40,405 nt of DNA from Methanocalculaceae archaeon. GTDB taxonomy: Archaea; Halobacteriota; Methanomicrobia; Methanomicrobiales; Methanocorpusculaceae. The position numbers and the translations under genes were made by a program. The DNA lies in the NCBI GenBank assembly GCA_031262705.1, contig JAISHD010000075.1:1-40405 (forward strand), written 5' to 3'. Each line of letters opens with the position of its first letter. Within the stretch, counting starts at the first letter, position 1. Under the pieces are notes generated by a model. The model was not told the DNA's origin, did no database searches, and saw only the letters and a list, made by a program, of their open reading frames with translations. This document shows, one piece after another, positions 1 to 40,405 of the stretch.

Positions 1-792
1 AGCATCGGCTATGCGATCGGTCCGGTTCTTGCAGGTGTTCTGATCGCGGTCGGCGGTCTTCCGGCGGTTGCGTGGCTGGTGATTCCGGGTATTGTGGGTG
101 CGACGTGGATGTACCGGAACAACCGGAGATTCCGTCATGCGGCTGGCGATTCTGTGGCGGTACGAAAGCCGGTGAAGACGGAGACCGAGACTCCTGCGGC
201 GAAGAAGAAGTACTGGTGGGTTCCGGCGGGTCTGGTTGTTGCAATCTGTTCGCTGCGGGCATGGGCATATCTTGGCATCATTACATATCTGCCGACGCTT
301 TTGATCCTCGGCCATCATGGTCTTGATACCTTTACGGCGTCGTTTGTGGTGACGGTTATGCTGTTCTTTGGCGTGGCCGGTCAGGTTGCGGGAGGATATA
401 TGTCGGATCGGTTCGGCCGAAAGGAGATGCTGGTCATCGGTCTTGCAGGCGCAATTCCATTCTTTGCGCTGATTTTTTCCGCAAACGAGCTGCTGATGTA
501 TCTGGGTGTGATGATGTATGCATTCTTTGCGTCGTCCTGTTACGTGATGTCTGTGACGATGACGCAGGATCTGCTGCCCGGCAATGTCGGCTTCGCTTCG
601 GGATTGACGCTCGGATTTTCGATGGGTGTGGGTGGAGTCGGGGCTGCGGTCATCGGCTGGGCAGCCGATGTGATGGGGTCGCTTTCTGCGGCGCTGTATC
701 TTCTGATCATCCCTACGGTCCTCTGTCCAATTCTTGCACTGCTGATCAGATATCCGCTGAAGAGCCTGGCCCGGAAAGGTTCTTCGGTGTAA
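1..792 (+). CDS. MFS transporter, C-terminal part (start lies outside window)
   Basis: Frame 1 is open from base 1; hydrophobic TM segments and the MFS-like loop GGYMSDRFGRKEMLVIG. Confidence 0.85.
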   Translation, partial: SIGYAIGPVLAGVLIAVGGLPAVAWLVIPGIVGATWMYRNNRRFRHAAGDSVAVRKPVKTETETPAAKKKYWWVPAGLVVAICSLRAWAYLGIITYLPTLLILGHHGLDTFTASFVVTVMLFFGVAGQVAGGYMSDRFGRKEMLVIGLAGAIPFFALIFSANELLMYLGVMMYAFFASSCYVMSVTMTQDLLPGNVGFASGLTLGFSMGVGGVGAAVIGWAADVMGSLSAALYLLIIPTVLCPILALLIRYPLKSLARKGSSV

Positions 793-834
793 TTTTTTCT
801 GGAAATCGTCGGCAGTGAGATTTCAAAAAAAAGT

Positions 835-2100
835 TCAGATCTTCTTTTCAAGCGCTTTTTCCACGATCTTAATCGCACACAGATCGCCGCACATCGAACA
901 CGTCTCACAGTCGCCGTCACGGTCATGCACCGCACGGGCATGATCCCCGAACAGTGCAAGCGAGTACTGTGCCTCCCAGTCCAGCGTCCGGCGTACCTGT
1001 GCCATAGCTGCCTGCCGGGGAAGCTCTGCCTCGCGTCTGCGGGACAGATCACCGATATGAGCCGCAACCTTCGCAACCCGCGTTCCCTCAATAATATCCT
1101 GCGTATCAGGAAGTGCCAGATGCTCGGACGGCGACACCATACACAGAAAATCCGCACCAGCCGCAGCCGCCGCAGCCCCGCCGACCGCACCCGTAATATG
1201 ATCATAGCCCGGCGCAATATCCGTCACCAGCGGCCCGAGGAGATACAGCGGCGCAAAATCCGTAATCTCCTTAATCATCTTCACATTATAGGAGATCTCA
1301 TTATAGTCCATATGTCCCGGACCTTCGATCATCCTCTGCACCCCCTTCACATGTGCAATCCGGGCCAGTTTTCCAAGCGTCAGATACTCCTGCGACTTCG
1401 CGAGCTTCCCCGAATCCACATACGCTCCGGGCCGCATCCCGTCGCCGAGCGACAGCGCAATCTCATATTCATCCAAAATCTCCAGCAGATAGTCATACTC
1501 CGCATACAGCGGATTCTCCTCGCCGGACGCAAGCATCATCGCCGTATGAAACGACCCGCCCCGGGAAACCACACCCATCACTTTGGGGTCAAGCCGGAGT
1601 GTCTCCACAACCTCCAGATTTACCCCGCAGTGCAGTGTCATGAAATCCACACCCTGCTCAGCCTGTTCACGAATCACCTTGAACAACAAATCCGCGGAGA
1701 GATCAATCACATTACCGGCACGCCGCACTGCCTCATAGATCGGCACCGTCCCCACCGGTATTGCAAGCTTCAGAATCTCGCGACGTATCGCCGCAAGATC
1801 GCCGCCCGTTGACAGATCCATTATCGCATCCGCACCGTTTGCAATCGCGGCGGATGCTTTCTCCATCTCCATTGCAGGATCGCACCGCTGACCCGACGTC
1901 CCGATATTCACATTGATCTTGACCTTTGTCCCCTCACCGATTGCGCAGGGCACATAATCCCGTTTCGCATTCTTCAGAAAAATCGTTCTGCCGGCAGCAA
2001 TGGATCGTGCAAGCGCCTCAGGCGTCATCCCTTCGGCCTTTGCCGTATCGGCAAGACCGGCCACATCGCCTGTCCGGCAGTCGCGGAGTATTGAGTGCAT
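835..2100 (-). CDS. thiC: Phosphomethylpyrimidine synthase ThiC
   Basis: 421 aa; NVNIGTSGQRCDPAMEMEK, MIEGPGHMDYNEI and the C-terminal radical-SAM cysteine motif CETCSMCGDLCAIK. Confidence 0.95.
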   Translation of the reverse strand: MHSILRDCRTGDVAGLADTAKAEGMTPEALARSIAAGRTIFLKNAKRDYVPCAIGEGTKVKINVNIGTSGQRCDPAMEMEKASAAIANGADAIMDLSTGGDLAAIRREILKLAIPVGTVPIYEAVRRAGNVIDLSADLLFKVIREQAEQGVDFMTLHCGVNLEVVETLRLDPKVMGVVSRGGSFHTAMMLASGEENPLYAEYDYLLEILDEYEIALSLGDGMRPGAYVDSGKLAKSQEYLTLGKLARIAHVKGVQRMIEGPGHMDYNEISYNVKMIKEITDFAPLYLLGPLVTDIAPGYDHITGAVGGAAAAAAGADFLCMVSPSEHLALPDTQDIIEGTRVAKVAAHIGDLSRRREAELPRQAAMAQVRRTLDWEAQYSLALFGDHARAVHDRDGDCETCSMCGDLCAIKIVEKALEKKI

Positions 2101-2138
2101 TCGATTATATCATTTGTTCTCACGACTCATTATACTGT

Positions 2139-2741
2139 ATGAGTGAACCTATCCGCTGGCTCAGAGAGATCGGCTGGCGTGCAAACTCCTATGTCTGCGG
2201 GAACATTCTCGTCGACGCTTCCCAGCCGGTGACGGCGGTTGCCCCCTACAAAGATCAGATCGAAACAATCGTCCTCACCCACGGCCACTTCGATCACATG
2301 GCAAATCTTGCCGCCCTCGCAGACCTTTGCAACGCAAAGGTCTGTATCGGGGAAGGCGACCTCGCCTTTCTTGCCGACGACTTCCTCTCGCTTGCAACCA
2401 ACTTCGGCGGACACGCGCCCGGTATTGCCGCCGAACCGCTCAAGGATGGAGACCGCATCGATGAGTTCGTCATCATACACACACCCGGTCACACGCGGGG
2501 AAGCATCTGTCTCTACCGTGAAGAAGACGGCGCCTTAATCACCGGAGACACCCTCTTCCCGCACGGTTCGTTCGGCAGAACCGACCTGCCGACCGGCAGC
2601 CATGCAGACCTCGTTGCCTCCATCAACCGGCTGGCGGCACTGCGTATCGACTCGCTGTGGTGCGGCCATGATATGCCTGTTCCGTCCGGTGCAATGCGGG
2701 ACGTGCTCCTCTCCCAGACAGAAGTACCAAAGTATGGATAA
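2139..2741 (+). CDS. MBL-fold metallo-hydrolase (glyoxalase II-like)
   Basis: THGHFDHMANLAAL, HTPGHTRGSICLY, GDTLFPHGSFGRTD and CGHD motifs. Start set at the internal ATG 2139 of the ORF that begins at 1926. Confidence 0.9.
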   Translation: MSEPIRWLREIGWRANSYVCGNILVDASQPVTAVAPYKDQIETIVLTHGHFDHMANLAALADLCNAKVCIGEGDLAFLADDFLSLATNFGGHAPGIAAEPLKDGDRIDEFVIIHTPGHTRGSICLYREEDGALITGDTLFPHGSFGRTDLPTGSHADLVASINRLAALRIDSLWCGHDMPVPSGAMRDVLLSQTEVPKYG

Positions 2742-3174
2742 AGGAGTCTACTGCCTGCTGCTGGAGTGCACAGCATCGCAGACGATTCGGATCGGTGCAC
2801 TGGGTGAACGGGAGTTTGCCCCCGGCTGGTATCTGTATGCCGGCTCGGCTCTCGGCAGCGGCGGCCTTTCCCGGGTGAGCCGCCATATCCGGTTCTACCG
2901 CGAACAGTACCGGAGGCCGAAATGGCATATCGACTATCTCATGGCGGATGCCAGCGCCCGGCTCCGTAAAGTAATCTACGCAAAAACGAAAGAGGATCTT
3001 GAGTGCGTGCTCGCCGCAGCCATCGGCGGTGACGGCGTTCCTGAATTCGGCTGTTCGGACTGCGACTGTGCAACGCATCTCTTTTACCGGCGAACGATGC
3101 CGGAAGCGGAAGTACTGGCCGCGTTTGAGCGGACAGGACTCTGTGGTGTGGTGCACGAAGTGGACGAAACCTGA
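2734..3174 (+). CDS. DUF123 / GIY-YIG-type nuclease family protein
   Basis: GVYCLLLE...GWYLYAGSALG...RHIRFY...KWHIDYL, typical of archaeal DUF123 proteins; overlaps the upstream gene by 8 bp. Confidence 0.8.
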   Translation: MDKGVYCLLLECTASQTIRIGALGEREFAPGWYLYAGSALGSGGLSRVSRHIRFYREQYRRPKWHIDYLMADASARLRKVIYAKTKEDLECVLAAAIGGDGVPEFGCSDCDCATHLFYRRTMPEAEVLAAFERTGLCGVVHEVDET

Positions 3175-3190
3175 AAAAAGAAGGAGAGAA

Positions 3191-5205
3191 TCACTCTCTC
3201 CGCAACAAAAACACCCCTGCCGCAATACATCCTGCAAGAATACCTGCAAGCGGAACAGGGGCTGCGGGCGTGGTCGGCGTCCCGCCGCCGGACGACGAAA
3301 TATCTCCGCCTGAGGACACCGTTACCTCTTCATCAATCAGATTGCTCTCCACCACAAGCCAGGAAAGCTGTTCTGCGGGGAACTCCTCATACCACAGATT
3401 TTTCAGGGGATCCTCCCCGAACATGAACGGGGTTCCCGCAACCGGTGTGATCATATCCTCCTCTTCGTTATAGACCAGCAGATCCGGCACAAACACATCG
3501 CCGGGCAGCAGATCCGTAGTATCCCACAGCTGCAGACTCACCAGACCGGTTGCTTCGTCCCGCAGAACTGCAGCCACCTGCATACGGAGAACATCCCATA
3601 CTGCCGGATCAAGTATTATGGTTATCATCGACTCATGAGTGTCTTCCACGCCATCTGCCACCCGCGTCAGATTACCTTCAATTGAGTAAATTTCCCGCAG
3701 TCCCCCATCTTCATACATCGTTCCCGCATACTTCATGCTGATCAGCACATCCTCTCCGCCATCGTTGAACACAAACCATTTTCCGTCCCATTCGCAAGGG
3801 TAATACCTGCCGGTCGGCACCATCTTCCATATGCCGTCGTCCGATTCGTTATAGATTTTCTCCAGCGGTCGTTCTCCGATCACAATATCAGATCCGTTCA
3901 CGGTGTAGAGATACCCCGCAGTCGTCTCGGTGATACCGGAGTCGTCATGTTCCTCCCCACCGCCTTCCTCATCAGGTGTCTGCGTCGCTCCGGCTTCTGC
4001 GGCTTCTGCAACCACAGAGACGTAGGTGGTGTAAAAATCATGCCAGCCTCCGCTGTCCAGCGACACCGCCTCTCCCAGTACCTCATTTCCCGGAATGGTG
4101 GAGTAGTAGAGGTAGGGGAAGGAGGTTACGGCAATGCCTCTGGCGGAGGAGGATTGGCCGTTGTCTGTGGCGGCAATAACCGCTGTGTCAACTGCCGTCA
4201 TCAGATCTCCTGCGGCGGTATGCAGTTCTCCGTCCACAGTATTCGCATAGATGTTTTCGGCAAACTGCCACAGATCAATGGAGACAGGAGTATCAGAACT
4301 GCTGCCGTCACCAAATACCTGGGTTTTGTGGTAGGCATCACTGATTGCCGGGAGAGTGTTGGCAGAAGACAGCGCATCTTCAAGAGCTGCACCAAAGGTG
4401 TTCAGCGCAGCCACCACTCCCGGAACCTTCGCCGACTCAATCAGCGCATAGGTACTTACATCTTCATTCCGGGCAGTTCCGATGATCTGTTCCCCGAGTT
4501 CTTTGGGAGAGATTGCCGGATACTCAGACAGCACCCGGCCAAGTTCCGTGTAGTTCACCGCGCTTCTGTCAACGACCTGCTCAGCGGCGATCAGGTAGCC
4601 GGCATGATCCTTGAGGACACTGAATGCTTCCACCGTACCCATAAGGCAGGAGTACATGACGATCATGTCATAATTCCTGCCCAAAAGACCTTTATCCATA
4701 TCCGGCAGCGACAGCATTCTATTGGTTACGGTGTTCATTCCGTATCCGGTTGCTCCGCCTCCATGATCCAGAAAGATGAGATATGTGTTCTCCCCGTCAA
4801 GGTTTGTGCTGTGCTGATAGGTTTCTGCAGAGGCGAGCGCTTTCTGCACGCCGTCAGGTGTGGAGATGTCTGCATCAATCCGTTCCAGAACTTCGGCATC
4901 CTCACTCACGTTTCCATTGTGGGTTGTCAGATCATCATGCAAAAGCGATACGTTGGTTATGGTGATGCCATTGTCCCAGCCGCTTTTCTTGGATCCGCCG
5001 TAGATGATCAGCATCTCGCCTGCGTCCGAGTTCCAGCCGGATGTCATGTCCTGCATGAGATCAGACATCTCCCCATGCTCGGATTCAAGATCAGCTCCGA
5101 CAATGTAGATGATGAGATAATTCTTCGCGGTACCGCTTTCCGTTCCGGCAGCCGCCGCGGTGCGATGCAGGCCGCAACCAGCAGCAGTACAAGAACAGCA
5201 GACAT
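3191..5205 (-). pseudogene. Clostripain-family (C11) cysteine peptidase, surface lipoprotein/membrane-anchored; reading frame broken in the signal-peptide region
   Basis: Main ORF 3191..5068 has YLIFLDHGGGATGYGMN and DMIVMYSCLMGTVE (His/Cys region) and the C-terminal TM segment VPLAGILAGCIAAGVFLLRRE. The signal sequence MSAVLVLLLVAACIA lies in another frame (ATG at 5205), and the intervening in-frame sequence reads TAAAAGTESGTAKNYLIIYIVGADLESEHGEMSDL. Confidence 0.75.
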
Positions 5206-5335
5206 TATCCGGATTCGTTGTTGGTTTTTTTCAGGGATCAATGATTTTTCCTCTCTTCTATCTGGAGATGGGACTGCATGATATATTAACCCATTCCGTC
5301 TCCGGAGATGTATGAAAAAAAGTGGAATGAGGCTG

Positions 5336-6277
5336 TTATTCCAGTGTTCCAAGCCGGTCGCCGATCGCCAGATAATGCCCGTTCATCAGCTCAAACCCCG
5401 GCATCTCCCGTTTTCCCTCCGGTTTTGCCGACAGAATACACACCGCCCCCGCTCCCGTCATCACAACCGGCCCCTTCTTCTTTATCACATCCACCACCTC
5501 GCCCGGCAGCCCTGAATACCCTTCGGGCACCCGCTCACTCCTGTAAATCAGCAACCGCTTCCCGTCCGGCAGCCGTGTATTCGCACATGGTACTGGAGAC
5601 AGTCCCCGGATGCGGTTATGCACAACTACTGCCGGAAGACTCCAGTCGATCACACACTCCTCCTTCGTAATCGACGGAGCAAACGTCACCTGTTCCGGGT
5701 CCTGCGGAACTGCACACACACCGCCGCAGTCAATCTGATCCAGTGCCTCCATGAGTGTTTCGGCACCGAGAACTGCCAGTCGGTCGTGCAGCTCCCCGAA
5801 CGTCTCATCCTCTCCAACATCCAGCGAACGTGAAAGAATCACATCGCCTGCGTCCAGTTCCGGCGTAATATACATAATCGACACTCCTGCTTCCGCATCA
5901 CCGTTCAGTACTGAGTACTGCATCGGTGCTGCACCGCGATAACGGGGCAGCAGCGACCCGTGAATATTGATCGTCCGGTGCTTCGGCAGATTGATGATCC
6001 CGTCCGGAATCATCATCCCGAACGCCACCACCACGCCGACGTCCGGCGCAAGAGCCGCGAGTTTCTCCGTGAGGGCGGGATCCTTCATCGACTCCGGCTG
6101 AAAGACCGGGACCTCATGTGCCAGTGCCCATTCCTTCACCGGCGAAAACGCAATCTTGTTTCCCCGCCGGTTCGGCTTGTCCACCCGTGTCACCACACCC
6201 ACGATCTCATGACGGGTCGCAACCGCCTCCAGTGCCGGAACTGCATAGGCGGGCGTTCCCATAAACAGGACCTTCAT
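5336..6277 (-). CDS. fmt: Methionyl-tRNA formyltransferase
   Basis: 313 aa; MKVLFMGTPAYAVPALEAV, NIHGSLLPRYRGAAPMQYSVLNGD, DAGDVI. Confidence 0.93.
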   Translation of the reverse strand: MKVLFMGTPAYAVPALEAVATRHEIVGVVTRVDKPNRRGNKIAFSPVKEWALAHEVPVFQPESMKDPALTEKLAALAPDVGVVVAFGMMIPDGIINLPKHRTINIHGSLLPRYRGAAPMQYSVLNGDAEAGVSIMYITPELDAGDVILSRSLDVGEDETFGELHDRLAVLGAETLMEALDQIDCGGVCAVPQDPEQVTFAPSITKEECVIDWSLPAVVVHNRIRGLSPVPCANTRLPDGKRLLIYRSERVPEGYSGLPGEVVDVIKKKGPVVMTGAGAVCILSAKPEGKREMPGFELMNGHYLAIGDRLGTLE

Positions 6278-6780
6278 TTCGTCTCCTCACGAAGAGCCGC
6301 TGACGCCGCCAGCCGTTCCAGATCGCGGGAGACCAGTTTGCGGGCAATCGGGGTGATACGATCAACGAAGAGCACCCCGTCAAGGTGATCGAACTCATGC
6401 TGGAATACCCGTGCGGGGTAATCCTTCAAATCCTCCTCGACCGTTTCGCCCGCCTCGTTCTGATACCGCACCACAATTCGTTTCGGTCGCCGGACTTTCT
6501 TGTGAATGCCCGGAACCGAAAGACATCCCTCCTCCATCTCCACGGTGGAGTTGCCGGTGGAGATAATCTCGGGATTAATGACTTTGCGGACTTTATCGCC
6601 TGCATCCATGACAAAAAACCGTTGGGATACGCCGATCTGCGGGGCGGCGAGGCCGACGCCCCGGCTGTTCCGCATGCACGGCACCATTTCGTCCAGCAGA
6701 CTGCACAGCTCGGGAGTGATGGACTCAACCGGCGCGGCAGTGTCTGCGAGGATTTTTTCTCCGTAAATATAGACCCGCAT
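6274..6780 (-). CDS. def: Peptide deformylase
   Basis: 168 aa; the three PDF motifs GVGLAAPQIG, EEGCLSVPG and FQHEFDHLDGVLF; overlaps fmt by 4 bp. Confidence 0.95.
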   Translation of the reverse strand: MRVYIYGEKILADTAAPVESITPELCSLLDEMVPCMRNSRGVGLAAPQIGVSQRFFVMDAGDKVRKVINPEIISTGNSTVEMEEGCLSVPGIHKKVRRPKRIVVRYQNEAGETVEEDLKDYPARVFQHEFDHLDGVLFVDRITPIARKLVSRDLERLAASAALREETK

Positions 6781-7051
6781 AATGAGGTATTATTTGTGCG
6801 GCAGACTACATCAACTCTGCGCAATTTCCCGATAATCAGGAAAAATAGGAGATTTATTATCTGTCAGGCCTTTGTAGCAGGCAGGGGTGCCCGCCTCGAA
6901 GAAGGTGGTACGTATCAACCAACAAAAATATACATTCATCGTCTTCAACGACGTATAGTATAGGTCCGGGTTCTTGCCCGTATCCCGTCCGCCAGCATTG
7001 ACGCGGACACAGTCACTGATCCCCCGATTCACCCTCCACTCAGGTGATACT

Positions 7052-8740
7052 ATGACAAAAAGTGAACTCCCCATTCCCCCAAATACCGAGTCCGGCCTTG
7101 ACCTCGCCGGATTTTTGACCCCGATTGAACCAGCACCGGCCAATGCGGCCGCTCCCCCCTCCGGCCCGCAGCATTTTCCGGCGGTGTTTTTTGTACATGA
7201 GAAGATTACGGATTCTGTGCAGCAGGTGCATCTCGCCCTCGCCCGGCTCAATGCGGCCTCGCCGCGTGGTCCGGTTATTTTCCGGCAGGACGGCCGTCTT
7301 GTCCGTGTCATCCGAACCGAAGACAACGCCTACGCCGTCGTCCCGCTGGACAGGAACCGTCTGCGGCTGGCGCTTTCCGAGGCAGGAACCTGGAAACGGT
7401 TCCTAAAAGAGGATATCACCGAGCCGGATAATGCTCTGCTGGATGCAGCGGTTGCAGCCCCTCCCGAGCGCTACCGGCTGATTCCGGTACTTGCGGGCCT
7501 CCACTCCGGCGCACTGCTTCGTCCTGACGGGACGGTGGCATGCACGGCAGGGTTTGATGCGGCGACGGGATTTTTCCTGACCGGGTCGTTTGCACTTCCT
7601 CCGGTACCGGAACATCCGACCGGAGAGGACGTCAGGTTTGTCCGCGAGATGTTTGCGGACATTTTCAATGAGTTTCTGTTTGCGGCAGAGACAGATCGGG
7701 AGAATGCGGTTGCCGCACTGATGACGGCGATTCTCCGCCCGACACTTGCAGGACCGGTACCGATCTGGGCGATTGATAAGAATACGCCGCGTGCGGGCGG
7801 TACGCTGCTTGCTCTGGTGACGGGTGCTCTTGCGTACGGGGAGCTTCCGCTGATGTATGCGGCGAGCCGCAGGCGTGATGAGATGGAGAAGGTGGTACGC
7901 ATGGCACTACGGGAGCAGGGCCGGTTTGTGCTGCTGGATAATGTTGCGCCGGGTGCGGACTGGACTCCGGAGGTGCTGCTGTCGGCGACTTCAGGATCGG
8001 GACGGGTGCTGTCCCGGAATATGGGGACGTTCTCGTCGTTTGCGAGTAAATCTCCGGCATTTTTTGTGGTGAACGGTGTGCATCTGGATATTCGGGCGGA
8101 TGTGACGGGCCGGATGTTTCTGGTGCGGCTGTCTGAGCCGAAGGCATGGCAGGAGATGCGGTTCCGCCGGACGAAGACGGAGCTGCTGGAGCTGGCAACG
8201 GCGATGCATCCACAGGCGGTGTGGGGTGCGGCGGTGCTGCTGCGGTTCTGGCACGATGCGGGTGAGCCTGCGTTCCAGCTCGCGTCCGGGAATCTGTCGG
8301 AGTTTCCGGAGTGGCTGCGTGTGGTGGGCGGCACGCTTTCCTACGCGGGCTGGACAGAGGTTCTGGCAAATCAGGGCGAGATGCAGACGGAGGAGAATGC
8401 GGCGGATGCGGAGGGGGCAGAGCTGGTGGCGGCGCTTCATGTGGTGTTTGGGGAGGAGCGGTTTTCGGCAAAGGCTCTGCTGAAGGTTCTGATTACGGAA
8501 GGGACAGCCCGGAAACGTGGTGAGGGGGTTGACGGGCTGCTGAATTATGCGGATGAAGGGATGATCCGATCAGCGGTGGCAGGTACGCTGTCTTCGGTGA
8601 AGGTGGGGATGTGGCTGAAGGGGTTTGTAGGGACGCGGTTTGCAGGGGCGGAGTGGTATGTGGATAGGTCTGCGGTGCGGACGGGGAATGTCTGGCAGTA
8701 TGTTCTCCGTCCGGTGGAGAGTCAGGCTACCCTCAGCTAA
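7052..8740 (+). CDS. Replication-type/primase-associated AAA-like ATPase (mobile-element derived?), degenerate P-loop
   Basis: Start ATG 7052 with upstream AGGTGATAC. Core PIWAIDKNTPRAGGTLLALVTGALAYGE (Walker A position), RFVLLDNV (Walker B position) and FFVVNGVHLDIRADVTGRMFLVRL (sensor-like), resembling phage/plasmid primase-helicase cores. Confidence 0.45.
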   Translation: MTKSELPIPPNTESGLDLAGFLTPIEPAPANAAAPPSGPQHFPAVFFVHEKITDSVQQVHLALARLNAASPRGPVIFRQDGRLVRVIRTEDNAYAVVPLDRNRLRLALSEAGTWKRFLKEDITEPDNALLDAAVAAPPERYRLIPVLAGLHSGALLRPDGTVACTAGFDAATGFFLTGSFALPPVPEHPTGEDVRFVREMFADIFNEFLFAAETDRENAVAALMTAILRPTLAGPVPIWAIDKNTPRAGGTLLALVTGALAYGELPLMYAASRRRDEMEKVVRMALREQGRFVLLDNVAPGADWTPEVLLSATSGSGRVLSRNMGTFSSFASKSPAFFVVNGVHLDIRADVTGRMFLVRLSEPKAWQEMRFRRTKTELLELATAMHPQAVWGAAVLLRFWHDAGEPAFQLASGNLSEFPEWLRVVGGTLSYAGWTEVLANQGEMQTEENAADAEGAELVAALHVVFGEERFSAKALLKVLITEGTARKRGEGVDGLLNYADEGMIRSAVAGTLSSVKVGMWLKGFVGTRFAGAEWYVDRSAVRTGNVWQYVLRPVESQATLS

Positions 8741-8746
8741 GGTTCT

Positions 8747-9016
8747 GCTAACCTTCTGCCACCCTATTTTTGCGATATATTCGTTTGTTTTTTGATTTGT
8801 CCTGTTTGCTTTGAGATTGCCAGGTTGCTAACCTTTTGTGTGATCTGTCTCTATTTCTATGGGGTTGTTGTGTGAGAATTGTTTGTATTTCCGGTATGGC
8901 GGTATGGATCACACATGAGGTTAGCAGGTTAGCAAAAGCGTTTGTCTGGCGTTGGATTTTTTATCAGGGAAAGAAATGCTGACTACAGATTAGCAAAAGG
9001 CTGGCATGGGGTTAGC
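8747..9016. repeat. Cluster of GGTTAGC/GCTAACC iteron-like repeats including an imperfect 19-bp inverted repeat
   Basis: GCTAACC at 8747 and 8827; GGTTAGC at 8919, 8927 (tandem AGGTTAGCAGGTTAGC) and 9010. Inverted repeat GCTAACCTTTTGTGTGATC (8827-8845) / GATCACACATGAGGTTAGC (8907-8925), 17/19 matched. Confidence 0.7.
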
Positions 9017-9220
9017 ATAGGTTTTACGAGATGGTCCGCATTTTTGCATCGTTTGTATTGAATTTATAGACGATTGTGGCGTTCATTGTTTCCTCACGTA
9101 AAAACACTGAGAGATAAAAACAATATCAATAAAGATTCTGGAAACTACCTACCCATAAACATTATGATGATTAATCATGAGAGGAAAATTATTTATTATG
9201 TACGGATCCAATTTTATTTC

Positions 9221-9608
9221 ATGGCTGGGCTTACAAAAACAGAGTGGGAAGCACTGAAGAAGAGTCATGGTAACAAATGTCTCATTTGTGGTGTTCCCGA
9301 CAAAGATGGAAAGTTTTTAGAAAAAGCACATTTAGTGGCAAAATCTAAAGGTGGAAGCCAATACGTCCTCTTTGTCCAAGTTGTCATACAAAATATGATA
9401 AGGGAATGTTGTCTCCAACTCAACTCAACTCAAAAAATTAGGATTAACACCAGAAACCTATAAAAAAGTCCAACCAAAAAAAGCAGGTACAACGTCAACA
9501 AAACCGTCTCAGGATTTGTTCGGCTTGAAATCTCTTCCTAAATCCTTAAAACCAATTCGCATTAAAAAATCATCTGATGGAAAATTGAACTTTGAAGATT
9601 TGATCTAA
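9221..9608 (+). pseudogene. HNH endonuclease, frameshifted at two positions
   Basis: MAGLTKTEWEALKKSHGNKCLICGVPDKDGKFLEKAHLVAKSKGGS, then in a second frame IRPLCPSCHTKYDKGMLSPTQL, then in a third frame QLKKLGLTPETYKKVQPKKAG...KLNFEDLI-stop (TAA 9606-9608). Confidence 0.75.
9416..9430 (+). repeat. Pentanucleotide tandem repeat CAACT x3 inside the HNH ORF
   Basis: Direct read: cc(aact)caactcaactcaaaaaa, three perfect CAACT units. Confidence 0.9.
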
Positions 9609-9626
9609 TCTTATATTCGGTGAAAC

Positions 9627-9803
9627 ATGGCAACAAATACAGGAGATGGATACCGCTCAGGTGCGGTCGGCAGTAAGAAACGCGGAAACCCACGAAGCCA
9701 GGTTGAAACACCTGGTGGTTATCGAAAACGGGATGGGACTACCGGACGATTCATTGCCGGAAAAAAAGACGGGAGTCCGTTCAAAGGTGTACGGAAAGAA
9801 TAA
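9627..9803 (+). CDS. Small basic protein (58 aa) paired with the HNH nuclease
   Basis: MATNTGDGYRSGAVGSKKRGNPRSQVETPGGYRKRDGTTGRFIAGKKDGSPFKGVRKE; below the length cut-off of the supplied ORF track. The GYR..GAV/RSQV/TGRF/PFKGVRKE pattern looks like a conserved short family. Confidence 0.65.
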   Translation: MATNTGDGYRSGAVGSKKRGNPRSQVETPGGYRKRDGTTGRFIAGKKDGSPFKGVRKE

Positions 9804-10002
9804 TTTTTATTTTTTTATTTTAATTTTGGTAATTATCCCCGATATATCTCATTGTAATGAGTTATCAGGAGATTGGAATCTGGAATCATGATATCCAAAT
9901 GATATTGACGATATGCTTGCTGGCAACACAGGCAATATCCTTGAGTTATAATCCCGGTTACTTGCATCTATAACATCTCCCCCGTCCAACTTTTTTCATA
10001 CC

Positions 10003-10641
10003 ATGCCGCTTCCCCGCGCCGTCATCTTCGACCTCGACAACACCCTCCACAGCCTCATAGCCGCACGGCTCACCGCCGTCTCCGCCGTCGCCGCATGGAC
10101 GGGCAACCCGGAAGGAGACCTCCCGTTCCTCTTCCTCCACAACGACAAACCCGCCATGGTTGAGGACGTCCTCACCGCCTACCTTGCCGACCTGCACAAA
10201 AGCGAACACCTCTCCGCAGCCGACTGGCTCTACCATACCCTTGAACGCAGCTGCATCACTCCCTTCCCCGGCATCCCCGATCTCCTCGCAGAACTGCGGA
10301 ACACCGGAATCCGGCTCGCCGTCATCACCAACTCCGATCCCGCCGAAGCACACCTGCGGCTTGAACTCCTCGGCATCACCGGCTTCTTTGACCACGTCGT
10401 TACCCCGGACACCTTCGGCATCAAAAAACCCGACCCTGCCGTCTATCAAAAAACCCTTGACCTGCTCGGCGTCACCGCCGGAGAAGCCGTCATGATCGGT
10501 GACCGGCTTGACCGCGACGTAACCCCCGCACGGGAAGCGGGCATGCGGGCCGTCCATGCCGCGTACGGATCGTTTAAAAAAGGAGAAAACGGAGCAGTGC
10601 AAAGCCCCGGAGAACTGCGAAACATCCTTCTCCTCCCATAA
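10003..10641 (+). CDS. HAD-superfamily hydrolase (nucleotidase/phosphoglycolate phosphatase-like)
   Basis: AVIFDLDNTLHSL, AVITNSDP, FGIKKPDPAVY, VMIGDRLDRDVTPAREAGMRAV. Confidence 0.9.
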   Translation: MPLPRAVIFDLDNTLHSLIAARLTAVSAVAAWTGNPEGDLPFLFLHNDKPAMVEDVLTAYLADLHKSEHLSAADWLYHTLERSCITPFPGIPDLLAELRNTGIRLAVITNSDPAEAHLRLELLGITGFFDHVVTPDTFGIKKPDPAVYQKTLDLLGVTAGEAVMIGDRLDRDVTPAREAGMRAVHAAYGSFKKGENGAVQSPGELRNILLLP

Positions 10642-10717
10642 TCTCCCTCGCATCCCCCTCCCAAATCACTATCTATCAGCACCGCCAACATATACAGACA
10701 CTATTGAGGGAAATACC

Positions 10718-13700
10718 GTGAAAGAAGTCACCGAAAGCTACGTTGCTGCAAACGTAGAATCCAACGTCCGCAAATACTGGGACGACCACAACACCTACCG
10801 GAAAACCCGGGCACTCCACAGCACAGGCAACCCCTGGCTCTTTGTGGACGGACCACCTTACACCACCGGCTACATCCACATAGGCACTGCCTGGAACAAA
10901 ATCCTCAAAGACAGCATTCTCCGCTACCACTCCATGACCGGCAAAAACATCGTCGAACGTGCCGGATACGACATGCACGGCCTCCCCATCGAGGTCAAGG
11001 TCGAAGAAAAACTCGGATTCAAAAACAAAGCCGACATCGAAAAACACGGCGTCGCCAACTTCATCGAAGAATGCCGCGAGTTCGCCCTCACCCACAAGGA
11101 CTTAATGTCCGAGCAGTTCAAAAACCTCGGCGTCTGGATGGACTTCGACGACCCCTACCAGACCGTGGACTCCGGCTACATTGAGGCTGCCTGGTACACC
11201 CTCAAACGCTGTGAAGAGGAAAAAATGCTCGAACGCGGCAGCCGCGTCGTCAACTGGTGTCCCCGCTGCGGAACAGCCATCGCCGACGCCGAAGTCGAGT
11301 ACTGGGACGAAACAGACCCCTCCATCTTCATCAAGTTTCCGATCGCCGGCCGCGACAACGAATACCTCGTCATCTGGACAACCACGCCCTGGACCCTTCC
11401 GGCAAACATCGCGGTTGCGGTCGGCAAAGAGTTCGTCTACGCCAGAGTCAGGGCAGTAAAGGACGGCAAAACCGAAGATCTCTGGATTGCCAAAGACCTC
11501 GCCGAGCAGATCCTCAAATACGGTAAATATCAGGACTACTCGGTTGTAGAGACCAAAACCGGCGCAGAACTCGCCGGAACAAAATATACATCCCCGCTTG
11601 TGTCTCAGGTGCCCATGCAGGCACAGATCGAACACCGCGTCGTACTTGCAGACTACGTCGCGATGGAAAACACCGGAATGGTACACATCGCACCCGGCCA
11701 CGGCTGGGACGATTACCTCGTGGGCCTCCGCGAAAATCTCCCCATCGTCTGTCCGGTGGACGGCAACGGCAACTTCACCGAAGAGGCCGGCATCTTTGCC
11801 GGCCTCTACGTCAAGGACGAAGAAACCAACAACAAAGTCATTGAGGCTCTCGGTCCTGCGATGCTTGCAAAGAGAAAGATCACTCACCGCTACGGTCACT
11901 GCTGGAGATGCAAGACGCCGATCATCTACCGGGCGACGTCGCAGTGGTTCCTGAAAGTAAAGGATGTCCGTGACAAGATGCTTGCAGAAATCTCCGATGA
12001 AGTTACGTGGTATCCTGACTGGGCGGGGTCTGCCCGGTTCCATGACTGGATTGAAGAAGTACGCGACTGGTGCATCTCCCGCCAGCGGTACTGGGGTATC
12101 CCGATTCCGGTCTGGGTCTGTCCGGCCTGCAACAAATACCATGTAGTGGGCCGCTACGCCGAACTTGAGGAGCTGTCCGGGCAGAAAATGACCGACCCGC
12201 ACCGCCCCTATGTGGACGACATCACGATTCCGTGCGAATGCGGCGGTGTGATGAAGCGGGTGCCGGACATCTTTGATGTCTGGTATGACTCGGGTGTTGC
12301 TTCCTGGGCAACGCTGCGGTTTCCGCAACAGACGGAGGCATTCGAGAAGGATTGGCCTGCGGAATTTATTCTGGAAGGGCAGGATCAGACCCGCGGCTGG
12401 TTCTACTCGCAGCTTGCGCTCTCGACAATTGTGTTTGGGAAAGCGCCGTACACGTCAGTGCTGATGCACGGATTTGCGCTGGATGCGAACGGCAAGAAGA
12501 TGAGCAAGAGCCTCGGCAATGTGATTACTCCGGAGGATGTTATCTCCCAGTTCGGTGTGGATGTACTGCGGCAGTATATTCTGTCGGCGAGTGCACCCTG
12601 GGATGATCTGCGGTTCTCAATGGAGAGTGTGAAGACGACCCACAGGATGTTCAATGTGCTGTGGAATGTGTACCGGTTCCCGCTGCCGTATATGCAGCTG
12701 GACGGCTACACACCTGCGGCAACTGTCGCAGGTGTGTGGGATCCGTCGGTGGTCGAAGACCACCTTGAAGAGTTCGACCGCGAGGACCGCTGGCTGGTAA
12801 GCCGCGTGAATTCACTTGCTGTACAGGTGACGAAGGAGATGGAGGTCTGTAATCTGCACCGGGCAACCCGTCCGATTGCGACGTTTGTCCTGGACGAACT
12901 GTCGCGGTGGTATGTGCAGCTGGTGCGGCCGCGGATGTGGCTTGAGGAGGATTCGGTTTCAAAGAGGCAGGCGTACCATACTATGTACTATGTTCTCCGC
13001 AGGCTTCTTACGATTCTTGCGCCGTTTGCGCCGCACATCACGGAGGAGATGTATCAGAATCTGCGTCTTGCAGGCGATTCAGAGTCGGTGCACATGCAGA
13101 ACTGGTTCGCAGGTAATGCACAGCTGATCGATGCTGCTCTGGAAGAGGAGATGGAGATTGTGCAGGAGTTCGATGAGGCGGTGGCGAACGCCCGGCAGAA
13201 TGGAAAGCGGAAAGGCCGCTGGCCGGTCGGTGAGGTTGTGGTGGCAACCTCATCGCCGGCGGTCGCGGATGCAATCTCGATGATGAATGATATGTGCTGC
13301 GACCGGGCGAATGCACGGTCGGTGAAGACGGTTTCCGGTATCTGGGACCGGGTGGAGTGGACTGCTCTGCCAGTGATGAAGGTTATTGGGAAGCAGTTCG
13401 GCAGGGACGGGCCGAAGGTGAAGGCGTTTATTGAGGAGTCGGATGGGACAATTCTGAAGGCTGCTCTCGCCCGTGACGGGAAGGTTGCGATGGAGAAGGA
13501 CGGGTTTGCGGCAGAGTTGACGGAGGAGCACATGGTATTCGAAGAACGGATGCCGGAGAATGTATTCTCTTCACCGCTGGGCGACGCAAGTATGGTGTAT
13601 GTGGATGTTGCACTGACGCCTGAACTTGAGTCGGAGGGATACGCCCGTGAGGTTATTCGCCGGATTCAGGAGATGCGCAAGCAGGCGGGTCTTGCGGTGG

Positions 13701-13912
13701 ATGCGAAGATTCTATGTGAGGTTGCGGTGATGGACGCACGTGTTGCGGAGCTGGTTGACCGGCTGCATGATCTGATCGCGGATGAGGTGCGTGCGTCTCA
13801 TCTTGTGATCTCGGCATCTGCGGGCAGCAGTGCGGTTGGTAATCCACTCCTGACTATCGAGTGGGATATCGATGAGCTGAAGGTTTTGATCAGTATTGCG
13901 CAGGCTGATTAA
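10718..13912 (+). CDS. ileS: Isoleucyl-tRNA synthetase
   Basis: GPPYTTGYIHIGTAWNKILKD (HIGH motif region), KKMSKSLGN (KMSKS), WTTTPWTLPANIAVAVG. GTG start at 10718 (VKEVTESYVAANVESNVRKYW). Confidence 0.96.
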   Translation: MKEVTESYVAANVESNVRKYWDDHNTYRKTRALHSTGNPWLFVDGPPYTTGYIHIGTAWNKILKDSILRYHSMTGKNIVERAGYDMHGLPIEVKVEEKLGFKNKADIEKHGVANFIEECREFALTHKDLMSEQFKNLGVWMDFDDPYQTVDSGYIEAAWYTLKRCEEEKMLERGSRVVNWCPRCGTAIADAEVEYWDETDPSIFIKFPIAGRDNEYLVIWTTTPWTLPANIAVAVGKEFVYARVRAVKDGKTEDLWIAKDLAEQILKYGKYQDYSVVETKTGAELAGTKYTSPLVSQVPMQAQIEHRVVLADYVAMENTGMVHIAPGHGWDDYLVGLRENLPIVCPVDGNGNFTEEAGIFAGLYVKDEETNNKVIEALGPAMLAKRKITHRYGHCWRCKTPIIYRATSQWFLKVKDVRDKMLAEISDEVTWYPDWAGSARFHDWIEEVRDWCISRQRYWGIPIPVWVCPACNKYHVVGRYAELEELSGQKMTDPHRPYVDDITIPCECGGVMKRVPDIFDVWYDSGVASWATLRFPQQTEAFEKDWPAEFILEGQDQTRGWFYSQLALSTIVFGKAPYTSVLMHGFALDANGKKMSKSLGNVITPEDVISQFGVDVLRQYILSASAPWDDLRFSMESVKTTHRMFNVLWNVYRFPLPYMQLDGYTPAATVAGVWDPSVVEDHLEEFDREDRWLVSRVNSLAVQVTKEMEVCNLHRATRPIATFVLDELSRWYVQLVRPRMWLEEDSVSKRQAYHTMYYVLRRLLTILAPFAPHITEEMYQNLRLAGDSESVHMQNWFAGNAQLIDAALEEEMEIVQEFDEAVANARQNGKRKGRWPVGEVVVATSSPAVADAISMMNDMCCDRANARSVKTVSGIWDRVEWTALPVMKVIGKQFGRDGPKVKAFIEESDGTILKAALARDGKVAMEKDGFAAELTEEHMVFEERMPENVFSSPLGDASMVYVDVALTPELESEGYAREVIRRIQEMRKQAGLAVDAKILCEVAVMDARVAELVDRLHDLIADEVRASHLVISASAGSSAVGNPLLTIEWDIDELKVLISIAQAD

Positions 13913-14013
13913 TTCCTTCAAAAATTTTCAGCACTGATTCTGGTTTCTCGTGGACTTCTGGTGAATGCAAAAGTTTTCCTTGGCTCTGTTTTTCCACAAA
14001 AAGAGGGAGTTGG

Positions 14014-15504
14014 TTACAGCAGCGGTGAGACCAGCCGGCAGATGCCTTCCTTGAACTTGATCCATTTCGGGCGGTTGTTGTACATCTCAACCGTCACCAG
14101 CGTGCACTTCTCCTCCATCTCTTTTGTCATGATCTCATCCATTTTCCGGCCGAACGCCTCGTCGTACACGAATGCATCCGTCTCAAAGTTCAGTTTGAAA
14201 CTGCGGATGTCCCAGTTTGCCGTACCTATCGCAGACGCCACGCCGTCGATGATCGCCGTCTTGCTGTGGATGAACCCGTTGTCATAGGTGTAGCCTTTAG
14301 CTCCCGCCCGGATCAGATCGCCGAGATACGAGTAGCTCGCCCAGTACACAAACGGATGATCCGGCTTGCAGGGGATGACAATCCGTACATCAATTCCGGA
14401 ACGAACCGCCATCAGAAGCGAGGTGAAGATCGTCTCATCCGGAATGAAGTACGGCGAGTGGATGTAGATAGATTTTCGGGCGTGACCAATCAGGCTGACA
14501 CATCCTGCATAGATTGCCCGGCCGGAAGAGTCCGGGCCCGAGGAGGCAATCTGTACGCCGGACGTGCCGGATGGGAAGTTAAGAGATTCCATCGGATAAT
14601 ACGGACAGTTTTCATCGACAACCACCGGTGAGTCCGGCACCGCATAGTTCCAGTCCATGATAAATCGCGTCTGAAGACCGGAAACCGCTCCTCCGTGAAG
14701 CCGAAGGTGCGTGTCGCGCCAGTACCCGAGCGGGCCTTTGCCGAGATATTCGTCACCGATGTTGAACCCGCCGATGAATCCGGTTTTGCCGTCCACGACG
14801 AGAATTTTCCGATGGTTGCGGAAGTTGATGCGGGTGTTGAGGAACGGAATCTTCAGCGGGAAGAAGATCGCAACCTCACCGCCTGCCGCCCGGAGGTTTG
14901 CGAAAAACTCGCGTTTTACCATCTGCACCCCGACCGCGTCAAAGAGTACCCGTACCTCAACGCCTGCTGCGGCACGCTCGGCAAGGAGGTCGATGATCTC
15001 GCGGCCAAGTTCGTCACCTCGCAGGATATAATATTCCATGTGGATGTGATGCCGGGCGGACTTGATCGCTTCTTTGAATGCGGCGAACTTGTCCTCGCCG
15101 TGAATGTAGACATCAACCGCGTTATTGTCAGAGTAGGCGGCGTTGTCCTGATTGAGGAGAAGCGCCATGGTGCTGTCGAAGTGTTCAATCTCCGGCGGCA
15201 GGTTCATGCGCTGGTCCAGAATTTCCTGATACTGGGTTTTGGCAATCTCAGAGATAGCTTCGTCAGCGGCAGTCTTTTTGCTGAAAATGTGTTCTCCGTA
15301 GAGATGTCTGCCGAAGAAGAGATAGACGATAAATCCGATGATTGGCAGGAAGAAGATTAAGAGCAGCCATCCGGCCACCACCTGCGGGTTTCTTCGTTCA
15401 AGAAACAGCATGGTTATACAGGCGCCGATGTCCACGAGAAGAATGATGAGAATGAAAAACCACGCAACTCCCTCGGCGATGAGGTTCAGCAGAAGATCAA
15501 ACAT
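14014..15504 (-). CDS. Cardiolipin synthase-like phospholipase D family protein
   Basis: 496 aa, two N-terminal TM helices, two HKD-type motifs (NHRKILVVDGKTGFIGG, IHSKTAIIDGVASAIGTANWD). Confidence 0.9.
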   Translation of the reverse strand: MFDLLLNLIAEGVAWFFILIILLVDIGACITMLFLERRNPQVVAGWLLLIFFLPIIGFIVYLFFGRHLYGEHIFSKKTAADEAISEIAKTQYQEILDQRMNLPPEIEHFDSTMALLLNQDNAAYSDNNAVDVYIHGEDKFAAFKEAIKSARHHIHMEYYILRGDELGREIIDLLAERAAAGVEVRVLFDAVGVQMVKREFFANLRAAGGEVAIFFPLKIPFLNTRINFRNHRKILVVDGKTGFIGGFNIGDEYLGKGPLGYWRDTHLRLHGGAVSGLQTRFIMDWNYAVPDSPVVVDENCPYYPMESLNFPSGTSGVQIASSGPDSSGRAIYAGCVSLIGHARKSIYIHSPYFIPDETIFTSLLMAVRSGIDVRIVIPCKPDHPFVYWASYSYLGDLIRAGAKGYTYDNGFIHSKTAIIDGVASAIGTANWDIRSFKLNFETDAFVYDEAFGRKMDEIMTKEMEEKCTLVTVEMYNNRPKWIKFKEGICRLVSPLL

Positions 15505-15564
15505 ATGTTACTCCCTATTGCATGTAAGGAGAGATATATTTTCCATGTGCACGCATGGATAGTA

Positions 15565-15765
15565 ATGGTGTTATCCTATAAACAGTTCTGTCGTTTCTGG
15601 GGCAAGGGATTTTTGCTTGCCGCAATCATTGCCGCAATTGCCGGTCTTCTGACGGGAGACGGCGAGTGGGTGGGCATGCTGTATCTTGGTGCGGCAGTTC
15701 TGCTGGTGCTGGCGGTGGTGTTTCTGATGATGGGAAGAATGATTCGGGAGACAGAGCTGCAGTAA
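15565..15765 (+). CDS. Small two-TM membrane protein of unknown function
   Basis: MVLSYKQFCRFWGKGFLLAAIIAAIAGLLTGDGEWVGMLYLGAAVLLVLAVVFLMMGRMIRETELQ. Confidence 0.5.
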   Translation: MVLSYKQFCRFWGKGFLLAAIIAAIAGLLTGDGEWVGMLYLGAAVLLVLAVVFLMMGRMIRETELQ

Positions 15766-15891
15766 CCAATGTTACCCTGTTTTTCTGTGTGATGTGGCGA
15801 AAATATTTAGTACGTATTTTTTCCGGAAACGGTTCACGTTGCAGGAACCGATCAGGTTCATATGCGAGCAGCACCCAATCTTAGAACAGCT

Positions 15892-16863
15892 ATGTCCCGG
15901 ACGATTACGTTTTCCCGGAATGTGTTTCTCCCGCTGACGAATGTGTGTGCGAACGCCTGCGGCTACTGTTCCTTCAAGGCACCCGTTGCCGACGGCTGCG
16001 TGATGCCCGCGTCAGAGGTGCTGGCAACGCTTCGCCGCGGTGCCGAGTTCGGATGCACCGAAGCACTGTTCACCTTCGGGGAGCGGCCGGAGAACGAACC
16101 GGGATTCCGGAGATATATTGAGGCCGCAGGCTATCCCGACATTCTTTCCTACTGCGAAGCGATGAGCCGGGCGGCGATTGATCTTGGAATGCTGCCGCAC
16201 ACAAACGCCGGGATTTTAACGTATGAAGAGCTGGAACGGCTCCGGCATGTGAACGCGAGTATGGGGCTGATGCTGGAGACGACGGCGGAAATTCCGGCGC
16301 ATCGCCACAGTCCGGGAAAAGATCCTGCAGTCCGCCTTGAGATGATGGCCGATGCCGGAAAACTGAAGATTCCGTTTACGACCGGGCTTCTGCTCGGTAT
16401 CGGGGAGACGGCCTCCGACCGTGAGGAGTCGCTTGCGGCTATCCGGGACCTGCACAAACGCTACGGCCATATTCAGGAGGTGATCATCCAGAACTTCTGT
16501 CCGAAAGAGGGAACGAAGATGGCAGGTGTTCCGGGTGCGTCGCAGGAAGTTATCTGCGAGACGCTCCGGCTCGCTGCCGAGATTCTGCCAAAGGACGTCT
16601 CCATCCAGATTCCCCCGAACCTTGCGGATGCAGACAGGCTTTTTTCTCTTGGCGTAACCGATCTCGGCGGCGTTTCCCCGGTGACGATCGATTACATCAA
16701 TCCGGAACATCCCTGGCCGGCACTGGATGCTCTTGCGGAGATCGCCGCCGGCTACGATCTGCGGGAACGGTTGTGCATCTATCCGCAGTACTGCAATGCG
16801 GAATGGGTTTCCCCGGAGCTTCTGCCGCTCGCGGAGCGCCTTGCAAAACGGGCGTATGGATAG
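15892..16863 (+). CDS. cofG: 7,8-didemethyl-8-hydroxy-5-deazariboflavin synthase subunit CofG (F420 biosynthesis)
   Basis: Radical-SAM motif CANACGYCSF; FGERPENEPGF; HTNAGILTYEELERL; IIQNFCPKEGTKM. Confidence 0.93.
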   Translation: MSRTITFSRNVFLPLTNVCANACGYCSFKAPVADGCVMPASEVLATLRRGAEFGCTEALFTFGERPENEPGFRRYIEAAGYPDILSYCEAMSRAAIDLGMLPHTNAGILTYEELERLRHVNASMGLMLETTAEIPAHRHSPGKDPAVRLEMMADAGKLKIPFTTGLLLGIGETASDREESLAAIRDLHKRYGHIQEVIIQNFCPKEGTKMAGVPGASQEVICETLRLAAEILPKDVSIQIPPNLADADRLFSLGVTDLGGVSPVTIDYINPEHPWPALDALAEIAAGYDLRERLCIYPQYCNAEWVSPELLPLAERLAKRAYG

Positions 16864-16869
16864 TGTATC

Positions 16870-17625
16870 ATGCTAACACTTATCATGAAATCGTTCAATA
16901 GATATGGCACAATGAAGCAGGGCGATCTTCTCTATCTGGGTAAGGCAAAGTCCGTGTATCTGACCGACAAACCGGATGAACTTCTGGTGGTGTTCCGGGA
17001 CGATATTACTGCATTTGACGGGCAAAAGAAGAATGTCCTTGCAGGGAAAGGCAGGTACAATGCAAAGGTTACGGCATACTTCTATCCGCTTCTTGAAGCA
17101 GCAGGTATCCCGACGCATTTTCTTGCAGCAGTGTCCGCAAACGCGCATCTGGTTCGCCGGCTTTCCATGATTCCGCTGGAGATCATCGTCCGCAACCGTG
17201 CGGCGGGATCCCTGGTGCGAAACTACGGTTTTGTGGAAGGCGAACCTCTGTCCCCCCCACTGATCGTGATGGATCTGAAAGATGACTCGCGTCACGATCC
17301 CATGATCAATGATGAGATCATTGTGGCACGCGGAATTGCAACCGCAGAAGAGCTTGCGGAGATCAAACGGCTTGCCCTTGCAGTCAATGCGGTTCTCCGG
17401 GAGAATCTCGCAGAAAAGGATCTGGACTTAATCGATATGAAGTTCGAGTTCGGCAGGGACGCGGCAGGCACGATCCGGCTCGGCGATGAGATCAGTATGG
17501 ACTCACTGCGGCTGTGGGATCACGGCGCGGTCGGTGCATCGCTGGATAAGGATGTGTACCGCAAAGAACTGGGTGATGTCATGGAGACCTATGCGGCGGT
17601 CGCAGAGCGTATCTGCGGTGGATAA
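16870..17625 (+). CDS. purC: Phosphoribosylaminoimidazole-succinocarboxamide synthase
   Basis: LYLGKAKSVYLTD, DDITAFDGQKK, EIIVRNRAAGSLVRNYGF, KFEFGRD. Start may be at ATG 16912 (MKQGDLLYLGKAKSV). Confidence 0.93.
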   Translation: MLTLIMKSFNRYGTMKQGDLLYLGKAKSVYLTDKPDELLVVFRDDITAFDGQKKNVLAGKGRYNAKVTAYFYPLLEAAGIPTHFLAAVSANAHLVRRLSMIPLEIIVRNRAAGSLVRNYGFVEGEPLSPPLIVMDLKDDSRHDPMINDEIIVARGIATAEELAEIKRLALAVNAVLRENLAEKDLDLIDMKFEFGRDAAGTIRLGDEISMDSLRLWDHGAVGASLDKDVYRKELGDVMETYAAVAERICGG

Positions 17626-17874
17626 TTATTTTTTATTTGTTTCGTGAAATGTCCATACTGTTTTAGAGAAGTGATCTCATTTTTACTTTTGAAAAGTGTA
17701 AGCGGGTTAGTGGTGCATGCGGCTTTGCACCGAACAGCCGTAAGAAACCACATCTGCCACTCACACGTTTTCATCCCCATTTTTCAGAAAAATATCCAGC
17801 CAACTCTTTTCGAATATTTCACCCGTACGATCCCGTATCATTATATTTGAGCAGGTTCGATCATCATATATCAA

Positions 17875-19362
17875 ATGGGCATCTTTCGTGAACTTGCAAG
17901 CGTCGGACACGATCTTGGAGCGGTTTTTCTCCTGATAGGCCTTGCAACCATTCTGCCGCTCGGAGTCGGGGCATACTATCAGGAGTGGGATGCACTCTTC
18001 GTGATGGGACAGGCAACGCTTCTGTTTCTCCTTCTTGGCGCTTCCCTCCGTCTTCTCCCCAAAGGCAGTAAGCCCGCACGCAACAGTTTGTCCATTGCAG
18101 CAACTGCCCTTGTCTGGATATTTGTCAGTTTTCTCGGATGCCTGCCCTTTCTGTTCACCGGGATGGGGATGCTGGACGCAGCGTTTGAGTCCATGTCAGC
18201 CTGGACCGGCACGGGTTTTACACTTGCAACAAATGTTGAGGACTGGCCCAAGACGCTGTTGTTCTGGCGGTCGTTTATGTCCTGGATCGGGGGTCTGGGA
18301 ATTATCGCGTTCACACTCACGGTTGCCAGCAGATCCGGTCTTGTTACCCGGGGCCTCTATCGCTCGGAAGGGCGTTCGGAAGCGTTCATGCCCAGTGTGA
18401 TCGCGACCGCATTTCAGATGTGGAAGATCTATGTGGTGCTCACTGTTCTCTCTCTTCTCGCCATCATGGCAACCGGTCTGAACCTTTGGGACGCAGTGAA
18501 CGTTGCCTTCTGCGCAATTTCCACGGGAGGAATGTCCATTTACGCAGATGGTATTTCCCATTTCCAGAACTTCGGGCTGGAGATGGTCCTCATCCCGATC
18601 ATGCTTGCAGGAGCACTGCCGTTCCGTCTCTATTATCTCGTCTACACAAACCGTTCCTTCAAAGAGATCATCTCCGACCGGGTTCTTCATCTGCTTGTTG
18701 CAGTCTTCCTGCTCGTTGCTGCTGTCCTTACCTGTGACCTGATTCTGTTCAACAACTATACGCTTGCTGATGCTGTCCGAGAAGGATTCTTTATGTCCGG
18801 AACCGCTATCAGTTCAACCGGATTCCAGAACACCACCATGGCAGGATGGAGTGCGGCCATGATCCTGTTTCTCGCGGTGTTCGTCCTCATCGAAGGAGGA
18901 TCAGGCAGTACGTCGGGAGGTATCAAGCTTGACCGCATTCAGGTGATGGTTGAGGCGATGGTCTGGTGGTTCAGAAAGACAATTGTAAGTCCGCGTGCCT
19001 ACATCCCGATGCGTCATGACGGAAAATCCGTTGCAGGGAAGAACGCCGACATGCTGATTGCAAAGTCTCTGCTGCTGATCATTCTGTATATTCTGCTGGT
19101 CGTTGCAACACTGGTGATTCTTCTGCATGATCCCTACTTCTCTAAAGACGTCATTGGAACCATGTACGATGTTTTCAGCTGTGTGGGCAACAACGGCAGC
19201 ACAGCAGGCATGGTCGGACCTGATATGCCGGACTACTCCAAAGTCGTGATGTACGTTGCAATGTGGATCGGCAGACTGGAGATCATCCCGGTCATCATTC
19301 TCGTCTGGGGTCTGCTCCGCAGATTTGAGTTGCATCTGGGAAGCGGACCGTCGAGAAAGTGA
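17875..19362 (+). CDS. trkH: TrkH-family potassium uptake protein
   Basis: 495 aa polytopic; SAWTGTGFT, AISTGGMSIY, AISSTGFQNTTMAGW, GGSGSTSGGIKLDR, CVGNNGSTAGMVGP pore/loop motifs. Confidence 0.93.
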   Translation: MGIFRELASVGHDLGAVFLLIGLATILPLGVGAYYQEWDALFVMGQATLLFLLLGASLRLLPKGSKPARNSLSIAATALVWIFVSFLGCLPFLFTGMGMLDAAFESMSAWTGTGFTLATNVEDWPKTLLFWRSFMSWIGGLGIIAFTLTVASRSGLVTRGLYRSEGRSEAFMPSVIATAFQMWKIYVVLTVLSLLAIMATGLNLWDAVNVAFCAISTGGMSIYADGISHFQNFGLEMVLIPIMLAGALPFRLYYLVYTNRSFKEIISDRVLHLLVAVFLLVAAVLTCDLILFNNYTLADAVREGFFMSGTAISSTGFQNTTMAGWSAAMILFLAVFVLIEGGSGSTSGGIKLDRIQVMVEAMVWWFRKTIVSPRAYIPMRHDGKSVAGKNADMLIAKSLLLIILYILLVVATLVILLHDPYFSKDVIGTMYDVFSCVGNNGSTAGMVGPDMPDYSKVVMYVAMWIGRLEIIPVIILVWGLLRRFELHLGSGPSRK

Positions 19363-19492
19363 GCGGCGGATGTGTCTTATCCGGCCCGCCTCTACTCATC
19401 CATCTGCATGTACCATTTTTGCGGTATCACTAGAGAAAGGAAGATTGACACAAGTCAAAATATATGTGGCATGCCGGTCAAATAGGTAGTGA

Positions 19493-20299
19493 ATGAGACA
19501 GATAGCCCTCTACGGCAAGGGAGGTATCGGAAAATCCACAACATCCGCAAACCTGTCGGCGGCGTTTTCGGAGATGGACCTGGATGTCATGCAGATCGGC
19601 TGTGATCCCAAACACGACAGTACCCGGATGCTGATGCATGGACGCTGGATTCCGACCGTTCTGGAACAGATGTATGAGCGAAAAGATCTCACCGCCGAGG
19701 ATGTTATCTTCACCGGATTTGGTGGTGTCCGGTGTGTCGAGGCAGGCGGGCCGGAGCCTGGCATCGGCTGTGCGGGGCGGGGAATCATTGCAACGTTTCA
19801 GCTGCTGGAAAAAATGAAAGCGCTCTACGGCAACGTGGTGGTGTATGATGTTCTGGGCGATGTGGTCTGCGGAGGGTTTGCGATGCCGATGCGGGACGGC
19901 TATGCGCAGGAGGTGTATCTGGTGACAAGCGGCGAACTGATGAGCCTGTATGCCGCAAACAACATCTGCAAGGCAATTGCCCGGCTGTCACAGCGGAGTA
20001 CGGCACGGTGCAGGCTGGGGGGAGTTATCTGCAACTCAAAGAATATGGATAACGAACGCGAGCTTGTTGCAGAGTTTGCACACCGGATCGGATCAAACCT
20101 CGTGCAGTTTATTCCTCGCGACAAGGCGGTGCAGGCGGCCGAGGTGAACCAGATGACGGTTATAGAACACGCCCCGCAGTCGCCGCAGGCCGAGGTGTAC
20201 CGCGAACTTGCGAAGACGATTCTTGCCAATGAAGATCTGCGGATTCCCAAAGCCCTTGAACTTGACGAGCTGGAACATCTTGCCAGAGAATATTTATGA
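19493..20299 (+). CDS. Nitrogenase iron-protein (NifH/CfbC/BchL superfamily) homologue
   Basis: [15 protein letters not shown]; Cys ligands in [23 protein letters not shown] and [22 protein letters not shown]-like aaaatatatg at about 19457 and AGGTAGTG upstream of the ATG. Confidence 0.93.
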
Positions 20300-21326
20300 A
20301 GCCCGGATGGCAGGATGCACCTTAACCGGTGCCCTGTCGGTTGCCTGTTTTATTCCCGGAGCGGTAGCGGTGGTGCATGCACCGCAGGGCTGTGTGCATC
20401 AGACGTTTTCCATACTGCATGCGATGGCAAACGAGAGTGATCTCTGGACGGTGCCGGAGATTCTTGTCTCCGATATCAGCGACCGTGAGGTGATCTTCGG
20501 CGGTGAGGAGCGGCTTTCTGCAACACTGGATACGGCGGCGGCAAAGAAACCAGATCTGATTGTGGTGGTGACATCATGCGTGCCGGAGACGATTGGAGAC
20601 GACTGCGGTGTGATCTGTTCCCGCCACCCGTATGCAGACCGGATTGTGTATGTGCCAACGTCAGGATTTCTGGGCGGCAGTGCAAAGGACGGGGAGAATG
20701 CGGTGCTCGAGGCGCTCGCAACCCATGCACCGGTTCGTGAGCCGGTTCCAGGCACGGTTGCGCTGATCGGGGAAAAAAATCTGGAGTCTGAAGCGGATCA
20801 GAACTATGCGGAGGTGGAACGACTGCTCAACCGGCTGGGTCTCCGGGTTACGGTGCGGTTCTGCCGGAACTGTGATTATGCGACACTGATGCAGCTTGGA
20901 ACGGCGGCATGTTTCATTCTGCGGGATGATCGGGCGGCGGATGCGGGGAAAAGGATCGGCGAACGGTTCGGGCGTCCGGTAATTTCTGAGTTCCCCCACG
21001 GACTGTCCGGTTGTCTCACATTCCTGCGGGCAGCCGGAGAAGCGTGCGGTGTTGTGGAGGAACGGATTGCGGCGGCGATTGCGGAGGAGACGGCTTATCA
21101 GGGATCGATGCTGGAGAAGTTTGCAAATCTTTCCGGAACAGCGGTGTTTCTCGGCGCCGAACCGTTCACGGGAACGGCAGAGGTCGCCCGCGAGGCAATT
21201 GCCCGGCTGGACATGCAGGAAAGTACGGACGGATTTTCGATCCGGCTACCGTTTTATCTGCCCATCGGCACCGCAGGGGTTGAGAAGATGCTGTATCTGT
21301 GGCGGCGGACGGTGAACAATGGCTGA
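20229..21326 (+). CDS. Nitrogenase component 1-like protein (NifD/E-like)
   Basis: [47 protein letters not shown] (three NifD-type cysteine positions); [21 protein letters not shown]. Start uncertain (ATG 20229 overlapping the H gene, or ATG 20307). Confidence 0.85.
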
Positions 21327-22455
21327 GAACAACTGTGCAAATCCGGTCTGGCCTTGTGCGATGACCGGAGCAGCGGCGACGCTTGCGGGTTTTCCGGATC
21401 TCTGCGTGATTCTTCACGGGTCATCGGGCTGCTACTATTATCCGCGGTCGCTGCTGAAGGTACCGCTGTTCAGTACGTATCTGCTGGAGTCGGAGATTGT
21501 GTTTGGTACCATCGACCGGCTGCATGCGGTTGTTACTGAGATTGCATCGACCGGAAAACCTGTTGCGGTGGTGAACACCTGTGTTCCGGCACTGACCGGC
21601 GAGGATCTGAAGACGGCATTTTCGGAGGAAACGGCAATGTTTGTGGATGCCCCCGGTTTCTGCGGGAATGCAGAGGAGGGTGCGGCAAAGGCATTTGCAG
21701 CGATGATGCCGGACATTGCAGCGGATCGGTCCGGAGTCAACATCGACGGTATCAATCTGCTGGATCTGTTCTGGCGTGGGAATCTTCATGAGACGGAACG
21801 GCTGCTTGTCCTCCTCGGAATTCCTGTTGCGGTGCGGTTCTGCCGCGACACATGGAAAAATCTTCAGGCGGGAGCAGCTCCGGTCACCATCTCAGCAAAT
21901 CCGTCCTATGCATCAGGTGTAGGAGAGTATCTTGGCAGTATGCTGTTTTTGGATATTCCGAAAACAGTTGACCGGCTTCTTACGCTGTTCCCGAACATTG
22001 ATGCGGAGGTGGTGCTCGCGGAACGGCAGCAGGTGGAGGAACAGATGTTTTACTCCTGTGATAAGTATCTGCGGAAGTACACACCACCGGTCGTTGCGGT
22101 TGCTGCGCAGGAGAGCTACGCGGTGTTTGCAAAAGCGATGATGGAGCGGTACTTCGGGTCAGATGTGCCGGTGGTGTTCGCCCGCGATCGTGCGGCGGCA
22201 TCTGTTCCCTACTCAGTGAACTCCGCGGAGATAAATGCAAAGATTGCGGCGGCAGAACCGGATCTGATTCTCGGTTCAACCTTTGAGGCGGCAGCCTGCC
22301 GGCATGCGGCGTTCTTCGGCATCACGCCGCCGGATAGAAGCCGTATCTCCGTCGCCGCCCGACCTCTTGCCGGTGTTGAAGGGGGGCTGATGCTGATCGA
22401 AGGGGCACTGAATGCGCTGATGAATGCACATACGGCGGAGGGGAAGAAGCAGTAG
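21319..22455 (+). CDS. Nitrogenase component 1-like protein (NifK/N-like)
   Basis: NPVWPCAMTGAAATLAGFPDLCVILHGSSGCYYYPRS and VVNTCVPALTGEDL (NifK-type cysteine positions); overlaps the preceding gene by 8 bp. Confidence 0.85.
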   Translation: MAENNCANPVWPCAMTGAAATLAGFPDLCVILHGSSGCYYYPRSLLKVPLFSTYLLESEIVFGTIDRLHAVVTEIASTGKPVAVVNTCVPALTGEDLKTAFSEETAMFVDAPGFCGNAEEGAAKAFAAMMPDIAADRSGVNIDGINLLDLFWRGNLHETERLLVLLGIPVAVRFCRDTWKNLQAGAAPVTISANPSYASGVGEYLGSMLFLDIPKTVDRLLTLFPNIDAEVVLAERQQVEEQMFYSCDKYLRKYTPPVVAVAAQESYAVFAKAMMERYFGSDVPVVFARDRAAASVPYSVNSAEINAKIAAAEPDLILGSTFEAAACRHAAFFGITPPDRSRISVAARPLAGVEGGLMLIEGALNALMNAHTAEGKKQ

Positions 22456-22640
22456 TTTTTTTTGAAGCCACTGTATCCGAAAGATTCTGATGCAATGATA
22501 AAACATTCCCATATTTGTGCAAAAAAATCTTTTTCGCGCGGAATGATCTGATTTAGGATATTCATTCCGAGTTTATCACGATTTATCATTTTCCAGCCAC
22601 CAGCAATTTATACCCGTAACATCAACAAATAGTTCGACAT

Positions 22641-23213
22641 ATGACTAATGAAAATACTGCAAATGTCGCATTTCCGATCAACCCGGGCCCCATCGGTCTG
22701 TTCGGGTTTGCCTTTACCACCATCATGCTGAGTTTGTGTAACTTCGGCATCTTTGAGATGAACGCTGTAATCATCAGCCTTGCCTTTCTCTTTGGCGGCG
22801 CTGCGCAATTCCTTGCAGGTATCCTTGAATGGCGGGGCGGAAACATATTTGGAATGGTAGTCTTTACCTCATTCGGTATGTTCTGGCTTGTCTTTGCCCT
22901 TGCCGCAGTTTTACCGCTTATGGGACTTGCAGCAGCCACAGAACCAATTGCCATGGGATGCTATCTCGCACTCTGGGCAATATTTACCGCAACAGTTGCT
23001 CTTGCATCCACCGGCAAAGGAATTGTACTTCCCGTCACTCTCTGGCTGGTCTGTGCAGTCTTTGTCTGTCTCGCTCTTGCAGACTTCACTGGGATTGAAA
23101 CAGCAAAAGTTCTCGGAGGAGGACTCGGCATTATTGCAGGAGCATGTGCCTACTACATTGGTACTGCAGATTTGATCAACGGCATTCACGGATGCAGAAA
23201 ACTCAAACTCTGA
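22641..23213 (+). CDS. GPR1/FUN34/YaaH (SatP-like) acetate/succinate transporter family protein
   Basis: NPGPIGLFGFAFTTIMLSL family motif, six predicted TM helices, 190 aa. Confidence 0.88.
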   Translation: MTNENTANVAFPINPGPIGLFGFAFTTIMLSLCNFGIFEMNAVIISLAFLFGGAAQFLAGILEWRGGNIFGMVVFTSFGMFWLVFALAAVLPLMGLAAATEPIAMGCYLALWAIFTATVALASTGKGIVLPVTLWLVCAVFVCLALADFTGIETAKVLGGGLGIIAGACAYYIGTADLINGIHGCRKLKL

Positions 23214-23261
23214 GAGTAAAAAAGAAAAAGATGCGGCAGATTTCACTGCCAAAATGTATTT

Positions 23262-24392
23262 TTACAGCACCGTTTCGATACGATCGAGCGCCTCTTCGAG
23301 CCGCGACATCGACGCCGCATACGAGATGCGAACCCAGCCCGGAGCACCGAACGCCGTTCCCGGTGTTGCCGCAACATGCGCTTTGTCCAGCCATCTGTTC
23401 GCCATCGCGGAATCATCGCCGCCCACATTGATGAACGCATAGAACGCACCCTCTGCCGGAGCAGTGGAAAGACCCATACCCGCAAGCCGGCCGATGACGT
23501 ACTTACGGCGCTCTTCAAACTGTCTGCGCATCTCCTCAACGCAGGTCTGATCGCCGTTCAGTGCTGCAACACCGCCCCACATCGCAAACGTATTCACACA
23601 GCCGACCGAGTGCTGCATCACCTTATCCATTGCAGGAATCACATCAAGCGGCGCTGCAAGATAGCCAAGCCGCCATCCCGTCATCGCATACGCTTTGGAA
23701 AAACCATTGATCGTGATAGTCCGCTCCAGCATATCACCGACCGTTGCAATCGACACGTGCTCTTTGCCGTAGACGAGTTTTTCATAGATCTCATCCGAAA
23801 GACAGAACAGATCATGATCCATGCACACATCGGCAATCAACCGGAGCGACGAACTGCCGAGAATTGAACCTGTCGGATTGGACGGTGTGTTCACGATGAT
23901 CATCTTCGTCTTATCCGTGATCACCTCATAAATCGACTCATCCACCTGAAAATCCGCATTCAGCGAGTAGTGGACGGCCTTTCCTCCGGCAATCTGTACG
24001 CACGGCTCATACGAAACCCAAGACGGATCGATGATCACAACCTCGTCACCCTTGTTAAGCGTCGCCATCATGGTAATGCGGATAGCATCCTTCGCTCCCG
24101 CCGTTATCATAATCTGTTTCTGCGTTGCCGCAATGTGATTGTCACGGTTCAGTTTGTCGGCAACCGCCTGCGTCAGTTCCGGAATACCGCGGGATGGTGC
24201 ATAGTGCGTCTCGCCGCGGTTCAGCGCATCAATCGCCGCCTGCGTAATATGGGCAGGCGTCGCAAAGTCCGGTTCACCCACCGCAAGACTGATCACATCA
24301 ATGCCGGATGCGATCATTTCCTTCGAACGGTTGCTCATCGCCATAGTGGCTGACGGCGCAACCGCTGCAATCGTTTCCGAAACCGATCTCAT
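23262..24392 (-). CDS. Pyridoxal-phosphate aminotransferase class I (aspartate aminotransferase-like)
   Basis: [41 protein letters not shown]. Confidence 0.93.
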
Positions 24393-24808
24393 TCCTGAAG
24401 TCTCCGGACCATCTTTACCGCCGACTCGACTGCACGCTTGCCGTACTCGATACGGTCTTCAGCTTCAAGTCTCGTCATGCCCGGTCCGGAGATGCCAAGC
24501 GCAACCGGCTTGTCGAACTCAAGCGAAAGGTCAAGAATCTTCCGAGCTGCATGCTGGACCACAATCTGGTCGTGATCCGTTGCACCCTCAATGACACAGC
24601 CGATGGTGACAACCGCATCAATATCCGATTTTTTCAGAAGTTTGCGGATGGCAAGAGGCATATCGTAGGCGCCGGGAACATAGATCCGATCGTGAACTCC
24701 CGCACCAAGGAACCGTGCGTGCTCTTCTGCCTCCATCTCCATCATATAAGTAAGATCGCGGTTAAACTCTGCAACAACGAATCCGAGTCTGACTGATTTG
24801 TCGGTCAT
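24389..24808 (-). CDS. ribH: 6,7-dimethyl-8-ribityllumazine synthase
   Basis: [41 protein letters not shown]; start ATG at 24808; overlaps the aminotransferase by 4 bp. Confidence 0.9.
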
Positions 24809-24863
24809 GGTAATCTCAATACAATTCTGTCGCAAAAGTATATAGTGGTTCACAAAAAAGTAT

Positions 24864-24894
24864 CAACTCAAAAATGAGTTGGTATTGAGTTGGT
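24864..24894. repeat. Short hairpin CAACTCA-aaaa-TGAGTTG followed by a direct repeat TGAGTTGGT x2
   Basis: CAACTCA 24864-24870, TGAGTTG 24875-24881; TGAGTTGGT at 24875 and 24886. Confidence 0.7.
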
Positions 24895-24901
24895 GATAGA
24901 G

Positions 24902-25515
24902 TTACTGTTTGTTTTCCGGGGCAGGTGCTCTGGTTCTCTGGTAGCACCAGGAAAAGATTGCAACCGACAGGGGGACCAGAGTCAGAATGCCGATACCGGT
25001 CGGAGTATCGAAAATCACAGTCCAGCCGAAGTTGTTCGGAGTGAGGAAGCACAGACCAACAGGATGTGGACACATCCCATGACAACGGCTATCAGAGTCG
25101 CTATCAGAGTTGTAATTTTTTCGCGATAGAAGTACCAGATAATGCCGCATGCAGTACCTGCGATCAGCGTTGCAAGGCAGCAGGGAACCATCGTTGCACC
25201 GCCGAGAGTGAACCGGTAAGCAGCACCGATAACCGCAGCACCAATACCGATTACGGGGCCGAACCACAAACTGCCGTAGATCGGACCACCGTCACGGACA
25301 TTGAGCAGTGCGCCGCCGTACTCAATGCTTGCGATCGAACCAAGCAGAGACATTATACCAAAAATTACAATTCCGGCAGAGTATTTTATCCAGTCGGTAA
25401 AATCTCCCTTCATATCATCAAGAAGGCGGGTTTTCCCAAGGATAATGCCAAGTATTGCAGCAAATCCAAGATTTACCCCGAACAGCACGATCACGTCTCC
25501 TACAGTTGCATCCAT
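24902..25515 (-). pseudogene. LytS-type 5TM receptor-like membrane protein (5TMR_LYT-like), apparently frameshifted near the C-terminus
   Basis: ORF 25015..25515 has VRDGGPIYGSLWFGPVIGIGAAVIGAAYRFTLGGATMVPCCLATLIAGTACGI. The last TM/tail (NNFGWTVIFDTPTGIGILTLVPLSVAIFSWCYQRTRAPAPENKQ) is in another frame ending at 24902. Confidence 0.6.
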
Positions 25516-25563
25516 AATAAATATACTAATGATTTCTGTAGTATTTGAGAATATCGATGATAC

Positions 25564-26634
25564 TTAGTGATGTCGATGACCGTGCGTATGGTGAAGATCA
25601 GGTGTATGCGGATGACTGTGCACCATAGTCTCGTGCGTATGCGGATGAGAGTGTTCGCCTTCCACCGGCGGGTCATGGACATGGGTGTGGTGTTCGTCGT
25701 CATGACGGTGACGGTGTTCATGAGTCAGCAGTGTGTGGACATGGCGATGGCGGTGACCGCCGGCAGCGGCAAAGTAGGCCCCGGCAATCATGATTCCTGT
25801 GGCGACTGCAAAGAAAACGGTCACCGGTGTCTGGAAGATCACAAACGACAGTCCGACACCAATGAACGGGGCAACAGCATAAAATGCACTTGTCCGGGCT
25901 GCACCAAGTGTTCGCTGGGCAAGAACATAGAAGTAGATCGAAAGACCATAAGCGAAGAATCCGAGCAGAAGTGCGGCAAGAATACCACCGACATCTGAAG
26001 TCATCTCACGTGCAAGCAGGGCGAGCAGGAGCGCACCTCCTCCCGCGCCGAATCCTTTTATGATCACAATCTCTACCGGGTCTTTTAAGGAGAGCATCCG
26101 TGTACAGTTGTTCTCAAAACCCCAGGCAACACAGGCAAGCAGGACGAAAATCGATCCGGTGGAGAAGGCAAAGCTGCTCATGTCCTCAACGGTGAGGATG
26201 ATGCTTGCGCAGACGATCAGAATAATGGCAAACCAGAGCCTTCGATCGATAGTTTCCCGAAAGATGAGAAGGGCGATTACGGAGGTGGTGACGATCTCAA
26301 AGTTGTTTAAGAGAGATGCATTCGCCGCAGTAGTCATGGTAAGACCAAACATCAGCAGAACAGGTGCGGCAATGTCGAGGACTATCATGCCGATGACGTA
26401 CGGAAGATCCTTTCTGCCGACAGGAGCTTCACGGACCTCCTGTTTGCAGGAAGTCCGGACCAGACTGACCACAGCCATACCAATACCTGCCCCAAGATAC
26501 AGGAGAGCTGCAAGAAGTGCCGGAGGTACGCTGTCCAGCAGTACTTTGGAGACCGGCGAACTGATGCCGTAAAGAACAGCGGCAAGTACAGCAAAACCGA
26601 TTGCAAGAAATCGGGGGTCAACGACAGCGGACAT
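25564..26634 (-). CDS. EamA/DMT-family transporter with His-rich C-terminal tail
   Basis: 10-TM EamA-type protein (AVLYGISSPVSKVLL, TTAANASLLNNFEIVTT); about 25 His in the last ~65 residues. Confidence 0.88.
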   Translation of the reverse strand: MSAVVDPRFLAIGFAVLAAVLYGISSPVSKVLLDSVPPALLAALLYLGAGIGMAVVSLVRTSCKQEVREAPVGRKDLPYVIGMIVLDIAAPVLLMFGLTMTTAANASLLNNFEIVTTSVIALLIFRETIDRRLWFAIILIVCASIILTVEDMSSFAFSTGSIFVLLACVAWGFENNCTRMLSLKDPVEIVIIKGFGAGGGALLLALLAREMTSDVGGILAALLLGFFAYGLSIYFYVLAQRTLGAARTSAFYAVAPFIGVGLSFVIFQTPVTVFFAVATGIMIAGAYFAAAGGHRHRHVHTLLTHEHRHRHDDEHHTHVHDPPVEGEHSHPHTHETMVHSHPHTPDLHHTHGHRHH

Positions 26635-26782
26635 GTTCTGTCTGTAATATTGGCAATAATTGCATATAACTCTCTGTTAGAATAGATTTTTTGATTGTTA
26701 TGCGGATTTATTACCAAAAATCCCAGGGCGTGCGACGCGTATTACGGACTGCAGATTTGTACAAAAAGAGTAAGTGATTTTG

Positions 26783-27394
26783 TTACCGCGTGCTGAAATC
26801 AAACACATAGAGTGTGCCGGAGTCGCTATGCAGAATTCTTTCCAGACGGTACTCAACGATCACCTGTTCCGTTCCGGATACTGCCCAGGGAACAAAGGAG
26901 GAGTCGGAAACTACAATGTGATATGTGGTGTCCCTTTTTCCAGATTTGGGAAGGATGAGACCGGACGGTTTTGCGCTGAGAACTCCTGCACGCAGTTCGA
27001 GGACAATGTTTTCTGCATGTCGGTTGGCAGACTGGTAGGTGAAGACCACCGGATAGTATGTGGTACCATTCACCTGAAATGTGAACACCCCGCGTTCCAT
27101 ACTGAATCGTCCCGGAGACGCGCGGGAAAAGGAAAAGATAGAGATAGGACTTTTCACCAGTGCGAGGGTAAAGATTTTCTGGCCGTAGACTCCGGTGTTT
27201 TCCGCTACAAGAAAGAGGTCAAGATCGTATTTGAATGCAGCAAACTGCCGGAAAAGATCTTCATTCTGGGAACGTTCCAGTTCTTCTGCGATCTCCGGCG
27301 CAGCATGAATCGACCAGATGCCAAGAGCGAGGATGATCATCACAAGAATCAGGGAAAACCCGATCACTTCGGAAACCGCGTCATCACTGTACAT
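26783..27394 (-). CDS. Archaeal type IV pilin-like / secreted protein with class III-type N-terminus
   Basis: MYSDDAVSEVIGFSLILVMIILALGIW, an archaeal pilin-like signal; divergent C-terminal domain. Confidence 0.7.
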   Translation of the reverse strand: MYSDDAVSEVIGFSLILVMIILALGIWSIHAAPEIAEELERSQNEDLFRQFAAFKYDLDLFLVAENTGVYGQKIFTLALVKSPISIFSFSRASPGRFSMERGVFTFQVNGTTYYPVVFTYQSANRHAENIVLELRAGVLSAKPSGLILPKSGKRDTTYHIVVSDSSFVPWAVSGTEQVIVEYRLERILHSDSGTLYVFDFSTR

Positions 27395-28074
27395 CAGGTG
27401 ACCTCAATCAGATAGAGAACTTCCCGGACAGTCAGGTTGGATCGAGTGGCATTGCCAAGTGACTGTGTAAACGTTTTCCCGAGAAGGGAGTCACCCGAGA
27501 CGGAAACACTTGCGTTGATGAACCGACGCTCACGGATGTTTTCCACACGGAACCTGAGTATGATCGGATCTGTTTTGGATATCTCGACCGCAGGGGACGC
27601 AAGAGCAGGGATCGTAAGACAGACATCGTTCCCGCGATGAGAAATGGACGGAGGAAGGATAACCGATCGTATCCCACCGGTCGTAAGCGCAACCGTTCCG
27701 CAGTCAGACGAGAGTACAAAACGTTCCACATACGTACACTTCGGGGCATAGGATAGTTTGAGCGGGATATAGGATGCCGCCGACTCATTGTCTGCGACAT
27801 GGATCACCGCATTCGAGATTCCGATGCTGAGAGTTCCTGCATCGATCATCATCGATCGGGCGTCACCAGCCCCTCCCGCAATCCACAGCAGATCCATTGC
27901 GAGTTTTATGTCAGAGAACTGTACCACAGTCGCCGCTGCGGTATGTTGTTCTTTCTGCAGTTCTTCGGCAGGAACTCCACCTGCTGCCCATACGGAGAAA
28001 ACAACTGCGATCAACGCAAGAATGCAGATGAACCCGACAACTTCAGAGATACCGTCATCTGCGGATGAGTGCAT
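27394..28074 (-). CDS. Archaeal type IV pilin-like / secreted protein with class III-type N-terminus
   Basis: MHSSADDGISEVVGFICILALIAVVFSVWAAG; start/stop overlap with the downstream pilin-like gene. Confidence 0.7.
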   Translation of the reverse strand: MHSSADDGISEVVGFICILALIAVVFSVWAAGGVPAEELQKEQHTAAATVVQFSDIKLAMDLLWIAGGAGDARSMMIDAGTLSIGISNAVIHVADNESAASYIPLKLSYAPKCTYVERFVLSSDCGTVALTTGGIRSVILPPSISHRGNDVCLTIPALASPAVEISKTDPIILRFRVENIRERRFINASVSVSGDSLLGKTFTQSLGNATRSNLTVREVLYLIEVT

Positions 28075-28104
28075 ATCAGAACTTTATCGAAACTCACAAT
28101 ATAA

Positions 28105-28605
<501 letters not shown>

Positions 28606-28622
28606 ATGAGGTGAAGTAAACA

Positions 28623-28796
28623 ATGACAAAAGGCACACCATCAATGGGTCTGCGCAACAAGCATTCCCACATCATCTGCAGCCGCTGTGGAAAACAGTCA
28701 TTCCACGCCCGGCACGGTGTTTGTTCATCATGCGGTTTTGGAAAAAGCTCCAAGATCCGCGGATACAAATGGACGAAGAAAGCAGCAGATAACTAA
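28623..28796 (+). CDS. rpl37e: 50S ribosomal protein L37e
   Basis: [57 protein letters not shown] (zinc-ribbon CxxC pairs); 57 aa, absent from the supplied ORF track. Confidence 0.95.
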
Positions 28797-28808
28797 AAAG
28801 GTTGTTGT

Positions 28809-30209
28809 ATGAGTGGTATTGCCGGCATCGTTGATTCTCGCAGTGTCGCCTACCCCCTATATTACGCCCTGCACGCACTCCAGCACAGAGGCCAGGAGGC
28901 TGCAGGAATATCTACTTTTCACGAGAAGACTCTGGTAACCCACAAGGGTCCCGGTCAGCTTGCCGAAGTTTTTAATGAACAGATTTTATCCAAACTATCA
29001 GGCACGGTCGGTATCGGACAGGTGCTCTATACGCAAAAGGCGCACCGCGGCAGAATGGAAAACATTCAGCCGCTGAAGTTCTCGTGTCAGGGCCATGAGC
29101 TGTCCATTACGGTAAGCGTTGCACTAGTGCAGGACAACCGTGAGTCTCTTCGTGCAGAGTATGAGGGGAAAGGGCACATCTTTTCAACGACCACAAACGC
29201 AGAGCTGATTGCGGCGATGATCGCCCATGAGCTCATATCCGGGGCAGACGCAGAAAATGCATTTGTCAATGCAATTAAGCGGCTGAAAGGAGCATACGCA
29301 GGTGTTGCAATTCTGGACGGAGTGTTGTATGCGTTCCGTGATCCGCTGGGAACAAAACCGCTGTGTATGGGAGAACTTGATACCGGCTACATTGTGGCAT
29401 CGGAAAGTGTCGCAATTGATACGCTGTCGGGAACATTCCTCCGCGACATCACGCCGGGCGAACTGGTTATCATCACCGGGGATGGTGTGTCCAGCCGCCA
29501 GGTACTGACCGCGGATCACAAAGCGTACTGCGTGTTTGAGTATGTCTATACTGCACGGCCCGACTCGGTTATCGACGAGGTTCTGGTGTATGACGCACGC
29601 CGGAGAATCGGCGAGCGGCTGGCAAAACATCCGGTCAAGGCCGATCTTGTCTCGCCGGTGCCGGACTCAGGCACGACGTTTGCAACGGGTTTTGCAGACG
29701 CGTCCGGCATTCCGTACATGGAAGGACTCCTGAAGAACCGGTACGTCGGCAGAACCTTCATCATGCCCGCCCAGAATCTGCGGGAGAACGCGGTGAGGAT
29801 GAAATTGAATCCGGTGCGCCGCCACATCAGCGGCAAGTCCGTTGTCCTTGTGGACGACAGCATTGTCCGCGGTACGACCTCGCTCCATATTGTAGACATG
29901 GTGCGCGAGTTCGGTGCGGCCGAGGTCCACATGCGGATCGGTTCAACACCGATTGTTGCTCCCTGCTACTTCGGGGTGGACCTGCCAACCCGTGAGGAGT
30001 TGATAGCAAACGGCAGATCGGTTGAGGAGATTCGCGAGATGATCCATGCAACAAGCCTTGAGTACATCTCAACCGATGATCTTGTGGAGTCGGTCGGTAT
30101 CCCCCGCGAGGATCTGTGCATGGCCTGTTCCTGCGGCGCATACCCGCTGGACATCCCGAACGAGTCATGCTGTGCATGCCGCAGTATAACCCCGGCGAAA
30201 GAAAAATAA
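28809..30209 (+). CDS. Amidophosphoribosyltransferase-like protein with degenerate glutaminase domain
   Basis: PRTase motif SVVLVDDSIVRGTT and LQHRGQEAAGIST, but N-terminus MSGIAGI instead of MCGI and loss of the HNGN and SDTE motifs. Confidence 0.92.
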   Translation: MSGIAGIVDSRSVAYPLYYALHALQHRGQEAAGISTFHEKTLVTHKGPGQLAEVFNEQILSKLSGTVGIGQVLYTQKAHRGRMENIQPLKFSCQGHELSITVSVALVQDNRESLRAEYEGKGHIFSTTTNAELIAAMIAHELISGADAENAFVNAIKRLKGAYAGVAILDGVLYAFRDPLGTKPLCMGELDTGYIVASESVAIDTLSGTFLRDITPGELVIITGDGVSSRQVLTADHKAYCVFEYVYTARPDSVIDEVLVYDARRRIGERLAKHPVKADLVSPVPDSGTTFATGFADASGIPYMEGLLKNRYVGRTFIMPAQNLRENAVRMKLNPVRRHISGKSVVLVDDSIVRGTTSLHIVDMVREFGAAEVHMRIGSTPIVAPCYFGVDLPTREELIANGRSVEEIREMIHATSLEYISTDDLVESVGIPREDLCMACSCGAYPLDIPNESCCACRSITPAKEK

Positions 30210-30368
30210 GCTGAGCAGCAGATACCTGCTGCAAATATTTTTTTTTTCAATTTATGTGCTGCAATAGAGGCGAACGCGGAAGAATTTTTCACAATGCTTG
30301 AGGCAGGAATAATTGCAGCACAAAACCCGGCATCTTGATTATGCCAAAACACCTTTCTACTTAGTATC

Positions 30369-31283
30369 ATGATAACGGTACTGTCCGGCGGAACCGGCAC
30401 GCCGAAACTCATCCGCGGACTCCGCCAGATTCTGCGGGACAACGAGATCACGGTGGTGGTCAACACCGCCGAGGATCTCTGGATGTCGGGTCTGTATGTT
30501 TCGCCTGATATTGATACCGTGCAGTATCTTTTTTCCGGACTGCTGAACACGGACAGCTGGTGGGGCATCCGCGGTGATTCGTTTGAGACGTTTCATGCAA
30601 TGGAGAAACTTGGCTACATGGAGCCTCTGCCGCTCGGTGATCGCGATCGGGCGACCAACATTGCCCGCGCCGAGTTTTTGCGGCAGGGCATGACCCTGAC
30701 TGCGGCGACGGAAAGAATTGCGAAAGCCTACGGGGTGCAGGCAAAGATTCTCCCGATGTCCGATCAGGAGGTAACGACGTATGTCAGGACAGAGGACGGA
30801 TCGCTGATGCATTATCAGGAGTACTGGGTGGGCCGGCGCGGCAATGTGCCGATCACGGGAATCGCCCGGAAGACTGCCGGCGATGCACCGCTTGCGGCAA
30901 CCCCCGAGGTGATCGCAGCAATTGAGGAGAGTGACGGTGTGATTATCGGGCCGTCCAATCCGGTGACGAGTATCGGCCCCATTCTGGAATGTGCCGGTGT
31001 CCGCGAAGCGCTGCGGAAAAAATTCACGATTGCGGTCAGTCCCTTTATCGGCAGACGGCCGGTCAGCGGCCCTGCGGCAGCGCTGATGCAGGCAGGGGGG
31101 TATGCACCGACCTCCTACGGAACGTGGGAGGTGTACAAAGATGTCGTCAGCATGTTTATTCAGGACAAGCGCGACACAGAGATTGACGTCCCCGGTGCGC
31201 ACCGGCTGGATACGATGATGACGAACGAGAAGAAGGCTGAGTCCCTTGCATGGGATCTGCTCTCCTACTTCCCGCGGAAATGA
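30369..31283 (+). CDS. cofD: 2-phospho-L-lactate transferase CofD (F420 biosynthesis)
   Basis: MITVLSGGTGTPKLIRGL, VVNTAEDLWMSGLYVSPDIDTVQYLFSG, GPSNPVTSIGPIL. Confidence 0.94.
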   Translation: MITVLSGGTGTPKLIRGLRQILRDNEITVVVNTAEDLWMSGLYVSPDIDTVQYLFSGLLNTDSWWGIRGDSFETFHAMEKLGYMEPLPLGDRDRATNIARAEFLRQGMTLTAATERIAKAYGVQAKILPMSDQEVTTYVRTEDGSLMHYQEYWVGRRGNVPITGIARKTAGDAPLAATPEVIAAIEESDGVIIGPSNPVTSIGPILECAGVREALRKKFTIAVSPFIGRRPVSGPAAALMQAGGYAPTSYGTWEVYKDVVSMFIQDKRDTEIDVPGAHRLDTMMTNEKKAESLAWDLLSYFPRK

Positions 31284-31666
31284 GTTCACTTGCGATCTGC
31301 GGAATGATCTGCTCCGTCTGCTACCGGCATCTGAACAAGAATAATCCCTGCCCCGGTTGTGCATCAGATGAACCGGGGAAACCGGCACACTGCAGAGACT
31401 GTAGCATCTCTCTGTGTGCCGGTGAGAAGGGACTGGCCTTTTGTTTTTTGTGCGGAGAGTTTCCGTGCAGACGAGTAAAAAATCTTGACAGAAGTTATGT
31501 CAGGCGTTATCATGTGAGTCTTGTTGCCTTCGGCGTCCGGGCAAAAGGGATCGGTGCCGAAAATTTTCTTGCAGAGGAACTGCCGAAGTGGACGTGCAAC
31601 TGCGGAGGGATTATTTCCCTGCATGATGGTGTGTGCAGTGAGTGCGGAAAAAAATTGCAGGGGTAA
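31280..31666 (+). CDS. Cys-rich zinc-binding protein (DUF3795-like)
   Basis: CGMICSVCYRHLNKNNPCPGCASDE, CRDCSISLCAGEKGLAFCFLCGEFPCRRV, C-terminal zinc ribbon CNCGG...CSECGKK; start codon overlaps the cofD stop. Confidence 0.75.
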   Translation: MSSLAICGMICSVCYRHLNKNNPCPGCASDEPGKPAHCRDCSISLCAGEKGLAFCFLCGEFPCRRVKNLDRSYVRRYHVSLVAFGVRAKGIGAENFLAEELPKWTCNCGGIISLHDGVCSECGKKLQG

Positions 31667-31681
31667 AATTTTTCAAAAAAA

Positions 31682-32266
31682 TTATTTCCGCATCTGGCAC
31701 GGGATGCAGATATATTTCCCATCGATCTGTTTTGCAAGACCGTCCGCCACCTGCTCGCCGCAGACTGAACAGATGACATTGTTGTAGATCTTTGCCTCTT
31801 CCGGCAGAGGCTGAACCACTGCCTTGATCGTAAACAGCTTTTCCGCAGGCATGGAAAGAATCTCATCCACGTGCGCATGTGCAAGACGGTGGAACTCCTC
31901 GTCCTCGGTAGGTGTTGCCGAACCGTCCATGATCTTTGGCCGAAGTTCCACCATCCGTGTGTTCTTCGGAACCGCATCGGGGACGGCCACAAGCCGGATG
32001 GAAGTATTGTTGTCGCGGCGGTAAAATGAGAACGCCGTTTTGCCCCAGTTGTGTACAAACAGATTGCCTTTGCCCGCGGTGCAGCCGAGCAGCACCTGAA
32101 TGGCATCAACCGTGCAGGAGTCGGTCTCTGTAACTGCCACAATCTCCTCATCCTCGGAGAAGTGCAGGTCCAGTTTCTGTGCGGCAAGTTCGCAGGCTTT
32201 GTATCCGAGCGTAAGGCCGCCGCAGGCGTGACCGTGAAATGCTACAAGATCGACGAAGTCTTTCAT
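31682..32266 (-). CDS. FmdE-family protein (formylmethanofuran dehydrogenase subunit E-like)
   Basis: VAFHGHACGGLTLGYKAC, ETDSCTVDAIQVLLGCTAGKGNLFV, C-terminal zinc ribbon CSVCGEQ...CIPC. Confidence 0.88.
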   Translation of the reverse strand: MKDFVDLVAFHGHACGGLTLGYKACELAAQKLDLHFSEDEEIVAVTETDSCTVDAIQVLLGCTAGKGNLFVHNWGKTAFSFYRRDNNTSIRLVAVPDAVPKNTRMVELRPKIMDGSATPTEDEEFHRLAHAHVDEILSMPAEKLFTIKAVVQPLPEEAKIYNNVICSVCGEQVADGLAKQIDGKYICIPCQMRK

Positions 32267-32384
32267 AGCAACATAATCGCCGCTTCCTCCCATTAATAGT
32301 ATTGATATGAAAATCCTTCAGTTCATTTGGCCAACGTTTTTCCATACACATATTATTCAGTATGAAAAAAAATAGAATGATAAC

Positions 32385-33481
32385 ATGAATCTGTGCCGCC
32401 GATCTCTTTCCCTCCTCGTAGGATGTGCTCTTGTTGTTCTTCTCTGCCTCAGCGCAGGGTGTGTATCCACGCCCGGCCCCTCAGACGAACATACCCGGAC
32501 AAGATCGCCGTATCCGGTTCGGGTTCCATGCGGTACTTCGTGTATCTGGACATAAACCTTGACCGTATCGTCGCGGTTGACTATCAGGACAGCAGCCTCT
32601 TTACCCGGTCAAACGAACTGCGGCCCTACCTTCTCGCAAACCCGGCGATCAAGAACCGGGAGGAGCTCGGGTCCGCCATGGCGGTTGTTGACAACGAAAA
32701 ACTCCTCGCATCGGGAGCCGAAGTTCTCTTCATGGGCGGCGCGAGTAGTTCACGGGTCGAGATTGCCGATGAGATCACCGCAAAGACCGGCATACCGGTG
32801 GTGATGTTCTATGTCGGCGACTATGTCACCAAAGGCGATCAGATCCGGGAAACCCTCCGCATGCTCGGAAAGATTCTGCACGAGGATGCACGTGCCGAAG
32901 AGATCATTGCCTACTTCGGAACCGTAGAGAATGATCTCAGGGCCCGTGTCGCGAACGTATCGGACGCCGGAAAACCGACAGTGTACGTCTGCGGCATCTC
33001 CTACAACGGTGCCCACGGTGCCGACGGAACCGACCCGAACTATCTGCCGTTCACTCTGCTCGGCGCAAAGAACGTTGCCTCCGGCATCGGCGAGACCAGT
33101 CAGACCGGATACGCGAAAGTTGCCAAGGAACAGATTCTTGCCTGGGACCCGGACAGAATCTTTGTGGACCTTGGAACCCTGACCGCCGCAGAAGGAGGAG
33201 CAATTGCCGAGTTCCGGAATGATCCCTCCTACGAAGGACTCTCGGCAGTCAAAGGCGGCGAGGTGTATGCGGTCAACCCGCACACCTCGATGAACGTGAA
33301 CCATGAGACGAGTCTTGCAAACGCCTACTACATCGGTAAAGTTCTCTACCCCGAACAGTTCGTCGACATCGATCCGGCAGTAAAGGCCGATGAAATTTAC
33401 AGGTTTGTGGTGGGCGCACCGGTATACGAACAGCTGAAAGCAAACGTCCAGAATCTTTCCTATCAGAAAGTGGAGCTGTAA
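32385..33481 (+). pseudogene. ABC transporter periplasmic substrate-binding lipoprotein, frameshifted/deleted between signal peptide and mature domain
   Basis: ATG 32385 encodes MNLCRRSLSLLVGCALVVLLCLSAGCVSTPGPSDEHT (lipobox); the mature domain (PDKIAVSGSGSMRYFVYL...) is in another frame. The aligned sister protein has about 18 extra residues at the junction. Confidence 0.8.
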
Positions 33482-34621
33482 ATGAAGTATCTCCCGCTCT
33501 TTCTGCTGCTGGCAGCCGTGCTTGCCCTCTCTGTCTCGGCAAGATGCGTGGCGGCACCAGACGACGATCACACCAAAACCATCACGATAACCGATGTCGC
33601 CGGACGTGAGGTTGTCATACCTGCCGACCCGCAGCGGATCGCCGTGTCCGGTTCCGGCTCAACGCGGCTTGTTGCCTACCTCGGAGCACTTGACCGTGTC
33701 GTTGCGGTTGACAGCCAGGATGGAAAAACAACACAGACCTCAGACCTCCGTCCGTATGGTCTTGCAAACCCCGGACTTCGGAACCTTCCGACTCTCGGGA
33801 CCGCCAAAGGCCAGATCGATCCCGAACGGCTGCTTGCCGCATCCCCCGACCTGATCCTCAAGAGTGTGAGCGGAACCGATCTTGCGGGCGAGGCGGACGA
33901 ACTTACCGCAAAGACGGGCATTCCGGTCGTGCTGTACTCGCAATATGATCCCGGCACAAAACCGGACGAGTTCGCCGCAAACCTGCGGCTTTTAGGAAAA
34001 GTCCTCGGCAAAGAGGAACGTGCCGAAGAGATTCTGAAATACTTTGACGCGATCAGAGAGGACCTCGCCAGCCGGACAAAAGACATTCCCGATGAAGGAA
34101 AACCGACGCTGTATGTGGGGGGAGTTGCATACTCCGGCTCACACGGATTTTATTCAACGCAACCTAACTACCTGCCGTTCCGCTACCTTGGCGCACACAA
34201 TGCCGCTGCGGGGGCGGATACCGGTACGGGCACGACGGAGAATGCAAAAATTGCCAAGGAACAGATTCTTGCCTGGAACCCGGATATCCTCTTCGTGGAT
34301 CTTGCGACGCTGACCGCGGCGGGAGGCGGATCGATTGTGGAGCTCTCGACCGATCCCTCCTACAACGCAATGACCGCCGTGCAGACCGGCGAGGTGTATG
34401 CGGTTCTGCCCCATACCTCGATGGGTGCAAACTATGAGACGATCCTTGCGGATGCCTATTACATCGGTAAAGTTCTCTATCCCGAACGGTTCGCCGACAT
34501 TGATCCGGCAGCAAAGGCTGATGAGATCTACCAGTTCGTGGTCGGTGTTCCGGTGTACGAACAGCTGAACACGAATGTGAACAACCTGTCGTTCACGAAA
34601 CTGGAGATTCCTGTACTCTAA
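33482..34621 (+). CDS. ABC transporter substrate-binding protein (Fe/cobalamin/metal-chelate type), paralogue of the preceding gene
   Basis: Signal peptide MKYLPLFLLLAAVLALSVSARC, ITITDVAGREVVIPADPQRIAVSGSGSTRLVAYLGALDRVVAVD. Confidence 0.9.
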   Translation: MKYLPLFLLLAAVLALSVSARCVAAPDDDHTKTITITDVAGREVVIPADPQRIAVSGSGSTRLVAYLGALDRVVAVDSQDGKTTQTSDLRPYGLANPGLRNLPTLGTAKGQIDPERLLAASPDLILKSVSGTDLAGEADELTAKTGIPVVLYSQYDPGTKPDEFAANLRLLGKVLGKEERAEEILKYFDAIREDLASRTKDIPDEGKPTLYVGGVAYSGSHGFYSTQPNYLPFRYLGAHNAAAGADTGTGTTENAKIAKEQILAWNPDILFVDLATLTAAGGGSIVELSTDPSYNAMTAVQTGEVYAVLPHTSMGANYETILADAYYIGKVLYPERFADIDPAAKADEIYQFVVGVPVYEQLNTNVNNLSFTKLEIPVL

Positions 34622-34631
34622 CGGTGTGGCC

Positions 34632-35702
34632 ATGCATCTGGAAAACGGATCTACCCCGGAACACTACCGGGCCTATGTAGGAAGAAAAATTGCACTGATC
34701 CTCGGAGGCGTTGTCCTTGCGGTCATCATGTTCTTCGTGTCGGTGTCGGTCGGCGCGGTATCAATCCCTATCCCCGACATCATCGCAACACTTCTTGGCG
34801 GTCAGGGGACAGGACTGTATGAACGCATCATCTGGAACATCAGAATCCCGCAGGCGCTGACCGCGGTTGTTGCAGGTGCAGGTTTTGCCATTGCCGGTGT
34901 TGCCATGCAGTCGATTCTTCGAAATCCTCTTGCATCACCGTTCACGCTCGGCCTTTCCAACGCCGCGGCATTCGGCGCTGCGATTGGTATTCTGATGTTC
35001 GGCGCAGGAACGACCGGCAGCAGCATCGCCGACGCCGTTGTCGTCAACAATCCGTATCTGACAACTATCTGTGCATTCCTCTTCAGCATGCTGACGACCG
35101 TGATCATTCTGCTGATTGCAAAGATGCGGTCGGCAACGCCGGAGACGATGGTGCTTGCCGGGGTCGCGATCAGTTCACTGTTCAGTGCGGGACTGATGGC
35201 GATTCAGTACTTCGTGGACGACACAAAGCTTGCATCGATTGTGTTCTGGCAGTTCGGCGATGTGTCGCGATCCAGCTGGATGGAGCTTGGCATCATCACG
35301 GCCGTGGTGGTCGCGGCGTTTGCCTACATCCTGTTCAAACGCTGGGACTACAATGCAATCGATGCGGGAGACGAGACCGCACGCGGTCTCGGCGTGAACG
35401 TGGAACGGACCCGGCTCTTCGGCATGATAGCGGCGTCCGTGATCAGTGCGGTGGTCGTGGCATTCCTCGGCGTCATCGGATTTGTGGGGCTGGTCTGTCC
35501 GCACATGGTGCGGCGGGTGATCGGCGACGACCACCGGTTCTTGATTCCGGGAAGTTTCGTCTGCGGTGCGGTACTGCTGCTTATCTCCGACACCGTCGCA
35601 CGCACCATGATTGCGCCGCACGTCCTGCCGGTCGCGGTACTCACGGCGTTTCTCGGAGCGCCGGTGTTTCTGTATCTCATCATCAGGGGGCGGCGGATGT
35701 GA
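34632..35702 (+). CDS. FecCD/BtuC-type ABC transporter permease
   Basis: RIPQALTAVVAGAGFAIAGVAMQSILRNPLASPFTLGLSNAAAFGAAI; GVIGFVGLVCPHMVRRVIGDDHRFLIPGS. Confidence 0.94.
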   Translation: MHLENGSTPEHYRAYVGRKIALILGGVVLAVIMFFVSVSVGAVSIPIPDIIATLLGGQGTGLYERIIWNIRIPQALTAVVAGAGFAIAGVAMQSILRNPLASPFTLGLSNAAAFGAAIGILMFGAGTTGSSIADAVVVNNPYLTTICAFLFSMLTTVIILLIAKMRSATPETMVLAGVAISSLFSAGLMAIQYFVDDTKLASIVFWQFGDVSRSSWMELGIITAVVVAAFAYILFKRWDYNAIDAGDETARGLGVNVERTRLFGMIAASVISAVVVAFLGVIGFVGLVCPHMVRRVIGDDHRFLIPGSFVCGAVLLLISDTVARTMIAPHVLPVAVLTAFLGAPVFLYLIIRGRRM

Positions 35703-36589
35703 AGGAAGAATATCCCGAACACGAAGAACATCACGGACACCATGTCCACGAACACTCGCACATCGAAGGATACACGCACACGCATGAGCATTCGCATGAC
35801 GTGCCGCACGAACATCATGGAAACACCCCCGGAAAAGCGATCCTCACGGTGGAAGACGTAGATTTTGAGTACCGGTCGGATCCGGTGTTACAGGACATCA
35901 CGGTGGGTGTTGCCCGGGGGGAGATTCTGGCGATTCTCGGACCGAACGGTGTCGGCAAGTCCACGCTGCTGAAGTGTATGAACCTGATCCTGAAACCAAA
36001 GGCGGGAGCAATTCTTCTGGAGGAGATGGACCTGACCAAGATGTCGGGCACAGAGATTGCACGAAACGTGGGATATGTTGCCCAGCGCAACGAGTCGGCG
36101 CGGATGACGGTGTTTGACACGGTGCTGCTCGGCAGAAAGCCGCATCTCGGCTGGAAGGTAACGGAGAAGGATTATGAAATCGTGGACGCCGCCCTGCGGC
36201 GTCTCGGTCTTGCCGATATGCAGCTGCGCTACATTGATGAGATCTCCGGCGGCGAACTGCAGCGGGTCTGCATCTGCCGGGCAATTGTACAGGAGCCGTC
36301 GGTCCTTCTGCTGGATGAACCGACCTCGGCACTGGATCTCTGCCGGCAGATGGCAATTCTCCGGGTCATCCGTGACGTGGTGGATCATCACAACGTGGCA
36401 ACGATTATGACGATGCATGATCTCAATCTCGCCCTGCGGTTTGCCGACCGGTTCTTATTCATGAAGGACGGAAAAATCTATGCGGCATGTGACCGGAGCG
36501 GTGTTACGGCGGACATGATCGAGGCGGTGTACGGCATTGCGGTTGATATTGTGATGCATAAGGGAATGCCGATGGTGGTTCCGCGTTAA
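35699..36589 (+). CDS. FecE/BtuD-type ABC transporter ATPase with His-rich N-terminal extension
   Basis: GPNGVGKSTLLKC, ISGGELQRV, LLLDEPTSALD; first ~42 residues contain about 15 His. Confidence 0.94.
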   Translation: MKEEYPEHEEHHGHHVHEHSHIEGYTHTHEHSHDVPHEHHGNTPGKAILTVEDVDFEYRSDPVLQDITVGVARGEILAILGPNGVGKSTLLKCMNLILKPKAGAILLEEMDLTKMSGTEIARNVGYVAQRNESARMTVFDTVLLGRKPHLGWKVTEKDYEIVDAALRRLGLADMQLRYIDEISGGELQRVCICRAIVQEPSVLLLDEPTSALDLCRQMAILRVIRDVVDHHNVATIMTMHDLNLALRFADRFLFMKDGKIYAACDRSGVTADMIEAVYGIAVDIVMHKGMPMVVPR

Positions 36590-36607
36590 CCCTGCACCAC
36601 CGAAAAA

Positions 36608-38776
36608 CTACTGTTTTTCCTCTTCCAAGATGATTTCTCCGGAAGAGACCATCCCGGAGACGCTGCCGCATTCTTCCCTGAGAAGGGAATTGCGCCACCA
36701 GATCGATTTTTCCGTGCCGTCACTGCAAAGTACCGGGCCGTGATAAACCCGATCCTCGACATTCAGCAGCCCGGACATCATCTGTTCAAACGCCTGAAGC
36801 CGGTTTTCCCGTACGGCTGCCGGAACAATCATCTCAAACCAGTTCCTGCCGATCAGATCAGCTTCGGTGTAGCCGAGAAGTTTTGCACCGTATCGGTTGA
36901 TCATCTCGATCACACCGTCACGACGGACAACAACCAGCATAACTCCTGCGACATCCAGATAACTCCGGGTACGATCGCGTTCCCGCTGGAGTTTCTCCTG
37001 TACAAGACAACGGGAAGCAACTGTACTGATCTGAAATGCCGTTGACATAACAATGCCGCGAAGCACTGTATCCGGCGCCTGCGGTGTGGTTGACCCGAGC
37101 ACAATGCAGGCAACCGTTCTGCTTTCGTACACAATCGGCATGAGAACAAGGGATGCGGCATTGTCCATGGTGGAGAGAGTTCCTTCAAGGAACAGACCCA
37201 TCCGGTACTTGTCAAAGATTACCGGTTCGCCTTTGCGGATAATGCGATCCACAATCGAGTCGCGAGGAATTGCCGGAGCAAACCTCCCTCCTCTGGACAT
37301 GAACAGAATATAGTCGTCAAAAATACTCCGCTGGTACACAGCAACCGCTTCAAATCCGCTGATCTTCGGCAACATCTCCATTGCCGGATCCCAGATCTCC
37401 TGTGTGCTGGAAATGCCTTCCAGCACAAACGCAAGCTCCCGTGTCAACAGCTGACGGTTCCGATCCGCGACTTCATCGGAGATATCGGTTGCCATCGTCA
37501 GCAAATACTCACGATCTGCGGAAAGAACCATTGGCAGCACCCGGGCGGAGATGTAATGAACAGTGCCGTCCACCTCGAGGCGATCCTCGGGGACGTTGAC
37601 CGGTCTGCGGAACGCCTTTACCTGATCATGGGCATCGATCAAGTGGCCGGAACCAAGACGGGCAAAAAGTTTGGAGGAGGGGAGACTCCGGATCTCTGAT
37701 CGGCTCATGTGCAGAAATTGTTCTGCTGCGAGGTTGGAGTAGACGATGGCATTTGTTTTCACATCGGTTACGATGATGATGCCCGGAATATTGTCCATGA
37801 CACCATCAAGGAACAGCTTCCATCGTTTGACGCCCTGTTCGGCATTCCGGCGATCCGTGATGTTGCGCAGAGCCCCGTTGTAGCCGAGGAACATGTTTGA
37901 CTCTTCATCAAGGACCACCGGTGTTCCGGAGAACTCGCAGTAGATGCGAGTCCCGTCCTTACAGACAAACGGAAACTCAAGCAGTGTGAATCCGCTCTCA
38001 CGAGATATCTCAGCAGTGAGTTCCCAGGAAAATCGTACGTCAGCACCGGATGGCATGAAATCAGAGAAATGTCTGCCGATCATCTCATCAGGGACATAAC
38101 CGCAGATAGCAGTAATCTGCGGGCTGATGTAACGGATGACCGCATGTTCATCCACCGACCAGATGCAGTCCTGCACTGTTTCAACGAGTCTGCGAAACAT
38201 TGCTTCACTCTGTTCGAGAGCTGCCTCGGCACGGACATGTTCGGTGATATCGTCGAGAACAACGGTGACGCCCGGTTTTCCATCGGTGAGAACCATCGGG
38301 TAGATCTTCTGATCCAGATAATACTCTCGATTATTTCGGAATATCCTCAGTTCGCCCCGGACAGTCTCGCCGTGGATGACACGGCGAATCTGATCTGTGA
38401 GCATGTCACTGCAGAGAGTCTTTGCAGGCCCTTCGTAGATGAGAGAGCCGATAATCTCGTCGGAGGTTATGGACAAAAAGGAGAGCAGCGCCTCATTTAT
38501 CTGAATGACGCGAAGATCACCGTCAACCAGAAGCACCATCTCCGAGGAGAGATTCAGCATGGCAGAGACTGGAACGCGTTTGGAGATGAAAAAAACTTTT
38601 GCTTTGCCGAACGTTCGCATCTCTACCTGCCCTGAGACAAGAAGCGTATCCATGTAGCGTGCGATGGTGTTGCGGTTAAGGTGAGCGGCCTCCGCGATCT
38701 CCGTGACTGACATACCTCGCGGATTGTCCTTGAGAAGAGAAAGAATATCGGAAAAATCGCCTGCCGACTCGTTCAT
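36608..38776 (-). CDS. HTH - multi-PAS - GAF-like sensor protein without a recognisable histidine kinase domain
   Basis: N-terminal winged-helix SVTEIAEAAHLNRNTIARYMDTLLVSGQVEMRTFGKAKVFFIS; several PAS segments (IGSLIYEG..., RRLVETVQDCIWSVDEHAVIRYISPQITAICGY, ITDRRNAE); C-terminus ends in a PAS domain. Confidence 0.85.
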   Translation of the reverse strand: MNESAGDFSDILSLLKDNPRGMSVTEIAEAAHLNRNTIARYMDTLLVSGQVEMRTFGKAKVFFISKRVPVSAMLNLSSEMVLLVDGDLRVIQINEALLSFLSITSDEIIGSLIYEGPAKTLCSDMLTDQIRRVIHGETVRGELRIFRNNREYYLDQKIYPMVLTDGKPGVTVVLDDITEHVRAEAALEQSEAMFRRLVETVQDCIWSVDEHAVIRYISPQITAICGYVPDEMIGRHFSDFMPSGADVRFSWELTAEISRESGFTLLEFPFVCKDGTRIYCEFSGTPVVLDEESNMFLGYNGALRNITDRRNAEQGVKRWKLFLDGVMDNIPGIIIVTDVKTNAIVYSNLAAEQFLHMSRSEIRSLPSSKLFARLGSGHLIDAHDQVKAFRRPVNVPEDRLEVDGTVHYISARVLPMVLSADREYLLTMATDISDEVADRNRQLLTRELAFVLEGISSTQEIWDPAMEMLPKISGFEAVAVYQRSIFDDYILFMSRGGRFAPAIPRDSIVDRIIRKGEPVIFDKYRMGLFLEGTLSTMDNAASLVLMPIVYESRTVACIVLGSTTPQAPDTVLRGIVMSTAFQISTVASRCLVQEKLQRERDRTRSYLDVAGVMLVVVRRDGVIEMINRYGAKLLGYTEADLIGRNWFEMIVPAAVRENRLQAFEQMMSGLLNVEDRVYHGPVLCSDGTEKSIWWRNSLLREECGSVSGMVSSGEIILEEEKQ

Positions 38777-38899
38777 TACTCACATATTTGCCTTCGATAA
38801 CTATAATGCTTTCTTCATGGCTCAGCCACAGAGCCAAACATCAATGCCATGCAATGAAGGATAATCTTAAATACAATAATTACGAATAGTATAATAGTA

Positions 38900-38926
38900 G
38901 CAACCGGTGCGAACAACACCGGGTGC
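38900..38926. repeat. Hairpin: 10-bp arms with one mismatch, 7-nt loop, in the intergenic region
   Basis: GCAACCGGTG (38900-38909), cgaacaa, CACCGGGTGC (38917-38926). Confidence 0.65.
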
Positions 38927-39155
38927 AGACAGACCAGTGGAACAAACGCAAAAAAAAACTTACAGATTCCATGCAGTCAACGTCAACCGGATACACCACA
39001 CCACAGAAATCCGGAACGAATGACAACACACCTCATCACACACCTACACACCAGCCTACGTGCGGGAGTTTGCAGGTCTGTCCCCAATACAATAACCACT
39101 TCCACAACGGTTAATGACACACACGTACCACTCTCAAAACCCCCAATTTTCCTTT

Positions 39156-39189
39156 TTAGATGATTTGAAGATTTTTTAAAATTATCTAA
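39156..39189 (-). terminator. Possible AT-rich terminator hairpin downstream of the second purF
   Basis: TTAGATGATTT (39156-39166) / AAATTATCTAA (39179-39189), 11-bp stem with one G-U pair, T-rich flanks. Confidence 0.4.
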
Positions 39190-39264
39190 GAAAAAATGTA
39201 GTTCACAATCGTTTTGACGGCACCTGCAATGTGCACCTGGACCAGCATCTGTTCATAAAAAAAA

Positions 39265-40405
39265 TTACAACTCAGGATTTTTGTACGGATCGATCATCTC
39301 AATGCCATGAGATTCCTCTTCCTCACCGTCGATTGCAATCGGGTACTTTCCAGTCAGGCATCCGGTACAGAGATGACTGCACGGAATGCCGATAGCCTCA
39401 ACCAACCCTTCAAGAGAGATGTGAGCAAGACTTGTTGCCTCGATTGCTTCCCGGACCTCCGCAACGGATTTGTGATAGGAGATCAATTCCTCACGCGTCG
39501 GAAAGTCGGTACCCAGATAGCACGGCGCAATAATCGGCGGGGACGCCACGCGGAGATGCACCTCATTTGCACCGAACTCGCGAACCAGTGCGATGCTGCG
39601 GCGCGAGGTCGTGCCTCGGACGATACTGTCGTCCACCAGCACTACGGATTTTCCGGTGATGTGGCCGCGAACCGGATTGAGTTTCATTCGAACAGCCATC
39701 TCCCGTTTTGCCTGCGTCGGCATGATAAAGGTACGACCGGTGTAGCGGTTCTTGATCAGTGCTTCACGGAACGGGATGCCCGATGCTGCCGCATAGCCGG
39801 TGGCAGCGGCAGTGCCGGAGTCAGGAACCGGTGAGACGATGTCAGCCTTGACAGGCGATTCACCTGCGAGAAGGAGACCGGTCTTCTGACGGACATCATA
39901 CACTGAGATACCATCGATCACCGAGTCCGCGCGGGCAAAGTAGATGTACTCAAACACACAGTGGGCAGGAGACTGCGCCGTCATGATCTGCCGCCAGTAC
40001 ACAATGTCTGCTTTGAGGCGGATGCTCTCCCCCGGAGCAACGTCGCGGAGAAGTTTTGCACCGACAGCGTCAAGAGCCACACTTTCAGATGCAACAATGT
40101 GCCCCCCATCTGCAAACTCCCCGAGGCAGAGCGGCTTGATGCCGAGCGGGTCACGGAATGCATACAATACGCCGTCCAGCATGAAGATGACCGCATACGA
40201 TCCACGAATGCTCCGCATGCAGAAGCTGATGGCTTCACCGACAGTGTGACCGTGAATGATCTCGTTTGCAAGAATTGCGGCGATCACTTCAGTGTCAGAG
40301 GTGGTGGAAAAGATGTGGCCCCGGCCTTCATACTCGTAGCGCAGCTCATCGGTGTTGACCAGATTTCCATTGTGGACGATGGAGAGCGAGTGGCCACGGA
40401 ACAGA
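39265..40405 (-). CDS. purF: Amidophosphoribosyltransferase (N-terminus outside window)
   Basis: Frame open to the window edge: SIVHNGNLVNTDELRYEYEGRGHIFSTTSDTEVIAAIL; SVVLVDDSIVRGTTSRRSIALVREFG. Confidence 0.94.
   Translation of the reverse strand, partial: LFRGHSLSIVHNGNLVNTDELRYEYEGRGHIFSTTSDTEVIAAILANEIIHGHTVGEAISFCMRSIRGSYAVIFMLDGVLYAFRDPLGIKPLCLGEFADGGHIVASESVALDAVGAKLLRDVAPGESIRLKADIVYWRQIMTAQSPAHCVFEYIYFARADSVIDGISVYDVRQKTGLLLAGESPVKADIVSPVPDSGTAAATGYAAASGIPFREALIKNRYTGRTFIMPTQAKREMAVRMKLNPVRGHITGKSVVLVDDSIVRGTTSRRSIALVREFGANEVHLRVASPPIIAPCYLGTDFPTREELISYHKSVAEVREAIEATSLAHISLEGLVEAIGIPCSHLCTGCLTGKYPIAIDGEEEESHGIEMIDPYKNPEL

Follow-up and report, generated by a model that had tools for sequence, protein, structure and literature searches.

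A bacterial-type def-fmt gene pair and a remodelled second deformylase in Methanocorpusculum predict a formyl-methionine cycle in an archaeon

Archaeal translation normally initiates with unformylated Met-tRNAi carried on aIF2 (PMC7531240, PMC13234167), and a review states flatly that archaea have no methionyl-tRNA formyltransferase (Fmt) and that their proteins begin with methionine left unmodified (PMC13234167). It has been suggested that e/aIF2 may have made formylation unnecessary (PMC7531240). The closest described relatives of the genes considered here are the bacterial def-fmt operon, which couples Fmt to a peptide deformylase (PDF), and the yeast cytosol, where a bacterial-type Fmt, either E. 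coli Fmt expressed in yeast or Fmt1 held back there under stress, meets an initiator tRNA of the aIF2/eIF2 type (PMC13234167). Bacteria commonly have a second deformylase in addition to that of the operon, and some of these are weak or inactive (PMC12690207), and the type 3 PDFs of archaea and trypanosomatids bear substitutions in the conserved motifs (PMC5591237, PMC12690207). Here we describe a def-fmt pair in Methanocorpusculum, a genus of methanogens that live in the gut. The window, meaning the whole stretch of DNA that was analysed, is an archaeal contig of 40,405 nucleotides.

The archaeal pair resembles the bacterial operon in gene order, linkage, catalytic motifs and domain architecture, with 38-46% identity between the Fmts (Table 1). 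The stop codon of def and the start codon of fmt overlap by 4 bp, the ATGA being common to both (ACGAAATGAAGG); this overlap and the completeness of the motifs had been pointed out in the initial annotation, and the coordinates, the ATGA and every quoted motif were found again. Fmt matches the curated equivalog model TIGR00460 over its full length (residues 1-302; 272 bits, cut-off 201.5), a domain search identifies both Formyl_trans_N and Formyl_trans_C, and its best sequence matches among solved structures are Fmts. For Def1 the scores are 148 bits with TIGR00079 (cut-off 103.95) and 166 bits with NF001159 (cut-off 125), and the closest solved structure by sequence match is a bacterial PDF, 1lme (E 2.5e-45). 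Its EGCLS motif is shared by every archaeal def1 and by nearly every bacterial def in the comparison, and HE[FY]DH is kept in every archaeal def1 aligned. The initial annotation had proposed a check of the Fmt C-terminal domain, the Asn/His/Asp residues and the tRNA-binding loop, and all are conserved: Arg38, the counterpart of E. coli Arg42, is invariant across the 32 Fmts aligned and in every archaeal Fmt, and the SLLP motif aligns with 1fmt and is likewise conserved. The AlphaFold model of Fmt (pLDDT 94.8) superposes on 2fmt, the tRNA complex of E. coli Fmt, with a TM score of 0.92, and fits solved Fmts better than it fits ArnA or hydrolase relatives.

Table 1. Positions of the def-fmt genes and their functional elements in the window, with the second deformylase of the same genome
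Feature	Position	Strand	Basis or note
fmt, methionyl-tRNA formyltransferase, 313 aa	5336-6277	-	TIGR00460 and predicted structure
Fmt C-terminal tRNA-binding domain (Formyl_trans_C)	5375..5671	-	PF02911, E 3.7e-20, residues 203-301
Fmt catalytic Asp142 (E. coli Asp144)	5852..5854	-	alignment, conservation
Fmt catalytic Asn104-Ile-His106 (E. coli Asn106/His108)	5960..5968	-	alignment, conservation
Fmt insertion (tRNA) loop TRVDKPNRRGNK, including Arg38 (E. coli Arg42)	6155..6190	-	alignment to 1fmt
def1, canonical peptide deformylase, 168 aa	6274-6780	-	NF001159, TIGR00079, Pfam PF01327
Def1 motif III QHEFDH, two His metal ligands and catalytic Glu	6385..6402	-	sequence
Def1 motif II EGCLS, Cys metal ligand	6517..6531	-	sequence
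Def1 motif I GVGLAAPQ	6637..6660	-	sequence; invariant across genus alignment
Def2, second deformylase	G000:C81:19790-20284 (locus L002 1468-1980)		window genome, separate contig

All 12 near-complete Methanocorpusculum genomes (at least 90% completeness, taken from the genus genomes among 41 relatives) carry fmt, def1 and a second deformylase gene, def2. Pairwise dN/dS within the genus is about 0.09 for fmt, 0.11 for def1 and 0.12 for def2, and all three genes are under strong purifying selection. Given the presence of fmt and def1 in every one of these genomes and their dN/dS of about 0.09-0.11, the two reading frames are not chance. Next to def, on the opposite strand, lies a 588-aa open reading frame with no Pfam or NCBIfam match (window 6974-8740, +), and downstream of fmt is a clostripain-family (C11) protein with a hydrophobic, anchor-like C-terminal tail (window 3191-5068, -).

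Beyond the genus the genes are rare. Among the 41 relatives, 16 genomes belong to other families of the order, and in these neither PDF nor Fmt exceeded the cut-off. A survey of 232 Methanomicrobiales genomes gave Fmt over the cut-off in 24, comprising 23 Methanocorpusculum and one Methanomicrobium mobile, and none in the sister genus of the same family. The M. mobile genome, G462, was assigned through its hits, whose coordinates coincide with those in G543, where the named M. mobile locus L115 lies. Among 394 genomes of the phylum, PDFs were found in 13, nine of them Methanocorpusculum and four (G217, G280, G306 and G146) with type-3-like motifs in which SC.S or SC.C replaces EGCLS (loci L033, L034, L035 (f9) and, for G146, L036); G146 had no Fmt in the order survey. 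Two further Fmt-like proteins, full-length or partial and from other Methanomicrobiales, fell below the cut-off, at G283:C1:1850044-1850892 (167 bits) and G030:C1:1246666-1247373 (112 bits), and the latter scores equally well against the ArnA model. That the pair might belong to a widespread, already characterised archaeal family acting on another substrate had been raised as a possible refutation; with Fmt in 24 of 232 genomes and its clade lying among bacterial Met-tRNA formyltransferases, this was rejected within Methanomicrobiales. In the collection of papers that was searched, none connects Methanocorpusculum and deformylase.

The trees of both proteins that the initial annotation called for bear out a bacterial ancestry. 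The archaeal Fmts fall into a single clade (100/100) nested among bacterial Fmts of the Clostridia type, to which they are up to 46% identical, in a tree whose bacterial members were picked for similarity to the query and whose forks neighbouring the archaeal clade have 51/67 support and long branches. Def1 and Def2 come out as sisters (100/100) in a tree where the bacterial deformylases are the fmt-linked ones, so that a closer bacterial relative of Def2 could lie outside it. A single archaeal Fmt clade together with sister Def1 and Def2 clades indicates that def-fmt was acquired once from bacteria and that def was then duplicated, Def2 being most simply a duplicate that arose after the acquisition. 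The donor was most likely an anaerobic, Clostridia-type bacterium.

M. mobile, an isolate from the rumen, carries def, fmt and the second deformylase in the neighbourhood of its mtr and mcr operons, the gene names there being read from translated sequences. Its Fmt is 65% identical (tblastn). With mtrH about 1 kb upstream, the pair sits just behind the tRNA-Val and tRNA-Glu genes, where the mtr operon ends, and is followed by mtr genes and mcrA (L245 6752-10495 and L246); Def2 (L196 1498-1998) is on the far side, adjoining mcrB. A position beside tRNA genes fits an integrated element and makes this a possible integration site. M. mobile is nested inside Methanocorpusculum in careful trees of Fmt, Def1 and Def2, and for Fmt a separate position is compatible with the data in the AU test (p 0.40). 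This nesting suggests transfer from Methanocorpusculum to M. mobile, and the three-gene set was probably passed on in that direction.

Def2 is encoded apart from def-fmt in each near-complete genome of the genus, about 23 kb from def1 in the single-contig genome G015, and is divergent at the positions that define the family. In all 13 copies compared, that of M. mobile included, motif II reads EGSPC instead of EGCLS, and motif III reads HEKDHH (HEMDHH in one copy) rather than HEFDHL; none of these 13 copies retains the cysteine ligand of EGCLS. In an ungapped alignment this residue is replaced by serine and a new cysteine appears two residues further on. Scored as a deformylase, Def2 falls just under the cut-offs, with 98.4 against 103.95 for TIGR00079 and 120.5 against 125 for NF001159. 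In the Salmonella PDF, Cys90 is needed for activity (PMC7683392). With altered motifs and yet a dN/dS of about 0.12, Def2 is a conserved protein whose metal site has been remodelled. It is probably not an ordinary deformylase, and we predict that it is weak, differently metallated or a binder. A plasmid or viral source was considered and rejected, since plasmids gave nothing closer than a 40% identical match from Legionella and viral contigs gave no match. Def2 recalls the type 3 PDFs in its motif substitutions, but it differs from them in being accompanied by a wholly canonical Def1 with which, and not with other archaeal PDFs, it groups (100/100), and we therefore regard it as a local duplicate and not as a type 3 archaeal PDF. 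Unlike the accessory deformylases of bacteria, it has the changes from EGCLS to EGSPC and from HEFDH to HEKDHH fixed throughout the genus and in M. mobile, and as a diverged second deformylase it sets the archaeal genes apart from the bacterial def-fmt operon.

Recognition by Fmt depends on G2-C71, C3-G70, G4-C69 and A73 of the tRNA and on Arg42 of the enzyme (review, PMC13234167). The Methanocorpusculum initiator tRNA has A1:U72, G2:C71, C3:G70, G4:C69 and A73. Of the 48 tRNAs of G015 no other has the full set, in a table where a few non-initiator tRNAs are registered one base off; the other tRNAs with a CAT anticodon begin with G1:C72, and one Gln tRNA matches the set except at 4:69. Whereas the bacterial initiator has a C1xA72 mismatch, a bacterial-like mismatch at 1:72 was looked for in the archaeal initiator and not found, and the idea of an adapted initiator tRNA was rejected. 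Relatives that have no Fmt show the same acceptor stem at the determinant positions, which gives no hint of co-adaptation; the archaeal initiator already has the determinants, and an imported Fmt would thus meet a ready substrate. The yeast initiator likewise has G2:C71, C3:G70, G4:C69 and A73, and E. coli Fmt expressed in yeast formylates it in vivo, up to about 70% (PMC13234167). We predict a parallel in Methanocorpusculum, with the difference that formylation in yeast is artificial or stress-induced and occurs without a deformylase, while the archaeal Fmt is natively encoded with a matching one.

A source of formyl groups can also be traced. Formate-tetrahydrofolate (THF) ligase was found in 12/12 near-complete genomes of the genus and FolD over its cut-off in 0/12, and the other families show the reverse (FolD 16/16, ligase 0/16), as do M. 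mobile and the sister genus (five genomes tested), with FolD present and the ligase absent. Compared with the other Methanomicrobiales sampled, Methanocorpusculum has thus lost FolD and gained the ligase; no ligase was detected in the window genome, which is 79% complete. With the ligase replacing FolD, a formyl-donor route is present in the genus. PurN of Methanomicrobiales is folate-dependent, and formyl-methanopterin is not considered a formyl donor for purine synthesis (PMC3261824). As the ligase also serves PurN/PurH, donor supply is shown rather than a dedicated link to Fmt, and its value as Fmt-specific support is further weakened by M. mobile, which has Fmt without the ligase.

Several other accounts of these genes have to be weighed. 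The source assembly is a fragmented bin of 1.34 Mb, 79% complete, in which the window is contig C77, and this speaks for an artefact in which assembly or binning placed a bacterial contig in an archaeal bin; contig chimerism had been named at the outset as something that would undo the finding. Such an artefact can be set aside as vanishingly improbable. The pair recurs within the single-contig genus genomes G015 and G017 (1.80 Mb, at 1,804,962 bp, and 1.76 Mb) and on a contig of the isolate M. mobile near mtrH, def-fmt has a GC3 of 0.66-0.68 where neighbouring genes have 0.59-0.69, with GC likewise matching, and the window contig bears NifH-like and nitrogenase-component-like genes of the type that methanogens use for F430; contamination and chimerism were rejected on these grounds. 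The contig also encodes two PurF-like proteins (28809-30209, +; 39265-40287, -); M. labreanum was alone among the Euryarchaeota studied in having two PurF, in one of which Ser takes the place of the active-site Cys (PMC3261824).

Another account gives Fmt a different function. The Fmt superfamily includes sugar N-formyltransferases and methanogens are rich in formyl chemistry, and the genes of M. mobile adjoin the mtr and mcr operons, all of which would suit an enzyme repurposed for another amine, such as a nucleotide sugar, a methanofuran-type cofactor or a small peptide, Def then serving as its partner amidase. The initial annotation had listed a repurposed formyltransferase among its options, and the profile scores disfavour it as a sugar enzyme: the Fmt equivalog is passed, and the protein is well under the cut-offs for PRK06988 (143 against 316), ArnA (140 against 777) and dTDP-sugar (33 against 238) models, as it is for PurN (61, cut-off 150) and PurU (29, cut-off 286). 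It has also retained the whole C-terminal tRNA-binding domain and the loop arginine, its top structural matches are Fmts, and its neighbours vary among genomes with no biosynthetic cluster nearby. We consider such repurposing improbable. Somewhat less so, though still unlikely, is that Fmt acts on Met-tRNAi only weakly or conditionally, under stress or in a particular growth phase, with formylation a minor or regulatory mark, a role already proposed for it in the yeast cytosol, and Def1 and Def2 serving mainly as clean-up enzymes or readers. Formyl-methionine is dispensable for archaeal initiation, the initiator tRNA is without co-adaptation, two deformylases are kept of which one has an altered metal site, and formylation in yeast is stress-linked and tolerated (PMC13234167); against this, the conserved operon and the strong purifying selection on three genes present in all near-complete genomes suggest routine use.

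Among the options first listed, a horizontally acquired formyl-Met cycle fits best, given the bacterial-type clade and the restricted distribution, the cycle itself being predicted. We place the probability of a working cycle of this kind, grafted onto archaeal initiation, at about 0.74; enzyme activity, formylation in vivo and physiological use are what we infer from the sequences. According to this model, an ancestor of Methanocorpusculum would have taken up a bacterial def-fmt operon, an early duplication of def would have produced Def2, and the three-gene set would later have reached M. mobile. Fmt would move the formyl group from 10-formyl-tetrahydrofolate to methionine on the ordinary archaeal initiator tRNA, which is suited to it by the identity pairs of its acceptor stem and a weak A1:U72 pair. 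Initiation driven by aIF2/aIF5B would then give proteins, whether a part or all of them, an fMet start, and deformylation by Def1 would open them to methionine aminopeptidase. A more far-reaching proposal, that fMet initiation is routine on archaeal ribosomes and that Def2 has ceased to be an enzyme and reads or regulates formylated N-termini without hydrolysing them, is one we put forward tentatively and regard as rather doubtful.

Finding def-fmt in Methanocorpusculum and M. mobile contradicts the blanket view that Fmt is missing from archaea (PMC13234167). If fMet initiation is routine in them, these organisms would be naturally occurring hybrids, with aIF2-type initiation from the archaeal side and formylation of the bacterial kind. 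A genus in which the two meet lets one ask, in a natural setting, whether formylation can coexist with aIF2-type initiation, is redundant to it or improves it. A working cycle would also mean that these methanogens could be susceptible to actinonin and other deformylase inhibitors, and that the formyl-peptides of the gut need not all be of bacterial or mitochondrial origin.

Follow-up and report, generated by a model that had tools for sequence, protein, structure and literature searches.

Background

F430 is the cofactor needed for methane production. CfbC is required for its synthesis (Zheng et al. 2016; Moore et al. 2017, as cited in PMC8351635). In nitrogenase and Mar, the protein ligand of the catalytic cluster is Cys275 in NifD and Cys270 in MarD (PMC12552129). 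A further type of protein, in which a NifH-like part is fused to an E-like part (HE), was mentioned by Dos Santos et al. (2012) and filtered from their tree (PMC3464626). Methanosarcina acetivorans and Methanospirillum hungatei both have such a fused protein together with a NifN-like partner.

The window analyzed here, a stretch of 40,405 nucleotides from a member of the Methanocorpusculaceae, carries three genes, denoted H, D and K, that answer to a broad description of a nitrogenase-like H-D-K system, i.e., a NifH-type ATPase and two component-1 subunits with 3+3 P-cluster-type cysteines. The locus resembles several of the described systems in part. With MarHDK and other Nfl systems it shares the H-D-K gene order and the P-cluster-type cysteines in both subunits, but D lacks the Cys270/Cys275 ligand of the Fe8S9C cluster, D and K are shorter, and the proteins belong to different clades. 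Like DPOR (BchLNB) and COR (BchXYZ), it combines an Fe protein with a two-subunit acceptor that has no ligand for a catalytic Fe8S9C cluster; unlike them, it has three cysteines in each subunit and scores far below the cut-offs of the Bch models. H passes the CfbC model and would, like CfbC, serve CfbD. However, D and K are two unlike subunits where CfbD is one, and H falls outside the canonical clade of cfbD-adjacent CfbC proteins.

Operon layout and gene conservation

The original prediction, made from the letters of the window, named three ORFs, and all of them are present where it had placed them (Table 1). H matches Fer4_NifH with 354 bits, and D and K match Oxidored_nitro with 174 and 118 bits (cut-off 28.6). 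Low dN/dS values (H, 0.04–0.06; D, 0.09–0.22; K, 0.10–0.15) indicate that these are real, constrained genes, with D and K kept by purifying selection. The ~372 aa given for D does correspond to the ORF, but its TTG start is doubtful: the conserved sequence begins only at ~20307 (MAGCTLTG), most homologues begin 10–20 residues before the first cysteine, and D is therefore probably ~340 aa long.

Table 1. Coordinates of the H-D-K genes and flanking features in the window
Feature	Coordinates	Strand	Remarks
TrkH-family potassium transporter	17875..19362	+	Upstream of H by synteny; no component of the enzyme
TATA-like AT-rich stretch	19457..19466	+	~30 bases 5' of the H start; possible operon promoter; read by eye
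H, NifH-superfamily ATPase, 268 aa	19493..20299	+	ORF, Fer4_NifH
D, alpha-type component-1 subunit, ~340 aa	20307..21326	+	Oxidored_nitro; earlier ORF start is TTG 20208
K, beta-type component-1 subunit, 378 aa	21319..22455	+	Oxidored_nitro; first 8 bases shared with the 3' end of D
T run	22456..22464	+	Starts right after the stop codon of K; may be an archaeal terminator
Acetate transporter	from 22641		Next gene after K; separate from the operon

The cysteines expected of such proteins are also in place. The two [4Fe-4S] cysteines attributed to H, Cys93 and Cys126, are invariant across the order, and the three NifD/NifK-like cysteines claimed for each component-1 subunit are kept in 35/35 rows of D (Cys4, Cys29 and Cys91, numbered from 20307) and 34/34 rows of K. 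Each subunit has one extra conserved cysteine, Cys104 in D (34 of 35 rows) and Cys6 in K (34 of 34), the invariant cysteines of K being Cys6, Cys13, Cys38 and Cys88.

Relationships of D and K

In the component-1 tree, D (100/99), K (100/100) and CfbD (100/100) form separate clades. Neither D nor K falls in the CfbD, Nif or Nfl clades of the tree, which supports the proposal of a heteromeric, uncharacterized nitrogenase-like pair; for Bch, Vnf and Anf proteins, left out of the trees, the comparison was by NCBIfam models and searches of the PDB. The pair scores 35.6 and 39.8 bits with the CfbD model TIGR03282 (cut-off 268.4), D scores 50 bits with the nifD model (cut-off 654) and K 30 bits with the nifK model (cut-off 427). 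Against the Bch models, H reaches 228 bits for BchL (cut-off 345) and 202 for BchX (cut-off 331), D reaches 30–72 bits where the cut-offs exceed 320, and none of the BchN, BchB, BchY and BchZ models is passed. The best PDB profile matches of D, and its NCBIfam match, are to NifE. In the AlphaFold models (pLDDT 90 each), D resembles NifE, NifD and BchB, and K resembles VnfK, NifN and BchB, the last with a TMq of 0.81. We conclude that D-K is not CfbD, Nif, Mar or Bch.

Among the sequences sampled, the nearest relative of D is the E part of the uncharacterized fused HE-N system, the two being sister clades (100/99); K groups weakly with the N partner (86/56). Both D and the E part lack an equivalent of the NifD Cys275, and they have an arginine in common (Arg184). 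In D, the cysteine is deleted or replaced in all rows compared; 12 of 12 aligned rows have an invariant Arg206 and, directly after it, a gap of two columns, whereas a Cys is found in the Nif, Nfl and X proteins of the alpha type. The two systems differ in that H is fused to E in the HE-N system and in that N has Asp and Pro replacing two of the K cysteines.

H as the probable Fe protein of F430 synthesis

H scores 426 bits with the curated CfbC model NF033200 and passes its cut-off of 402 bits, as do the H proteins of other Methanomicrobiales (406–422 bits), and it just misses the nifH model (381 bits, cut-off 394). No NifH besides H was found in the genome of the window, a fragmented assembly of 84 contigs whose relatives at genus level are Methanocorpusculum and Candidatus Methanorbis. 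Exactly one NifH is encoded in 13 of the 27 single-contig genomes of the order (G042, G045, G047, G051, G055, G084, G087, G102, G119, G120, G139, G158 and G189), and it is always the H of the D-K operon. A search for CfbD in 20 Methanomicrobiales, among them 11 of these 13, found it in every one. Where the cfb cluster of Methanosarcina acetivorans, Methanocella and a third lineage has cfbC between cfbD and cfbB, that of eight Methanomicrobiales and of the window's genome (contig C50) reads cfbA-E-D-B without cfbC. We considered whether the missing cfbC could be a mere assembly gap, the window's genome being 79% complete; this explanation is insufficient, since the same absence is seen in the 13 single-contig relatives.

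CfbC is needed for F430, H is the only NifH found and the cfbC slot is empty, so that H must, on this genomic evidence, also serve CfbD. We therefore infer with strong confidence that H has the CfbC function beside its role as donor to D-K. Part of the original prediction has to be revised here. It was right that no cfb gene adjoins H-D-K, the cluster being elsewhere in the same genome, and of the separate cfbC and cfbD to be looked for, cfbD is there and no cfbC was found. But its view of the cassette as independent of F430 synthesis is not supported, given that H passes the CfbC cut-off, that no other NifH was found and that cfbD lies elsewhere without cfbC. Of what would have tied the whole cassette to CfbC/CfbD, one half applies to H, in that no other cfbC was found in the genome; the half that concerns D does not apply, since D is not inside the CfbD clade.

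The Methanomicrobiales thus appear to lack a canonical cfbC and to rely on H for F430, and hence for methane. If this is true, the missing cfbC is explained, an enzyme of uncharacterized substrate is added to the nitrogenase superfamily, and one Fe protein serves homomeric and heteromeric acceptors outside the Nif system. An Fe protein with two types of acceptor would bear on the origin of D/K duplicates from CfbD-like ancestors. The case also cautions against assigning CfbC or NifH by annotation of single genes. A literature search found no sharing of an Fe protein between CfbD and a reductase of the D-K type, and no description of the operon.

Other lineages of the phylum (L199, L172; G545, G232, G235, G244) have CfbD and a single NifH-family protein that falls below the CfbC cut-off; the single NifH proteins of G545 and G232 are outside the canonical CfbC clade in trees. 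Replacement of cfbC may therefore have happened more than once in the phylum.

Origin of H

H could simply be a cfbC that has moved, or a relative of NifH that took the place of cfbC. In a tree of 65 rows, the H clade (99/99) is sister to NifH (88/80), and in a wider tree with 22 CfbC rows it is again sister to NifH (93/91). Taken as several samplings of one question, none of which should be read singly, the AU tests gave a joint clade of H and CfbC a p value of 0.43 in the 65-row tree, 0.02 in the wider tree and 0.07 in the wider tree minus its long rows. The 22 CfbC rows are nearly all cfbD-adjacent, and class I methanogens were left out of the H trees. The wider tree leans against a moved cfbC. 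Replacement of cfbC by a NifH relative is favoured but not proven by these trees.

Distribution and neighbourhood

The compact H-D-K operon is kept in all six sampled families of the Methanomicrobiales, to which D and K appear to be confined. Of the genomes sampled within the order, only one Methanospirillum and G129 lacked a K match at E ≤ 1e-117; outside the order but within the phylum, the best match was partial (3.5e-31). Of 165 matches obtained across 85,462 species, the best 80 were all from Methanomicrobiales except one short Clostridia-labelled contig. This contig, from a horse-faeces MAG (L238, JAKSOD010000098.1), encodes a K that is 55% identical to that of the window and is most likely a misbinned Methanocorpusculum contig. 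In genus g10, which we take to include Methanoculleus marisnigri, K is found a few kb away from D, on the opposite strand in some genomes.

Methanospirillum and G129 have retained H, and D and K are absent. A 139-aa gene that by synteny normally follows K comes directly after H in these genomes, indicating that D-K was lost cleanly. Since Methanospirillum and G129 make F430 without D-K, the latter is dispensable and not needed for F430 itself. The 139-aa protein (L083 4102–4521 and equivalents) has no Pfam or NCBIfam match and is encoded after K in many Methanomicrobiales.

Other syntenic neighbours are TrkH, found upstream of H in ~30 compared loci, FprA and desulfoferrodoxin (both upstream) and a phosphoribulokinase-like protein. 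No neighbour that would name a pathway for D-K was found among the compared loci, where the syntenic genes track H and not D-K, and the surroundings of the operon showed no gene of sulfur assimilation.

Proposed mechanism and substrate

In the scheme that we propose, H would form a homodimer with one [4Fe-4S] cluster and act as an ATP-driven, low-potential electron donor to two acceptors, the CfbD homodimer, encoded elsewhere, for F430 synthesis, and the adjoining D-K, for which fold homology suggests a D2K2 heterotetramer. Electrons delivered to D-K would enter a bridging Fe-S cluster, either a P-cluster or a [4Fe-4S] cluster, to which D and K would each contribute three cysteines. Because the protein ligand of a catalytic Fe8S9C cluster has been lost in D, an organic substrate in the cavity would then receive them with no further cluster in between. 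We infer, with moderate confidence, that D-K has a bridging cluster but no catalytic Fe8S9C, and that its chemistry would be like that of DPOR, COR and CfbD. It is possible that D binds an unusual cluster without a Cys ligand.

The sharing of CfbC with D-K, together with the BtuCD/FecCDE-type importer that lies beside the sister system, weakly suggests a tetrapyrrole or another metal chelate as the class of substrate. To our knowledge, the known tetrapyrrole reductases have no P-cluster; the six cysteines of D-K could, unlike these, hold one, which counts against a tetrapyrrole. As a whole, a single Fe protein H shared by CfbD and a cluster-free D2K2 that possibly acts on a tetrapyrrole or chelate is the reading towards which we lean, if only slightly.

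It is also conceivable, though on balance doubtful, that a NifH-like protein took the place of the original cfbC and brought with it a new, two-subunit, cluster-free reductase of F430 or a related tetrapyrrole, serving repair of oxidized cofactor, salvage or a new variant; one Fe protein would then drive two different tetrapyrrole reductases. The upstream FprA and desulfoferrodoxin would fit repair of an oxidized cofactor by D-K. We give this idea little weight, since both genes stay where D-K has been lost. The papers found for oxidized F430 (didehydro-F430) deal with MCR and its modifications and contain nothing of use for it.

Alternative explanations

Other than a reductase of this type, D-K might be a NifEN-like scaffold that handles an L-type Fe8S9C cluster, with H as its partner, and delivers it, e.g., to the MCR activation complex. 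The NifE matches of D point in this direction, as do the reports that methanogens need NifB and that L-like clusters occur in the MCR activation complex (PMC12176620). We regard this as unlikely, because no D row has the cluster-ligating cysteine of NifE and NifD, MCR is activated in other methanogen orders that have no D-K, and Methanospirillum has lost D-K. The same missing residue, here the equivalent of Mar Cys270 (PMC12552129), argues against a reductase of sulfur compounds that would cleave C-S bonds like methylthio-alkane reductase or the isethionate NFL. An equal three-component architecture, Mar-like 3+3 P-cluster-type cysteines and the expected heterotetramer would all suit such an enzyme, but the compared loci offer no sulfur-assimilation gene and D-K stands apart from the other Nfl clades, so that we consider it improbable.

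The remaining possibilities concern the relation to CfbD. We think it equally improbable that D-K works as a second, heteromeric CfbD, an alternative or auxiliary F430 cyclase that carries out all or part of the reduction of Ni-sirohydrochlorin a,c-diamide. D-K is encoded with the sole CfbC candidate and, as in CfbD, its active site has no Fe8S9C ligand; however, an intact CfbD was present in 20 of 20 genomes tested, lineages without D-K exist, and CfbD is a distant, separate clade. Finally, H could be dedicated to D-K, with CfbD served by an undetected Fe protein or an unrelated donor. The position of H as sister to NifH (93/91), apart from canonical CfbC (AU p 0.02, or 0.07 without the long rows, two samplings of one question), would be consistent with this. 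Against it, no second NifH was found in the 13 single-contig genomes, and H scores above the CfbC cut-off. Its gene is also retained in the lineages that have lost D-K, and its evolution is slower than that of D or K, which would be expected if it had two partners. We therefore judge a dedicated H to be very unlikely.

Other nitrogenase-like loci

The fused HE and N genes adjoin a BtuCD/FecCDE-type ABC importer in M. hungatei and G113 and form an apparent operon with it (L196 3144–9948 and L184 3266–10082). The fused system and the importer could possibly function in uptake and reduction of a chelate or tetrapyrrole.

The Mlab_1039/1040 pair of M. labreanum was reported to have two and one conserved cysteines (Dos Santos et al. 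2012, PMC3464626). It is like H-D-K in being a nitrogenase-like pair from the same genus; by position, it appears to be the second NifH locus at ~1.05 Mb (L186) and not the H-D-K operon, which is at 148–151 kb of the same chromosome. This second locus (L186 4427–7566 in M. labreanum Z) consists of a very divergent NifH and a component-1 gene and is found in only some Methanocorpusculum genomes. Its H match to the full family model has an in-frame stop.

A single NifE-like protein of ~400 aa, with no K-type partner found beside it, is encoded at L194 4855–6129, L332 2927–4117, L333 5450–6703 and L341 4372–5619, and also at L334–L340, L342 and L343. Its gene is downstream of cfbB in four loci and stands alone in others, one of them outside the order. 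The protein keeps three P-cluster-type cysteines, a Cys275-type ligand (Cys236) and an invariant C-terminal His394, and is possibly a solitary, cluster-binding member of the family, perhaps a homomeric one.
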